Assembly (NCBI GenBank): GCA_913043815.1 | Contig: CAJWNY010000002.1 | Span: 17,575-81,574, forward strand | Source of the DNA: an uncultured Gammaproteobacteria bacterium | GTDB lineage: Bacteria; Pseudomonadota; Gammaproteobacteria; Pseudomonadales; Azotimanducaceae | Length of the DNA stretch: 64,000 nucleotides | Reading direction: 5' to 3' | Shown here: piece after piece, positions 1-64,000 of the stretch | How the letters are laid out: each line of letters begins with the position of its first letter | How positions within the stretch are numbered: position 1 is the first letter of the stretch | Made by a program: the position numbers and the translations under genes | Notes under the pieces: model-generated | What the model was told of the DNA's origin: nothing | What the model saw: only the letters and a program-made list of their open reading frames with translations | Databases searched by the model: none

Positions 1-2
1 CT

Positions 3-326
3 GACGGCACTGCGGAACGTGAGCGGCCGCAGAACAGGCTTGAGTTTGTCGAGGAGGTGGCGGCTATGGATTCCTTAGATGTGCTTCAGCAAGCAATTAG
101 CAGCTCTCCCGATGACCTTGAAACTAGGTACCAGCTAGCAATTCAATTAATTGTTGCTGAGCGCTACCAAGATGGTTTGGACAGCTGCATGGATATTCTT
201 CGGGTTGACAGGGAATTCCGCGAAGATATAGGTCGGCTGACAATGATTCGTGTCTTCGAAATGTTGGGCAAGGGAAACGAGATAGCCGGTAAGTACCGTC
301 GTAAGATGTTTAATCTGATGCACTAA
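3..326 (+). CDS. cnoX: C-terminal part of thioredoxin-like/TPR chaperedoxin (CnoX/YbbN family), truncated by window start
   Basis: Frame is open to base 3 (DGTAERERPQNRLEFVEEVAAMDSLDVL...). The tail LETRYQLAIQLIVAERYQDGLDSCMDILRVDREF...YRRKMFNLMH resembles the YbbN C-terminal TPR region. Confidence 0.7.
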   Translation, partial: DGTAERERPQNRLEFVEEVAAMDSLDVLQQAISSSPDDLETRYQLAIQLIVAERYQDGLDSCMDILRVDREFREDIGRLTMIRVFEMLGKGNEIAGKYRRKMFNLMH

Positions 327-1045
327 TTGGCAGGTTATTCCGCGATTTTCGCTCCCTCCCTAGGCTCTTCTTAGGTTTTTTTTGCTAATTTCTCGGCAGT
401 AAGCTTTTGTAGCAATAATTGACTGGGATGTAGTTAAAAAACGTTAAATTGGGGAATGTCGACGCCGCTTAAATAATATGTTTTCGTTTTTCTAACGTCT
501 GGAATTCGTGACAATTCAGGCCAAACTAGGGGAGATTTATTGCCGGTAGGGGCTTGCGGGTTAGTAACTACTTACATGCAAACGGATTGCTTTATGCACA
601 TTAGAAAACAAAACTATGATAAGTCATAACATGGCGGTGAACGTTCAATTTAAATAGTATGACTTAATTGTAAGGCATTGAATTTAATAAATTTTACTAT
701 ATTTTTGTATTTGAATTTAATTTGAACTCGAATAATCGATGGTTGATATACAGACGAACGCCACAAGTTATCCTCAAACTTATCCACAGGAAGTACCCCG
801 AAAAAAATGACCATATAGCAATGGTTTAGCCCACTTTGGGTCGCTTAGTAACACCTCTGGTCTTTTACAAGAAATGTTGCGCATTCGCTCAGAAGGCACC
901 TTCGGCTCACCAAAATCCAAAAACTAGATTTTGGAAGAAAAACAACCCAGAAATACGCATTTGTCGCAAGTTTTAGGCATGATCAATGATCGGCAGGTTA
1001 TAGTGCGCTAGTGGTCTAAATAATCGCAAGGGAGTTTGTAGGCGG

Positions 1046-2470
1046 ATGTCAGGTACAAAGAGAGGCACGAGCACGGACTCAAGTTTGAAAGTTAGTCATA
1101 TAGACGCGGAGGCTTTGCAGCAAAAGTTGACGCATTATGCCGACCGAAGCGTCAGTCAGGTCAAGTTAGGCTTAACTGATATAGATGGCGTGATTCGCGG
1201 TAAATATGTGGGCATCGACAAATTTATTAGCCTGCTGAAGAAACAAGGTGGCTTTTGTGACTGCATCTTTGGCTGGGATTTAGATGACCAGCTCTACGAC
1301 GCGGGAACCTATACGGGCTGGCACACGGGTTTTCCTGACACAAGTTTTCGCCTTCTAGTGGAGACTGAACGATGGTTGCCAGACGAAAGCTGCCCTTATT
1401 TTATTGGCGAGTTTGTCGGCCCCAATGGCACCGACCATCCTCTGTGTCCCCGCACACGGCTAAAGAGTGTGCTGGCTGAATACGCTGCCATGGGGCTTAG
1501 TGTTCGTTCTGGATTTGAATACGAGTTTTTTGTATTTGCTGAAACGCCTCATAGCGTGCGCGCCAAGGGCTATCGCGATCTCACTCCGCTGACGCCGGGA
1601 AATTTCGGCTATTCTGTATTACGCACTTCTGTGGAGTCTCAGCGTTTTAATGCACTGCTAGATTTTTGTCGAGCCATTGAGTGTGATATTGAAGGGCTCC
1701 ACTGCGAAACTGGCCCTGGTGTATGGGAAGCCGCGCTTAAGTCTAAAGTAGGTATTCAAGCTGCTGACCGAGCTACCTTGTTCAAGACCTTCACTAAAGT
1801 ATTTTTCCAACGCCAAGAGCTTATGGCCACGTTTATGGCAAAGTGGTCTATGGACTACCCTGGCCAAAGTGGGCATTTCCATTTCAGCGTTGCAGATGAC
1901 CAGGGAGCCAACCCATTCTTTGACCCTAATGGGGAGCGGGGCATGTCATTATTGCAGCGTCAGGCGGTTGCCGGCCTGCAACGATACTTGCCTGAATTCC
2001 TGTCGCTATTAGCCCCCACTATTAATAGTTACACGCGCTTGGTTAAGGGTGCTTGGGCGCCGACCGCGGCCACTTGGGGTATTGAAAATCGTACAACGGC
2101 CATTAGAGTTATTCCCGGCGATAGTGATAGTCAGCGTATTGAATGCCGGGTGGGTGGTGCTGATGGCAATCCTTACCTTGCCGCGGCTGCGATGCTTAGC
2201 GCGGCTTTAGAGGGAATTCGTCAAAATCTAGATCCCGGGCAACCAGTCACTGGTAATGCCTATGATGTGGAAGATACCTTGCCAGAAGCAGCCAAGTTTT
2301 CTACTAACCTTGCTGATGCCGCCAAGGCCCTGGAGACATCAACGGTTGCTAGAAGGTATCTGGGTGACGAATTTGTAGGGCACTTTGTTATGAGTCGCCA
2401 TTGGGAAGTGCGTGAATATCAGCGCAATCTAAATAGTTGGCAGCTAGAGCGTTATTTCGAGATTATTTGA
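1046..2470 (+). CDS. Glutamine synthetase family protein (gamma-glutamylputrescine synthetase/PuuA-like)
   Basis: 474-aa ORF; GS catalytic motifs (GFEYEFFVF, PGQSGHFHFS, NRTTAIRVIPG, RIECRVGGADGNPYLAAAAML). Confidence 0.9.
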   Translation: MSGTKRGTSTDSSLKVSHIDAEALQQKLTHYADRSVSQVKLGLTDIDGVIRGKYVGIDKFISLLKKQGGFCDCIFGWDLDDQLYDAGTYTGWHTGFPDTSFRLLVETERWLPDESCPYFIGEFVGPNGTDHPLCPRTRLKSVLAEYAAMGLSVRSGFEYEFFVFAETPHSVRAKGYRDLTPLTPGNFGYSVLRTSVESQRFNALLDFCRAIECDIEGLHCETGPGVWEAALKSKVGIQAADRATLFKTFTKVFFQRQELMATFMAKWSMDYPGQSGHFHFSVADDQGANPFFDPNGERGMSLLQRQAVAGLQRYLPEFLSLLAPTINSYTRLVKGAWAPTAATWGIENRTTAIRVIPGDSDSQRIECRVGGADGNPYLAAAAMLSAALEGIRQNLDPGQPVTGNAYDVEDTLPEAAKFSTNLADAAKALETSTVARRYLGDEFVGHFVMSRHWEVREYQRNLNSWQLERYFEII

Positions 2471-3258
2471 TGAGTTTGCATATCGGCATTTTACAAACTG
2501 ATTCGGTATTAGAGCACCTTCAACCGGTGTACGGCGATTATCCGAACATGTTTATGGAACTGTTCCTTGCGCAAGACCCTCAGATTACCTTCACCAATTA
2601 TGTTGTACAAAAGTCCATACCTGAGGTGGTTGAGTGTGATGCTTATATTGTCACTGGCAGTCGTTTAAGCGTTTATGACGACGAGCCGTGGATATTTGAG
2701 TTAGCCAAATTTATAGCCAGTGCCTTAAATAAGCAGAAAAAGCTCTTTGGTATTTGTTTTGGACATCAATTGATAGCGCATTTTTTTGGTGGCCGTGTGG
2801 CTCCGGCAGTCAGTGGTTGGGCCGTAGGTATACACACAAGCCAAGTGGAAAAACGTTCCTGGATGAAAGGGGGGGAGCAAGACCTCAGCTTGCTTTCTAG
2901 TCATAAGGATCAGGTTCAGCAGCTGCCGAAAGATGCTCAACTATTTGCCAGCAATGACTTTTGTCCTATGGCCGGATTCACCATGAACAATCAGGTCATA
3001 ACCATTCAGGGTCATCCGGAGTTCAGTAAGAATTATGCTCGGGCGTTAATGACTCATAGGGAAAATGTATTAGGCGCGCGAGTTTATACGCAGGGGATAG
3101 ATAGCTTGTCGAAAGAGACACAAAGTGAAATTTTTGTACGCTGGGCCCTTTCGTTTGCCGATGATAACGAAACAGCCTTCCGCTCCTCCTTCCACTGGAG
3201 GGCAACTAAACCGAGCAAGACAAAACGTTTAGCTCATACGGACGAGGTAGATTTTTAG
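2470..3258 (+). CDS. Class I glutamine amidotransferase (GATase1/PuuD-GuaA-like)
   Basis: GICFGHQ nucleophile motif and GHPEF; ATG at 2470 overlaps the GS stop (TGATG), so the start is later than the 2437 ORF start. Confidence 0.85.
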   Translation: MSLHIGILQTDSVLEHLQPVYGDYPNMFMELFLAQDPQITFTNYVVQKSIPEVVECDAYIVTGSRLSVYDDEPWIFELAKFIASALNKQKKLFGICFGHQLIAHFFGGRVAPAVSGWAVGIHTSQVEKRSWMKGGEQDLSLLSSHKDQVQQLPKDAQLFASNDFCPMAGFTMNNQVITIQGHPEFSKNYARALMTHRENVLGARVYTQGIDSLSKETQSEIFVRWALSFADDNETAFRSSFHWRATKPSKTKRLAHTDEVDF

Positions 3259-3260
3259 CT

Positions 3261-3749
3261 GTGAGCCAAAATGTACCCTCTGGTTTTGGCGCTTATCTGC
3301 GACGCGGAGCGCAACTGCTAAGCAATCCAAAAGGGCTTAAACGGTTGGTAGTGCAAGCAGCAAAAAAGCTCAATGGCAGCGGTAGCGAAAAAATCAAAGC
3401 GGTAGGCGAACAGCTTGGCCTTTTGATTGATTTGCTTAAAGCCTATATTGCCGGCGACTATCGTGATATTGCACCACAAGCTATTGCCAGCGTTGCTGGT
3501 GCCGTTATTTATTTTGTTGTACCGCTCGATGGTGTGCCTGACTTTTTGTTCGGCTGGGGATTTATCGACGATGCAGCGGTAATAAGTTATGTCATTGCAC
3601 AGTTGAGTTCAGAGCTTGAAAGTTTTAAACAATGGCAAGACGCGATAACCGACGGATCTCCACTAGAGATTGAGCCGCCCGGTCATGCAATTCAGTTGCC
3701 GAGCAAGACCCAAAATCAAGATAACTCCCCCAAAAGTGACCTCGACTGA
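3261..3749 (+). CDS. YkvA/DUF1232 family membrane protein
   Basis: GTG start; AVIYFVVPLDGVPDFLFGWGFIDDAAVI is the DUF1232 signature. Confidence 0.85.
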   Translation: MSQNVPSGFGAYLRRGAQLLSNPKGLKRLVVQAAKKLNGSGSEKIKAVGEQLGLLIDLLKAYIAGDYRDIAPQAIASVAGAVIYFVVPLDGVPDFLFGWGFIDDAAVISYVIAQLSSELESFKQWQDAITDGSPLEIEPPGHAIQLPSKTQNQDNSPKSDLD

Positions 3750-3786
3750 AATTTGGCGCGCAGCTTCTTGTTCGCAAAGCCCTACC

Positions 3787-4653
3787 GTGAAGAGTAGCCT
3801 CAATCTTCTCCCAATGATTTTTATGCTCTTTTTGTTGCTGCCATTCGTTCACCTTCAAGCTGCGAATTTGCATCTGACCGGCTACAAGTCAGTGAAAAGT
3901 GATGAAGAAAAATTGACAGTGAAAGATCAAGGCCAGGTAATTGCTAAGGCAATGGCCGGTAGCTGGGAATACGGAGTCTACTTGTTAGGTTTGCCTGTCG
4001 GTTTGAAAGCTAAAGTTGAGGTTCTGCGGGATGGTCACCAGCTCACCGTAAAAAGTCAGATTAATCACTTCTTGGCATCGAATAACCATGAGTCAGTTTT
4101 TCTCTTGTCCAACTGCGACTATCGCTTACAAAGTTACCAGAACAGAGGCTTTAGCCCTGGGTGGCGTTTTGATGATGCAGTAGTGTTTGATTGGCCGGAA
4201 AAGAAAATTCATTATCAAGGGTTAACTCAAGGGCCAAAAACGCCAGATGCCCAGCGTCAGATCATAACGTTGCCCTTGGATGATGCAGTCTATGTAGACA
4301 AGCTCAGCCAATTCGCGGCGCTGGCCTGTGGCTTTGCAAAAAACGCGACACCTAAAAAAAAGAATGTTCAGCTGAGTATTCCTTTGAGTTATGTCGACGA
4401 CACTATTGGCCGATATAGCTTTTTAGTAGATCAGTCCCCTACCCAAATGTCTGTTGCGGGCCAGACTATTACTGTCATTAAGGCAGAGTCAGAGCCATTC
4501 GAATTTTCTAAAGGCAGTGTGCATCGAAAGGTGACCTATTGGCTAGCGCCGTCGTTGGGCTACTTGCCGGTGCAGATTTCAACTAAGTTAAGCGGCATGA
4601 GGTTGACCGTGAAATTGCTGAAAACTTCTGGGGCGCTGTCTGCGAAATTGTAA
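3787..4653 (+). CDS. DUF3108-like exported protein
   Basis: Signal-peptide-like start (MIFMLFLLLPFVHLQA); YEFSVYLLGLPVG-like and SLGYLPVQI segments typical of DUF3108. Start uncertain (GTG 3787 or ATG 3814; the ORF start at 3670 overlaps the previous gene). Confidence 0.65.
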   Translation: MKSSLNLLPMIFMLFLLLPFVHLQAANLHLTGYKSVKSDEEKLTVKDQGQVIAKAMAGSWEYGVYLLGLPVGLKAKVEVLRDGHQLTVKSQINHFLASNNHESVFLLSNCDYRLQSYQNRGFSPGWRFDDAVVFDWPEKKIHYQGLTQGPKTPDAQRQIITLPLDDAVYVDKLSQFAALACGFAKNATPKKKNVQLSIPLSYVDDTIGRYSFLVDQSPTQMSVAGQTITVIKAESEPFEFSKGSVHRKVTYWLAPSLGYLPVQISTKLSGMRLTVKLLKTSGALSAKL

Positions 4654-4813
4654 AAGACGCAGCCCTGGCCTCGTGTTTTAGCTAATCTAAACTGGAAGGG
4701 CTTTGCTAATACCTGCGCAAACACCACAACCTCGGCGTGGACCTTTGCCGACAATTCAGACAGTATTCTTGGCTGTATTAGAGATTTTGCCCTAGCCTCA
4801 GGCTGACGCAAAC

Positions 4814-4833
4814 GTTCCGAGAGGAACTTTTTT
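4814..4833 (+). terminator. Rho-independent terminator-like hairpin (GTTCC-GAGA-GGAAC + T6)
   Basis: 5-bp stem, GNRA-like loop, immediate T6 run, downstream of the DUF3108 gene. Confidence 0.6.
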
Positions 4834-4881
4834 ACAATAAATCTAACTAATTTGCAGCATAGAGGCTGAACAGGAGAGGGT

Positions 4882-6495
4882 ATGGATTTTCATTTTGCAT
4901 CTGCTTGGGAGGCGCTTAGCGATGGCTATCCTAATCGCACAGCTACTATTGCTGATGGACGTTATACCAGTTGGCGCGAGTTCGAGCAGCGCGCCGCATC
5001 TATAGCCGCACTGCTAGGTGCTTATGGTGTTGGGCCTGGCGCAAAAGCTGCCCTTTATATGCACAACCGCCATGAGTACCAAGAGGCTCAGTTCGCTATT
5101 TTTAAAGTGGGGGGGTGCCCCATCAATGTCAATTATCGCTACAAGACGGATGAACTGGTTTACTTACTGGACAACAGCGACTCCGAGGTCATCTTTTTCC
5201 AATCGTCTTATGCCATGCGCATTTGGGAAATTAAAGATCGCTTGCCGAATGTAAAGTTGTTCGTGCAGGTAGATGATGGCACCGAAGCGCTCCTTAAGGG
5301 CGCCGAAGATTATGAGCGCGCCATTCGGCAAAACAAACCAGCGCCTAGAGTTGCCCAAGATCCAGAGGGCGTATATATGCTTTACACTGGAGGCACTACA
5401 GGTATGCCCAAAGGCGTAATGTATCCAGTGGGTGCGTTTGCAGAATTTCTTATAGGCATGGGCGCGGCTGGCCGAGGTCTCACACCGCCAAAAAATATGT
5501 CGGAATATTTGGGCTTTCTTGAGCAAGTTGAAGCGCCTCCGGTAAGTCTGCCTGCTTGTCCGTTGATGCACGGCACAGGGGTGTGGTTGGGCAGTTTCTT
5601 GCCCATGCTATTGGGCGGCACCGTAGTCACTACCTCTAAGTTGGGTCTAGATCCTGACCTTTTGCTGGGCCAAGTCGAAGAATATCGAGTTTCAGATGTG
5701 GTGATTGTGGGGGACGCATTCGCTCGGCCAATTCTTTCGGCTCTAGATGCAGCTGAAAAACGCGGTACCCCCTATGATTTATCCACATTGAAGCAAATTG
5801 CCTCCAGTGGGGTGATGTGGAGCCAAGAAATAAAGGAAGGATTGCTGCGCCATCACGATATGGTGTTGGCGGACATTATGGGATCATCCGAAGGTGGCAT
5901 GGGCAGCTCGGCTACAACCCGGGAAGATGTGAAGGGCACAGCGAAATTTGAGTTAAATGAAGGCGTTCGAGTGATCACTGACGATGGCCGTTTTGTAGAA
6001 GCAGGGTCTGGCGAGATGGGTAAAATTGCGACCTCAGCTTTCGTCCCATTGGGCTATTACAAAGACGAAGAAAAATCGGCTGCAACCTTTCGTGAGGTGG
6101 ACGGAGTGCGCTACAGCTTCCCGGGAGATTATGCAACGGTAGAGGCCGACGGCTCTATTATCCTGTTGGGCCGGGGCAGCGCCTGTATCAATACTGGCGG
6201 TGAAAAGGTTTTCCCCGAAGAAGTAGAAGAAGCCGTAAAGCGTCACACTGAAGTAGTAGATTGCCTAGTTGTGGGCGTCCCGGACGAGCGTTTCGGCGAG
6301 CGTATAGTCGCTGTGACCTCTTTTCGTGTGGGCAGTCAGCTCTCCGCAGAAGAGTTAATAACCTTTACTACAGAACATTTGTCCGGCTACAAAATACCCA
6401 GACAAATATTAGCTGCACCAGAGGTGCGCCGAGGCGCCAACGGCAAAGCCGACTATAAGTGGGCCAAGGCTTTTGCCGCAAAAGCCATTGGGTGA
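4882..6495 (+). CDS. Acyl-CoA synthetase (AMP-binding, FadD-like)
   Basis: AMP-binding motif YTGGTTGMPKGV; C-terminal ANGKADYKWAK. Confidence 0.92.
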   Translation: MDFHFASAWEALSDGYPNRTATIADGRYTSWREFEQRAASIAALLGAYGVGPGAKAALYMHNRHEYQEAQFAIFKVGGCPINVNYRYKTDELVYLLDNSDSEVIFFQSSYAMRIWEIKDRLPNVKLFVQVDDGTEALLKGAEDYERAIRQNKPAPRVAQDPEGVYMLYTGGTTGMPKGVMYPVGAFAEFLIGMGAAGRGLTPPKNMSEYLGFLEQVEAPPVSLPACPLMHGTGVWLGSFLPMLLGGTVVTTSKLGLDPDLLLGQVEEYRVSDVVIVGDAFARPILSALDAAEKRGTPYDLSTLKQIASSGVMWSQEIKEGLLRHHDMVLADIMGSSEGGMGSSATTREDVKGTAKFELNEGVRVITDDGRFVEAGSGEMGKIATSAFVPLGYYKDEEKSAATFREVDGVRYSFPGDYATVEADGSIILLGRGSACINTGGEKVFPEEVEEAVKRHTEVVDCLVVGVPDERFGERIVAVTSFRVGSQLSAEELITFTTEHLSGYKIPRQILAAPEVRRGANGKADYKWAKAFAAKAIG

Positions 6496-6598
6496 AAAGC
6501 TCTAGCGTAAAGAAGCGCTACCCGTAAAGTTAGAGAATAGCGAAGGGTCAAAGGTCCTCCAATGGAGGCGAGCCTCAAGTAAATTAAAGGTAGGAAAA

Positions 6599-7816
6599 AT
6601 GACAACAATAGAAAAACCTACAGGGCCCCTTACAGGCGTCCGTATAATCGATTTAACCTCAATGATTTCAGGGCCGGTGGCCACCATGATGTTGGCGGAT
6701 CAGGGTGCAGATGTCATAAAAGTCGAGTCACTGTCGGGTGATCTTGTGCGTGGCGCAGGACCTAACAGATCGGGTATTACCTCTACATTTATTTCTTCTA
6801 ATCGTTCCAAGCGCGCGATAGCCGTAGATCTAAAAACTGCCGCAGGTGTGCAGATATTGCGAGACCTAGTCAAAACAGCAGACGTATTGGTTCAAAACTT
6901 TCGTCCAGGCACCATTGAACGGATGGGCTTTGGTGAAGACGCGGTACGCCAATTAAAATTAGACATTATTTATGTTTCTATCAGTGGCTTTGGGGATAAA
7001 GGCCCGTTTTCTCATCAAAGGGTATATGACCCCGTAATCCAGGCATTGTCAGGTCTCGCCTCCATTCAAGCAGATGGAGTAACCGGTAGGCCAAAAATGA
7101 TTCGCACTATTATTCCGGATAAAACCACTGCCCTCACGGCAGCGCAAGCCATTACCGCAGCGCTGTTTTCCAGGGAGCGCTCTGGCGAAGGTCAACACAT
7201 AAAGCTGGCTATGTTAGACACCATGATTGCTTATCTATGGCCAGAGGGCATGTCGGGATTCACTTTGGTGGGCAAAGAAGTGAAGTCCGCTCGCGCACAG
7301 CTCTCACCTGACTTAATTTTTGCCACTCAAGATGGTTACATTACCGCCGGCGCCATGAGCAATATTGAATGGAAGGGTATGTGTACCGCATTAGGTCATT
7401 TGGAATGGTTGGATGATGAACGGTTTTTAACCATTAACGACCGAGCGGTCAATGTCACTGCTCGTCTTACTATGACGGGAGATGTACTCGCTACAAATAC
7501 GTCCGTTTATTGGTTAGAGCGATTAGACGCTGAAGGCGTGCCCTGTGCGCCGGTGTTGAGTCGTGAAGAAGTAATCACTCACCCACAAATTGTTGCCAAT
7601 GATTTAATTCACGAATCTGACCACCCAATAGCTGGCCGCATCCGCCAACCACGCCCCGCGGCATTGTTTGATAAAACGCCTTCCAATATCCAACGGCCTG
7701 CGCCTGGGTTGGGTGAACACAACACAGAGCTTTTGACTGAGCTAGGTTACAGCCCAGAGCAGATTCAAGAGCTCAATGATGCTGGCGTAATTGTAGGCAT
7801 ACCCGAATCCAGTTGA
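6599..7816 (+). CDS. CaiB/BaiF family CoA-transferase
   Basis: GVRIIDLTSMISGPVATMMLADQGADVIKVESLSGD...VQNFRPGTIERMGFG; family III CoA-transferase signature. Confidence 0.93.
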   Translation: MTTIEKPTGPLTGVRIIDLTSMISGPVATMMLADQGADVIKVESLSGDLVRGAGPNRSGITSTFISSNRSKRAIAVDLKTAAGVQILRDLVKTADVLVQNFRPGTIERMGFGEDAVRQLKLDIIYVSISGFGDKGPFSHQRVYDPVIQALSGLASIQADGVTGRPKMIRTIIPDKTTALTAAQAITAALFSRERSGEGQHIKLAMLDTMIAYLWPEGMSGFTLVGKEVKSARAQLSPDLIFATQDGYITAGAMSNIEWKGMCTALGHLEWLDDERFLTINDRAVNVTARLTMTGDVLATNTSVYWLERLDAEGVPCAPVLSREEVITHPQIVANDLIHESDHPIAGRIRQPRPAALFDKTPSNIQRPAPGLGEHNTELLTELGYSPEQIQELNDAGVIVGIPESS

Positions 7817-7832
7817 TGCATTTGGCGTGGCC

Positions 7833-9188
7833 TTACCCCGCCAATTCCTGCATACGTTTGTTGCGTCCTCTTTTGCCGCCATCGCTGATAAAAAAGGGCC
7901 CAATGCAAGCTGCTAGCATGAGACCGGAGAGTATTAGAAAAGCCATTTTGTAGCTGCCGGTGGTATCATAAATGAGCCCGGCAATGGGTGACGCGCACAA
8001 TATAAATGGCAGTTCTATAAAGCGGATAGCGCCTGTTGCTGCGCCGAAGGATTTGCTGCCAATTGCTGTGGAAATTGAAAAAGTGCGCAGAGGCGACATA
8101 CCTGAAAGACCAAAGCCGTAAAGGCAAGCTGCTGCAAATGACAATACGGCGCCCGAGGCTGCACTAAAAATGAGTAAGGCAGAGCCTTGGCATATCAGCG
8201 CCAGCCATATACTGATGCGCGCACCCAAGGAGTCAGACAGCCAGCCTACTGCGGGTTTGCCAATTGCTGCGAACAAACCAATGCAAGATAGTATTAAGGC
8301 AGCAGTGCTTTCTCGTAGCCCAATATCGGTAAGGTGACCAAATAGATGCAGCATTACAGCGGAGAAAACGCAGGTCATAGCGCCGAACATAATGCCAATG
8401 CTCCAAAAAGCGTGGCTTTTATACATTTCGCCAATGGTCCATTCTCGGCTATCTTCAATAATCTCGACCATTTCTAACGGGTTGGCATTCACGTAGCTGT
8501 GGCCATCACGCACATCGCCTACTTCCGATGGATTATCTTTCATGTAAAGAAACACGACTGGAAAGAGCGCAAAGGCAGTAGTGCCAGCAAAAATGACATA
8601 CGTGGTGCGCCAGCCATATTCTGCAACAAGAGTAGTGACCAAGGGCGGCATCATAATGCCTGCTAGTGACGCACCCAAAACTGAAAACGCAATGGCGCGG
8701 CCACGCCAATGATCAAACCAGCTGATGACCGAGCGGTGCCAAGATAGGCCACCCATACAAGCTATGCCAAGACCCATACCAATGGAAACAACCAGGTAGT
8801 ACTGCAGTAAGGTCCCCACGTTAGCCAGAGATAAATAGGCGGCGGTCATAATTAAAATGCCAATGAGCATGACCTTGCGCGGAGAGCCGCTATCTAGAAT
8901 TTTGCCAATATAAGGTGCAACCAAAGCGCCTGTCACAGCTGCCAGCGAAAAGCCCATAGAAATGTTGAAACGTTCACCGTTATCTAGGGTTTCTGCTAAA
9001 GAGGGAAGGAAAATGCCCCTGGAATAGGAATAAAATCCGGTGCCCAAAAAGCTTAAGGTTCCAGCAACCATGACAATGACCCAGCCGTAGTAAACGCCGA
9101 AGGGTCCGGTTTTATGCGGTGTAAGTTTATTTCCTGAGGCGGGTGGGTATAAATTTATCGGCTTGGCCTGATGCGGTTCTTTAGAAAT
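7833..9188 (-). CDS. MFS transporter (monocarboxylate/OFA-like); start codon apparently non-canonical (AUU)
   Basis: 412-aa ORF from ATG 9071 is MFS-like (PRKVMLIGIL, AACLYGFGLSGMSPL). The same frame continues open to 9197 and encodes ...GPFGVYYGWVIVMVAG, a conserved MFS N-terminal motif; ATT at 9188 follows TGAGGGGGAAAC. Confidence 0.85.
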   Translation of the reverse strand: MSKEPHQAKPINLYPPASGNKLTPHKTGPFGVYYGWVIVMVAGTLSFLGTGFYSYSRGIFLPSLAETLDNGERFNISMGFSLAAVTGALVAPYIGKILDSGSPRKVMLIGILIMTAAYLSLANVGTLLQYYLVVSIGMGLGIACMGGLSWHRSVISWFDHWRGRAIAFSVLGASLAGIMMPPLVTTLVAEYGWRTTYVIFAGTTAFALFPVVFLYMKDNPSEVGDVRDGHSYVNANPLEMVEIIEDSREWTIGEMYKSHAFWSIGIMFGAMTCVFSAVMLHLFGHLTDIGLRESTAALILSCIGLFAAIGKPAVGWLSDSLGARISIWLALICQGSALLIFSAASGAVLSFAAACLYGFGLSGMSPLRTFSISTAIGSKSFGAATGAIRFIELPFILCASPIAGLIYDTTGSYKMAFLILSGLMLAACIGPFFISDGGKRGRNKRMQELAG

Positions 9189-9727
9189 GTTTCCCCCTCA
9201 TACTTCTTTAGCTCTCTCACGGCGCTACGTGGCCGAGCTAACGAAGCGGATCCTGTATTGCCAGTCTTTCCCCAAGTCTTATCCTAGGCTATCTGTGCAG
9301 TATTCCCAAAGCGGTATTTTTTAAACGTAAAAACAATGCCGGTCATGTGTTCAAAAGCTGACTTTTCGATCAAAACCTAAACCTGCAGCCGCACCTTTAT
9401 ATTTACCCGCTCCTTAGTTCCCGCAATCGTCTGCAGTAGCGACCTCGCTAAAAGTTTGGTCTGTCATTTAAAAATGAGGTGTGAGTTTATACCGGGTGGT
9501 AATATTGGATGATAGACTCACAGTAAGAGCGAAAAGTACGAGTAAATATGTACGCGCAGGAGCACGAGCACGAGCGAAAAAACATACAACACCTGAACAC
9601 CTAGATAGCCTAACGAAGTGTGGATAGACAACTTCTCATCAGTGCTCAAACCATTGATGGAGGTGTAGCAGGTATGGACGCTGAACTTATCACCGATTGA
9701 TCTGATCCTTGGGAGGAGAGTGCCACT

Positions 9728-11371
9728 ATGGCAATGCAACACACACCATTATTAATGTCGAATATCTTAGATCGAGGCGCCAAAGTTGCGCCAAACGAAG
9801 AAATCGTCACCATGACCGAAACTGGCGTTCGCCGTCAGACCTACAAGCAAACTCGAGATCGTGCGCACCAATTGGCACATGCTTTAGCCGCAGCAGGTAT
9901 TAAGGTTGGCGATCGCGTGGGGACATTTATGTGGAATGGCTCCCGCCACTTAGAGGCCTATCATGCCTGTGCAGGCATGGGCGCGGTGTTGCATACTCTG
10001 AATGTGCGTTTGGGTGAAAACGATTTGGATTACATTATTAATCATGCTGAAGACTTGGTGATTATTGTTGATGCAGACATTTTGCCGTTACTTGAAAAAT
10101 TGAAAGACCGTATGCCTACGGTACGTCAGGTCATTATTGCAACTGAAGAAGGCTTCGAAGGCTGGACCACAGACCTGCCTAATCCGGTTGACTACGAAGA
10201 CTTTATTGCAGGCCAGCCGACCCACTACGAGTGGCCTCAGATTGATGAAAACTCGCCCATGGGCTTGTGCTACACCAGTGGCACAACAGGTAACCCCAAG
10301 GGCGTTGAATACGAACATCGTTCTCAGTATTTGCACACCATGACCCAATGCCTAACTGACTCGATGGGCCTGTCAGGTACTGATACAGTTTGTGGCATTG
10401 TACCTATGTTCCACGCCATGGGTTGGGGCATTCCTTGGTCTGCGCTGATGTTGGGCTGTAAACAAGTCATGCCTCACCGGTTTATGGACCCAGCTAGGTT
10501 GATAGACCTGATGGCCAGCGAACAAGTCACGTTGTCAGCTGGCGTGCCGACTATTTGGCAGGGCGTAAAAGCTTTGTATGAAGCCGATCCTAGCAAGTAT
10601 GATTTGTCCTCACTCTCAAGACTTACCTGTGGAGGTAGTTCGCCTCCACCTTCGCTTATTCGTTGGTTCTGGGATGAGTTAGATGTTGAAATGATTCAAG
10701 GGTGGGGTATGACAGAAACCTCACCGTTAGCCACGTTGTCTCGACGAGTGATGAAACGTTCACAGCTGTCTTTGACCGAAGATGAGCAATTTGCAAACGT
10801 TGCCAAGGCAGGCCAACTGATGCCCGGCATTGAGCTAGATATTTTCGACGAAGACTTTAATCCTGTGCCGCACGATGGCGAAAGTGTCGGCGAAATTTTG
10901 GTTCGCGGACCATGGATTTGTTCTGAATACTTTAATAATCCGCAGCCGGATAAGTTCCATGACGGTTGGTTGATTACCGGCGATGTCGGCAAAATAGATT
11001 CCGAAGAATATTTGATCATCTCTGATCGCTCAAAAGATCTTGTTAAGAGTGGTGGTGAGTGGATCTCGTCAGTTGATTTAGAAAACCACATTGTCGGCGT
11101 GCCGGGTGTTGCTCAAGCCTGTGTCGTGGCGCGACCTCACCCTAAGTGGGATGAGCGACCAGTTGCGCTAATCGTCGTAGAACCGGGTAAAAAAGTTACC
11201 CAAGAGCAAGTGCTAGCACATTGCGAAACTGCTTTTGCTAAATGGCAGTTGCCAGACGAAGTGCTCTATATCGACGCTATTCCATTAACGTCTACGGGTA
11301 AAATGGACAAAAAAGTGGTCAGAGCGGATTTGGACGCAAAAGGCTACCAATTGCCTTCGTTGAGATCCTAG
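9728..11371 (+). CDS. Fatty-acid/medium-chain acyl-CoA ligase
   Basis: CYTSGTTGNPKGVEYEHRS; GWGMTETSPLATLS; PLTSTGKMDKKVVR. SD GGGAGGAG upstream of ATG. Confidence 0.93.
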   Translation: MAMQHTPLLMSNILDRGAKVAPNEEIVTMTETGVRRQTYKQTRDRAHQLAHALAAAGIKVGDRVGTFMWNGSRHLEAYHACAGMGAVLHTLNVRLGENDLDYIINHAEDLVIIVDADILPLLEKLKDRMPTVRQVIIATEEGFEGWTTDLPNPVDYEDFIAGQPTHYEWPQIDENSPMGLCYTSGTTGNPKGVEYEHRSQYLHTMTQCLTDSMGLSGTDTVCGIVPMFHAMGWGIPWSALMLGCKQVMPHRFMDPARLIDLMASEQVTLSAGVPTIWQGVKALYEADPSKYDLSSLSRLTCGGSSPPPSLIRWFWDELDVEMIQGWGMTETSPLATLSRRVMKRSQLSLTEDEQFANVAKAGQLMPGIELDIFDEDFNPVPHDGESVGEILVRGPWICSEYFNNPQPDKFHDGWLITGDVGKIDSEEYLIISDRSKDLVKSGGEWISSVDLENHIVGVPGVAQACVVARPHPKWDERPVALIVVEPGKKVTQEQVLAHCETAFAKWQLPDEVLYIDAIPLTSTGKMDKKVVRADLDAKGYQLPSLRS

Positions 11372-11451
11372 TTGAAAGAGCCTAAGAAGATTGAAGAATC
11401 TTAGGCATTTAGGTTGCAACTAATTGGCTTTAGGAAACCGTAAAGTATAGA

Positions 11452-11482
11452 AAGGCTCAACGTTTAGCGTTGGGCCTTTTTT
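11452..11482 (+). terminator. Rho-independent terminator
   Basis: AGGCTCAACG-TTTAG-CGTTGGGCCT followed by T6, 80 bp after the acyl-CoA ligase stop. Confidence 0.9.
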
Positions 11483-11561
11483 ATACATGCAGTTTATGTG
11501 TGTCGTTTTACTTCTCGCAGTAATTGCAAAAAAGAGATGGGTAAAGAAATGGGGAAAGAAA

Positions 11562-13361
11562 ATGTTTGATGATCAAAGTGTTGATGCTTTTACAGAGTTG
11601 CAAATGCCAGAGTCACTGGTGCCACGTAAACACAGCGCCGATCCTTTTGCCTGTCCGTGTTGTGCCAATGTATTTTCTGAAACGTTACGACTAACAAATA
11701 CTGATCTCAGCGAACACGCCAAGGGGCTACCACCAGGTCAACGTCAAGTAAGCGCGCCAACGTTGGTGACCAACGCGCACATCATCACTATGGATGCTAA
11801 CCGGCCTAATGCAGATACCATGATCTTGTTAGACGGCAAAATTCATTGGGTGGGCATGCAAGTCGATGTGCCAGAAGAAACCAATGGCCTTAAGCGGCTA
11901 GACCTTAAAGGTAAAATTGTGGTGCCCGGATTTGTCGAACCACACATGCACTTACCGCCCTTAGCTATGCTGCATAGTTTTTCCAATGTTGGGCCAAATA
12001 AGTTCGACACGGCTGCTGAAGCCTTGCAACAGTTGAGTAAAGATGCGGCCAATACGCCGCAGGGCGAATGGGTGGTTGGGCGCCAATTTGATCCATCTCT
12101 GCAACAAGGCCCAGACTATTTGACCCGGCAAATGCTCGACGAAGTAAGTTCTGACCATCCGGTATTCGTGTATAACGCATCGCTGCATTTAGGTTACTGC
12201 AATAGCGTTGCAATTGATTTGGCGGGACTAGATGAAAACACTCCAGATCCATCGGGCTCGGAGTTAGGGCGCGACGCAGATGGCAAGCCTAACGGTGTAC
12301 TTAAAGCTGGCCCAGCAATGGCTTTGGTCGTGCGCCATAATACCAAGCTAAAAGAACAAAATTTAGCCGAAGCCTGCCTAAGCGTGTTTAATTCTGCTAA
12401 CGAGGTGGGCATTACTACGCTGTGCGATCAAGGTACCGGTATGTTCCAAGGTCCCAAGGAACTGGATCTATATCAAAGTCTGCACGACAGTGGTCGCATG
12501 ACCGCACGTTTTCGCTATTGTGTTTCTCAAGCTGCGGCAAAGCGCTGGGACGAAATCGGCTTAACTTGGGGTGACGGCGATGAATGGGTGCGTCGCACAG
12601 GTTGGAAAATAGTTGCTGATGGATCAAATCAAGGTCGCACCGGTTTGCAGCGAGAGGCCTTTATTGGCTCTGACGCCAAAGGTATGTCTTACATAGAAAA
12701 AGATGAATTAGATGAGGCCGTTGAAAAGCGGCTGCGTGAAGGTTGGGCGGTGTGCGTGCATGCCAATGGCGATGCGGCCATTGATCGCGTGTTAGACGCG
12801 TTCAGCAAAGCCAAGGCCAAAGGTTTAGACCCAGCTGCGCAGCGTTGCCGTATTGAACATTGCAGCATATTGCATGATGACCAAATCGAAAAAATGGCCG
12901 ATCTAGGATTGTCTCCTAGCTTCCTAATTGGGCATGTTCATTATTGGGGTAAAGCATTTGTGGAAGATATATTTGGCCCAGAGAAAGCAGCAAAACTAGA
13001 CCGTACCGGCACTTGTGAGGATTTGGGTATCCGTTGGACTATCCATTCGGATGACCCCGTAACAGAAATGAATCCGTTGCGTTGCATGGAAAATGCTGTG
13101 ACTAGGACCATGTGGCGATCAGATCAACTGTTGTCGCCAGAAGAGCGTGTGCCTGCAGCTGCTGCTCTCCGAGCTGTGACTATCGATGCCGCTTGGCAGT
13201 GTCACTCAGATCATGAGGTAGGCAGTTTAGAGGTTGGCAAGTTCGCCGACTTTTTGGTGTTAGACAAAAACCCGCTTGCTGTTGCTCCAGAACAGTTAGG
13301 CGCAATACAAGTGCTGGAGACTTGGGTTAGCGGCGAGCAGGTTTTTCGGCGAGGAGAGTAA
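11562..13361 (+). CDS. Amidohydrolase, YtcJ-like metal-dependent hydrolase
   Basis: VPGFVEPHMHLPP, KIVADGSNQGRTG, CVHANGDAAIDRVLDA, IHSDDPV. ATG at 11562 (MFDDQSVDAF) has a GGGGAAAG SD; the ORF start at 11487 lies just after the terminator. Confidence 0.88.
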   Translation: MFDDQSVDAFTELQMPESLVPRKHSADPFACPCCANVFSETLRLTNTDLSEHAKGLPPGQRQVSAPTLVTNAHIITMDANRPNADTMILLDGKIHWVGMQVDVPEETNGLKRLDLKGKIVVPGFVEPHMHLPPLAMLHSFSNVGPNKFDTAAEALQQLSKDAANTPQGEWVVGRQFDPSLQQGPDYLTRQMLDEVSSDHPVFVYNASLHLGYCNSVAIDLAGLDENTPDPSGSELGRDADGKPNGVLKAGPAMALVVRHNTKLKEQNLAEACLSVFNSANEVGITTLCDQGTGMFQGPKELDLYQSLHDSGRMTARFRYCVSQAAAKRWDEIGLTWGDGDEWVRRTGWKIVADGSNQGRTGLQREAFIGSDAKGMSYIEKDELDEAVEKRLREGWAVCVHANGDAAIDRVLDAFSKAKAKGLDPAAQRCRIEHCSILHDDQIEKMADLGLSPSFLIGHVHYWGKAFVEDIFGPEKAAKLDRTGTCEDLGIRWTIHSDDPVTEMNPLRCMENAVTRTMWRSDQLLSPEERVPAAAALRAVTIDAAWQCHSDHEVGSLEVGKFADFLVLDKNPLAVAPEQLGAIQVLETWVSGEQVFRRGE

Positions 13362-13508
13362 ATAGATGACTTCTGCTGCAAAAATGACTGCGTTTTTCAG
13401 ACCCATTTGAACCCTCAGTTTCTTATCAGTAATTTGGCAAAAGATCTGAGAATCGTGCAGTTTGTTATTGGGATATTCTTGGTTGGCTATTAGCTGATTA
13501 GGAGTAGC

Positions 13509-14561
13509 TTACTGTCTCATGTATGCGGCTACTCGTTTATCTAAATTTTCACGTAGGTTCATGTGGAACAAGCTGTAGTCGTATACGTGGTAATTTCCTG
13601 GTCCAAATGCCATCAGCGTATATTTGTCTGATTTTACCTCCGAGATAATCAATTGGCCGTTACTACATTTTGCGTCGGTAACGCCGGGTTCAATTTCGCC
13701 ACCAGCCGTAAATACTACACCTCCGAGGTTTTTTTCGAATGTCGCCCGATCTTCAGCAGTTTGCCAGGTTAGCGGGTTTACACAAATGGAGCCCAGCTTA
13801 CCTAAAATCACTTCTGCGTTTTTGGTATTGGTGTTCCACGAAACCTGGCAGCGGATTTGCTCTGGCTGGCTGCATATATCTAAACCATTGCTGCCGTCTA
13901 TTGAGAACCCTATAGGGTAGGCTGCAACCATTCGTTGGGCCAGTTCAGTGCCGACAATTTCCTCTTTAATAAGCCTGTCCGAGTGAAATGAGCCTTGGCT
14001 GTGCGCGGCTAAAATAAAGGGCCGCCCTTCATTGTTGTTTTCAATAAAGTACCTGAATGCAGTTCGAACATCGCTATAAGCCAACTCTAATGCCTGCTCG
14101 CCATTTTTAACTTCGCTTGTGTCCACAAAGCTATACAAGGTGGCTTGACGATAGCGCGGAGCATAAACCGCGCAGCAGCCATTGAAGACGCTGGCCTGAT
14201 CGCGCATAACCCATGAATCGGTGATTTCATTTGCACGTTCATTGTCCAGCGGTTGGTTCCAATTGCTAGGAGAGATGTAAGTTGTTGGATGCACAAAGAA
14301 AACGTCTACCTTTACCCTAGAATTTTCATCTAAAGACATTCCAGTGGGTATGACATCGGCGGAGTCTTCGCGAGTGGGTAATGCGGCCCAATTTGCACTG
14401 TCCGTGTAGTCCGGTGCAGTTGCGGGCTCTAGTTCGGAAAAATTGTGCCCGGGCGCTATGTAATAAAATCCCACCGCCATCATTAAGGGGCCGCGGTAAA
14501 AAAAGCCAAGGACGACCAGCACCACGACCAAGACGCTTAAGCTAATTAAAAACTTTTTCAT
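13509..14561 (-). CDS. DUF3089 family (alpha/beta-hydrolase-like) exported/membrane-anchored protein
   Basis: VDVFFVHPTTYISPSNWNQPLDN... and PFILAAHSQGSFHSDRLIKEEI; N-terminal hydrophobic segment. Confidence 0.8.
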   Translation of the reverse strand: MKKFLISLSVLVVVLVVLGFFYRGPLMMAVGFYYIAPGHNFSELEPATAPDYTDSANWAALPTREDSADVIPTGMSLDENSRVKVDVFFVHPTTYISPSNWNQPLDNERANEITDSWVMRDQASVFNGCCAVYAPRYRQATLYSFVDTSEVKNGEQALELAYSDVRTAFRYFIENNNEGRPFILAAHSQGSFHSDRLIKEEIVGTELAQRMVAAYPIGFSIDGSNGLDICSQPEQIRCQVSWNTNTKNAEVILGKLGSICVNPLTWQTAEDRATFEKNLGGVVFTAGGEIEPGVTDAKCSNGQLIISEVKSDKYTLMAFGPGNYHVYDYSLFHMNLRENLDKRVAAYMRQ

Positions 14562-14740
14562 TTGTCCGCTTACCTCTACATTTTCTCATTACACGGAAAG
14601 CGCATATGGTTTTTAGTTTCCTTGCTTCTAAAGTGCAGCGCTTCTATTGCCTATCTACTTTGATCAATATTTTACGGCAACACTACAGGACTCGCTTTTG
14701 CTGAGAATCCGTGCCCTTCTGGCTACTCTTCCAGCTGGTC

Positions 14741-16060
14741 TTATCGTTGATAAGTCAGCGCTTGACCAAAAGGTCCGGGTTGCACGCAGTCATCGGAATA
14801 ACGAAGGTGACCGTTCACCCAAGTTTTATCAATGCGGTGGCTGAATTTATGCCCTTCAAATGGGCTCCAGCCGCACTTGCTTAAAATAGGTATTTCTACA
14901 TGCTCGCTGTCTGGCGAGACCAATATCAAGTCTGCGAAGTAGCCTTCGCGGATAAACCCTCGCTCTGCAACCTGGTACAAAATGGCTGGCGCATGAGCTG
15001 TTTTATGCACTATTTGTTCGATGCTAAAAGTGCCGTCAGTGACTCTATCCAAAAGAGAAATAACAGCGTGCTGTACTAATGGCAGTCCCGCAGGCGCTGT
15101 TGAATACTTACGACCTTTTTCTTCCCAAGTATGTGGAGCGTGGTCCGTTGCAATAACATCAATACGATCTTCAGCAACCGCTTTAAGCAATGCGGCTTGG
15201 TCCTTTGGTGTTTTAATTGCAGGGTTACATTTGATCAGCGCGCCTTTTTCAGCGTAGTCATCCGAGTTAAAGAATAGGTGATGCACACAAGCTTCTGCGG
15301 TAATACGCTTACTTTCAATTGGGCCCTTGTCAAATAGTTCTAGTTCTTTGGCGGTAGTTAAGTGCAGTACATGTAGCTTTGTACCGTGCTTTCTTGCTAA
15401 TCCTACGGCGAGGGAACTGGACGCGTAACAAGCTTCTACAGAACGGATATTTGGGTGCTCAGAAAAGGGGATGTCTTCGCCCCATTTAGCCGTGGCTGCG
15501 GCCTCGGCTTCCAAAATCATAGGCGTGCTCTCACAGTGGGTGGCAACCAATAACGAGGTGGCTGCAAAAATACCCTCGAGCGTGGCGGTATTGTCCACCA
15601 ACATATTGCCGGTGCTTGCGCCCATAAAAATCTTTACGCCACAGGTCAGGCTGGTGTCCACGCTCTTCACAGCTTCTAAGTTGTCGTTTGTGGCGCCCAG
15701 ATAGAAGCCATAGTTCGATGCCGAGCATTTAGAGGCTCTGTCGCGTTTGTCTATCAGCGCCGCTTGAGAAATAGTCAGCGGGTCACAGTTAGGCATTTCC
15801 ATATAGCTGGTAATGCCACCCGCAACCGCAGCGGCTGACTCTGTCGCTATGGTGCCTTTGTGCTCTAAGCCGGGCTCGCGAAAATGCACTTGGTCGTCGA
15901 TCATACCTGGTAACAAGTATGCGCCTTTGGCGTCTATGGTTTCGCAATTCTCTGGCGCGGGAACGTTAATGCCCTTTATGCGCTCGCCTTCTATAACCAC
16001 ATTACCTTCGGTAATAGTGCCTTCATTAACAATGCGTGCATTGACGATTTGATAATTCAT
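14741..16060 (-). CDS. Dihydroorotase/cyclic amidohydrolase
   Basis: GMIDDQVHFREPGLEHKGTIATESAAAVAGGITSYMEMPNCDP; VIATDHAPHTWEEKGR. Confidence 0.88.
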   Translation of the reverse strand: MNYQIVNARIVNEGTITEGNVVIEGERIKGINVPAPENCETIDAKGAYLLPGMIDDQVHFREPGLEHKGTIATESAAAVAGGITSYMEMPNCDPLTISQAALIDKRDRASKCSASNYGFYLGATNDNLEAVKSVDTSLTCGVKIFMGASTGNMLVDNTATLEGIFAATSLLVATHCESTPMILEAEAAATAKWGEDIPFSEHPNIRSVEACYASSSLAVGLARKHGTKLHVLHLTTAKELELFDKGPIESKRITAEACVHHLFFNSDDYAEKGALIKCNPAIKTPKDQAALLKAVAEDRIDVIATDHAPHTWEEKGRKYSTAPAGLPLVQHAVISLLDRVTDGTFSIEQIVHKTAHAPAILYQVAERGFIREGYFADLILVSPDSEHVEIPILSKCGWSPFEGHKFSHRIDKTWVNGHLRYSDDCVQPGPFGQALTYQR

Positions 16061-16530
16061 AATTTAATTCTGACCTCTGCTTCTATTTCGACAGGTACAT
16101 TAAATGGTAGTTCGGCCATGCCTACAGCAGAGCGGCTGTGGGCGCCAATCTCTGGTCCAAAGACCTCCAAGATAAGATTAGAGCAGCCATTAATAACCCC
16201 TGGCAGTTGATTAAAGCCAGGAGCGGTATTGACCATTCCAAAAACCCGCAGCCAACTGATAACACGATCTAGATTACCAATACTCGCCTTAATGCTGGCG
16301 ATGAGTCCCAGGCCTACTTGGCGGGCAATTTGGTTAGCTTGTTCGGGGTCTATTTCTGCGCCTACTTTACCAAGCGCTTCGCTCATTTTGCCGTTTATGT
16401 CGGTGGGCACGTGCCCCGACAGGTATAAATGCGTGCCGTCAATTCTTACCAGGTCAAAGGGTAGGTGTCTTGTGTCCATGGGTTGGGGCAAGATTAAGCC
16501 CAATTCTTTGAGACGATTTTCAACACTCAT
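16057..16530 (-). CDS. RidA/YjgF-family protein
   Basis: DGTHLYLSGHVPTDINGK...; HSRSAVGMAELPFNVPVEIEAEV; 4-nt overlap (ATGA) with the downstream dihydroorotase. Confidence 0.88.
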   Translation of the reverse strand: MSVENRLKELGLILPQPMDTRHLPFDLVRIDGTHLYLSGHVPTDINGKMSEALGKVGAEIDPEQANQIARQVGLGLIASIKASIGNLDRVISWLRVFGMVNTAPGFNQLPGVINGCSNLILEVFGPEIGAHSRSAVGMAELPFNVPVEIEAEVRIKL

Positions 16531-16709
16531 GATGTTTTCTCATTTTTTTCCAAGTCGCTTTAATTGCTTTTGTAGTTTTCAGCTTTGCGTCAGGTATTTC
16601 GTTAGATTAATAGGCTACTCCCAATTTAGCTAGTTAGATTGCCCGCCCACGGGATGACTTTGCTAACTGGCATGTTTTTGCTCCATTGGTGCCAACAAAA
16701 ATCAATAAC

Positions 16710-17855
16710 CTATCGAAAACGCAGGTTTTTTCGGCTGAGGTCTGCGATGCTTTTGGCTCCCATGAGTCGCATGTCTCGTTCTATTTCTGATCGCATGATA
16801 TCGAGAGCGCGCTCTACACCGGCTTGGCCGGCAGCGGCCAGTGCGTAGAGGTAGAATCTTCCTCCGCCCACTGCTTTGGCACCCATGGAAAGGGCTTTTA
16901 TTACGTGCGTACCACGCTGAATACCGCTATCCATAATAACATCGATTTGATCGCCAACAGCGTCAACGATCTCTCCGAGTTGATCAAAGGGGGAACGACT
17001 TCCGTCTAACTGCCTTCCGCCATGGTTGGAGATCACGATCCCTGTACACCCGATATCCACAGCTTTTTTAGCATCCTCTACACTCATCACACCTTTAAGA
17101 CAAAATTCCCCGTCCCAAAAATCCACCATCTCTGCAACGTCATCCCAATTCATATCAGGATCTAGCATTTCCGTGAAGTAGCTTCCGACAGACATAACAG
17201 CGTCGGACATGTCTACAAAATCGTCTAGTTGAGGAAAAGAAAATTTCTTGTGCGTCAGATAGTTTATTGCCCAAGCAGGTTTGATACCGAACTGGTACAT
17301 GCCTTTGAGACTGAGTTTGAATGGAATCGAGAAACCGGTGCGCAGATCACGCTCCCTGTTACCTCCCGTTATCGTATCTACTGTCAGCATCATGATTTCG
17401 ACGCCAACTTCTTTCGCGTTCTCGAGCATAGCTTTATTGAGACCGCGGTCTTTGTGGAAATAAAATTGATAGCACTGCGGTCCGTGGTATTGCTTTCGAA
17501 TTTCTTGCAAGCTAACGGTTCCGAGAGAGGAAACGCCAAATAATGTGCCATTTTTATCTGCAGCGGCTGCGACTGCATTCTCTCCTTCGTGATGAAATAG
17601 CCTTTGCAACGCCGTAGGCGAACAATATATGGGTATGTCCAGATTTTGCCCCATTACTTTCACGCTGGTATCTATGTCTGCCACTCCACGCAAAATGTTA
17701 GGAACTAGGTCGCATGTCTCGAAGCTCTGAGTATTTCTAATGTACGTAGTTTCGTCCTCAGCTGCGCCGTCTATGTAGTTGAAGATTGGACTGGGCAGTT
17801 TGCGTTCAGCCAGTTTTCTAAAGTCTTGAAAGTTGTGGCAATCGGTAAGTTTCAT
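16710..17855 (-). CDS. FMN-dependent alpha-hydroxy-acid dehydrogenase/oxidase (LldD-like)
   Basis: FNYIDGAAEDETT; IPIYCSPTALQRLFHHEGE; GIVISNHGGRQLDGSRSPFDQL; DSGIQRGTHVIKALSMGAKAV. Confidence 0.93.
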   Translation of the reverse strand: MKLTDCHNFQDFRKLAERKLPSPIFNYIDGAAEDETTYIRNTQSFETCDLVPNILRGVADIDTSVKVMGQNLDIPIYCSPTALQRLFHHEGENAVAAAADKNGTLFGVSSLGTVSLQEIRKQYHGPQCYQFYFHKDRGLNKAMLENAKEVGVEIMMLTVDTITGGNRERDLRTGFSIPFKLSLKGMYQFGIKPAWAINYLTHKKFSFPQLDDFVDMSDAVMSVGSYFTEMLDPDMNWDDVAEMVDFWDGEFCLKGVMSVEDAKKAVDIGCTGIVISNHGGRQLDGSRSPFDQLGEIVDAVGDQIDVIMDSGIQRGTHVIKALSMGAKAVGGGRFYLYALAAAGQAGVERALDIMRSEIERDMRLMGAKSIADLSRKNLRFR

Positions 17856-18044
17856 TCGAAAGTCCTATGCTGAATCTTTGCAGTCGTTGGAAGAAGGGGC
17901 ATTAGAATCTCTGCTTTAACGCTTTTGCAATTATCTAATAACCTACGAGAAATTGCTCTAATTTTCCTTCCTTAAAGTGTTCGGTATTCTGCTGGATAGA
18001 AATGGTCAAGTAATTTAGTCTCTATTCTCAAATCATCTCGGGGG

Positions 18045-19346
18045 ATGGAAGTGACTGAAGAGAATGAGGGTGCATCCGCACGCGATTATGGGTTTTTAAT
18101 GTTCCTCACGTTGCTCAACGTGATGAACTTTGTTGACCGTCAGTTGTTGGCAAGTTTTGCTAACTGGATTGTCCCAGACTTGGGCTTAACTAATACTCAG
18201 TTTGGTTGGCTTACTGGCATGATCTTCATTGTCTTTTACTCAGTCGCAGGTTTGGCCATGGGGGTTTTGGCTGACCGTGTAAACCGTACCCGCCTGATTG
18301 CCGTTGGCTTGGCTCTCTGGAGCGCCTTAACCGCGATCTCCGGTATGGCTAAAGGCTTTGTTAGTTTGGCTATTCCACGGCTATTTATTGGTGTTGGTGA
18401 ATCCATTATGACACCTACCTCCATGTCCCTATTAGCAGACCGCTTTCCGTCTTCGCGTCTGGGCTTTGCTAGTGGTGTTTACTATATGGGCGTGCCGATC
18501 GGCGTGGCAACTAGCCTCTTTGTTGTGGCCTATCTAGAGCCAATCCTTGGCTGGCGCGGCTGTTTTTATGCGCTGGGTGGCATTGGACTATTGTTGGCTA
18601 TTGTCATGTTCTTTATGAAAGAAACACCGCGACGCCATGAACTGGAAGCCTCATCGCCAGTAGAAAAACTCAGCGTCAAAGAGATTTTGGCTACGTTGAA
18701 GGATGCACTAGTGCGCTCTCCGGCACTGGCCATGACGGTTGCCGGCGGAGTAGCTTTCCATTTTATTCTTGGTGCAGCTGTATTTGAGCAATTGTGGTTT
18801 GTTCAAGAGCGCGGCTTTGACCGCACTGAAATTGCGGAACTCAGCGGTTGGTTGGCGTTTACTGGCGGCATATTAGGCAATTTATTTGGTGGCATCGGTG
18901 GTGACATGTTTCTGCGAAGAACTGGCATGGGCAGACCTATGTTCTTGTTCTGGATTATGTTGGTGTTGACACCAATTGGTTTGGCTTATCGCGTTGCAGA
19001 TCCAACCTCCATATTCTTTATGGTCGGTATCTTTGCTGGCTATTTTCAATTGGGCTGCTTTTACGGACCTACATTCTCCACTGTCCAGGAGCTGGTGCCG
19101 CCGCAAATTCGTGGCACCGTTGTGGCTTTCTACATTCTTTCGTTGAACTTTGTCGGTTTAGGTTTGGGTGTAACCGGCGGCGGTTACTTCATTGACTGGA
19201 TGATTTCTCAAGGTCACCCAGAGCCTTATACCATTACCTTGATTACCTTCACTGCCATTTCAATGCTCGCTATCCCTATGTTTTATATGGCTGGCAAGCG
19301 TTTTGAAAGAGATCGCCAGGCACTTTATGACAGTGTGGTAAACTGA
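18045..19346 (+). CDS. MFS transporter (spinster-like)
   Basis: FVDRQLLASFANWIVPDLGLTNTQFGWLTG...; RLFIGVGESIMTPTSMSLLADRFP. Confidence 0.92.
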   Translation: MEVTEENEGASARDYGFLMFLTLLNVMNFVDRQLLASFANWIVPDLGLTNTQFGWLTGMIFIVFYSVAGLAMGVLADRVNRTRLIAVGLALWSALTAISGMAKGFVSLAIPRLFIGVGESIMTPTSMSLLADRFPSSRLGFASGVYYMGVPIGVATSLFVVAYLEPILGWRGCFYALGGIGLLLAIVMFFMKETPRRHELEASSPVEKLSVKEILATLKDALVRSPALAMTVAGGVAFHFILGAAVFEQLWFVQERGFDRTEIAELSGWLAFTGGILGNLFGGIGGDMFLRRTGMGRPMFLFWIMLVLTPIGLAYRVADPTSIFFMVGIFAGYFQLGCFYGPTFSTVQELVPPQIRGTVVAFYILSLNFVGLGLGVTGGGYFIDWMISQGHPEPYTITLITFTAISMLAIPMFYMAGKRFERDRQALYDSVVN

Positions 19347-19363
19347 TCGAGCGAGTCTAAAGT

Positions 19364-19402
19364 GCTGGCAGCGAGAAAATCTGCCAGCGTTTTCTATCTT
19401 TT
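19364..19402 (+). terminator. Rho-independent-like terminator
   Basis: GCTGGCAG-CGAGAAAAT-CTGCCAGC followed by GTTTTCTATCTTTT, 18 bp after the MFS stop. Confidence 0.7.
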
Positions 19403-19723
19403 GACTCATTTGGCAACTATGAGTCAAAAGGCCTTGGGTCTCATAGCTCCTAGGACGATTAAGGTTGCCTAGACCAGAGCTACACCCTTTTTATATTTGG
19501 CAGCCCGATGACGATTTAGCTGCTTTGTTGATGGCGCCCTTATTCTTGACGAGGTTATCGCACATGCATAAATGTCGAAGAAACCGTTTTTGATTTAGGC
19601 TTTATCATCCAAAAATATTTTTGGCGAGTGGGTTATCAACACCAGGCAGGTTAGCTCTTGTTGCGCCGTCCCAAGATGGTCTGCTTTTCTTTCCATTGGT
19701 AGGTGGTCAGTGATTCAATGGGA

Positions 19724-21316
19724 TCAGCCTCCATTAAATATAGCGCTGACTACCGAAATTTGAATCTCGCCCTGAGGGCTGATCAGTCCTGTATTGATTA
19801 ATTTAGCTTCACTTGCGCCAAGTAATTCTATTTGGCGTTGGCTGATTCTGGCACGGCCTCTTTGGTCAATATAGTTAATCGATAGAACCACATTGTTGAA
19901 TGCCCGAGGTGCCCGGTTGGCAGTTTCAACTTGTATGGCGGCGAACTCATTTCTGCCATAGCGAATACTAATGTAAGCGCCTGGATCGCGTGCAACATCT
20001 ATCTTAATCAACGAATTTAGCGCAGCTTGGCCTGACTCGCTGGGGTCCTGTGACGCCGCTGCAAAATATTCTCTTGCTTGGTCAGTATCGCCTTGGCGTT
20101 CTGCGATATTGCCCAGTGCGTTGTAGGCTTGTGCGGTTGGCAGTAGTTCTATACTGCGATTTAGTCGGGATTTTGCTTGGCTCAATGCGCCTTGTTTTTC
20201 ACTGGTAATGCCGCTCTGTAGATATGAGTAAAAAAAGCCTGGGTTTAAATCGATGGCTTCTGAGTAGGCATTTTGTGCTGAGGTGTAGCGCTTGGCGTCT
20301 AGCTCAAGATCGCCTAAAAATGAGTGAAAGTGGCCTTCATTGGGTTCCACTTTGATCGCCTTATTAACGAGCTTCCTTGCTTCTTTGGGGCGGTTTTCTT
20401 TGGCCATTTGCCTAGCTTTTTCGTAATCTTCGTAGGCCGGTTTGGTCTCGTTGAGTCGCTTCATGACTTGTTGGTAGCGAGCTTTGCCTGTTATTCCACC
20501 CTTTGGTAGGGTTTGCGCATAAGTCTTATTTGCTTCCAAGCGTTGCTTTGAGGGAGGGTGGCTGGCAAATAGACCTTCGAAAAAGTTAGAGTCTTTTTGC
20601 TCGGAAAGATCAACAAAGGTCTGTTGTAAATCTACGGCCCCTTGGGGGTCATAACCCGCTCTACTCATATAATTCATGCCGTAGCGATCCGATTCGCTTT
20701 CAGCACTGCGACCATACCTAGAGTTGATTAGCTGGGAACCTAACCCAGCTCCTAACGCGATATATTTCCCGTAATCCGTATTGGCTGTAGCGATGCCAGC
20801 AACAGCCGCAGTGGCTTGTAGTATGGTGCCGCGTTCGACTCCTTTGGCGCCATGTCTGGCGGCCGAATGCACTACCTCATGCCCCAGCACTGCTGCTAGT
20901 TCTGCCTCGCTACCTAATTCTGTTAGTAGGCCTCTATTGATGGAAATTTTACCACCCGGCAATGCCCATGCATTTGGTACGCCGTTGTTAATAACCGAAA
21001 ATTCGTAAGGCAGCTTGCGATCACTGACCGCCGCGACTTTTTGCCCCACTTCATTAATATAGGCTTGTACCCCTTTGTCAGCGAGATAGTCGCCGCCCTG
21101 TGATTGGCGCGCTGGCGCATATTGTTGTTTGCCTGTTTTTATCTCCCAGGCTTCAGAAATGATGCTGATTTCACTTTTGCCGGTGACAGGGTTAGTGGCG
21201 CAACCGCCTAGCCCTAATGTTAGTGCTGTGGCTGCTAGTATAAGGCGCAGATGATGGCTGCTGATGGATTGACGCTTTGAACTGCTCTCAGACAAGTTGT
21301 TCAATTTGGTATTCAT
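19724..21316 (-). CDS. M48 family metalloprotease with TPR repeats (BepA-like), lipoprotein-type signal
   Basis: LGHEVVHSAARHGAKG (HExxH), LGGCATNPVTGKSE lipobox, TPR C-terminus. Confidence 0.92.
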   Translation of the reverse strand: MNTKLNNLSESSSKRQSISSHHLRLILAATALTLGLGGCATNPVTGKSEISIISEAWEIKTGKQQYAPARQSQGGDYLADKGVQAYINEVGQKVAAVSDRKLPYEFSVINNGVPNAWALPGGKISINRGLLTELGSEAELAAVLGHEVVHSAARHGAKGVERGTILQATAAVAGIATANTDYGKYIALGAGLGSQLINSRYGRSAESESDRYGMNYMSRAGYDPQGAVDLQQTFVDLSEQKDSNFFEGLFASHPPSKQRLEANKTYAQTLPKGGITGKARYQQVMKRLNETKPAYEDYEKARQMAKENRPKEARKLVNKAIKVEPNEGHFHSFLGDLELDAKRYTSAQNAYSEAIDLNPGFFYSYLQSGITSEKQGALSQAKSRLNRSIELLPTAQAYNALGNIAERQGDTDQAREYFAAASQDPSESGQAALNSLIKIDVARDPGAYISIRYGRNEFAAIQVETANRAPRAFNNVVLSINYIDQRGRARISQRQIELLGASEAKLINTGLISPQGEIQISVVSAIFNGG

Positions 21317-21400
21317 ATTAGCCTCTGGCCGTTAACTATTTCAAAAAACATATTTAGAGTGATTTTAGAAGTCACTACTCGGTAAGTAGCTGTTTACTCT

Positions 21401-21904
21401 CTAACCCGCAAAGCGTAAGTATCTTCTGCGGAGTGACGCTGCCTGCTGTCGCTCACCTTGAGCTTCCATTACATCTGCCATTTGTAGCCAAGCTTGTGCT
21501 GTTCTGACAGCATCACTGCCAGCTAGCGCAATGGCCTTGCGCGCATGTTGAGATGCCGCGGTGGCGTGTCCTTGTGCCAAATGTGCTTGGCTTAGGCGTA
21601 TCCACAACAAAGCCTCTCTTGGATCTATGCGTATTGCCCGTTCAAGTAACGCAATCGCCTGAACCGGCGCCTGTTGAGTTAACGCCGTATCTGCTTGGGC
21701 TAAAAGTATTTTAGCCGCTGAGTTCTTTGGCGGCGTTGACCTAATTTTCGCAGGCTTAGTTTGGGCAGATGGCTGCGTTTTGCCGTTGCTTTTAAACTTT
21801 TTTCCTGAGCTGGCGCGGCTGTCTGTGGCTTTGGGGCCTTGGTTGCCAGCGCACCCGCCGATCAAAATAATGCAGACCAGAGAAATACAAAGTTTTATGT
21901 TCAT
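21401..21904 (-). CDS. TPR-containing lipoprotein; candidate LpoP-type PBP1b activator
   Basis: Lipobox CIILIGGCAG; two TPR-like repeats (LLERAIRIDPREALLWIRLSQAHLAQGHATAASQHARKAI); 23 bp downstream of mrcB on the same strand. Confidence 0.75.
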   Translation of the reverse strand: MNIKLCISLVCIILIGGCAGNQGPKATDSRASSGKKFKSNGKTQPSAQTKPAKIRSTPPKNSAAKILLAQADTALTQQAPVQAIALLERAIRIDPREALLWIRLSQAHLAQGHATAASQHARKAIALAGSDAVRTAQAWLQMADVMEAQGERQQAASLRRRYLRFAG

Positions 21905-21927
21905 AAAAGCCCACGCAGTTATAGGAG

Positions 21928-24285
21928 TTAATTATTAAAGATTGAACGCAGTCGCTGACCAAAGGATTTACGGACACCACAACCGAGTTTAACCGTTAAA
22001 GTATCAGTGCGACGAATGGGGATAACAACTACATCAGCACAACTTTTTGCAGCACGCATGCCCGTGGCAAATTCGATTTCTACAAGGTTTTCGTCTGGAC
22101 TATGGATAATGGGGTCAACACCTCCGGAGATCTGCATGTTATTCCAAATGCGTAGCGCTCCCGATGTGCCGGTGAGGCTGGTAGATTTATTATCGTCTCG
22201 TCCTACCCAAACTACCGATAACTTGCTGTTGTCGAACCCAGCGTACCAGCTGTCTCGGTTGTCGTTAGAGGTGCCGGTTTTGCCGGCTACACCCTGTTTG
22301 GCGAAGGGCGATGAGCGGCCAGTACCGTGGCTCATCACAATTTCTAGTCCTCTGTTGAGGCTTGCTACAGTTTTCGGGCGGATGCTTTGAGTTAAGTCAA
22401 AGGGGTGGTGTGATAGGGGTTGCCCCTGTTCGTTAAGGACTGCGATAACGGCTTTTGGGGTGGTATGAAATCCGCCGCTGGCAAAATTGCCATATAGTTC
22501 TGTGAGTTGCAGTGGCGACATAGGCTCCGCGCCTAAGAAAAATGATGGGTAGCGATTCTTTGGCGCGTATCCGGTGAGGTCGGTAAAGCGCCGTTGTACC
22601 TCGCCAAGGCTGATTGTGTTGCCCAAATCGACCATGGCCAGATTTAGCGACATAGCTAACGCTCGAATAATAGGCAGTTCGCCACGAGTTTTGCCGTCGT
22701 AGTTTCTAGGTGTCCAACGTTTGCCAGAATCTGATGTCATGGTAATCGGTGTGTCGTTTACCAGCGTCGACCATTCCAAGCCCGATTCTAATGCGGTGAG
22801 AACAATAACGGGTTTAATTACAGAGCCAACCGACCTGCTCGCGTTTAATGCTCGGTTGAAGCCATCCACGCGGCCTTTACGTCCGCCAATTAGTGCCAAA
22901 ATTTCTCCGGTTTGAGTGTCGGTAATCACACTGGCGGCTTGTAGACTGCCTTTGTCCAATTTCCGTTCTTTCTCGATCATTTGAAGTGTTGAGCTAACCG
23001 CCTTTTGAGCGTTTTCTTGCTCCCTTGGCTTTAGGGTAGTAAATATTCGTAGCCCTTGGGAGCGCAGGTCCGAGGCGGAATAACGTTCACTGAGTTCAGC
23101 CCTCACTATGTCCATAAACGCCGGGTAGTAAGCGCCAGCGCTGTTGGGGCTAGAAATCACGCTAAGAGCTGAGCCAATGGCGTCTTGGTGTCTGGGGTTA
23201 GAGATTAAGCCGCCGGCCAAAAAAGTGTCGAGAATACGATTGCGTCTTGCCAGCGCGCGCTCGGGGTGCCTGAATGGATTATAGTAAGAGGGGCCGCGAA
23301 TGATGCTGATCATTGTGGCAATTTCATGCACCGCTAGCTCGTTAATGGGTTTGTTGAAGTAAAATTGTGAACCCAGACCAAAGCCGTGAATCGCGCGCGC
23401 GCCATTTTGTCCTAGGAAAATTTCATTGATGTAAGCGGTGAGTATGTCTTCCTTAGAAAATCTCAGCTCCAAAATAATAGCCATGGCTACTTCGCGGAGT
23501 TTGCGTTCGTAGGTGCGCTCGTTAGTTAGGAAGTAACTCTTAACTAATTGTTGGGTGAGGGTGCTGCCGCCTTGTGAGCGATTACCACTGCGGATGTTTA
23601 CCCAAGCCGCGCGTAAAATACCGTTAATGCTGAAGCCTCTGTGTTTATCAAAATTTCGATCCTCTATGGCTTTCAAACCTTTTGCCAGCAACGGAGGCAC
23701 TTGCTCTGGTGTCAAAATCAGTCGGTCCTCGCCATGTGAAGGAAAAAAGCTACCAATGGTGGCTGGATCGAGGCGAATCAGCGGTATCTCTGAGTTGTCC
23801 TCAGCCTGAACTCGGTTAATGATAGAATTCTGAAAAGTAATTTTCACTCGTTGAGAAGCTCTGCTGCCTTCCATAAAGTCGAAGTTGCGCAGATAGGTGG
23901 ACAGAATAGCCCCGCTGCTGCTGTAACTGCCGGGCGCGGCGAGGTTGGTGTCGGAGTGATAACCCAGTCGTTGAAGCTCTTCTACAAGTTGCGTCTTTTT
24001 GATGCGCTGACCTGCATAAATCTCGAGCGGTTGTGCAAAAACCTGAGCAGGCACAGACCAGCGTCTGCCCTCAAAAGTTTTAGTGATGGTTCTATCTAGG
24101 TAGTAGCCAAAACCAAGGCCCGCCAGGGTGGCGAATAAGGTCGTCCAAAGAGTCAGTTTCAGTAAGGCGCGCAAAGCCCAATTGCTCAGGCGTTTTAGCC
24201 AGGAGTCTGCCTTTTTTGATGACTTGCTATTTTTCCGATGACTCGAGCCTTTGGTTTTGTCGGAAGTAGGCGTTTTCTTGACCAA
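21928..24285 (-). CDS. mrcB: Penicillin-binding protein 1B (bifunctional glycosyltransferase/transpeptidase)
   Basis: EDRNFDKHRGFSINGILRAAWVN, QGGSTLTQQLVKSYFL, NEIFLGQNGARAIHGFG, SRSVGSVIKP, VAGKTGTSNDNRDSW. Confidence 0.95.
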   Translation of the reverse strand: MVKKTPTSDKTKGSSHRKNSKSSKKADSWLKRLSNWALRALLKLTLWTTLFATLAGLGFGYYLDRTITKTFEGRRWSVPAQVFAQPLEIYAGQRIKKTQLVEELQRLGYHSDTNLAAPGSYSSSGAILSTYLRNFDFMEGSRASQRVKITFQNSIINRVQAEDNSEIPLIRLDPATIGSFFPSHGEDRLILTPEQVPPLLAKGLKAIEDRNFDKHRGFSINGILRAAWVNIRSGNRSQGGSTLTQQLVKSYFLTNERTYERKLREVAMAIILELRFSKEDILTAYINEIFLGQNGARAIHGFGLGSQFYFNKPINELAVHEIATMISIIRGPSYYNPFRHPERALARRNRILDTFLAGGLISNPRHQDAIGSALSVISSPNSAGAYYPAFMDIVRAELSERYSASDLRSQGLRIFTTLKPREQENAQKAVSSTLQMIEKERKLDKGSLQAASVITDTQTGEILALIGGRKGRVDGFNRALNASRSVGSVIKPVIVLTALESGLEWSTLVNDTPITMTSDSGKRWTPRNYDGKTRGELPIIRALAMSLNLAMVDLGNTISLGEVQRRFTDLTGYAPKNRYPSFFLGAEPMSPLQLTELYGNFASGGFHTTPKAVIAVLNEQGQPLSHHPFDLTQSIRPKTVASLNRGLEIVMSHGTGRSSPFAKQGVAGKTGTSNDNRDSWYAGFDNSKLSVVWVGRDDNKSTSLTGTSGALRIWNNMQISGGVDPIIHSPDENLVEIEFATGMRAAKSCADVVVIPIRRTDTLTVKLGCGVRKSFGQRLRSIFNN

Positions 24286-24507
24286 GTTGCTGTCCTATAA
24301 CCGTCTTGTGACTTAGTGGATAACAATGGTCTCCATATTGCCCTGAAGGAGAGAGATGGTGAAGCGAAAAACCTTTGTATTTGAGATAAACCTAGATAAC
24401 TCTTTTAATCCGTTATAGCGATGATCAGAGCGCGTCAATTTGCTGCTGCACCAGGCGCTACTAACTTTCGGCTGGACTCTTTGCCTGAGATGGTCGTATC
24501 ATGACTC

Positions 24508-24652
24508 TGCCTAAGGGGGGGCGTTAAGCCTGAGATTCTCCTTGTTGTTGATGCGTATTCGCACTAATCATACGAATATAAAGAAGCAATAAGACAGTGA
24601 ACCCTTTGAACCTGATCCGGTTAATTCCGGCGTAGGAATAGGAGTTATTACT
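24508..24652 (+). promoter_or_regulatory. TPP (Thi-box) riboswitch
   Basis: GGGGGGCGTTAAGCCTGAGA ... ACCCTTTGAACCTGATCCGGTTAATTCCGGCGTAGGAATAGGAG closely matches the Thi-box consensus; a variable stem GTATTCG...CGAATAT lies between the halves. Confidence 0.96.
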
Positions 24653-24710
24653 GCTCTGGAAGTATTGGCGTTATGCCAACTGCCTCCCTAGGTTGAATAA
24701 CAATCCCAGA

Positions 24711-24732
24711 CCTTAGGCATTCAGTCTAAGGA
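24711..24732 (+). promoter_or_regulatory. Hairpin sequestering the Shine-Dalgarno of the TonB receptor (expression platform)
   Basis: CCTTAG-GCATTCAGT-CTAAGG; the 3' arm contains the AAGGAG SD located 8 nt before ATG 24740. Confidence 0.65.
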
Positions 24733-24739
24733 GTAGTTA

Positions 24740-26869
24740 ATGTCCAATAAAGTGTGTCCTTTTTTTTTCTTGCTCTCGTTTGCGGCAAAGTCGTCTCGTG
24801 TTGCCAAGTTATTGCAATTGAGCGTGTTAAGTTTTGCTGCCTGTTTTTTATCCAGTTCCGTTTTTGCAGATGATGTGAAAGATGTCATCGAAGAAGTCAT
24901 TGTTACTGGCGAGTTTCGCGAGACTTCTGTGTCCGAGCTAGCAGCAAGTGTATCCGTCTTATTGCCCGAGCAAAATGGTGATTCGGTTAATCATCTTGAA
25001 GAAATTTTGGGTCGCGCTCCAAATGTTAATTTTTCCAGTGGCGGCTCTCGTGCTCGTTTCTTTCAAGTTCGCGGTATTGGTGAGCGCGGTCAGTTCGCCG
25101 AACCTCTGAACGCCTCGGTAGGCTTACTGGTAGATGGGGTTGATCTTAGTGGTATAGGCACTGCGGCAACGCTTTCTGACGTTTCTCAAGTAGAAGTTTT
25201 TCGTGGGCCGCAAGGTACAGTATTTGGTGCTAATGCACTTGCAGGATTGATCAATGTTGTTACGCCAAGTGTGGATGATGAGCTTTCAGGGTCAGTTGAT
25301 TTAGGTCTAGGTAACTACTCTGCGATAGACTTAGGAGGCGTTTTGTCTGGTCCAATTAATGACCGTGTTGGTTTTCGCGTGAGCGCTCATCAATACAAAG
25401 ACGATGGCTTTATCGACAATGTCCGCTTGGGTAGAGAAAACACTGACAATCATGATGAGACCACTATACGAGCAAAAGTTGCTGGTGATCTTGAGCAGGG
25501 TGATTGGCAAGTAGTGTTCGGTTTAATAGATATTGATAATGGCTACGACGCTTTTTCGTTAGACAATGATCGCAATACGCGCTCCGACGAACCTGGTTCT
25601 GACACTCAAGAAAGCCAATACGTTGGCATAAACTTCGGTCTCAATCTTAACGAAAAAGTTGCCCTAGACGCCTCAGTTGCATATGTGACAAGTGATATCG
25701 ATTATGGCTACGACGAAGATTGGACTTTCGCCGGGTTTGATGCGATTGGCTATAGCGCCACTGATTTGTATAGTCGGGATATAGATACAGTAACTTTGGA
25801 TCTGCGCATGCTCTCGCGCGCAGGTGCAGGTTTAGCTGAGGGCAAAGTAGACTGGGTGGTTGGTTTCTATGTACTTGATCGTAAGGTTGATTTAATTCGT
25901 CAGTACACATACTTAGAGAATAATTTTTCCAGCAACTTTGATGTTGATCGTGTTGCTTTTTATGGCGAAGTTAGCAGTGATTTGGCAAAGGGTTTGCGCT
26001 TGAGCGTGGGACTGCGTGCTGAGGAGCATAGCTCTAATTATTCTGACAGCGAAAGTGTCAGCTTTGCCCCAGATGATAACTTGCTTGGTGGGCGCATTTT
26101 GTTGGAGAAAGCCTTGGTTGATGAGAACTTGTTTTATGCCAGCTTGACTCGGGGTTACAAGTCCGGTGGATTTAATACTGCTGGCAGTTTAGATGCAGAC
26201 TTGCGCTTGTTTGATCCGGAAACTCTGTGGAATCTGGAGTTGGGGTATAAGGGCTCAATGATGGAAGATCGGTTGTCCCTTCGCACAGCTGTTTTTCATA
26301 TGCAGCGACGCGAGGTACAAACGGCGACTTCTATTACCCGTGTCAGAGTCAACGGATCATCTGAATTTATTGATTACGTGGGTAATGCGGCTGAGGGCGT
26401 CAACCAAGGTTTGGAGCTCGAAGTGTCCTTTCAAACAACCGATCGTTTGCAACTCTCTGCAAGTTTAGGTCTGTTAAAAACACAGTTCGATGATTACATC
26501 GACGGCAGTGGTCAAAATCTTGACGGTAGAGATCAGGCACAAGCTCCGAGCTATCAATTTTATCTCAGCGGTGATTATCAACTCGCTCAAGGCTGGTCTT
26601 TGAACGTGAATCTTGAAGGCAAGGACGACTATTACTTCTCAGATAGTCATACCGAGCGGTCAACTAGCTACGAGTTGCTTAACGCATCCATAGCTTATTC
26701 AACTCAGCGCTGGGACTTAAGTCTATGGGGTCGTAACCTGGCGGGTAAAGATTACTTTGTGCGCGGCTTTTTCTTCGGTAATGATCCTCGAGACGGTTAT
26801 ACCGCTCGCGGATTTACACAACTGGGCGCGCCAAGACAATTTGGCATCAGCGCTTCGACGAACTTTTAA
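24740..26869 (+). CDS. TonB-dependent outer-membrane receptor (probable thiamin/precursor uptake)
   Basis: Signal peptide; TonB-box/plug (EEVIVTGEF; VEVFRGPQGTVFGANALAGLINVVT); C-terminal barrel GAPRQFGISASTNF; directly behind the TPP riboswitch. Confidence 0.93.
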   Translation: MSNKVCPFFFLLSFAAKSSRVAKLLQLSVLSFAACFLSSSVFADDVKDVIEEVIVTGEFRETSVSELAASVSVLLPEQNGDSVNHLEEILGRAPNVNFSSGGSRARFFQVRGIGERGQFAEPLNASVGLLVDGVDLSGIGTAATLSDVSQVEVFRGPQGTVFGANALAGLINVVTPSVDDELSGSVDLGLGNYSAIDLGGVLSGPINDRVGFRVSAHQYKDDGFIDNVRLGRENTDNHDETTIRAKVAGDLEQGDWQVVFGLIDIDNGYDAFSLDNDRNTRSDEPGSDTQESQYVGINFGLNLNEKVALDASVAYVTSDIDYGYDEDWTFAGFDAIGYSATDLYSRDIDTVTLDLRMLSRAGAGLAEGKVDWVVGFYVLDRKVDLIRQYTYLENNFSSNFDVDRVAFYGEVSSDLAKGLRLSVGLRAEEHSSNYSDSESVSFAPDDNLLGGRILLEKALVDENLFYASLTRGYKSGGFNTAGSLDADLRLFDPETLWNLELGYKGSMMEDRLSLRTAVFHMQRREVQTATSITRVRVNGSSEFIDYVGNAAEGVNQGLELEVSFQTTDRLQLSASLGLLKTQFDDYIDGSGQNLDGRDQAQAPSYQFYLSGDYQLAQGWSLNVNLEGKDDYYFSDSHTERSTSYELLNASIAYSTQRWDLSLWGRNLAGKDYFVRGFFFGNDPRDGYTARGFTQLGAPRQFGISASTNF

Positions 26870-27021
26870 CAAAGCGTATTTGGGTAAAATAGAAGTTTCA
26901 ATGCAACCATACACGCTGGCTTAGAGCCAGCGCTGGGGTTATCTGTAACGAGCGCACCGAGCGTTAGTCGCTAGGGATCGCGTTTCTTTGCTTTTAATGG
27001 GCAGGTGCGGGTAGTTGCGTC

Positions 27022-27729
27022 CTATTGGGTAGTTACTTTGCCGCTTGCGCGCTCACTCCGCTCTCGGGTGATTAGATAATCTACGACTTTTAGTGCGCGT
27101 TGCATGCCGTTGCCCATGTCTACGGTGTACTTGCCTGCAACGACCATAGTGGGCACTGATTGCACATTGTAACGTCGGCTTTCGGTTTCTGCTTGAGTTA
27201 GCTTACGGCGGACTTTTGGGCTGTTAAATGCGCGCATAAACTCTGCAGCGGTTAATTCTTCGCTGTCTAAGTAGTCCGCTATTTCTTGGCCGCTGCGAAA
27301 GGTTTTGCCAAAATCATGCACAGCACTGAAGAGCCTAGCATGGTTGCCTTCTAATGCGTCAGCTTGCTCCAGAGCCAGATAAGCCTGTCCGAGAAGCGTC
27401 CACGCAATCGAGAAAGCAGCAGGTTTGCGTGAGAAAGCAAGATCTTCGCCAGTTGTGTCTAGCCACTCTTCTAACTCAGGGTCGAAGTTGCGGCAATAGA
27501 CACAGCCATAGGAAAAGAATTCATAAACTTTGATAGGGTCGCCTTTGCGAATCCTGTCGGCGTTTTCGACTAATAAGTAATCTTCGCCTTCTGTTGGAAT
27601 GGCGTTTTGTGACAATCCGGAAGAGAGATAAATACCAAGGCCAACCAACGCCACGCCAATGGCAATGATGACCGCAAAGATCGCATTGCGTGTGGTCTCA
27701 ACTCTGTCAGTGCTGCGCTTTTTAGCCAT
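27022..27729 (-). CDS. DsbA-family thiol:disulfide interchange protein
   Basis: Membrane-anchor/signal segment, then YEFFSYGCVYCRNFDPELEEWL (CxxC) and VQSVPTMVVAGKY. Confidence 0.88.
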   Translation of the reverse strand: MAKKRSTDRVETTRNAIFAVIIAIGVALVGLGIYLSSGLSQNAIPTEGEDYLLVENADRIRKGDPIKVYEFFSYGCVYCRNFDPELEEWLDTTGEDLAFSRKPAAFSIAWTLLGQAYLALEQADALEGNHARLFSAVHDFGKTFRSGQEIADYLDSEELTAAEFMRAFNSPKVRRKLTQAETESRRYNVQSVPTMVVAGKYTVDMGNGMQRALKVVDYLITRERSERASGKVTTQ

Positions 27730-27912
27730 ATCAAATCCCTAATTTTGTATTACCCCGAAGAAAGGTCAGTAGACATTGGGTCGTCAGGGCGTATGTTACT
27801 AGATTGACCTGCTTGTTCTAAAGGCTTTATCGGAACTTCGTTAAGTGAAAACATATGCGTATTAACTGTAATATGCTTATCTACTCTAAGTTTGTCACTA
27901 GGATACAAAGAA

Positions 27913-28176
27913 ATGGACGCAGTTGAGCAATATCAACTTTTTAAATCTGATACCTGCGGCTTTTGCCATAGGGTCAGGAGTTTTCTGCAACAAAACAACA
28001 TGGAAGTGTCTTTGCGGGATATTAATCGAGATCAAGAGGCGTTTCGTGAGCTTTTGGCGGGGGGCGGCAAAGGCATGGTGCCTTGCTTGCGCATAGAGTC
28101 TGGTGACGGCGCAGTCAGTTGGATGTATGAATCTATGGATATCATGGAGTATTTAGCCGGTAAGCATGAGGCCTAG
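27913..28176 (+). CDS. Glutaredoxin family protein
   Basis: YQLFKSDTCGFCHRVRSFL (CxxC), GMVPCLRIE (cis-Pro), SMDIMEYL. Start may be 27892 or 27913. Confidence 0.85.
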   Translation: MDAVEQYQLFKSDTCGFCHRVRSFLQQNNMEVSLRDINRDQEAFRELLAGGGKGMVPCLRIESGDGAVSWMYESMDIMEYLAGKHEA

Positions 28177-28310
28177 TGGCTTCATAAGTTCCGTAGACGT
28201 TGTTAATTAAGGACTGAGCGCTTAGACATGGTTTTCACATGGCATGTCTTACTTTGTGGCGCTTAAAATTTATTGAAAAATCTGAACAATCTATTAGGGA
28301 AGAGAAAGTT

Positions 28311-29348
28311 ATGAAACTGGGAATCATTGCCGGCTACTCCGGACGCAAATTCAGTATCTCCATGGATGCCATAAAGCATGCTGAAAACTTGGGTTACGAC
28401 TCAATTTGGACTGCAGAAGCCTACGGCTCAGATGCTGTCACGCCTGCTGCATGGATTTTGGCGCAAACTGACCGCATTAAAGTGGGCACCGCTATTATGC
28501 AAATGCCAGCGCGTTCGCCTGCAATGGCTGCAATGACAGCTATGAGTCTGGCGGAGTTGTCAGGCGGACGATTTATTGTAGGCCTTGGCGCTTCGGGACC
28601 ACAGGTGGTTGAGGGGTGGCACGGGGTACCTTACGGCAAGCCGGTTACTCGCTTACGTGAATATATTCAGATTATGAAGAATATTTTTGCTCGAGAAAGT
28701 GCTTTGGAATTTGAGGGTGATATGTATCAAATGCCATACAAAGGACAAGGGGCTACTGGGTTAGGTAAGCCTCTCAAAAGCATACTGCACTGTGAAGAAG
28801 ATATTCCGATCTTTGCCGCAACAATCACAAACAATGGTGTGGCTGCGGCCGCAGAAGTCGCCGATGGTTTTTTTCCAGTGTGGATGGACCCAGAGCAATA
28901 TTCGGTATTTGAAGGGCCAATTCAAAAAGGCTTCGAAAAAGCCGGCGATAAAAATTTGACTCAATTTGAGATCGCCCCATTCGTAACCGTTTCGATGGGC
29001 GATGATTTGGCCCAATGCATGATGCCGGTCCGCGGGATGATGGCACTTTACATAGGTGGTATGGGCGCGCGCGACAAGAACTTTTATAACGACTACTGCA
29101 AGCGTTTAGGGTTTGAAGATGCTGCTGTGAAGATTCAAGATCTGTATTTGGCAGGTAAGAAAGACGAGGCGATGGCTGCAGTTCCTGAAGAACTCATCGA
29201 CGCATGCGCGCTTGTAGGTCCTGCGGAGAGAATCCGTGAACGTCTAAAGCGCTGGAAGACTGCAGGCAATCATGGCCATGTTTCTAGCATGTTGTTGGGT
29301 TGCCAAGATCCAGCTGCTCTGCAGGTTATTGCTGAGGAAATACTTTAA
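28311..29348 (+). CDS. LLM class (F420-dependent type) oxidoreductase
   Basis: AENLGYDSIWTAEAYGSDAVTPAAWILAQTDRIKVGTAIMQMPARSP...; luciferase-like fold signature. Start set at MKLGIIAG with an upstream SD. Confidence 0.9.
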   Translation: MKLGIIAGYSGRKFSISMDAIKHAENLGYDSIWTAEAYGSDAVTPAAWILAQTDRIKVGTAIMQMPARSPAMAAMTAMSLAELSGGRFIVGLGASGPQVVEGWHGVPYGKPVTRLREYIQIMKNIFARESALEFEGDMYQMPYKGQGATGLGKPLKSILHCEEDIPIFAATITNNGVAAAAEVADGFFPVWMDPEQYSVFEGPIQKGFEKAGDKNLTQFEIAPFVTVSMGDDLAQCMMPVRGMMALYIGGMGARDKNFYNDYCKRLGFEDAAVKIQDLYLAGKKDEAMAAVPEELIDACALVGPAERIRERLKRWKTAGNHGHVSSMLLGCQDPAALQVIAEEIL

Positions 29349-29440
29349 TCCTTTATCCCTCTTAGCCTTTCTACGCTAAAGAGGACGAGTGCATCTGGCG
29401 CTCACCCAGTTGTGTTGGGTGAGCACTTGCAAGGCTTGTT

Positions 29441-30484
29441 TTAGCTATTCTGGACGAGCGCCCAACCCCTTTCTGACCGCAACCTCGCCGCGTCTACATA
29501 TTCCAAGGCTTTCTCAGAGCTAGCATTGCCGTCAAGGCCTCGCTTATATACGCCTTGAATAATGCCCGCTGATCTGAACATGTTGTAGATTAAATAGAAC
29601 TTCCAGTTGTCGATGCCATCCAGTCCGGCATGCCTGCAATACTCGCCAACAAATTCTTCCTCACTAGGAATGCCAAGGCCTTCTAGGTCCGCGCTGGCTA
29701 AGCCCTCGTCGTTGTAGGCGTCGCCATGATAGTCCTGACACAGGTAACCTAAATCTGCCAAACCGTCACCTAGCGTTGAAAGTTCCCAGTCTAATACCGC
29801 AACAATTTTTGCCTCCGTTGGGTGAATGAGGACATTCCCCAAGCGGTAATCTCCGTGAACGATAACCGAGCCCACATTCGCAGGAATGTTTTCTGGCAAC
29901 CACTCCATGAGACTGTGCATAGCTGGAATGTCTTCGGTTTGCGAAGCAACGTATTGCTTACTCCAACGTCCGATTTGGCGTTCATAATAATTGCCGGGGC
30001 GGCCAAATTCTCCCAAGCCTACCGCAATCGGGTCAACTTTATGCAAAAGCGCGAGTACGCGTGCCAAATCTAGATAAATGGCTCTGCGTGTTGCACTGCT
30101 CTCAGTTGGCATGGTGGTTTCGTTAAACAAACGGCCTTCAATCATTTCCATTACATAAAACTTGGTGCCGATCACACTTGTGTCTTCGCATAGGCAATAC
30201 ATCTTGGGCACCGGCACATCTGTTTGCCAAAGACCGTCCATGACCTTGTACTCGCGATCCACTTGGTGTGCAGAGGGCAATAGTTCCCCAGGCGGTTGCT
30301 TGCGCAAAACATAGCGCCGAGTTGGGGTGTTGAGTTGAAATGTAGGATTAGACTGCCCACCCTCAAACTGCTTGATGCTTAACGGTCCTGCGAAATCTTT
30401 TACGTGCTGATTTAGATAGCTCTCTAATGCTGCCGCATCAAATTTATGCGCGTCCCGTACTGGGGTGAGTTCTACGTCACTCAT
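29441..30484 (-). CDS. APH/ACAD10-like phosphotransferase family protein
   Basis: GGQSNPTFQL...YVLRKQPPGELLPSAHQVDREYKVM; VIVHGDYRLGNVLIHPTEAKIVAVLDWELSTLGDGLADLGY. Start set at MSDVELTP. Confidence 0.92.
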   Translation of the reverse strand: MSDVELTPVRDAHKFDAAALESYLNQHVKDFAGPLSIKQFEGGQSNPTFQLNTPTRRYVLRKQPPGELLPSAHQVDREYKVMDGLWQTDVPVPKMYCLCEDTSVIGTKFYVMEMIEGRLFNETTMPTESSATRRAIYLDLARVLALLHKVDPIAVGLGEFGRPGNYYERQIGRWSKQYVASQTEDIPAMHSLMEWLPENIPANVGSVIVHGDYRLGNVLIHPTEAKIVAVLDWELSTLGDGLADLGYLCQDYHGDAYNDEGLASADLEGLGIPSEEEFVGEYCRHAGLDGIDNWKFYLIYNMFRSAGIIQGVYKRGLDGNASSEKALEYVDAARLRSERGWALVQNS

Positions 30485-30601
30485 GTTTTCCTCGCCTACT
30501 TGTATAAAATTTATTTTGCTGCTTCTAAGGATACGGCTTGATCTCATGGAGGGCAAAATGCGAATCTACTTATTTGAACAATAATATATTAAGGGGACCC
30601 T

Positions 30602-31603
30602 ATGTCGGTGACTAAAAGAATTGCTGTGACCTTGCCTGCTGGACCAAGAGTGGCGGATACCGTGGCGCGTATTAAGTGGGCGGAAGACAATGGCATTTCC
30701 GATGCTTGGTTCAGTGATTCTGGTGCTCCAGATACCCTCACGCAGGTTGCAGGTATTGCTCATGCAACCACCAGCATACGCATAGGCACAGCTGTGACGC
30801 CGGTTTACACGCGTTCGCCCTCAGTACTGGCAGCCTCAGCTAATGTGATTGGGCAGCTGCTGCCTGGACGTTTCATCATGGGTTTAGGCTCGTCTAGCCA
30901 AACTATCATGGGTCAATTCAATGGTATTCCCCTGGAAAAGCCATTGACTCGTGTACGTGAAACGGCTGAGTTGGTAAAGATCATGCTCTCCGGCGCTAAA
31001 ACCGACTATGACGGTGAAACCGTGTTTAGCCGAGGTTACCGCCAAGCGCCTATGGAAAATCCTCCACCTGTCTATTTGGCAGCACTTCGCCCGAAGATGA
31101 TCGAGATGGCCGCTGAAATAGGCGATGGCGTTATTTTTAACCTCTGGCCAAAAGGCGCTTTGCCTAAAATGATGGAGCACGTGGCCATTGGTGCAAAAAC
31201 CGCGGGTAAAGACCCGGCGGATATTGAAATTGTTAATCGCGCTATGGTCCTGTGTACCGACGATAAAGAATATGGCCGTAATCTGTTTCGTGCTGCCTTT
31301 GGCCCATATTACGCTACTCCCGTGTATAACAAGTTTCTATCATGGGCAGGCTATGACGAAGCTGCCGAGACTATCTCTAAAGGTTGGGCGGCTAAAGATA
31401 GAGATATGACCGCCAGTGCCATGACTGATGCGATGATTGATGAAATTGCAATTATTGGTAATGAAGACGAAATACGCGCGCGTATCCAAGAAGATGCAGA
31501 TGGTGGTGTTGATACCCACATTATTGCTCCACTAGGTGGTTCGAAAGAGGACTTGGATCGTACGTTCTCGGCATTCACTGGCGATAAGTTTCAATTTGCT
31601 TAG
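30602..31603 (+). CDS. LLM class flavin/F420-dependent oxidoreductase
   Basis: AEDNGISDAWFSDSGAPDTLTQVAGIAHATTSIRIGTAVTPVYTRSPSVLAASANVIGQLLPGRFIMGLGSSS. Confidence 0.9.
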   Translation: MSVTKRIAVTLPAGPRVADTVARIKWAEDNGISDAWFSDSGAPDTLTQVAGIAHATTSIRIGTAVTPVYTRSPSVLAASANVIGQLLPGRFIMGLGSSSQTIMGQFNGIPLEKPLTRVRETAELVKIMLSGAKTDYDGETVFSRGYRQAPMENPPPVYLAALRPKMIEMAAEIGDGVIFNLWPKGALPKMMEHVAIGAKTAGKDPADIEIVNRAMVLCTDDKEYGRNLFRAAFGPYYATPVYNKFLSWAGYDEAAETISKGWAAKDRDMTASAMTDAMIDEIAIIGNEDEIRARIQEDADGGVDTHIIAPLGGSKEDLDRTFSAFTGDKFQFA

Positions 31604-31775
31604 CCCGCATCGTCTGTTGCTGCTGTGCTGAGGGCTGTGGCGATTCGACCGGATATAGAAACGCATTGCGCGCCTCTATCAGGGATCGCTGAAAAGAAAT
31701 AAGGAATTTGTTTGCAGGCACACTGTCGAAAAGTCGACGAAAAACTAATAATAAAAATAAGAGAGCGCGTTAGTA

Positions 31776-32489
31776 ATGACACCTAGGGTTTTGTATGTTT
31801 TGCGTCATGGACAAACCGAGTGGAATTTGGCCGGTCGCATGCAGGGGCGAATGGATTCGCCCTTAACCGCGTTAGGCGAGGCTCAAGCCGATGCGCATGG
31901 TGCCCTTCTGAAAAGTTTGGGTGGCGTAGATGAGTTGTGGGTGTCATCAGCTAACCGAACTAGAGCAACGGCTGCACTTGTAAATAAGCACCTTGCCGTG
32001 CCTGTCCGTTTTTCTGATCATTTGCTAGAGCGAGATTGTGGTTCATGGTCGGGCAAAACATTGGAAGAAGTGGCAGCGAGCGAACCAGACAATTGGTCCG
32101 CAAGAAAGGACGACCCTTATAATCACCGCCCAGGCGGCGGCGAGAATTTGTTAGATCTAGGGTGTCGTTTTACTCAGCTATTGGATGAATTTGAACCAGT
32201 AGGGAGCTTGGCGATTGTTGCTCACGGAGTAGTATCAAAAACAATTTTGCAGCATTTTTTGGGTTTAGATGAAGCGCAAACAATTGCAGTGCAGCACCCC
32301 AACAGCTTGCTTTATCGCTTAACGTTGGATGCAACCGGTGTAGAGGTTACACATTTTATTGCGCAGGACGACGGCGCTTTGCAAGTATTGGATCTCCAGC
32401 ACTCGGCTCAACCCATTGACGGAATTTTTGGCCATGAAGGCGCGGATGTTAATCACCACGTGACGTCTGCTGCTATGCAGTCGGAATAG
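31776..32489 (+). CDS. Histidine phosphatase family protein (phosphoglycerate mutase-like)
   Basis: VLYVLRHGQTEWNLAGRMQGRMDSPLTALGEAQA; LAIVAHGVVSKTIL. Confidence 0.92.
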   Translation: MTPRVLYVLRHGQTEWNLAGRMQGRMDSPLTALGEAQADAHGALLKSLGGVDELWVSSANRTRATAALVNKHLAVPVRFSDHLLERDCGSWSGKTLEEVAASEPDNWSARKDDPYNHRPGGGENLLDLGCRFTQLLDEFEPVGSLAIVAHGVVSKTILQHFLGLDEAQTIAVQHPNSLLYRLTLDATGVEVTHFIAQDDGALQVLDLQHSAQPIDGIFGHEGADVNHHVTSAAMQSE

Positions 32490-32695
32490 GTGTTTATTCA
32501 CCCCGTAAATCTGCTGAAATGGTTTCACATAGGGTTTGGACAAAGCAGGCTGTACCATTGAGCTTCAATAGATGGCGTTGCATCAATGGCTTGAAAAGAA
32601 TTAGATAACCGAGATTACAAAATGTAACCGTAGTCCCGTTTTTGCGGTCGGGGTAAGCCAGCCGTTTGATTGAAATTTATTATTGGAGAGAGAAT

Positions 32696-33703
32696 ATGAA
32701 AGTCGATGCAGGTATTGGTCATCACCTTAATGAGATCCCAGCGACAGTTAAAAAACTGGAGGTAGCTGGGTACGACGGTGTGCGTACAGCAGAAATGAAT
32801 CACGATCCATTCTTCCCACTTTTGTTGGCAGCGGAGCATAGCGATAAGCTTGAAATAGCCAGCTCTATCGCAGTGGCCTTTGCCCGTAGCCCAATGAACC
32901 TGGCGAATATTGGCCATGACTTGAACGCTTATTCAAAAGGGCGGTTTACTCTTGGCTTGGGTTCGCAAATAAAACCGCACATTACCAAGCGTTTTAGCAT
33001 GCAGTGGGGCGCTCCAGCGGCGCAAATGCGTGAATTGGTCTTGGCTATGCGCGCCATTTGGGGTAATTGGTATAACGGTGACCCGTTAGAATTTGTTGGT
33101 GAATACTATAAACATACGTTGATGACCCCGGCGTTTACGCCGGAAGACAAAGACTTCGGTGCGCCTAAAGTTGTTTTGGCGGCCGTGGGACCAAAGATGA
33201 CAGAGGTTGCAGGTGAGGTTGCCGATGGAATGATCATCCATCCGTTCAGCACAATGGCATACATAAATGAAGTGACCATGCCCGCAATTAAGCGTGGCTT
33301 AGCTAAAGCAGGTAAGTCTAGAGACGGATTTGAATTGTCTTATTCTTGTTTTGTTGTTACCGGTAGGGACGAAGAGGAATTTGCGAAAAGTAAAAAAGCG
33401 ACTCAAGAGCGGATTGCATTTTATGGCTCTACGCCTGCATATAGGGGTGTTTTAGATTCGATCGGTTGCGGCGAGTTGCAAGGCGAGCTAAACACTATGT
33501 CTAAGCAGGGGCGTTGGAAAGAAATGGGTACGCTCATCAGCGACGATATGTTGGATAAGTTTGGTGTAATGGGTGAACCCCAGGAAATTGCACCGGCTAT
33601 GCTTGAGCGGTATGGGAGCTTTGTGGATCGCACATCTACGTCGTTCCCAGTTTCTGATGAAGCTCAGCGCAGAGCGATTATTGAAACCCTGCGCGCTGGA
33701 TAG
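32696..33703 (+). CDS. LLM class F420-type oxidoreductase
   Basis: KLEVAGYDGVRTAEMNHDPFFPLLLAAEHSDKLEIASSIAVAFARSPMNLANIGHDLNAYSKGRFTLGLGSQ. Start set at MKVDAGIG. Confidence 0.9.
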   Translation: MKVDAGIGHHLNEIPATVKKLEVAGYDGVRTAEMNHDPFFPLLLAAEHSDKLEIASSIAVAFARSPMNLANIGHDLNAYSKGRFTLGLGSQIKPHITKRFSMQWGAPAAQMRELVLAMRAIWGNWYNGDPLEFVGEYYKHTLMTPAFTPEDKDFGAPKVVLAAVGPKMTEVAGEVADGMIIHPFSTMAYINEVTMPAIKRGLAKAGKSRDGFELSYSCFVVTGRDEEEFAKSKKATQERIAFYGSTPAYRGVLDSIGCGELQGELNTMSKQGRWKEMGTLISDDMLDKFGVMGEPQEIAPAMLERYGSFVDRTSTSFPVSDEAQRRAIIETLRAG

Positions 33704-33781
33704 CGCCTGCTTGATTAGAAGTTATAGCCATTTTCTAGCTTGGATGATTCGAAATGTCTTTTATCATCGAAAAGAAAAAGG

Positions 33782-33810
33782 CCCTTAGTTGAATGACTAA
33801 CGGTTTTTTT
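33782..33810 (+). terminator. Rho-independent terminator-like hairpin
   Basis: CCTTAGT...ACTAACGG (one bulge) followed by T7, 80 bp after the LLM gene. Confidence 0.65.
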
Positions 33811-33985
33811 GTAAGTTTTTGGTAGGGAGTGGCCTCAATTTTTCTTCCATTTTTTGTGTACATACAGTGGTCAGCGCGTTACCGTTGGTGTCGCTGGTCG
33901 TGCTTTCGAAGGTATTTTTCTATCTTGCTTTAGAAAATATTCGCAGACCAAGGGGGGTATAATTTGAGAGAAGGGGGGGTAAGAG

Positions 33986-34717
33986 ATGATGAAATTTCTC
34001 GATAAATTCGTCGATTTGATAGTCACCTTACTAGTTCTGTCCGGTTTTTTTCTCGCTCTAACATTTTCTCTGAGCCATCATATTTGGCAAAGGGTTGGAG
34101 AGCGATGGTCCGCTCTAACGGTATCTCGAAAATTTTCATTCCCCTCGTTGGCTCTTGTCCTAGTTATTTGCTTACTAGGTGTTGTTGATGCTGGATCTGG
34201 TGTCTTAAACGCTCAGCAGGACGGTATAGCAATTAAGACAATAGTAATTGCTAAACCTGCTCAGGGCCGAACGCCCTTTCCGGCGCAAGTTAGTTTATTT
34301 GGTCATCGCATGAGTCTTGGTTTTGGTATTGACCAAGGCCTAGCAAATGAGTTTTCTGCTTGGATATTAGAAGCGGCAGAAAGGCAAAAGCTAAGCCCAG
34401 AACTGATTGCTAGCTTAGTCCTTACTGAAAGTTCGTTCCGCAAATATGTTGTTTCTCACGTAGGCGCGGTAGGGCCGACGCAAGTTAGACCTGATTACTG
34501 GGCCAGTTTTTGTGGTTCGACTAACCTCAAAGACCCTGAACAAAATGTATATTGTGGTGCTCAAGTGTTGCGCCACTTAATAGATCGCTGCACTGGTGAC
34601 TATAATTGTGCACTGTCAGCCTATAACGTAGGTTTTAACTCTACTCCTGGCCCTGCTGCAGATCGTTATATTGCGAAAATTGACCTGCATATGGACTGGT
34701 TAGAAAACGCGCTGTAA
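33986..34717 (+). CDS. Lytic transglycosylase (SLT domain) with N-terminal membrane segments
   Basis: LIASLVLTESSFRKYVVSHVGAVGPTQVRPDYW...NVYCGAQVLRHLI...CALSAYNVG. Confidence 0.85.
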   Translation: MMKFLDKFVDLIVTLLVLSGFFLALTFSLSHHIWQRVGERWSALTVSRKFSFPSLALVLVICLLGVVDAGSGVLNAQQDGIAIKTIVIAKPAQGRTPFPAQVSLFGHRMSLGFGIDQGLANEFSAWILEAAERQKLSPELIASLVLTESSFRKYVVSHVGAVGPTQVRPDYWASFCGSTNLKDPEQNVYCGAQVLRHLIDRCTGDYNCALSAYNVGFNSTPGPAADRYIAKIDLHMDWLENAL

Positions 34718-34961
34718 AAATCTCGCTTGAACGCATTTCCCACGATTCTCGTTTTAGTTTAAGGGGCCTTAGAGGCTGTTGTCGATCGCAGCTCTGGAAG
34801 GCACATTCCGAGCTCTTTAGTTTTGGAACGCGTCACGATTACAATTGATGGGTAATGAGTTCTTGGCGGTCACTCTCGCCATGATCGAAGATTTGTGTGG
34901 GGCAGGCTAGATATGCCGGACGATGCAAATTATTTAAACTGAGAAAAATTGGGGATTTATC

Positions 34962-35834
34962 ATGATCGATTTCGGCTTACTGATGTTTTCGACAGACTAT
35001 GCAATTGCACCAGACGTATTGGCACGGGAAGCCGAAGTACATGGTTTTGAGTCGCTATTTCTGCCAGAACACACCCATATTCCAGTTAGTCGAAAATCTC
35101 CTTGGCCCGGTGGCGATGAATTGCCCCAAGAGTACTGGCATACCTATGACCCGTTTGTGGCGCTTTCTATGGCCGCGGCGGTTACTGAGAACTTAAAACT
35201 AGGGACCGGCATTTCATTGATTACAGAGCGCGATCCTATTTTGATGGCCAAGCAGGTTGCCAGTTTAGATTATTTGTCAAAAGGCCGGGTCGTATTGGGT
35301 ATTGGTGCGGGCTGGAATGCGGAAGAAATGGAAAATCACGGCACTCCGTTTGCGCATAGATGGAAGATATTGCGCGAACGTATGTTGGCGATGCGCGAGA
35401 TTTGGACCGAGGAGGAAGCCGAGTACCACGGTGATTTTGTCGACTTTGATAAAATTTGGGCATACCCTAAGCCGGTACAAGTCGGTGGCCCGCCGGTACT
35501 GTTGGGTGCGTCTTCCAAATATGTCTACAAGCGTATTGCAGAGTACGGTGATGGTTGGTTCCCGATTTATCAAAATGATAAACGTAAAGGTGCCAATGGC
35601 CCGGTTGATTATTCCGAAGGCATTGCTTGTACTCGCGATGCCTGGCACGAAGCCGGCCGCAGTGGTGAGCCCCAGTTCAGTATTTTTGGTGTAGGTCCCG
35701 ATGCAGAGGCTGTTGAGTCTTTGTTGGAGATGGGCTTTGATCGAATAATATTTGCACTGCCTTCCGCCGAACCAGATGTGGTGCTACCTATGCTAGAAAA
35801 CTATGCGGCAATTGCGCATAAATTTAATGTCTAG
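34962..35834 (+). CDS. LLM class F420-type oxidoreductase
   Basis: ARE AEVHGFESLFLPEHTHIPVSRKSPWPGGDELPQEYWHTYDPFVALSMAAAVTENLKLGTGISLITERDPILMAKQVASLDYLSKGRVVLGIGAGWNAEEMENHG. Confidence 0.93.
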   Translation: MIDFGLLMFSTDYAIAPDVLAREAEVHGFESLFLPEHTHIPVSRKSPWPGGDELPQEYWHTYDPFVALSMAAAVTENLKLGTGISLITERDPILMAKQVASLDYLSKGRVVLGIGAGWNAEEMENHGTPFAHRWKILRERMLAMREIWTEEEAEYHGDFVDFDKIWAYPKPVQVGGPPVLLGASSKYVYKRIAEYGDGWFPIYQNDKRKGANGPVDYSEGIACTRDAWHEAGRSGEPQFSIFGVGPDAEAVESLLEMGFDRIIFALPSAEPDVVLPMLENYAAIAHKFNV

Positions 35835-35909
35835 TCTGCGGTTGTCTGTCTGTTCGGATCGGCGTCCCGCCCGGCTCTTATATACGCATTATTCTTGAGA
35901 GTGCAGTAG

Positions 35910-36161
35910 GTGCAATGCAGAGTTGGTTGTGGAGCTTGTTGCATTGCCCCATCAATATCCGGCGCTTTGCCGGGGATGCCCAATGGAAAGCCTGCGGGTA
36001 TAGCATGTATTCATCTCACCGCCGATTTCGCCTGCGCAATTTTTGGTAGGCCCGAGCGTCCACGCTTTTGCAGCCAATTTAGGGCTGAAGTGCTTTTTTG
36101 TGGTTATTCTCGGGCGCAGGCTTTGGATTTGATTGCGGCTGTAGAGCTAGACATTGACTAG
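35910..36161 (+). CDS. YkgJ family cysteine cluster protein
   Basis: GTG start; MQCRVGCGACCIAPSISGALPGMPNGKPAGIACIHL...CAIFGRPERPRFC. Confidence 0.88.
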   Translation: MQCRVGCGACCIAPSISGALPGMPNGKPAGIACIHLTADFACAIFGRPERPRFCSQFRAEVLFCGYSRAQALDLIAAVELDID

Positions 36162-36163
36162 TG

Positions 36164-36784
36164 TTAAGAAAGGCTCCCTTGGCTTCGTAGTAATTTGCTG
36201 AGGCGGTTGGCTACCGCTGCTTCACCACTCGTGTGGTAGGCCTCTAGTCCAGCATCTTTTGCTCCTGTAACGTTTTCTAGAGTGTCGTCCAAAAACACCA
36301 CGTCCTTTGGCGCATAACCCATTCGGTTACATACGGTTAAAAATGCCTGAGTATCGGGTTTACGGCTCCCTACTTCTTGAGATAAATATATCGTTTCAAA
36401 GTGGCTAAGCTCGGTGCCAAAGAGATGCTTAAATGAGGCCGAATGGGTAGCATTGGTGTTGCTGAATGCGCAGAGTGTGTAGTGCTTTGCCAGTTGTGGC
36501 AGAAGCTCAATGACAGATTCATAGACCCCTACCCACAAAGCGTTCCAACCCTTTTGCCAGCATGCGTCGGCCATGCTTACGCCCAAAGTGTTTGACATAT
36601 GAGCGCTGTATTCCTTAAAAGAAATTTTGCCCACTTCATGCTGCTTGTAGGCGTCGTCTAGCGTCCATTGATCGTAGAACAAAGAATTATCGACTCCGCT
36701 GTCTTTTGCCCAAGAAGCAAAGACGCGGTGAAAATCTATATCTAAGACAACGCCGCCAAGGTCGAGTAGTACTGCTTTATCCAT
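36164..36784 (-). CDS. HAD family hydrolase
   Basis: VLLDLGGVVLDIDFHRVF; CAFSNTNATH; GSRKPDTQAF; VVFLDDTLENVTGAKDAGLEAYH. Confidence 0.9.
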   Translation of the reverse strand: MDKAVLLDLGGVVLDIDFHRVFASWAKDSGVDNSLFYDQWTLDDAYKQHEVGKISFKEYSAHMSNTLGVSMADACWQKGWNALWVGVYESVIELLPQLAKHYTLCAFSNTNATHSASFKHLFGTELSHFETIYLSQEVGSRKPDTQAFLTVCNRMGYAPKDVVFLDDTLENVTGAKDAGLEAYHTSGEAAVANRLSKLLRSQGSLS

Positions 36785-36884
36785 CGTTAACCATATTTCT
36801 GAATATTACTGAAAGGTAGAGTTATAGCTTTAAGGCTGCTAAAGCTCTGATAATTTATTCGCTGGGAAGCGCATCATGTATCGT

Positions 36885-38693
36885 TTAAAAGCCGGCTTCA
36901 GTCTTATTGATGGTTTGCAGGTAGACATCATCTAAAACGCTATAGGCTTTTTCGCCACTCTTCATGACAAAGACCGGGCCCTCTATGCTGTCAATATTGA
37001 AGCCCTGCTGTCTGAGTTCACCTTTGAGCATTTTGAAGGTGCCGGTGACATCTATTTCAGAATCCACGCGTATGAACACCGGGACGGCATAGCTGGGCAA
37101 AGCGTCTTGTACGAATTGCGCAAAAGCCTCTAAATTGAGTTCAGCTACATCATCATTAAGGGTGATTGAAACCATGCCCGCACGGCCGTCGGCTCCGGGC
37201 ACCTCTACGCCATAAACGTTGCAAAATTTAACTTCGGGGAAGGCGTTAATGATTTCGCCCACTTCGTTTGTCGAAACGTTCTCAGCCTTCCAGCGGAAGG
37301 TATCGCCTACTCGGTCAACAAACTGGTAGTGGTCGTAGCCAAGTGCATAGCCGACATCTACCGTGCGCATTAGGTCGCCGGTATTGAACCAAGCGTCATC
37401 TTTTTGCAGCGCGCTGCGTAACACTTTACCCTCGGTTGCCGCCTTGTCGGTGTAGCCTTCAAAAACTGTGTCAGGGGTTATTTTACCCAGCAGTAAACCT
37501 GCCTCCCCTGGCATAACGGGAATGCAGAAGCCCTGGTTGTCGCGGACAATTTCGTCGTTATCGACATCATATTGAACCAAGCTCACCTCAGCAGAAGTCA
37601 TGCCCACAGTTAGGTCTTTGTTCATAAGGTTGGCGAAAGCGACGTTGCCTTCTGACGCGCCGTAAAATTCGCAAATTCGTGAAATGCCGTAGCGCTTTTT
37701 AAAAGTCATCCAAATATCAGGTCGTAGACCGTTGCCCATGATGGTGCGTAGTGGCGTATTTGCGTCGTCGGTCTTGTGCTCCGAGTTGACTAAATAACGG
37801 CATAGTTCGCCAATATAGATCATGTGAGTGCAGTTGTGCTGACGTATCTCATTGAGAAAATTGCTGGCAGAGAATTTGCGCCGTACAAACATACTGGCGC
37901 CTGTGGCAAGGGCAGCGCCCACGCCCAATAACAGTCCAGTGGCGTGATAGAGCGGTAAGCAAAGATAGATTCTATCATGGGTTTTGCATTTGAGGCCGCC
38001 TGTTCCAGCCATGTCGCCGCTGATCAAGTAGCGCCTATTGGAGATAACCGCTGCTTTGGGCAGCCCTGTGGTGCCCGAGGTGTAAATATAGAAGGCTGTA
38101 TCGCCCAAAGTAGAGGCAGACGTTTCTACTGGATCTTCTGCATCGGCAGATTCCGCTGCTGAGCCCAAATCCTTGCTCCACTGCGGTGCAGATTTGTCGC
38201 CTGAGTCGGCAATAAATAAGAAATCTTGACCCCGCTCTAGTGGTAATTCGGCATATACGTCCTGCAGTGAATCCATTACCTCTTCGCCAAAAATGCATTT
38301 TTTTGAGTGAGTCACCGTAATGCAATGAATCAGTGATTTACTAGTCAAGTTAGTGTTAAGGAGGCCTGCTGTGACACCAATTTTGTTTAAGCCCATCAGT
38401 AACGCGAGGAACTCTACTCTGTTCTCCATCATTACACTGACGTTGTCGCCGCGACCCAAACCTTCGGCTTTCATAGCTGACGAATAGCGATTTGCCACAG
38501 CATTAAGTTCTGACCAGGTTAGGTGCTGGTCTTCAAAGATTAGCGCAGAGCGATCTTTGAAGCGTAGGGCATTTGCTTCAAGTCGTCCGCCAGGGCTATC
38601 TATGACCTCAAATGGGCGAGGTTTCATACCTTTTTTGAGCCTCAATAGCCCGGGTATGTGAGTCAGTGTCGAGATATCTTTTATAAGTTGCAT
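36885..38693 (-). CDS. Long-chain acyl-CoA synthetase (FATP/FadD6-like)
   Basis: YIYTSGTTGLPKAAVISNRRYL; CEFYGASEGNVAFANL; VDRVGDTFRWKAENVSTNEV. Confidence 0.93.
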   Translation of the reverse strand: MQLIKDISTLTHIPGLLRLKKGMKPRPFEVIDSPGGRLEANALRFKDRSALIFEDQHLTWSELNAVANRYSSAMKAEGLGRGDNVSVMMENRVEFLALLMGLNKIGVTAGLLNTNLTSKSLIHCITVTHSKKCIFGEEVMDSLQDVYAELPLERGQDFLFIADSGDKSAPQWSKDLGSAAESADAEDPVETSASTLGDTAFYIYTSGTTGLPKAAVISNRRYLISGDMAGTGGLKCKTHDRIYLCLPLYHATGLLLGVGAALATGASMFVRRKFSASNFLNEIRQHNCTHMIYIGELCRYLVNSEHKTDDANTPLRTIMGNGLRPDIWMTFKKRYGISRICEFYGASEGNVAFANLMNKDLTVGMTSAEVSLVQYDVDNDEIVRDNQGFCIPVMPGEAGLLLGKITPDTVFEGYTDKAATEGKVLRSALQKDDAWFNTGDLMRTVDVGYALGYDHYQFVDRVGDTFRWKAENVSTNEVGEIINAFPEVKFCNVYGVEVPGADGRAGMVSITLNDDVAELNLEAFAQFVQDALPSYAVPVFIRVDSEIDVTGTFKMLKGELRQQGFNIDSIEGPVFVMKSGEKAYSVLDDVYLQTINKTEAGF

Positions 38694-38781
38694 ATTGCCC
38701 CTCCAGGCGAGCCTTCATTTTTCTAACCAAGTTTCTAATTTAAGAACGATACCAAAAATAGTAGTCTCTTGGGACTTCAGG

Positions 38782-38801
38782 TTACTAATTGCAATTAGTA
38801 A
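38782..38801. promoter_or_regulatory. Perfect 20-bp palindrome TTACTAATTGCAATTAGTAA (putative operator)
   Basis: Exact self-reverse-complement in the divergent intergenic region between the FATP-like synthetase and the MBL hydrolase. Confidence 0.6.
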
Positions 38802-38855
38802 GTTTTGATTAAATTGGTCGCAAATTTGCAGGTCTAAATAGGTGGGGGGAAGGTT

Positions 38856-39713
38856 ATGAATCAGTGGCAAATAGGTGGTGTGAAAATCACACGTATTATT
38901 GAAATGGAAACAACCGGCGGTTCGCGTTTTATATTACCTGACGCCACTCGGGAAGCGTGTCAGGCGTTAGAGTGGATGCAGCCTCATTTTATGGATGCGC
39001 AAGGTAATTTGATTATGAGTGTACATGCGCTCGTCATAGATACAGGTCCCCGTCGCATCTTAGTGGACACCTGTATAGGTAATGATAAAGAACGCAACAT
39101 TCCCAACTGGTCGCATTTGCAAACCAACTTTTTGCAAGATTTGGCTGATGCCGGCTATCCACGTGAAAGCATTGATACGGTTTTGTGCACACACCTGCAT
39201 GTAGATCATGTGGGCTGGAATACGATGTTTGTGGACGACAAATGGGTCCCAACCTTTCCCAACGCCCGCTACCTCATTGCAGCGAAAGAATGGGCCTATT
39301 GGGATGCCAATGAAGACGAATCTAAGTACGGCCCAGTGCTAGCTGACTCGGTACGGCCTATAGTGGAAGCTGGGTTGGTTGATCTGGTCAAAGAGGATCA
39401 CAAGCTTTGCGCTGAGGTGCAATTGCAATCAACGCCAGGTCATACGCCCGGCCATGTTAGCGTGCATATCAGCGCAAGTGATAGTGAGGCTTTAATCACC
39501 GGAGACTGCATTCATCACCCCGTGCAAATGACTAAAACCCATTGGTGTTCGTCTGCTGATTTCGACCAAGAACAGGGTCAGAGCACTCGAGAATCATTGC
39601 TTGAGCGCTATGTGGATGAAGATATTTTGATCATTGGAACTCATTTCGCCAGCCCTACCGCTGGGCATGTAAAGCATCATCCTCAGGGAGGCTACTGGCT
39701 GGACGTGGAGTAG
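38856..39713 (+). CDS. Metallo-beta-lactamase fold hydrolase
   Basis: VLCTHLHVDHVGWNT; QSTPGHTPGHVSVHI; EALITGDCIHHPVQ. Confidence 0.92.
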   Translation: MNQWQIGGVKITRIIEMETTGGSRFILPDATREACQALEWMQPHFMDAQGNLIMSVHALVIDTGPRRILVDTCIGNDKERNIPNWSHLQTNFLQDLADAGYPRESIDTVLCTHLHVDHVGWNTMFVDDKWVPTFPNARYLIAAKEWAYWDANEDESKYGPVLADSVRPIVEAGLVDLVKEDHKLCAEVQLQSTPGHTPGHVSVHISASDSEALITGDCIHHPVQMTKTHWCSSADFDQEQGQSTRESLLERYVDEDILIIGTHFASPTAGHVKHHPQGGYWLDVE

Positions 39714-39894
39714 GAAATTGTTGATAGGCTAGATGAATTTTCTAACGAGTTGTTAGTTAAGGTTTGTGCCTATTCACCACAATCTCTCAACCAGGCGTGC
39801 TCTGATTTTTTCCTTATCTCTGTGATGCTGAAGAAGCGTGAAAAGGCAAAAGAAAGGAAAGGGGTGAAAAGACGCTGTAAAATTGGTCTCAGAT

Positions 39895-40857
39895 TCAGTT
39901 AGCTTTTCTTACCTCTTTTTCCAGCTTCTCGACAGTAGTTTGCATTCTATCCCATTGACTAAATAGATAGTCGGTTTGGTCTAGTTTTGGCAGTTGCGCA
40001 AATGGAATACGCCAGAAATGAATTCGCACGTGCTGATTCAACCAACCACCGCTGAGTAAATCATGGATATCGGCAGAGCCCTCAAATCCTGCATGGGCGA
40101 GGAATACTAAGTCTTTGCCTGGATTTGAATCTAACATACCGCTTACACCGCCTAATCTGGGTGGCAGAAGGTCTGGCCAGCGTTCAATTTGGTTCTTTAG
40201 GTGGGGGTGTTTGGCCGCTAATTCTTCATGCTTTTTCCGCGTGAAACGAGTTCCCTCTGGGTAAATCAGTACCGACTGATCAATCGGTGCTTGGCACATC
40301 AATTCAGTCACCTCTTGAATTGCTTTGGCTGAATCGCTTCCAGAACGATCAACGAAAACATTGGGTAATCTGTGGCCGCCGATATCTATGCATGGGAGTA
40401 GACGTAGTTCCTGTTTCAGCACGTAGCGCAGTCCCTCTGCGCGAGCTTGACCAAAAAATAGCAGTGGCAAAACCGTATCTGCCATGCTGGTATGGCGGCA
40501 CAAGACCAATGCGCAATTGCCCGCTATCGCATCTTCGCCAGTTACTTCAATTTTGAGGTTGAATAACCATTTGCCCATTTCAAATAGTGAGCGCGCCCAC
40601 CAAAATTGAACGTCTCGGTCTTTTTGAATACGCTTGTCTATATTTTGGTATCGTACCCAAACCCACGCGAATTTGCTCAGTCCAATCCATTCATAACCAA
40701 TAAAGCCGTAAATAAATGCTACTGCTTGGGGGGTGGTTTTGAATTTGGGTAGAAAACTCATAAGGAACGCTGAGACAAGAACGCATGGCGCTAAGATAAC
40801 TGCGACGATTGTTGCGACAATAAGTACTGAAATGGTGAGCAAACGCCTTGAATACAT
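39895..40857 (-). CDS. Lysophospholipid acyltransferase family protein (PlsC-like)
   Basis: NCALVLCRHTSMADTVLPLLFFG (HX4D), QSVLIYPEGTRFTRKK. Confidence 0.9.
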   Translation of the reverse strand: MYSRRLLTISVLIVATIVAVILAPCVLVSAFLMSFLPKFKTTPQAVAFIYGFIGYEWIGLSKFAWVWVRYQNIDKRIQKDRDVQFWWARSLFEMGKWLFNLKIEVTGEDAIAGNCALVLCRHTSMADTVLPLLFFGQARAEGLRYVLKQELRLLPCIDIGGHRLPNVFVDRSGSDSAKAIQEVTELMCQAPIDQSVLIYPEGTRFTRKKHEELAAKHPHLKNQIERWPDLLPPRLGGVSGMLDSNPGKDLVFLAHAGFEGSADIHDLLSGGWLNQHVRIHFWRIPFAQLPKLDQTDYLFSQWDRMQTTVEKLEKEVRKAN

Positions 40858-40976
40858 TGCATAAATCCTAATTAGAGTAGCTTAGTGAGCAAACATGCAG
40901 CGGGGGGACGAATTGGCGACCTAGGTAGACAGTTTTGACTGTGCGAGTGACTGGATTTCAGAGTCATAATTATAGC

Positions 40977-42371
40977 CTACGCCCTTAGAGTTTGCGCTTT
41001 CATCATTTTAGTCATGCTATCCAATCTGATGCTAAACCATTTCCAACTAACAACACCAAACAGTGCATTGCTTACCAGAGTGGCTGCGAAAATGCCAACA
41101 TAGCCCATTGTGTCGTTGAGCAATGTCGCTAGCGGCACATAGACGACAATCATTCTGGCGAAGGACAATGCAGTGCTTGGAAGAGGTTTGCCCAGTGCAT
41201 TAAAGGATGCGCTGGACATCATAAGCACTCCCCATAAGCCATAACTCCACGGCACCAGCGCTAAATAAAGCCCTGCGACCTTAACCACTTCAGGTTTAGC
41301 ATCGATAAGCCTAGCAACGTCTTCGCCAAAAAAGAAAAGAGGTATGGCAACAATGAAGCCCCAACTCAAGCTGAAAATGTAACTTACGTTTACGCCACTC
41401 CGAACGCGACTAAACTCTCTGGCGCCCCAATTTTGTCCTACGAAGGGACCAATTGATCCAGATAACGCAAAAAGTAGCATGACCGCTAACGCTTCAAGTC
41501 TGCCTGCAACGCCAAAGCCAGCTACCGCATCTTGGCCATAGTCTGCAATCAGAAAAGTAATGTAGGCCGCCGTAAACGGACCTATGAGGTTGGTTGCGAT
41601 TGCTGGGACACCAATGTGCAGTATTCTTTTGGTGGAGGCTAACCAGCCTTTGAAAACGCTTTTAGTTAAAATCATTGAGCCGTGATAAACGTACCAGAGG
41701 GTGACTACGAGAGTTAAAAATCTTGTCAGTGTCATTGCCGTCGCAGCACCGGCTAATTCCATGGCCGGTAGGCCAAACCAGCCGAAGATAAGAAAGGGGT
41801 CAATTATTAAGTTAATCACAGAACCCACCGTCATTATAATGCCGGGGATAGCGGCGCTGCCATTGGCGCGCATAATGCTGCCGCAAATCATACTGGTCGT
41901 GAAGAGCACACTTCCAGGTAGATAAATGTCTAGGTAGCTATGAATGAGTGGAAGCATTTCTGGTTCTGCGCCCATGGCTAGAAACAGTGGGTCAATAATT
42001 AACCAGCACAACGCTGCAATGACCACCATGGCTACAAAGACTAAAATAAGGCTGTGTGTACCTAGCCGTGGGACGTCATTATCGTCACTGATCTTGCCGC
42101 TACCGGTGTTGGAATATTGTTTGCTGCCCACGCTGCGAGCAATGACCGAGGACGTGCCAATACTTATGCCCAAAGCAATGCTCGTGAGGATCATCACCAA
42201 AGGGAACGTGAACGTGATGGCCGCTACATAAGCGGTACCCAACTGCCCGATAAAGCCCATCTCTAGGGTTTGTACCAATATGCTAGATGACACGCCCATC
42301 ATCATGGGAGCAGTTAGCTTGGCTAAAGAGCTTGGAACTTTACCTTGGGTAAGATCATGGTTGGACATCAT
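40977..42371 (-). CDS. MATE family efflux transporter
   Basis: MGFIGQLGTAYVAAITFTFPLVMILTSIALGISIGTSSVIARSVG; polytopic 464-aa MATE pattern. Confidence 0.92.
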   Translation of the reverse strand: MMSNHDLTQGKVPSSLAKLTAPMMMGVSSSILVQTLEMGFIGQLGTAYVAAITFTFPLVMILTSIALGISIGTSSVIARSVGSKQYSNTGSGKISDDNDVPRLGTHSLILVFVAMVVIAALCWLIIDPLFLAMGAEPEMLPLIHSYLDIYLPGSVLFTTSMICGSIMRANGSAAIPGIIMTVGSVINLIIDPFLIFGWFGLPAMELAGAATAMTLTRFLTLVVTLWYVYHGSMILTKSVFKGWLASTKRILHIGVPAIATNLIGPFTAAYITFLIADYGQDAVAGFGVAGRLEALAVMLLFALSGSIGPFVGQNWGAREFSRVRSGVNVSYIFSLSWGFIVAIPLFFFGEDVARLIDAKPEVVKVAGLYLALVPWSYGLWGVLMMSSASFNALGKPLPSTALSFARMIVVYVPLATLLNDTMGYVGIFAATLVSNALFGVVSWKWFSIRLDSMTKMMKAQTLRA

Positions 42372-42512
42372 TTAAAGTATCGCACGGCCGGGCGTCCACG
42401 GGGGGTGAAATAGCAGAGAAATGTTATCGATTTTTTGTTGTTAGGGCGGGGTCCGCCATTCGAACTAGAAGCCAAGATCATTCCTGCGTAACATATCGTC
42501 TCGCAAATTCTC

Positions 42513-43349
42513 ATGGATCAATTTATGACTAGCTCATTTGGCTACACGCCAGCCGTTTTCGTCTCTAACGAGCAACGTCATGAATTCTTACAATTTGCGC
42601 AGCAGGCCGCTCGTTTAGCGGGTTCGATAGTACTACCCTATTTTCGCACCAAAATCAGCGCGCAAAATAAAGTTATAGGTAAGGGCTTTGACCCCGTTAC
42701 CGCAGCGGATCAAGGTGCGGAAGCGGCAATTCGAAAGTCGATTGAAGACACTTATCCTGCACATGGTATTTATGGCGAAGAGTTCGGTCTGAAAAGGGGT
42801 AATGGCCTTACTTGGGTAATAGACCCGATTGATGGCACCCGCGCGTTCATGAGCGGCATGTTGCACTGGGGTATACTGCTAGCGCTATTTGACGGAGAAA
42901 ATCCCATAGTGGGTGTGATGTATCAACCCTATACGGATGAGCTATTTTTTGGCGACGGGGATACAGCCTGGATGGCGCGTGGCGATGTAACCCGACAATT
43001 ACACACCAGCCAATGTGCCAGTATTGAGCAAGCAATTATGACCACTACAGGCACTGCATGGTTCTCTCCCCAGCAATTATTTTGTTACGGCCAACTGCGT
43101 GAAAGTGTGCGGATGCATAAAGTAGGTGGCGATTGCTATATTTTTGGCATGGTTGCCATGGGGCAGATTGATTTTGGCGTAGAAGGTCGCCTGAATGCTT
43201 ACGATATTCAGGCCTTGATCCCCATTATTAGGGGCGCTGGCGGGGTTGTGACCACGTGGAACGGCGAAAACCCTAGTATGGGCGGGGATATCATTGCCTC
43301 CGCGAACATCGAATTACATGAGCAAGCCCTGGTTATTCTGACTGATTAG
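42513..43349 (+). CDS. Inositol monophosphatase family/histidinol-phosphatase (HisN-like)
   Basis: DPVTAADQGAEAAIRKSIEDTYPAHGIYGEEFG; TWVIDPIDGTRAFMSGMLHWGILLAL. Confidence 0.9.
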   Translation: MDQFMTSSFGYTPAVFVSNEQRHEFLQFAQQAARLAGSIVLPYFRTKISAQNKVIGKGFDPVTAADQGAEAAIRKSIEDTYPAHGIYGEEFGLKRGNGLTWVIDPIDGTRAFMSGMLHWGILLALFDGENPIVGVMYQPYTDELFFGDGDTAWMARGDVTRQLHTSQCASIEQAIMTTTGTAWFSPQQLFCYGQLRESVRMHKVGGDCYIFGMVAMGQIDFGVEGRLNAYDIQALIPIIRGAGGVVTTWNGENPSMGGDIIASANIELHEQALVILTD

Positions 43350-43464
43350 AATTTGGAGTAATTCCAACTTAGGGGTAACGCTTACGTGGACAAAGAGGTA
43401 GTGGCTTTATCAACTTCCGGTAATTCGATCTAGATCTGGGGTAGGTGGGTAAGCTCGGTACACC

Positions 43465-44055
43465 TTATTTTGGAGTTTGTTGCTCAACCAACTCTTTTAG
43501 AATAGCCACCAACAACTCTTGTTCCGCGGCTTTTACTCGTTCTTCCAGCGCTCGGGCATCATCCTTTGGGTTAACTGCGACTTTTACTTGAGCCAAAATC
43601 GGTCCAGTGTCGTAATCGGTGTCAACAAAGTGCACGCTTGCACCACTCTCAACTTCTCCTGCGGCAATTACTGCTTCGTGCACTTTGCGTCCAAAATAAC
43701 CCTGGCCTCCAAATTTTGGCAGCAGCGCTGGGTGGGTATTAAGTATTTTGCCGCGGAACGCGGTCAGGGTTTGCGAGCCGAGTTTTTTCATATAACCAAG
43801 TAATAAGATTAAATCAATTTGTTGGTCCTGGCATGTCTTGAGCATCGCGCGGTCTGCGCCATCATCATCGCCATGGGTTTTGGAACTAATATGTTGGCTC
43901 ATCACGTTTGCTAGGACTGCACGGCGCAGGGCGCCAGATGAACTGTTATTACTGATTATCAATGCCACGGTGGCATCAATTGTCTTCGTTTTACAGGCAT
44001 CAATAACCGCCTGGAGAGTACTGCCTTCATGAGATGCTAAGACTGCTATCCGCAT
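43465..44055 (-). CDS. Phosphoribosylglycinamide formyltransferase-like (PurN family)
   Basis: KILNTHPALLPKFGGQGYFGRKVHEAVIAAGEVESGASVHFVDTDYDTGPILAQ. Confidence 0.85.
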   Translation of the reverse strand: MRIAVLASHEGSTLQAVIDACKTKTIDATVALIISNNSSSGALRRAVLANVMSQHISSKTHGDDDGADRAMLKTCQDQQIDLILLLGYMKKLGSQTLTAFRGKILNTHPALLPKFGGQGYFGRKVHEAVIAAGEVESGASVHFVDTDYDTGPILAQVKVAVNPKDDARALEERVKAAEQELLVAILKELVEQQTPK

Positions 44056-44057
44056 AT

Positions 44058-44825
44058 TTATTCGGCGATCCTGAAAATGGCCGTATGTAGAATATCGGCG
44101 GCCAGCTCTTCACCTCGCCAGTAAGTAATATGTAGGGTGATAAATTGATGGCTTTTACGCTCGAATTTTTCTTTCACCACAGTCTTGCTGGTAATTTCAT
44201 CTCCTACCTTCAATGCAGTCCTGTGGTTAGTTATTGAACTGGCGTGAATCCATGCCGGCATTTCATATTCTTCCATTAGGCAATAGTTAGCCAACGATAA
44301 AAGGTAGTGGGGATGGATATATCTTTTGTACAACGGGTCATGGTCGCTTATTTCCTCGCAATAGCGATTGTTTTCAGATTCACTCAGTGTCCAAATTTTC
44401 TCAACAAAGACTTCATCAGGTACCACGTTTCCCCAATTAATCTCGACTTTTGGCGTTGCTTTGGCCGGGCCGCTTAAGCCGATGTCCGCAGGCATTGTTT
44501 GCATCGGCCCTGCGATAATTTCTGCTAACAGCAATTCATCTTGGTTGTGGCAGGTAACCCTATATTGATTATCAGCGTCCTCACCCAGAATGATAGTCAG
44601 TTCATCTCCATCATAGGCTGGCTTAAGTAGCCGCAGAGCCATTCTACTCTGACCTAACCATTCGCTGCCAAATTTCGCTACCAGCGGCTGCACTAGGTGG
44701 CCATAAACGGCCACGCCCGGAACCAATGCGCCTTTAAATCCGTGGCTTTGAGCGACGGCATTGCTATGCATGCGATTTTCGCTTGCGGTGCTGAAGTTGC
44801 GTGCTGTGACTTTGTAAGCGGACAT
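44058..44825 (-). CDS. MaoC-like hot-dog fold protein
   Basis: NRMHSNAVAQSHGFKGALVPGVAVYGHLVQPLVAKFG..., followed by a second hot-dog-like half. Confidence 0.65.
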   Translation of the reverse strand: MSAYKVTARNFSTASENRMHSNAVAQSHGFKGALVPGVAVYGHLVQPLVAKFGSEWLGQSRMALRLLKPAYDGDELTIILGEDADNQYRVTCHNQDELLLAEIIAGPMQTMPADIGLSGPAKATPKVEINWGNVVPDEVFVEKIWTLSESENNRYCEEISDHDPLYKRYIHPHYLLSLANYCLMEEYEMPAWIHASSITNHRTALKVGDEITSKTVVKEKFERKSHQFITLHITYWRGEELAADILHTAIFRIAE

Positions 44826-44966
44826 ATCGATTTCCTTAGAACTAGGTGCAAAATGTAGAGTGCTTATTGTCGCTGGAATTTGACGTGCTGCCTATGCTCG
44901 AGAGAAATTAACTAATATTCATTGCTGGTTTGACGGCCTAGTGTCAGCCAGTTGCTAACCACCTTT

Positions 44967-46316
44967 TTATCCGTAGGCCTGGGCGGGTAACCAAGTGACT
45001 ACACTTTGCCAGTTGAAGATGATCAACATGCCTAAAACTTGCAGCGCGATAAAAGGCACTACACCCTTGTAAATAGTGGTGACATTTATGCCCTCAGGCG
45101 CTACACCCTTGAGATAAAAAATGGCGAAGCCTACTGGCGGTGTCAAAAAACTCGTTTGTAGACATACAGCGAAAAGAATAGTGAACCAAATAGGGTCAAA
45201 GCCCAGACCAATGACCACTGGTGAAACCAGTGGTAGAACAATCAGGGTTAACTCTATCCAGTCTAGGAAGAAGCCTAGTAAAAATGTCGCAAACAAAATA
45301 CAAATCATAATTCCTGTGGGCTCAAAAGGTAGATTAAGTAGCACTCCCTCTATTAACTCGTCGCCGCCAAGTCCCCTTAAGACTAGTGAAAAAGCTGTGG
45401 CGCCCAGCAATACAGCAAAGATGTAAGCGGTAGTTTTCGTAGTTTCAGACAGCACCTCACGGATTACTATTTTTGACATCTGTCCTTTCATTACCGCTAA
45501 CAGCAGCGCACCAGCGGCGCCGACACCTGCGGCCTCGGTGGGTGTTGCAAGCCCAAAGAAAATGCTGCCCAGCACTGCCAAAATAAGAAACGCCGGTGGC
45601 AGTATGGCTAGGAATAAATCTTTAACCGCCTGCCAATCAAAGGGTTGAGTTGGTGCCGCAGGGGCTTTTTCTGGTGACAGCCAACCCACGAGTAAAATAT
45701 AGAGAATATACAGCCCGCCCAGTAGCGCGCCGGGAAACACCGCGCCAAGGAATAAGTCACCCACACTCATAGACATTCGATCGGCCATAAGTACCAACAT
45801 AATGCTGGGTGGAATAAGTATACCCAAGGTGCCGACCGCGCAGACCGTGCCAGCGGCAAAAGATTTGTCGTAACCCTGCTGCATCATTACCGGTAGGCCT
45901 AGCAGAGCGAGCAGTACAACTGACGCGCCAATAATGCCAGTGGTAGCTGCTAATAAAAGACCAATCACAGTCACCGTAATGGCAAGACCGCCGCGAAGTC
46001 CGCCAAACAAGCGGGCAAAACTAATCATCAGTTGGTTGGCAATACCGGAGCGATCAAGTAGCAGGCCCATGAGAATAAACATGGGTAAGGCCACCATGAC
46101 CCAGTTTTCCATGACATTCCATATGCGGTCCACGGTGAGCGATGTGTAATTCCAATCCATGTCTATGGCCAAATTGAAGTCTGCTTCAAGGACAACGGCT
46201 AGTGCGCTGAAGAGAATTGCCAAACCACCTAGCAGCCAAGCCACTGGGAAACCGGTGAAGACTAAAGCGATGAAACTCACAAACATCATCACTGCAAGAA
46301 CCTCATTAGCGGCCAT
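44967..46316 (-). CDS. TRAP transporter large permease (DctM)
   Basis: FVSFIALVFTGFPVAWLLGGLAILF; FAAGTVCAVGTLGILIPPSIMLVL; TSFLTPPVGFAIFYLKGVAP. Confidence 0.95.
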   Translation of the reverse strand: MAANEVLAVMMFVSFIALVFTGFPVAWLLGGLAILFSALAVVLEADFNLAIDMDWNYTSLTVDRIWNVMENWVMVALPMFILMGLLLDRSGIANQLMISFARLFGGLRGGLAITVTVIGLLLAATTGIIGASVVLLALLGLPVMMQQGYDKSFAAGTVCAVGTLGILIPPSIMLVLMADRMSMSVGDLFLGAVFPGALLGGLYILYILLVGWLSPEKAPAAPTQPFDWQAVKDLFLAILPPAFLILAVLGSIFFGLATPTEAAGVGAAGALLLAVMKGQMSKIVIREVLSETTKTTAYIFAVLLGATAFSLVLRGLGGDELIEGVLLNLPFEPTGIMICILFATFLLGFFLDWIELTLIVLPLVSPVVIGLGFDPIWFTILFAVCLQTSFLTPPVGFAIFYLKGVAPEGINVTTIYKGVVPFIALQVLGMLIIFNWQSVVTWLPAQAYG

Positions 46317-46935
46317 GTGTAAACTCAGCTTGTGAGTTGCTTATTGTTAATTGTGGCGCTGTACTTTTAAGGTTTTTTTGACCCAGTTCGGCAGCGTACT
46401 CACTATCGCATTCGTTATAATCGATAAAGAGGAAGTACCACACCCTTATCAGCCGTGCTAAAACGGTCAAAAGTAGTAATGCAAAGCCTAGGGGAAGCAT
46501 TGCCTTAATGGCCCATCGATAAGGCAGGCCGCCTGGTGAAGGCGATACTTCGCCGACTAAATAAGATGACGATACGAATTGCACACTGTAAATCAGGATT
46601 AGGGCGATAAAGGGCACGAGAAACAGTAGAATGCCATACAGTTCAATCCATGCTCGCAGTTGCGGACTGAAACGTTCATGAAAAACGTCTACGCGAATGT
46701 GCGCATCTGCCTGATAGGCGTAGCTCATACCCAGTAAAAAGCCAACGGAATATAGATGCCACTGCAGTTCCTCTAATTCTATCCGGCCTTCACTGAATAA
46801 ATAGCGCAAAAGCACATTGATAACGATTACAGCTAAAAGCACTAACCAGATATAGGAAAGGGCGTGGCCAATGCGTTGGACAAAATTGTCGATGCGCTCT
46901 GAAAGGCGTGTATGTGGCAGTGTGTCGGCACGCAT
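46306..46935 (-). CDS. TRAP transporter small permease (DctQ)
   Basis: IGHALSYIWLVLLAVIVINVLLRYLF...ELQWHLYSVGFLLGMSYAYQADAHIRVDV; overlaps the DctM start. Confidence 0.92.
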   Translation of the reverse strand: MRADTLPHTRLSERIDNFVQRIGHALSYIWLVLLAVIVINVLLRYLFSEGRIELEELQWHLYSVGFLLGMSYAYQADAHIRVDVFHERFSPQLRAWIELYGILLFLVPFIALILIYSVQFVSSSYLVGEVSPSPGGLPYRWAIKAMLPLGFALLLLTVLARLIRVWYFLFIDYNECDSEYAAELGQKNLKSTAPQLTISNSQAEFTHGR

Positions 46936-48053
46936 TAAAAGTCTCTAGGCAGATAAGCGCGAGATTTCCATTCAGCGTAGCTTTTACGGAAGGCCCGTTG
47001 GGAGGCTAGAATTTCTGCAAAATCGTCATCTTTAGCAGCCTCTTCGTCGAGGATTTCATTCGCCACCCGATTTAATTCTCGTAATAAAGGCTCAGGTAAA
47101 ATCTCTGCAGAAACGCCAATATCCGGAAAACCTGCTATTACATCGCCCTGCAATGCTTCCGCTTGGGCTAAGTTGCGGGTTACTGCTGCTGTGCAGCCCA
47201 GTTCGATGAGCGTCTGGTCAGCGGTGGAAAGTTGCTGCCATATTTTTAAGTTGACTACCAAATGCGACGCGGTGAAGGGTTGATGCCAGCCGGGATAATA
47301 ATTGAATTTTGCGACCCTGTTAAAACCTAATGATTGATCAACGATAGGCAGGGCAAATTCTGTTGCATCAATTGCCCCTTTCTCTAAAGCCTGAAATATT
47401 TCGCCACCGGGAATCATGGTGACGCTGGCGCCTAGGCGTTCGATGACCTTACCGCCGAGGCCGGCAAAGCGAATTTTTAGGCCCTGAACATCCTCCAACG
47501 TTTTAATTCTTTCCCTGAACCAGCCAGCGGTTTCGGGGCCCGTCATACCGCAGTAGAGGGGCATTAAGTTATGTGCTTCGTAAAGATTCTCTGTGAGTAC
47601 GCGCCCGCCTGCTTCATACCACCAAGCGCTGTATTCCCAAGGCTCCATGCCAAAGGGTACAGCTGAAATAAGTGGCGAAGATGGGATTTTGCCTTGGTCG
47701 TAACCCAGCCAGGTATAGCCTGCTGGCACCTTGCCATCTCGAACTGCATCCGTAATAGCAAAGGCTGGTGCAATTTCCCCTGGGTCGAATAAGTTAAATC
47801 TGATGGCGCCGTTGCTGGATTTGTCGATCATGTTTGCAAGGTATACAGGGTTCTCGCCCAAAACAGGCATGGTCCTTGGAAAAACAATAGGCACTCGCCA
47901 GTTGAGCCGGATTTGGGCTGCTTCACTCTTATCAGCTGTGTTCACTGCGGGTGGGTTAACTGGCCTCACGGCCAAGGTGGCGAACATGCCTAAGACAAAG
48001 GCGCTGATTACTGCTGTAAGCGCAGCTTTATTTGGAATTGATTTGCGCGCCAT
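46935..48053 (-). CDS. TRAP transporter substrate-binding protein (DctP)
   Basis: VYLANMIDKSSNGAIRFNLFDPGEIAPAF; IRFAGLGGKVIERLGASVTMIPGGEIFQALEKGAIDATEF. Confidence 0.93.
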   Translation of the reverse strand: MARKSIPNKAALTAVISAFVLGMFATLAVRPVNPPAVNTADKSEAAQIRLNWRVPIVFPRTMPVLGENPVYLANMIDKSSNGAIRFNLFDPGEIAPAFAITDAVRDGKVPAGYTWLGYDQGKIPSSPLISAVPFGMEPWEYSAWWYEAGGRVLTENLYEAHNLMPLYCGMTGPETAGWFRERIKTLEDVQGLKIRFAGLGGKVIERLGASVTMIPGGEIFQALEKGAIDATEFALPIVDQSLGFNRVAKFNYYPGWHQPFTASHLVVNLKIWQQLSTADQTLIELGCTAAVTRNLAQAEALQGDVIAGFPDIGVSAEILPEPLLRELNRVANEILDEEAAKDDDFAEILASQRAFRKSYAEWKSRAYLPRDF

Positions 48054-48464
48054 ATTCTTTGTCTACCTTTTGCGGTCTATTACTCGGATTCGTTAGATAG
48101 ACCTAATTGCTCGTTGTCTTGAGAACAGCAGATTGTGGTGAGCCTAGTCCACTGATGCAAGGATCGTTATCGATTAATGGTCTGTTTGTCTGCGCTCGGG
48201 CTGCTGATTTTTTCCAGTCGGCTATTTGAAATGTGGGTAAATGAGCAGCGTTTCCCGCATTTTTAATAAATTCTTAAATGGAATGTATTGCTTGTGAGTT
48301 ATTCCATTTTATTCACTTGGTTGTGCTGGTAGATTTCTCTTCAACATTGGGTGTAGCGTGATCGTCCCAAGTGGCGGTCGTACGTCAGCCTCGGCGAGGA
48401 GCATTGTAAAGTAAATGCAGGACGCACTTCGATATATAGTTGTTAATCAAATTTAGGGGGCTTT

Positions 48465-49601
48465 ATGCAAGTTGGGGTGCCGAAGGAAACTTGGCCGGGG
48501 GAGGTGCGATGTGCACTGGTGCCGGCTAATGCTAGCAAATTAATTAAACTCGGCTTTACCATAAGTATGGAAACCGGCGCTGGTGCGGAATCTGGTTTCA
48601 GTGATGAGTTGTTCACGGACGCTGGTGTGACCATTGGCAAGCGTGAAGACGTAATTGCTGGAGCAGACTTGCTTATCTGTGTACGAAAGCCAGATGCAGG
48701 CGAAGTAAGCATGCTGAAGTCCGGCGCAATCACCATAAGCTTCTTAGACCCTTATAACGAGAAGACTCTCGTAGAGACCCTTGCAGCCCAGGGTGCTACA
48801 GCCATCTCCATGGAAATGGTGCCTCGTAGCACTCGAGCGCAAAAAATGGATGCTTTGTCCTCACAAGCTAACCTTGCCGGTTATGTAACCGTCATCCAGG
48901 CGGCCTTCCATTCACCCAAGATCATGCCGATGATGATGACCCCTTCAGGAACCATCAGACCAGCGCGAGTATTTGTAATTGGCGCGGGCGTTGCGGGCCT
49001 GCAAGCAATTGCCACCGCCAAGCGGTTAGGTGCCCGGGTTGAAGCTTTTGATACGCGTCCAGTGGTTGCCGAACAAGTCCAGTCATTGGGCGCCAAGTTT
49101 GTTGAAATAGACTTGGGCGACACAGGGCAAACAGATCAGGGCTACGCTAATGCGCTGACGCCTGAGCAAATGGCTCTGCAACGAGAAGGGCAAAAGCAAA
49201 TTATCAGTCAGTCGGACGTCGTGATTACTACGGCACAGTTGTTTGGCCGCCCAGCACCACAGTTGATCGACCGCGATATGATAGAGTCTATGCAACCTGG
49301 CAGCGTGATTGTTGACATGGCAGTGGAGACTGGCGGCAACGTTGAAGGTTCGGTGCTGAACGAAGTCGTTGAAATAAACGGCGTAAAAATTATTGGCCAA
49401 GGCAACCTGCCAGGCGAGGTGGCTCGCAATGCCAGTGAAATGTACTCCAATAACCTAGTGAACCTTATACAAGAATTTTGGGACGAAGAAGCCAAAAAGC
49501 TCAACTTGGATCCTGAAGACGAAATCGTTCAAAGCAGTGTCATTACTCGTGATGGCGCTGTGGTTAACGAGACTATCAAAAACATTTATAGCGGAGCGTA
49601 G
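48465..49601 (+). CDS. pntAA: NAD(P) transhydrogenase subunit alpha part 1
   Basis: GVPKETWPGEVRCALVPANASKLIKLGF; VIGAGVAGLQAIATAKRLGARVEAFDTRPVVAEQVQSLGAKFV. Confidence 0.95.
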   Translation: MQVGVPKETWPGEVRCALVPANASKLIKLGFTISMETGAGAESGFSDELFTDAGVTIGKREDVIAGADLLICVRKPDAGEVSMLKSGAITISFLDPYNEKTLVETLAAQGATAISMEMVPRSTRAQKMDALSSQANLAGYVTVIQAAFHSPKIMPMMMTPSGTIRPARVFVIGAGVAGLQAIATAKRLGARVEAFDTRPVVAEQVQSLGAKFVEIDLGDTGQTDQGYANALTPEQMALQREGQKQIISQSDVVITTAQLFGRPAPQLIDRDMIESMQPGSVIVDMAVETGGNVEGSVLNEVVEINGVKIIGQGNLPGEVARNASEMYSNNLVNLIQEFWDEEAKKLNLDPEDEIVQSSVITRDGAVVNETIKNIYSGA

Positions 49602-49603
49602 TC

Positions 49604-49906
49604 ATGGATGCTGTTTTCTTAGCGTTGATACTTATGTTGTCCATATTCTTGGGCTTCGAATTGATTTCCAAGGTGCCCGCGACCTTACACACACCGTTAA
49701 TGTCTGGCGCTAATGCAATCTCTGGCATCACCATCGTCGGTGCCTTGATTTCTGCCGGTTCTGGTACTGACATGCTGGCGACCATTTTGGGTGCTGCTGC
49801 GGTTATGTTTGCCACCATTAATGTGGTTGGCGGCTATATGGTTACCAATCGAATGTTGAGCATGTTCAAGAAGAAAGACGTTGATCAGAGCGGAGGTAAA
49901 TCATGA
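49604..49906 (+). CDS. pntAB: NAD(P) transhydrogenase subunit alpha part 2
   Basis: LGFELISKVPATLHTPLMSGANAISGITIVGALI; typical PntAB. Confidence 0.95.
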   Translation: MDAVFLALILMLSIFLGFELISKVPATLHTPLMSGANAISGITIVGALISAGSGTDMLATILGAAAVMFATINVVGGYMVTNRMLSMFKKKDVDQSGGKS

Positions 49907-51264
49907 GCTTGGAAATTATTAACTTATGGTATGTGGTTTCTGCCGCCCTGTTTATCTTTGGCCTAAAGCAGTTGGGGTCGCCGGCTACTGCAGTTAAAGG
50001 TAATAAAATCTCATCTTTAGCAATGTTAATAGCTGTTGTGGTTACCTTATTCAATAAAAATATTCTCCCTTGGGAATGGATTATTGGCGCAATTTTAGTG
50101 GGGTCGCTCGTGGGCGCAATCACTGCGCAGAAAGTAGAAATGACCAGCATGCCAGAAATGGTTGCATTGTTTAATGGCTCCGGTGGTATTGCCAGCTTAA
50201 TGGTCGGTTGGGCTGCTTTGTATAATGTGGGCAACACTACGTTTACCGATATTACAATTTTGCTTTCCATCTTAATTGGTGGCATGACTTTCAGTGGTAG
50301 TATTTTGGCCTGGGGTAAGTTGTCTGAAGTTATCAACTCTGCCGCTGTCGTATTCGGCGCTCAGCGTTTTGTTAATGCTCTGATTTTGGTCGCAATCGTT
50401 GTTTGCTCAGTGATGTTCTGTTTAGAACCTGCTGTAGATTCGCCTTATCTTTATGCGGTAATTGCCTTGGCCCTGATCTTCGGTGTGATGGCGGTACTGC
50501 CTATTGGTGGTGCCGATATGCCTGTGGTTATTTCATTGCTGAATAGCTACTCGGGACTGGCTGCTTGTGCGGCTGGTTTCGCAATTAATAACAATATCCT
50601 GATTGTTGCTGGCTCTATGGTTGGCGCCGCCGGTATTATCTTGACAAACATTATGTGTAAGGCGATGAATCGCTCTCTGGGCCACGTATTGTTCTCTGGC
50701 TTTGGTGCAGTCAAGGAAGCAACGAAGGTTGAAGGGGAAGTTAAGCCGATTAATAGTGAAGATGCATTTCTCATCCTCGAAGCAGCTCAGTCGGTTACAT
50801 TTGTGCCAGGGTATGGAATGGCAGTGGCGCAAGCTCAGCACGTGGTGCGTGAGTTGGGCGAATTGCTAGAAAAGAATGGTGCGGAGGTAACGTATGCAAT
50901 TCACCCAGTTGCTGGGCGTATGCCAGGCCACATGAATGTACTTTTGGCTGAAGCTAATGTGCCTTATGACCAATTGGTTGAAATGGATGACATCAACCCA
51001 CGCATAGACAAAGTTGATGTAGCCGTTGTTATTGGCGCGAATGATGTAGTTAACCCTGCGGCGCGTAACGATGAGAACAGCCCAATTTACGGCATGCCTA
51101 TTATCAATGTGGATTATGCGCAAACGGTATTTGTGTTGAAGCGTTCCATGGCCTCAGGTTTTTCTGGAGTGGATAATCCATTGTTCTTTGGTGACAATAC
51201 CCGGATGTTGTTTGGTGATGCTAAGCAGTCTATTGCGGCGGTAGTTGCTGAATTCAAAACCTAG
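49903..51264 (+). CDS. pntB: NAD(P) transhydrogenase subunit beta
   Basis: VPGYGMAVAQAQHVVRELGELLEKNGAEVTYAIHPVAGRMPGHMNVLLAEANVPYD; VVIGANDVVNPAA; 4-nt overlap with pntAB. Confidence 0.96.
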   Translation: MSLEIINLWYVVSAALFIFGLKQLGSPATAVKGNKISSLAMLIAVVVTLFNKNILPWEWIIGAILVGSLVGAITAQKVEMTSMPEMVALFNGSGGIASLMVGWAALYNVGNTTFTDITILLSILIGGMTFSGSILAWGKLSEVINSAAVVFGAQRFVNALILVAIVVCSVMFCLEPAVDSPYLYAVIALALIFGVMAVLPIGGADMPVVISLLNSYSGLAACAAGFAINNNILIVAGSMVGAAGIILTNIMCKAMNRSLGHVLFSGFGAVKEATKVEGEVKPINSEDAFLILEAAQSVTFVPGYGMAVAQAQHVVRELGELLEKNGAEVTYAIHPVAGRMPGHMNVLLAEANVPYDQLVEMDDINPRIDKVDVAVVIGANDVVNPAARNDENSPIYGMPIINVDYAQTVFVLKRSMASGFSGVDNPLFFGDNTRMLFGDAKQSIAAVVAEFKT

Positions 51265-51342
51265 TATAAGAGCCAAACTAAGATCCTAAACTTGACCTGA
51301 TTCGAGGCTTGTGACTATTGATACCAGTTAGCGAGGGAGAAT

Positions 51343-51954
51343 ATGACAATATTAGAAACAGATGTTTTACTCACCCGTAGCTCCGAGGCCGAAGCGGATA
51401 GACAATTTATCCGCCGCTGGTCTCCTCGAGCCATGAGTGGTGAAGTAGTTACTCTTGGCGAGATAGAGCAGCTGGTTGAAGCTGCTCGTTGGGCACCCTC
51501 CTGCTTTAACTCCCAACCCTGGCGCTTTGTTTACGGCTTGCGCGGCACACCTCAATGGAAGCCAATGTTGGATCTAATTATGGACATGAACCAATCCTGG
51601 GCTAAAGATGCCGGCGCCCTGGTAGCTATCGTCGCGCGTACCACCTTTGAACATAATAACGCCCCAGCGCCTACTCACAGTTTCGATACTGGTAGTGCTT
51701 GGATGAGTTTTGCCTTGCAAGCGCAAAGCATGGGATTAGTTACTCACGCAATGTGGGGTGTGGAGCATGACCAGGCTCCTGTGGTTCTGAATTTAGGCGA
51801 GGTTTATAAGCTGCAGGCAATAGTTGCAGTAGGGCGTTCCGGCGATAAACAAGAGCTACCTCAACCTTTACAAGATCGCGAAGTCCCCAGTTCGCGCAAA
51901 GCCATATCCGAACTCGCTTTTGCCGGCCAGTTACCCTCAGAGCCTCAGTATTAG
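51343..51954 (+). CDS. Nitroreductase family protein
   Basis: RRWSPRAMSGEVVTLGEIEQLVEAARWAPSCFNSQPWRFVYG. Confidence 0.9.
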   Translation: MTILETDVLLTRSSEAEADRQFIRRWSPRAMSGEVVTLGEIEQLVEAARWAPSCFNSQPWRFVYGLRGTPQWKPMLDLIMDMNQSWAKDAGALVAIVARTTFEHNNAPAPTHSFDTGSAWMSFALQAQSMGLVTHAMWGVEHDQAPVVLNLGEVYKLQAIVAVGRSGDKQELPQPLQDREVPSSRKAISELAFAGQLPSEPQY

Positions 51955-51973
51955 AAAAGGCTCAATCATCGGC

Positions 51974-52519
51974 CTAAATAATCTCAGATTCTCCCGGGGC
52001 AATGCCATCTATTGTCCAAGATCCAATTCGGTGACGTATAAGGCGTAGAACAGGAAAGCCTAAGCCCGCGCACATGCGGCGCACCTGTCTGTTTCGCCCT
52101 TCTTTTAAAGTCAACGTGAGCCAAGTGGTGGGTATGCTTTTACGCTGACGAATAGGTGGCTTTCGCGGCCAGAGGTTTTCAGTTCCGTTTGGTTGGCGAC
52201 CAAAATTCCAGCGCACAGGTAGACATAGGCCGTCTTTTAACACCATGCCCTCGCCCAGCGGCTGGAGATCCGCAGCTTTGGGTGCACCCTCTACTTGCAC
52301 CCAGTAGCCCTTGCTCAGCTTACTTTTAGGGTGGGTGATTTTTTGATTCAAAACGCCGTCATCGGTAAGCACTATCAAACCTTCGCTGTCCCGATCTAAC
52401 CGCCCGGCGGCGTATACCCCTGGTGTATCAATAAAATCAGCAAGGCATTGGCGCTGTTGATCATCTGTAAACTGACACAAAACGTCGAAGGGTTTGTTGA
52501 ATAAAAGCGTAGTTGCCAT
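51974..52519 (-). CDS. rluE: 23S rRNA pseudouridine synthase E-like
   Basis: LLFNKPFDVLCQFTDDQ...YAAGRLDRDSEGLIVLTDDG; LTLKEGRNRQVRRMCAGLGFPVLRLIRHRIG. Confidence 0.9.
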   Translation of the reverse strand: MATTLLFNKPFDVLCQFTDDQQRQCLADFIDTPGVYAAGRLDRDSEGLIVLTDDGVLNQKITHPKSKLSKGYWVQVEGAPKAADLQPLGEGMVLKDGLCLPVRWNFGRQPNGTENLWPRKPPIRQRKSIPTTWLTLTLKEGRNRQVRRMCAGLGFPVLRLIRHRIGSWTIDGIAPGESEII

Positions 52520-52850
52520 AGGTACTAAATTTCTTGCAGTTTTTTTGGGGTCGGCGCTAGTGTCGCATAAATTACCTCGGCGAATTTGCGATAGGCGATA
52601 GTTTCGAGCGGAAATGATTCACGCGGCTGGGTGCATGAGCTAAGGTTCGTGCTCGCATTTTAGTTAGTTACTTGGCGTTGAGGTTAGCAAAAGAGACTGC
52701 GCCTCTGAGGGTAAATGTCGTCAACGGCTAATTGAAAATCGCTTGGGGAAAGCTCACTAACCGTTGGGCTGCAGGTGTTTACTAGGGGTTTGTTCGAATG
52801 ACGATAAATAGTCGGTTGGCTCATGAAGGATTTTGGGAGAAATAAAGCTG

Positions 52851-53519
52851 ATGGAACTTTACGAAGTAATGCGCTCTACTTTTGCCGCGCGCGAGTTTAC
52901 TGATGCGCCAGTTACAGATGCTATGTTGCAGCGTGTTTTAGAAAACGCACGATTTGCGCCCAGTGGTGGTAATCGCCAGGGCTGGAAAGTTGTCGTGGTG
53001 CGCAACGAGGCGACGCGACAGGGCTTAGCAGATATTATGCGGTCTAGTATGCAGCGCTATGTCGCTCAAGTTAAGGCTGGTGAAGCGCCGTTTAATACAA
53101 TTAACCCCAGCCAAGTAAGTGGCGCCGACGTCGAAAACACAGCTGTCCCGCAACAAATGCTCGACAACTTGACTCAAGCGCCGGTTATCTTGTTAGTCTT
53201 TATTGATCTTTCCGTAGTCGCGTCCTTTGACAGTGGCCTAGATAGAGTAGGTGTGATTTCTGGCGCGTCAATTTACCCCTTTGTTTGGAATATTTTGCTC
53301 GCGGCTCGAAGCGAAGGGTTAGGTGGCACGTTAACTACCTTCGCCGCTGGGGAAGAAGGCAAGCTCCGTGAGCTTATTGGCGTGCCGGAAGAAATGGCTT
53401 TTGCCGCTATGATTCCTATGGGTCAACCGGTTAAGCAGTTAACTAAACTTAAGCGCAATGATGTGCAAAGTTTTACTGTGTTAGAACATTGGAATGGGGA
53501 GAATTTAGTTGGATCGTAA
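52851..53519 (+). CDS. Nitroreductase family protein
   Basis: MRSTFAAREFTDAPVTDAMLQRVLENARFAPSGGNRQGWKVVVVRN. Confidence 0.9.
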   Translation: MELYEVMRSTFAAREFTDAPVTDAMLQRVLENARFAPSGGNRQGWKVVVVRNEATRQGLADIMRSSMQRYVAQVKAGEAPFNTINPSQVSGADVENTAVPQQMLDNLTQAPVILLVFIDLSVVASFDSGLDRVGVISGASIYPFVWNILLAARSEGLGGTLTTFAAGEEGKLRELIGVPEEMAFAAMIPMGQPVKQLTKLKRNDVQSFTVLEHWNGENLVGS

Positions 53520-55146
53520 TCAAAATGAACAGGGTGATGCTCTGATGACTGAAGCTGACCAAGCGTCAACTGCAGCTGAGCAAGCGTCTAGTGCGAGGTA
53601 CGCTAAATACGTTCTGTTTGTACTGATCATAGTTTACATATTTAACTTTATTGATCGACAGATTTTGTCAATTTTGGCAGAAGAGATTAAGGCAGATTTG
53701 GGTATCGGGGACGCTGAAATTGGCTTTCTGTATGGTACCGCCTTTGCGGTGTTTTATGCAGTCTTTGGTATTCCTCTTGGACGCTTGGCGGACATGTGGA
53801 ATCGCAAAAAATTGATTTCGATGGGATTGTCGTTCTGGAGTTTGATGACTGCGATGTCTGGCTTCGCTCAAAATTTTGGTAGTCTTGCCTTCTGCAGATT
53901 TGGTGTGGGCGTTGGCGAAGCCAGTGCTACGCCAGCCGCTTTTTCCATGCTATCGGATTACTTTCCGCCAAGAGTAAGAGCAACAGTGTTGGCCATTTAC
54001 TCCAGTGGTATCTATCTAGGCTCGGGTATCGGATTATTTCTGGGTGGTGCAATTGTGCACAGCTGGCATGGATGGTACCCAGATCCGGCTCTCGCACCGT
54101 TGGGCATTAAAGCCTGGCAGGCTGCGTTTCTTGCCGTAGGCGTGCCAGGCGTATTTATGGCCATTTGGGTTTGGACGTTGCGCGAACCTGTAAAAGGTGC
54201 AAGCGAGGGCATTTTAACTCCCGCGCACCCAGCTCCTTTTCAGGCTGCGGGGAAGTCGTTGATGAGTGTGCTTCCTGGCTTTTCTATTGCTAGTCTTTAT
54301 GTGGCAGGTGGTCTTCGAGCAGTATTCATTAATCTGATTGTGGCAACCCTGATAGGCCTACTTTTTTTCGGTCTCTATGTGTTGATGCCAACGCTCTTAC
54401 AATGGATTGCTCTGGGCATTGGTGTCTACATCACTGCCACTTGGATTCATTATCTTAAGCTTACGGATCCCGCATGCTATGGCATGATGTTTCAATCTAA
54501 AGCTTTTATATTCTCAACTATTGGTTTCCCCGCTATTTCTTTTGTAACCTACGGCCTTGGCTTTTGGTCTCCACCGTTTATGCAGCGCTTTCATGGTGAA
54601 AGTATCGCTGACGCTGGCTTATACCTAGGTATGGGGTCTGCCATTGGTGGATTTATTGGTATTGTCCTGGGTGGCATTTTGGCCGACTATTTCAAAACCA
54701 AATATGTCAATGCACGACTTTATGTCGGCTTGATTATTCCTTTTTTTGCAGTGCCATGCATATTTGGCTTTTTGTATACAGAAAGTATTGCCGCAGCATA
54801 TTTCTATTCATTCCTATTCAGTGTCATTTCTCCTGCTTGGATAGGTTGTGCCGCTAGCACGGCTAATGACTTAGTTATGCCAAGAATGCGTGCAACGGCA
54901 TCTGCTTATTATTTGCTAATGAACACCTTTGTCGGCCTAGCTTTGGGCCCGTTCCTGATTGGGCAGTTTAGTGATCTATATATAGCAGCTGGCATTGAGA
55001 GCAAATTTGCTTTGCAGACAGCTATGGCTTGGGGTTTGGCGCCTTTTGCATTAAGTGTTGTTATGTTGCTTTTAGCTTCGCGCTATTTAGCTGATGATGA
55101 AGCTAGTCGTATTGACCGCGCTCGGGCTTTAGGCGAGCCGGTTTAG
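53509..55146 (+). CDS. MFS transporter (spinster-like)
   Basis: YIFNFIDRQILSILAEEIKADLGIGDAEIGFLYGTAFAVFYAVFGIPLGRLADMWNRK. Start is TTG 53509 (overlapping) or ATG 53545. Confidence 0.92.
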   Translation: MDRNQNEQGDALMTEADQASTAAEQASSARYAKYVLFVLIIVYIFNFIDRQILSILAEEIKADLGIGDAEIGFLYGTAFAVFYAVFGIPLGRLADMWNRKKLISMGLSFWSLMTAMSGFAQNFGSLAFCRFGVGVGEASATPAAFSMLSDYFPPRVRATVLAIYSSGIYLGSGIGLFLGGAIVHSWHGWYPDPALAPLGIKAWQAAFLAVGVPGVFMAIWVWTLREPVKGASEGILTPAHPAPFQAAGKSLMSVLPGFSIASLYVAGGLRAVFINLIVATLIGLLFFGLYVLMPTLLQWIALGIGVYITATWIHYLKLTDPACYGMMFQSKAFIFSTIGFPAISFVTYGLGFWSPPFMQRFHGESIADAGLYLGMGSAIGGFIGIVLGGILADYFKTKYVNARLYVGLIIPFFAVPCIFGFLYTESIAAAYFYSFLFSVISPAWIGCAASTANDLVMPRMRATASAYYLLMNTFVGLALGPFLIGQFSDLYIAAGIESKFALQTAMAWGLAPFALSVVMLLLASRYLADDEASRIDRARALGEPV

Positions 55147-55164
55147 TATTAGAATATATCCGTA

Positions 55165-55190
55165 TAGGTAAGGCGTTAGGGCCTTACCTA
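55165..55190. other. Perfect 10-bp stem/6-nt loop hairpin after the MFS gene
   Basis: TAGGTAAGGC-GTTAGG-GCCTTACCTA; no following T-tract. Confidence 0.7.
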
Positions 55191-55237
55191 GGACTGTTGA
55201 TTAAAGGCTTATAGATTTAAAAACTTAAAGGAAAATC

Positions 55238-55810
55238 GTGGAACAAAGCGGAACCTATGAAATTTCCTGCCCTATTGATGAAGTATGGGCAGGACTCAAT
55301 GACGTGAATGTGTTGGCTGCTTGCATCCCTGGCTGTGAGTCCATACAGCAAGTGGGCGAGCGTAACCTTGCTGCCTCTGTGAAAGCCAAAGTGGGACCAG
55401 TGAACTCTACGTTCCAAGTTAATATTTCCCTTGAGGATATTCAAGCGCCCAATAGCTACATGCTGAGAGGTGAAGTTAAAGGCGGGGCGGGGGTAGCTAA
55501 AGGAGAAGCGAAAATTGCTTTAGCTGTTGTTGACGGTAAGGCGGCAACTGACTTAACCTATGCAGCCTCGGCTTCCTTTGGCGGTAAGTTGGCTCAAGTG
55601 GGCAGTAGTCTGGTAGACAGCGCGGCAAGAAAGATGTGTGATGAATTCTTTGCAGCCTTTGAGCAGCAACTAAAAGGAGGGCCGCAACCTCGGGCCTCTC
55701 TATCGAAGAAAGATGCAGATGGCAATATCGAACGTGCGAACGATGGAATGCTATTTGTATGGGTTACTGCATTTGTGGTTTTGACCGTAGCCATGGTGTT
55801 GGCTATTTAG
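55238..55810 (+). CDS. coxG: SRPBCC/CoxG-family protein with C-terminal membrane anchor
   Basis: GTYEISCPIDEVWAGLNDVNVLAACIPGCESIQQVGE...; C-terminal TM WVTAFVVLTVAMVLAI, typical CoxG architecture. Confidence 0.88.
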   Translation: MEQSGTYEISCPIDEVWAGLNDVNVLAACIPGCESIQQVGERNLAASVKAKVGPVNSTFQVNISLEDIQAPNSYMLRGEVKGGAGVAKGEAKIALAVVDGKAATDLTYAASASFGGKLAQVGSSLVDSAARKMCDEFFAAFEQQLKGGPQPRASLSKKDADGNIERANDGMLFVWVTAFVVLTVAMVLAI

Positions 55811-55871
55811 CCAAATTGTTCATCTCTTTCTGAAGTCCGGTTGTTGGCTTTTATAGGTTTTTGAGTGCCCT

Positions 55872-56190
55872 TTGAAAATCAAAATAGACGTAAGCAATAC
55901 ATTCCACGAAGTGACTATTAAGTCCAATACGTTGTTGGTTAGTGTATTGCGTGAGAATCTGCGGTTAACAGGTGCTCATGTGTGTTGCGATACATCTCAG
56001 AGTGGGGCCTGCACTGTGCATTTGAATGATCTTGCAGTTAAGTCCTGTGCAGTCCTTGCTGTACAAGTTGCCGACTCTAAAGTAGTTACCATCGAAGGCA
56101 TCGGCGAGGTCGACAATCTTCACCCAATGCAAAGTGCCTTTCGCGAACATCACGCTTTGCAGTTCGGTTTTTGTACCCCGGCGATGATTT
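55872..56190 (+). pseudogene. coxS-like [2Fe-2S] subunit remnant, truncated
   Basis: GAHVCCDTSQSGACTVHLNDLAVKSCAVLAVQ...IEGIGEVDNLHPMQSAFREHHALQFGFCTPAMI, then the homology stops. It lacks the C-terminal GxxCRCTGY motif and has S for C in the CDTSQCGAC ligand motif. Confidence 0.8.
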
Positions 56191-56547
56191 CTTTCTCGAT
56201 CTTTTCGAAACGGCCCTACAACCCAGTGAGTTAATTACCCGAGAGAATTCCCTCTGCCGGCCCGGGTAGCGTATGCGAAATTCCGTAATCAAGCATCGGG
56301 CTATGCCTTTGTGGGTTCGTTTATCGCAGAATTTCAGGGTAAAATCCGAGCTGGTATTACAGGTGCTGGCCCCTGCGCTTGCCTTGCAATAGGTATCGAA
56401 AATGAGCTCATGCAAAATCGGAGTGTTGATATTCTCGATCATGTTGAAGTGCCTGATGCTGGGTTTAACAGTGACATACACGCTTCCGCTGAGTACCGTG
56501 CTCATTTACTGAAAGTACGGACCAAACGCCCACTAAAAAAATGTTGA
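56183..56547 (+). pseudogene. coxM-like FAD-binding subunit C-terminal remnant, frameshifted
   Basis: Frame at 56183 reads DDFFLDLFETALQPSELITRE; after a frame change, LPARVAYAKFRNQASGYAFVGSFIAEFQGKIRAGITGAGPCA...NSDIHASAEYRAHLLKVRTKR is CoxM-type. Confidence 0.78.
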
Positions 56548-56570
56548 GTCAAACCAATTGAGTCAGAAAA

Positions 56571-57581
56571 ATGAAAGTTAACGCCATAGTCTGCAATGAG
56601 ATTGCAGAGGATATTGGCAGCGTTGAGTTGCAGCAAATTGAACTGCCTGAGCCCGGCCCGGGTCAGGTGCGTGTGCGGCTAAAAGCCTGCGCTGTTAATT
56701 TCCCTGATCTTTTAATGATTCAGGGTAAGTACCAATTCAAACCGCCGCTACCTTTTGTCCCGGGTGGTGAAGCGGCTGGTGATATCGAAGCCATCGGTCC
56801 GGGCGTTAGTTTTAAAGAAGGCGATGCGGTGATTGTTGGTATGCGTTACGGTGGCTTCGCTGAGGCCGTTGTGGTGGATGAATCTCAAGTTAAACAGCTG
56901 CCCAAGGGCATGAACTATGCCAAGGGAGCGTCTTATCAGACGGCTTATTTGACCGCTTATGTTGCTCTGCAGCGTCGTGGCTATCTTGAGAAGGGTGAAA
57001 CCTTACTAGTTCATGGTGCTACTGGCGGCGTGGGTATGGCCGCAGTTGATTTAGGCAAGCTCTTCGGTGCCAATGTTATTGGCACAGGCGGCCGAGATGA
57101 TAAGTTAGCGGTGGTTGCTTCTCGAGGTGCGGATCATGTCATTAACTACACTATGGACGATGGCAGATTAGGCGGCTTTCGCGAAACCGTAAAATCGTTA
57201 ACAGGCGGTCGTGGAGCAGACGTTATTTATGACCCAGTAGGCGGCGATGTTTTTGATGAAAGCATGCGCTGTATAAACTGGGGCGGTCGAATACTGAGTA
57301 TTGGGTTTACCAGTGGGCGCTGGCCTCAAGCGCCGGTTAACTTAATCCTAATCAAGCAAATCTCCGTCATTGGGGTGCGCGCTGGTGAGTACGGACGGCA
57401 AGATCCGGTCAAAGGGCGTGAGAACGCTCAGCGTCTTTATGCCATGGCTGAGGCGGGTGAGATTGATCCTTACATTAGTCATGTACTGCCGTTAGAAAAT
57501 GCGGTTGAAGCCATGCGTTTACTTCAGCAACGAGAGGTTGTAGGCAAAGCGGTTGTGACGATGAATGGCTACCAAATCTAA
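56571..57581 (+). CDS. NADPH:quinone oxidoreductase family (zinc-independent MDR)
   Basis: VNFPDLLMIQGKYQFKPPLPFVPGGEAAGDIEAIG; LLVHGATGGVGMAAVDLGKLFGA. Confidence 0.93.
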   Translation: MKVNAIVCNEIAEDIGSVELQQIELPEPGPGQVRVRLKACAVNFPDLLMIQGKYQFKPPLPFVPGGEAAGDIEAIGPGVSFKEGDAVIVGMRYGGFAEAVVVDESQVKQLPKGMNYAKGASYQTAYLTAYVALQRRGYLEKGETLLVHGATGGVGMAAVDLGKLFGANVIGTGGRDDKLAVVASRGADHVINYTMDDGRLGGFRETVKSLTGGRGADVIYDPVGGDVFDESMRCINWGGRILSIGFTSGRWPQAPVNLILIKQISVIGVRAGEYGRQDPVKGRENAQRLYAMAEAGEIDPYISHVLPLENAVEAMRLLQQREVVGKAVVTMNGYQI

Positions 57582-57898
57582 ATCCTGAGCACGTCTCTGA
57601 CTATCCATTGACCCTAAATCTGTTAAGTTTAAAGACCTGGCGTTGGGCGATGTGGCTATCGACATCTAGGAACGCCTATAGTAATTTCCTCACAAGCTTC
57701 GAACGGACTCTCGCTCAATCAGTATTTTTTTGAGTTGGAAGAAGACGAATACTTAGGGGTCATCTTGAGATCCTCAGATTTATAGATATAAGCAGTAAAA
57801 ACGAGGACTTGATCCGCTTCCGGACAGGTACCAGGTGGAAAAATGCAAAATCGAGTACAACGGCGCCATTCATTGCAGTTCCCGATCGGGGGTGACCA

Positions 57899-58684
57899 AT
57901 GAAAATTCAAACATTCCGTGAACGTAAGGTGGCGGGTGAAAAAATCTCTATGGTCACTTGCTACGACTACTGGTCGGCGCAAATTCTGGCCGAATCTAGT
58001 GTAGATACACTTCTGGTTGGTGACAGTCTGGCCATGGTCATGCACGGCTTCCCCAGCACAGTGCACGCCACAGTGGCAATGATGGCTACCCATATTGCTG
58101 CAGTGAAACGTGGTGCGCCAAACAAATTTATTGTTGGAGATATGCCGTTTCTCTCCGCACGCAGAGATCTTGGTCAGGCTATGAATGCGGTTACGGCACT
58201 CATGCAGGCCGGTAGCAACGCGATAAAAATTGAGGGAGCAGCAGGGCAGTTGTCTTTACTCGCGCATATTGTGGAGTCTGGAGTTCCGGTGATGGGCCAC
58301 TTGGGTCTTACCCCTCAATCTGTTGAAGGGCTAGGTGGGCATAAGGTTCAGGGTCGTATGTCGGTTGATGCCAAGCGTATTCTCGATGATGCTTTAGCAC
58401 TACAAGAAGCAGGTTGTTTTAGTCTAGTGCTTGAGTGCATTCCTCAGGCGTTGGGCGAACGAATTTCCAAGGCACTAGATATCCCTACCATTGGTATCGG
58501 GGCAGGGACGCATACGGACGGTCAGGTTTTGGTGTTACAAGATCTGTTAGGTATGCACCAGTCATTTAAGCCAAAGTTCTTGCGCCACTATATGGATGGC
58601 TTCGGTCAACTCACCCGTGCAGTCAATAATTTTCACAGTGATGTAGTGGAAGGTCATTTTCCAAGTTTCAAAGAAAGCTACTAA
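57899..58684 (+). CDS. panB: 3-methyl-2-oxobutanoate hydroxymethyltransferase
   Basis: MVTCYDYWSAQILAESSVDTLLVGDSLAMVMHGFPSTVHATV; GHLGLTPQSVEGLGGHKVQGR; TIGIGAGTHTDGQVLVLQDLLGM. Confidence 0.97.
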   Translation: MKIQTFRERKVAGEKISMVTCYDYWSAQILAESSVDTLLVGDSLAMVMHGFPSTVHATVAMMATHIAAVKRGAPNKFIVGDMPFLSARRDLGQAMNAVTALMQAGSNAIKIEGAAGQLSLLAHIVESGVPVMGHLGLTPQSVEGLGGHKVQGRMSVDAKRILDDALALQEAGCFSLVLECIPQALGERISKALDIPTIGIGAGTHTDGQVLVLQDLLGMHQSFKPKFLRHYMDGFGQLTRAVNNFHSDVVEGHFPSFKESY

Positions 58685-59460
58685 TGCAGTTGGTGAAAGA
58701 CCTGGAGCAATGGCAACGGCTCCGTTCAGAATTAGACAAAGCTCTGGGTTTCGTTCCTACTATGGGTGCGCTGCACGAGGGCCATTTGTCGCTTCTGCGC
58801 CGAAGTGTTGCCGAAAACGAGCTTACGGTGCTGTCTATTTTTGTTAACGCTACTCAGTTTAATAACCAAGCAGATCTGCAAAGTTATCCCACTAGCATTG
58901 AAGACGACCTTAAGCTTGCTCAGTCAGTTGGGGTTGATTTGGTGCTGATGCCAGATTATGTGCAGATGTACCCCGACAACTTTCGCTTTCAAATGCACGA
59001 AGAAATTTTCAGTCAGGACTTATGTGGCAGCGACCGTTCTGGACACTTCACGGGTGTCCTCACTGTAGTGCTCAAGCTATTAAACTTAGTTCAGCCTGAG
59101 AAAGCGTACTTCGGTTTGAAAGACTATCAGCAATACCTTTTGATCAAGGATATGTGTGCTGGGTTGTTTCTGCCGACCCAAATTATTGGCTGTGAAACCC
59201 TACGCGAAAACGACGGCTTGGCTATGTCGTCGCGCAATCGTCGGTTAGACGGCGTTGCACGAGATGTAGCCGGGAGTTTTAACGGAATTTTATATCACTC
59301 CAACTCTGATGAAGACGCTATTAGCGCATTGCAGGCTTTGGGTTGCAATGTGGCATATATAAAAACTCTGTATGGGCGAAGATTTGGTGCCGTAGAAATT
59401 GAGTCCCAGGGGGACACAGTGCGCCTGATAGATAATTTGGTGCCAGAAAACTTAAAATAA
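58684..59460 (+). CDS. panC: Pantoate--beta-alanine ligase
   Basis: GFVPTMGALHEGHLSLLRRS; SIFVNATQFNNQADLQSYP; GLAMSSRNRRL; start overlaps the panB stop (TAATG). Confidence 0.96.
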   Translation: MQLVKDLEQWQRLRSELDKALGFVPTMGALHEGHLSLLRRSVAENELTVLSIFVNATQFNNQADLQSYPTSIEDDLKLAQSVGVDLVLMPDYVQMYPDNFRFQMHEEIFSQDLCGSDRSGHFTGVLTVVLKLLNLVQPEKAYFGLKDYQQYLLIKDMCAGLFLPTQIIGCETLRENDGLAMSSRNRRLDGVARDVAGSFNGILYHSNSDEDAISALQALGCNVAYIKTLYGRRFGAVEIESQGDTVRLIDNLVPENLK

Positions 59461-59536
59461 AGTTTTTAAGTCGCAGGTTCACCTGTGAATAGTATTTCTA
59501 GGTGATAACGATCGTTCGTTTAAATCGGAGTTTGAT

Positions 59537-60322
59537 ATGATTTTGGTTCTTGATGTTGGCAATAGCCAAATTTTTTGTGGTGTGTTTGAGGAAGAAAAAC
59601 TGGTTATTCAGTTTCGCTATGCGTCTACTGCTCGTGGGTCTTCAGATGAAATTGGTGTTTTTCTGCGTGGCGCTTTGCGCGAAAATGGCATAGCGCCAGA
59701 AGATATTGCAACAATAGCTATATCGTCCGTAGTGCCCGAACTGAACTACACCCTCTGGTCTTGCTGCCAAAAATACTTTGATTTAGAACCTATGGTGCTG
59801 CGACCAGGTTTGAAAACTGGCCTGAAGATCGATTACAAAGACCCCAAAGAGGTGGGTAGTGACCGAATTGCTGACGCCATGGGCGCAGTAAAAATGTTCC
59901 CTGACCGTAATCTTATTGTTATTGATTTTGGTACCGCCACGACTGTCTGTGCTGTTTCCAAAGACCGTGTATTTTTGGGCGGTAACATTATTCCAGGGGT
60001 GCGTTTGGCTATGGAAGCTCTTGAGGCGAATACTGCGAAATTACCGTCTGTAGAAATAAAGCCTGCGAAAAGGTCTATTGGTAAGACCACTATTGAAAGT
60101 ATTCAGAATGGATTGTATTGGAGCAACGTAGGCATGGTGAGGGAGTTGACCAGTAGAATCACTTCTGAGGTGTTTGCCGACGCCCCGCCGTTGACTATTG
60201 CTACCGGCGGTTTTGCTCATCTATTTGATCGTGAAGATCTGTTCGATCACGTGGTGTCAGATTTGATTTTAACTGGTCTGATCGAGGCGTTAAGACTCAA
60301 TGGTTACTTAGAGAAAAAATAA
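59537..60322 (+). CDS. coaX: Type III pantothenate kinase
   Basis: MILVLDVGNSQIFCGVFE; GSDRIADAMGAVKMFPDRNLIVIDFGTATTVCAVS; GGNIIPGVRLAMEAL; IATGGFAHLF. Confidence 0.96.
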   Translation: MILVLDVGNSQIFCGVFEEEKLVIQFRYASTARGSSDEIGVFLRGALRENGIAPEDIATIAISSVVPELNYTLWSCCQKYFDLEPMVLRPGLKTGLKIDYKDPKEVGSDRIADAMGAVKMFPDRNLIVIDFGTATTVCAVSKDRVFLGGNIIPGVRLAMEALEANTAKLPSVEIKPAKRSIGKTTIESIQNGLYWSNVGMVRELTSRITSEVFADAPPLTIATGGFAHLFDREDLFDHVVSDLILTGLIEALRLNGYLEKK

Positions 60323-60397
60323 CAATTCTCTAAACCCCTCGTTACAATCGCGCAAGGGGTTGGTCTGGCCGTTATACGTTATATAGATGCCAGTGTT

Positions 60398-61162
60398 TTA
60401 TTCTTTGGCATACTGGTTTTGCAGACGCCGCATTCCTTTCAACCAACGGTCATAGTCAGCGGCTTTGCGTTTCATATACTCTGCAACTTCAGGGTGCGGC
60501 AGCACTAAAAATTTTTCTTCGCGCAATGTTTCCACTACGGCTTCAACAGCCACTTCTGGTTCAATCATTCCGTCTACACCGGCTACACCTGCGCCTCCGG
60601 CAACTAAAGGCGTATTTACGGCTTGAGGGCAGAGTACTGAAACTTTAATTCCTTGATCGCCGTATGTAATAGATAACCATTCTGCTAACGCCACGGCTGC
60701 GTGTTTAGTGACAGCATAAGTGACTGACCCAATTTGATTTAGCAAGCCGGCAGCTGAGGAAGTGTTGAGAAGGTAACCGCCGCCCCTGGCGATCATTAGT
60801 GGTACTAAATGGCGTGCTGCCCATACATGCGCCATTGTGTTGACCTCCCAAATGGTTTGCCAGACCTCGTCGGGTTCGTCAATATTTTTGCCAATGCCTA
60901 TGCCGGCGTTGGAGCAAAACAGATCGATAGGCCCAAATTGGACCTCTGTAGCGTTGATAAGTTCGACAATTTCGCTTTCCTTGCGCACATCCACCGCTAT
61001 GGAGTGACCGCCAAATTCAGCTGCAACCGCTGCGGCACCTTCACCGTTAAGATCTGCAACGATCACTTTTTTTGCACCTTCCCGTGCGAAACGTCGGCAC
61101 ATCTCTTTGCCTATGCCGCTTGCGCCGCCGGTCACTACGATAACTTTGTCCTTCAACTCCAT
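60398..61162 (-). CDS. Short-chain dehydrogenase/reductase
   Basis: VIVVTGGASGIGKEMCRRFAREG; LLNTSSAAGLLNQIGSVTYAVTKHAAVALAEWL. Start at MELKDK. Confidence 0.94.
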   Translation of the reverse strand: MELKDKVIVVTGGASGIGKEMCRRFAREGAKKVIVADLNGEGAAAVAAEFGGHSIAVDVRKESEIVELINATEVQFGPIDLFCSNAGIGIGKNIDEPDEVWQTIWEVNTMAHVWAARHLVPLMIARGGGYLLNTSSAAGLLNQIGSVTYAVTKHAAVALAEWLSITYGDQGIKVSVLCPQAVNTPLVAGGAGVAGVDGMIEPEVAVEAVVETLREEKFLVLPHPEVAEYMKRKAADYDRWLKGMRRLQNQYAKE

Positions 61163-61215
61163 GAAACATCTCTCCAGTGAAAATATAGTCGGTCTGCGCA
61201 CGTGCCCTTTCAGAC

Positions 61216-61238
61216 AACGCGCCCTCGTCGGGCGCGTT
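61216..61238. other. Perfect 9-bp GC-rich hairpin in the SDR/MFS divergent region
   Basis: AACGCGCCC-TCGTC-GGGCGCGTT. Confidence 0.75.
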
Positions 61239-61354
61239 AATAGATGTCAAAGGTACTGTAAGCATTGCGGTGCAAAGATAGACGTTTTGTTGTGCTGATT
61301 CTATAGTGTCGTCCCAGCCCGAGTGGCATATCCAACACAAGGCTTGTCATAATC

Positions 61355-62629
61355 GTGTCCGTTATCACCCAATCCAAGGGTTCCCGACCTAATAAGCGCC
61401 ATTACGGCTGGGTTATTGTTGTTGTGATGATGTTGGTCCAAACCGTCAGTTCTGGTCTGGGTTTTTACAACATGTCTGTGTACATCAATCGGTTGGCGGT
61501 GCAGTTAAGTGTACCCTTGGCCGATATTTCCTTTGCGGTGAGTTTGTTCTTTGTTGTCGGCGGTATTTCTGGGCTATTTGTCGCAGAGCTGCTTAACCGC
61601 TTTCACGTGCGCACCTTGATGGTTGTAGGCGCTATAGTTTCCGGTGTTTCCATTGGCGTAGTGGGCTGGGCAACCGATTTATGGCAGGTCTATGTGTTGT
61701 TCGCTATTTTTGGCGCAGGTAATGCGGGTATTTCCATTGTTATTGCCACCACATTGATAACCCAGTGGTTTCCAGGTCCTGAACGCTCTATGGCTCTGGC
61801 CATGACATCGACAGGACTTTCTCTGGGGGGCGTTGTGGTCACCCCGTACTCAGCCTACCTGATGAACACTGTTGGTCTAGGTGAGACAATGCCCATACTA
61901 GGTGTGATTTTAATTGGATCTATTGTGCCTCTGTCGTTGTTTATTCGGCAGGTGGAAAAACCGGTAGTGGGCGCTCAAGTAAATGCGAGCGGTGGCGATG
62001 TGTTTGATCGAGTTCTATTTTCTAAAGCTGTAAACAGTCGTTTCTTTATTCTACTGGCTGGGGCCTATATTCTGATTATGGCTGCGCAAGTAGGCGGTAT
62101 TGCGCATTTATATAACCGTGTGGACACCTTGGCTGGATTCACTTATGCCGCTTACGCTGTACAAACTTTATCTATCTGCAGTATCTCAGGTCGCTTTTTT
62201 GGCGGCTGGTTGGTTACGCGTATTCCAATTAGATGGTTCGCTTTGGGTAATTTGTCCATGCAGGCTATCGGCTTGACCTTGATAGCCCTTGCGCCTAACG
62301 GCACACTAGCTGTCTTTGCTGCGGGCTTCTTTGGTCTGAGTGTAGGCAATTTATTGATGACCCAGCCGCTCTGGTTGGCTGAAGTTTATACCACCGGCAT
62401 TTATGCCAAAGTATTTGCGCGCGCGAATGCATTAAGCGTATTGGGTTTAGCGATGGGTCCCTACTTTATTGGTTGGGCCTTCGACGTCTTTGGTGACGGC
62501 CGGTCGTATTTTTGGCCCTATATGGCCGCTGTGGCATGTTCTATATTTGCTTTCGCGATAGTCTTTGTGGCTAGTTCCAGTCCGGTTTTAGCAAACCAAG
62601 ACACATCTGAGTTGAGTAACGCAGGTTAG
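61355..62629 (+). CDS. MFS transporter (monocarboxylate/OFA-like)
   Basis: HYGWVIVVVMMLVQTVSSGLGFYNMSVYINRLAVQLSVPLADISFAVSLFFVVGGISGLFVAELL. Confidence 0.92.
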   Translation: MSVITQSKGSRPNKRHYGWVIVVVMMLVQTVSSGLGFYNMSVYINRLAVQLSVPLADISFAVSLFFVVGGISGLFVAELLNRFHVRTLMVVGAIVSGVSIGVVGWATDLWQVYVLFAIFGAGNAGISIVIATTLITQWFPGPERSMALAMTSTGLSLGGVVVTPYSAYLMNTVGLGETMPILGVILIGSIVPLSLFIRQVEKPVVGAQVNASGGDVFDRVLFSKAVNSRFFILLAGAYILIMAAQVGGIAHLYNRVDTLAGFTYAAYAVQTLSICSISGRFFGGWLVTRIPIRWFALGNLSMQAIGLTLIALAPNGTLAVFAAGFFGLSVGNLLMTQPLWLAEVYTTGIYAKVFARANALSVLGLAMGPYFIGWAFDVFGDGRSYFWPYMAAVACSIFAFAIVFVASSSPVLANQDTSELSNAG

Positions 62630-62763
62630 AACAGTTCAATAGATCTGTTAATTAAAACGGCTAACCAGAGCAGCTAATAAATAGACGTGCTGACTACCAT
62701 GGCATGGCTTAGTTTTTTAAGCCCGCTATCAGTCTGCAACTGATATATAACGGAGGTTAGGTA

Positions 62764-64000
62764 ATGGATAAGCGACGTCGCGTACTAAGTATTGTTTTTA
62801 AAAGAATGTTTAACGTTATTCTTGGCTGTTTGTTGATTAGCCCCTTGCAAGCGGACACTTATGCATCGTCAGAATTACTAATTGTCGCCGCATTACCCCT
62901 GTCAGTGCCTGCCGCAACGTCGATTAATGGGGGCTTGAGTCAACCGATGCCCAGTCTTGCTGATATGCTGGAACGGATCAATCCTTCGGTAGTAAACATT
63001 GCTACACGCTCAACGGTTCGCGAGGGTAACCGTCTGCTGCAAGACCCTTTTTTTCGGCGGTTCTTTAATGTGCCTGAAAGCCGCCGGCGTTATCGACGCA
63101 CTCAGAGCGCTGGGTCCGGAGTAGTCATTGACGCCGCCAAAGGCTACATCGTCACCAATAATCATGTGGTACAAAATGCCGATGAGATAAGTGTTGGTTT
63201 GGCCGATGGCCGTATCTTAAATGCCAAATTAATAGGCCGAGACTCTCAAGTAGATTTGGCCCTGCTGCAAGTAGAAGCTGAAGATCTCACGGCTATTAAA
63301 TACGCCGACAGTGGCACCGTTAGAGTGGGCGACTTCGTTGTTGCTATTGGTAACCCATTTGGTCTTAATCAAACTGTCACTAGCGGAATTGTCAGTGCGC
63401 TAGGGCGTAGTGGTTTAGGCATTGAAGGCTTTGAGGATTTTATTCAAACCGATGCGCCAATCAATCCCGGCAATTCTGGCGGAGCATTAGTAGATTTGCG
63501 CGGCGACCTAGTAGGCATCAATACCGCCATCTTTGCACCTGGTGGCGGCAATGTGGGTATCGGTTTTGCCATACCCGCCAATATGGTCAATGCAGTGCTG
63601 GCGCAGCTTATTGCCAAAGGCGAAGTAAACCGCGGTTTTGTTGGCGCTATAGTACAGCCGTTGAATAGAGAGCTTGCCAGTGCTTTTGGTGTGCTTTCTC
63701 CCGGGGGGCGTCCTAAAGGTGTGGTTGTGGTCGATGTGGAATTGGCTAGTTCCGCTGAGAAGGCCGGCCTTGAACCGGGAGATGTCATTGTCGCTATGGA
63801 TGATAAGCAGATAGCTACTGTATCTGATTTTGCAGGCCAGGCCGCTATTATGTTCATAGGTGATCAGGTAAAGGTTGATATTATTCGTCAGGGTAAACGC
63901 GAAACCGTGACCTTGAGAATTTTTGCTGACGACCAAGAGCAGGTAGACGGCCAACGCTTAACACCACGCTTGCGCGGTGTGGTTTTACAAAACTTCCATA
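62764..64000 (+). CDS. Periplasmic Do-like serine protease (DegP/DegQ family), truncated by window end
   Basis: ATG 62764 open to window end; SGVVIDAAKGYIVTNNHVV (His), DSQVDLALLQV (Asp), NPGNSGGALVDLRGDLVGINTAIF (Ser), then a PDZ domain. Not in the supplied ORF track because it lacks a stop. Confidence 0.94.
   Translation, partial: MDKRRRVLSIVFKRMFNVILGCLLISPLQADTYASSELLIVAALPLSVPAATSINGGLSQPMPSLADMLERINPSVVNIATRSTVREGNRLLQDPFFRRFFNVPESRRRYRRTQSAGSGVVIDAAKGYIVTNNHVVQNADEISVGLADGRILNAKLIGRDSQVDLALLQVEAEDLTAIKYADSGTVRVGDFVVAIGNPFGLNQTVTSGIVSALGRSGLGIEGFEDFIQTDAPINPGNSGGALVDLRGDLVGINTAIFAPGGGNVGIGFAIPANMVNAVLAQLIAKGEVNRGFVGAIVQPLNRELASAFGVLSPGGRPKGVVVVDVELASSAEKAGLEPGDVIVAMDDKQIATVSDFAGQAAIMFIGDQVKVDIIRQGKRETVTLRIFADDQEQVDGQRLTPRLRGVVLQNFH

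Follow-up and report, generated by a model that had tools for sequence, protein, structure and literature searches.

A TPP riboswitch-linked TonB-dependent receptor as the probable outer-membrane step of thiamin scavenging in an uncultured gammaproteobacterium

In a contig of an uncultured gammaproteobacterium, a TPP riboswitch lies in front of a gene for a TonB-dependent receptor, which raises the question of what this receptor brings across the outer membrane and how its synthesis is controlled. The arrangement as such is already known from omr1 and OMthi, and here it receives better comparative support together with a narrower predicted cargo. According to PMC2211319, TPP riboswitches have been reported upstream of btuB-like outer-membrane receptors in metagenomes, and the same paper cites Rodionov et al. 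2002 for omr1, i.e. thiamin-regulated TonB receptors. Of two marine surveys, one (PMC10881298) describes omr1 with a nearby TPP riboswitch in SAR86 auxotrophs, and the other (PMC12442306) calls its specificity unclear. The receptor studied here resembles omr1 in that a TPP riboswitch is located upstream of a BtuB-like TonB receptor, but it stands alone, with no pnuT beside it. OMthi (BT2390) of Bacteroides thetaiotaomicron is likewise a TPP-riboswitch-controlled TonB-dependent receptor, and genetics show its role in thiamin uptake: in PMC5613172, deletion of OMthi together with the biosynthetic operon is described as raising the thiamin requirement about tenfold. The OMthi operon is split from pnuT, as in the present genome, whereas its host belongs to another phylum and also makes thiamin; the two systems are likened by description.

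A complete TPP aptamer precedes the receptor gene

The whole window, i.e. the 64,000 nucleotide stretch of DNA analysed here, was scanned with cmscan against all families of Rfam 15. A single match was obtained, corresponding to the TPP riboswitch family (RF00059), and no second TPP riboswitch was found elsewhere in the genome. Its score of 60.9 bits exceeds the gathering cutoff of 54.3 bits, and all model positions (1–105 of 105) are covered, indicative of a complete aptamer. The elements in and around it are as follows (window coordinates).

24473–24502, + strand: candidate promoter (TGGACT, 18 nt, TATCAT), ending just 5′ of the aptamer; 9/12 consensus positions
24504–24655, + strand: TPP riboswitch aptamer (RF00059) with an extended P3 arm; E = 1.7e-9
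24740–26869, + strand: TonB-dependent receptor, 709 aa, predicted thiamin (or thiamin phosphate) receptor; PF07715 and PF14905

The sequence-only reading had proposed a TPP riboswitch upstream of a TonB receptor at 24508–24740, a span which misses only the first four bases of the aptamer match and runs through the leader to the ATG; both the covariance score and the presence of PF07715 in the ORF bear this out. An insert of ~58 nt, which folds into a hairpin, extends the P3 arm, variable P3 arms being ordinary among TPP riboswitches, and the same riboswitch element was observed in three close relatives (65.1–67.5 bits). The number of sites in the region that match the promoter consensus as well as the candidate is at chance level; its TGGACT hexamer is kept in all three close relatives, in which the second hexamer reads TATGAT.

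The receptor gene is the next ORF after the aptamer on the same strand, at a distance of 84 nt. Its product was shown to encompass both a plug (PF07715, 5.2e-14) and an outer-membrane β-barrel (PF14905, 5.1e-8) in Pfam searches, and its closest relatives (86–87% identity) are encoded by metagenome-assembled genomes (MAGs) labelled as K189A clade, Pseudomonadales or Gammaproteobacteria. Comparison with NCBIfam and the PDB identified no ligand class; the closest solved structures, to which similarity is weak, are the pesticin receptor, the pyoverdine receptor and BtuB. As had been noted from the sequence, no thiamin biosynthesis gene was recognisable among the ORFs neighbouring the receptor, and the neighbours tested encode a bifunctional penicillin-binding protein and a DsbA-like protein. 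Three ORFs located close together in the window (28239–29348, 30602–31603 and 32666–33703) resemble luciferase-like monooxygenases by eye only.

Family-wide linkage and exclusion of ThiC

To place this locus among its relatives, 151 genomes of the family were surveyed. A TPP element was identified in 129 of these, nearly always exactly one, and receptor orthologues in 116. In 106 of the 116 receptor genomes the riboswitch is positioned directly upstream of the receptor and in the same orientation, with a median of 104 nt up to the matched receptor region, a linkage across relatives of the kind by which omr1 and OMthi are recognised. Six of the ten receptor genomes without an upstream riboswitch have a receptor that starts fewer than 120 bases from a contig end. 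A siderophore or cobalamin receptor of the usual kind, placed behind a TPP riboswitch by coincidence, would fit the weak similarity to siderophore receptors and BtuB, yet this explanation is highly improbable given the 106 linked genomes and the mutual exclusion of receptor and ThiC described below.

ThiC was found in 21 of the 151 genomes, and the receptor was absent from all 21 at a threshold of E 1e-60, which a diverged receptor in ThiC genomes could escape. Conversely, ThiC was present in none of the 116 receptor genomes versus 21 of the 35 genomes lacking the receptor (Fisher p = 9e-17, relatedness ignored). The riboswitch is located in front of thiC in all 16 of the ThiC genomes that were compared. 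Receptor-type and ThiC-type genomes occur together in four genera, and the change between these states has therefore probably occurred more than once. As the sole TPP riboswitch is located on thiC or on the receptor depending on the member, these genera offer a means to study how synthesis and import of the vitamin are traded for one another. A family-wide exclusion of this kind was not found in the available text of the omr1 literature (PMC2211319, PMC10881298 and PMC12442306). Restriction of the receptor to genomes without ThiC, as observed across the 151 genomes, supports the riboswitch-linked receptor as a marker of marine bacteria that must take up vitamin B1 intact. The exclusion does not hold without exception beyond the family, as a Pseudoalteromonas locus (L096) carries both a receptor homologue and thiC.

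Gene order in other Gammaproteobacteria

Eighty loci were fetched by receptor similarity, and in most of these a TPP motif was observed just upstream of the receptor. Rfam confirmed a TPP riboswitch at this position in 12 of the 14 wider loci tested; the remaining two are derived from Pseudoalteromonas, in which the riboswitch is located elsewhere in the locus. In L096 the TPP element (2783–2897, − strand) lies ~1.2 kb from the receptor on the opposite strand and precedes thiC, and by pattern the element has the same position and orientation relative to the receptor in four other Pseudoalteromonas loci (L098, L100, L102 and L110).

A PnuC-family gene was identified downstream of the receptor in 30 loci, in many of which it is followed by an APH kinase gene; where tested, these kinases resemble ThiK with scores below cutoff. 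A receptor, a PnuC-family gene and a ThiK-like kinase are what an operon for thiamin uptake would be expected to contain. In Colwellia, Litorirhabdus, Pleionea and others (L064, L087 and L103), a homologous receptor (42–45% identity) is encoded behind a TPP riboswitch in the order TPP–receptor–PnuT–kinase. This linkage of pnuT and kinase to the receptor, present in other Gammaproteobacteria, is absent in the genome under study, where the Pnu gene is located on another contig beside genes for NadR-like and APH kinases. In a further locus (L141) an MFS gene next to a TPP element was rejected as its target, since gene and element share a strand and the gene comes first. The locus of Pleionea mediterranea (L103: 8173–8289, − strand) additionally holds a match to the TwoAYGGAY RNA (RF01731; 56.9 bits).

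Thiamin pathway genes and the predicted cargo

The genome itself (2.85 Mb in 133 contigs, gammaproteobacterial, with marine K189A-clade/Pseudomonadales MAGs as closest relatives) is roughly 90% complete, so that single absences carry little weight without genus-mates. Among 40 genomes of the genus, ThiL scored over cutoff in 37 of the 40, including the genome under study, while neither ThiC (again including this genome) nor thiamin pyrophosphokinase (TPK) was found in any of the 40. Within the ~90% of the genome that is assembled, ThiG, TenA and ThiB were not found, nor was any ThiE over cutoff, the sole ThiE-family match being a sub-cutoff one of 72 residues (24.4 bits). Weak matches to the ThiG and ThiE families were discounted, as they cover part of the barrel and score no higher than the cutoff, with the exception of a ThiE-family match in one genus-mate (G157; C4: 327–872), which is a full-length TMP-TENI (ThiE/TenI) match in a genome nevertheless lacking ThiC. 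An inventory of this kind had been proposed alongside the sequence-only reading; of its items, thiL was recovered, thiC, thiG and an over-cutoff thiE were not, and one Pnu-family gene was located on contig C39.

HMP and thiazole are not joinable without ThiE, and the cell should accordingly need intact thiamin or its phosphate. Where partial auxotrophy had been suggested, the gene content points instead to what should be full thiamin auxotrophy, within the limits set by a 90%-complete assembly and the other genomes of its genus. For the same reason, intact thiamin or a phosphate ester is the likely cargo of the receptor. The original proposal of uptake of thiamin or a moiety thereof consequently divides: acquisition of vitamin B1 is a prediction strongly supported by the family linkage, the receptor–PnuT–kinase order and the exclusion of ThiC, whereas HMP and thiazole lose their standing in a genome without ThiC, ThiG, TenA and an over-cutoff ThiE. 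That the receptor imports a precursor or breakdown product (HMP, AmMP or thiazole) which is then built into thiamin is very improbable, since such compounds could not be joined in this genome and since the genes that follow the receptor in relatives, for PnuT and a ThiK-like kinase, are those with which salvage of intact thiamin would be expected. Precursor transporters are nonetheless also controlled by TPP riboswitches, as stated in PMC3766115, and such vitamers are used by marine bacteria according to PMC10881298.

A main cargo of thiamin monophosphate or pyrophosphate, or of a form bound to a protein or a metal, in place of free thiamin would agree with the ability of ThiL to use imported TMP directly, with the absence of TPK from the genus and with the large ligands bound by the closest solved receptors (the pesticin and pyoverdine receptors and BtuB). 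In the operons of relatives, however, PnuT and the ThiK-like kinase both act on unphosphorylated thiamin, which makes such a cargo unlikely; periplasmic phosphatases could supply this substrate, so that the argument is not decisive.

The receptor thus very probably represents the outer-membrane step of vitamin B1 scavenging, under TPP control, in a thiamin auxotroph. With regard to its cargo and to the inner-membrane and kinase steps, we infer a route in which the receptor would take thiamin (or thiamin phosphate) across the outer membrane using TonB energy, a carrier in the inner membrane (perhaps the C39-encoded Pnu-family protein) would bring thiamin inside, and a thiamin kinase and ThiL would convert it to TPP.

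The Pnu-family gene and its neighbouring kinases

The only Pnu-family gene found in the genome is located on contig C39, not on the receptor contig, and is followed by a gene for a NadR-like AAA_28 kinase and a convergent APH kinase gene (L139: 6618–8585); the three genes are conserved together in those loci of the genus that were examined. In a phylogenetic tree the C39 protein falls outside the operonic PnuT group (split support 85/90) and groups beside proteins from two other loci, L067 and L069 (88/81). In these two (L067: 2693–6052), a Pnu–AAA_28 gene pair lies directly upstream of, and in the same orientation as, a TPP riboswitch and receptor. The possible cargo of the C39 protein is thiamin or nicotinamide riboside. 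A tentative proposal, with the odds against it, is that thiamin in this genus passes the inner membrane through this PnuC-like protein, which is not a member of the operonic PnuT clade, and is phosphorylated by the NadR-like AAA_28 (or the convergent APH) kinase; if true, this would be a way of salvaging thiamin that employs a new kinase.

Proposed control of receptor translation

Three short elements were considered as the basis of riboswitch control.

24509–24516, + strand: GCCUAAGG, P1 5′ strand and flank, proposed anti-sequestor strand; exact complement of 24711–24718
24711–24718, + strand: CCUUAGGC, proposed switching strand; pairs with 24509–24516 or, through 24711–24716, with 24726–24731
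24726–24733, + strand: CUAAGGAG, Shine-Dalgarno region; sequestered once the aptamer fold is enforced

The first six bases of CCUUAGGC are complementary to CUAAGG (24726–24731), which overlaps the Shine-Dalgarno sequence. In the unconstrained fold, 24509–24516 and 24711–24718 pair with a probability of about 1.0, and early coding sequence pairs with part of the Shine-Dalgarno sequence, which is therefore not clearly fully open in this state. When the aptamer was enforced in folding, 24711–24716 paired with 24726–24731 at 0.95–0.99 for five of the six pairs. The leader thus suggests translational control through alternative pairing of CCUUAGGC, as modelled by these folds. Regarding the direction of control and the switching pairings, we infer that plentiful TPP would bind the aptamer and close P1, which would leave CCUUAG (24711–24716) free to cover the Shine-Dalgarno region, and translation of the receptor would drop; when TPP is scarce, GCCUAAGG would pair with CCUUAGGC and the Shine-Dalgarno sequence would be released. 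These pairings represent a model rather than a demonstration, since the elements are invariant in the three closest relatives, and hence show no covariation, and since the predicted unconstrained folds differ among them.

The missing covariation support would also suit a riboswitch that acts chiefly on transcription, by Rho-dependent or intrinsic termination, instead of covering the Shine-Dalgarno region. A search of the leader revealed no intrinsic-terminator-like site between the aptamer and the ATG, on which ground intrinsic termination was rejected, and a chiefly transcriptional mode of action is doubtful overall. It is also opposed by complementarity to the Shine-Dalgarno region, which exceeds that of mononucleotide shuffles in many leaders: the mean z was −1.5 across 54 leaders, 34 of which fell below a z of −1, with kinship ignored in both values.
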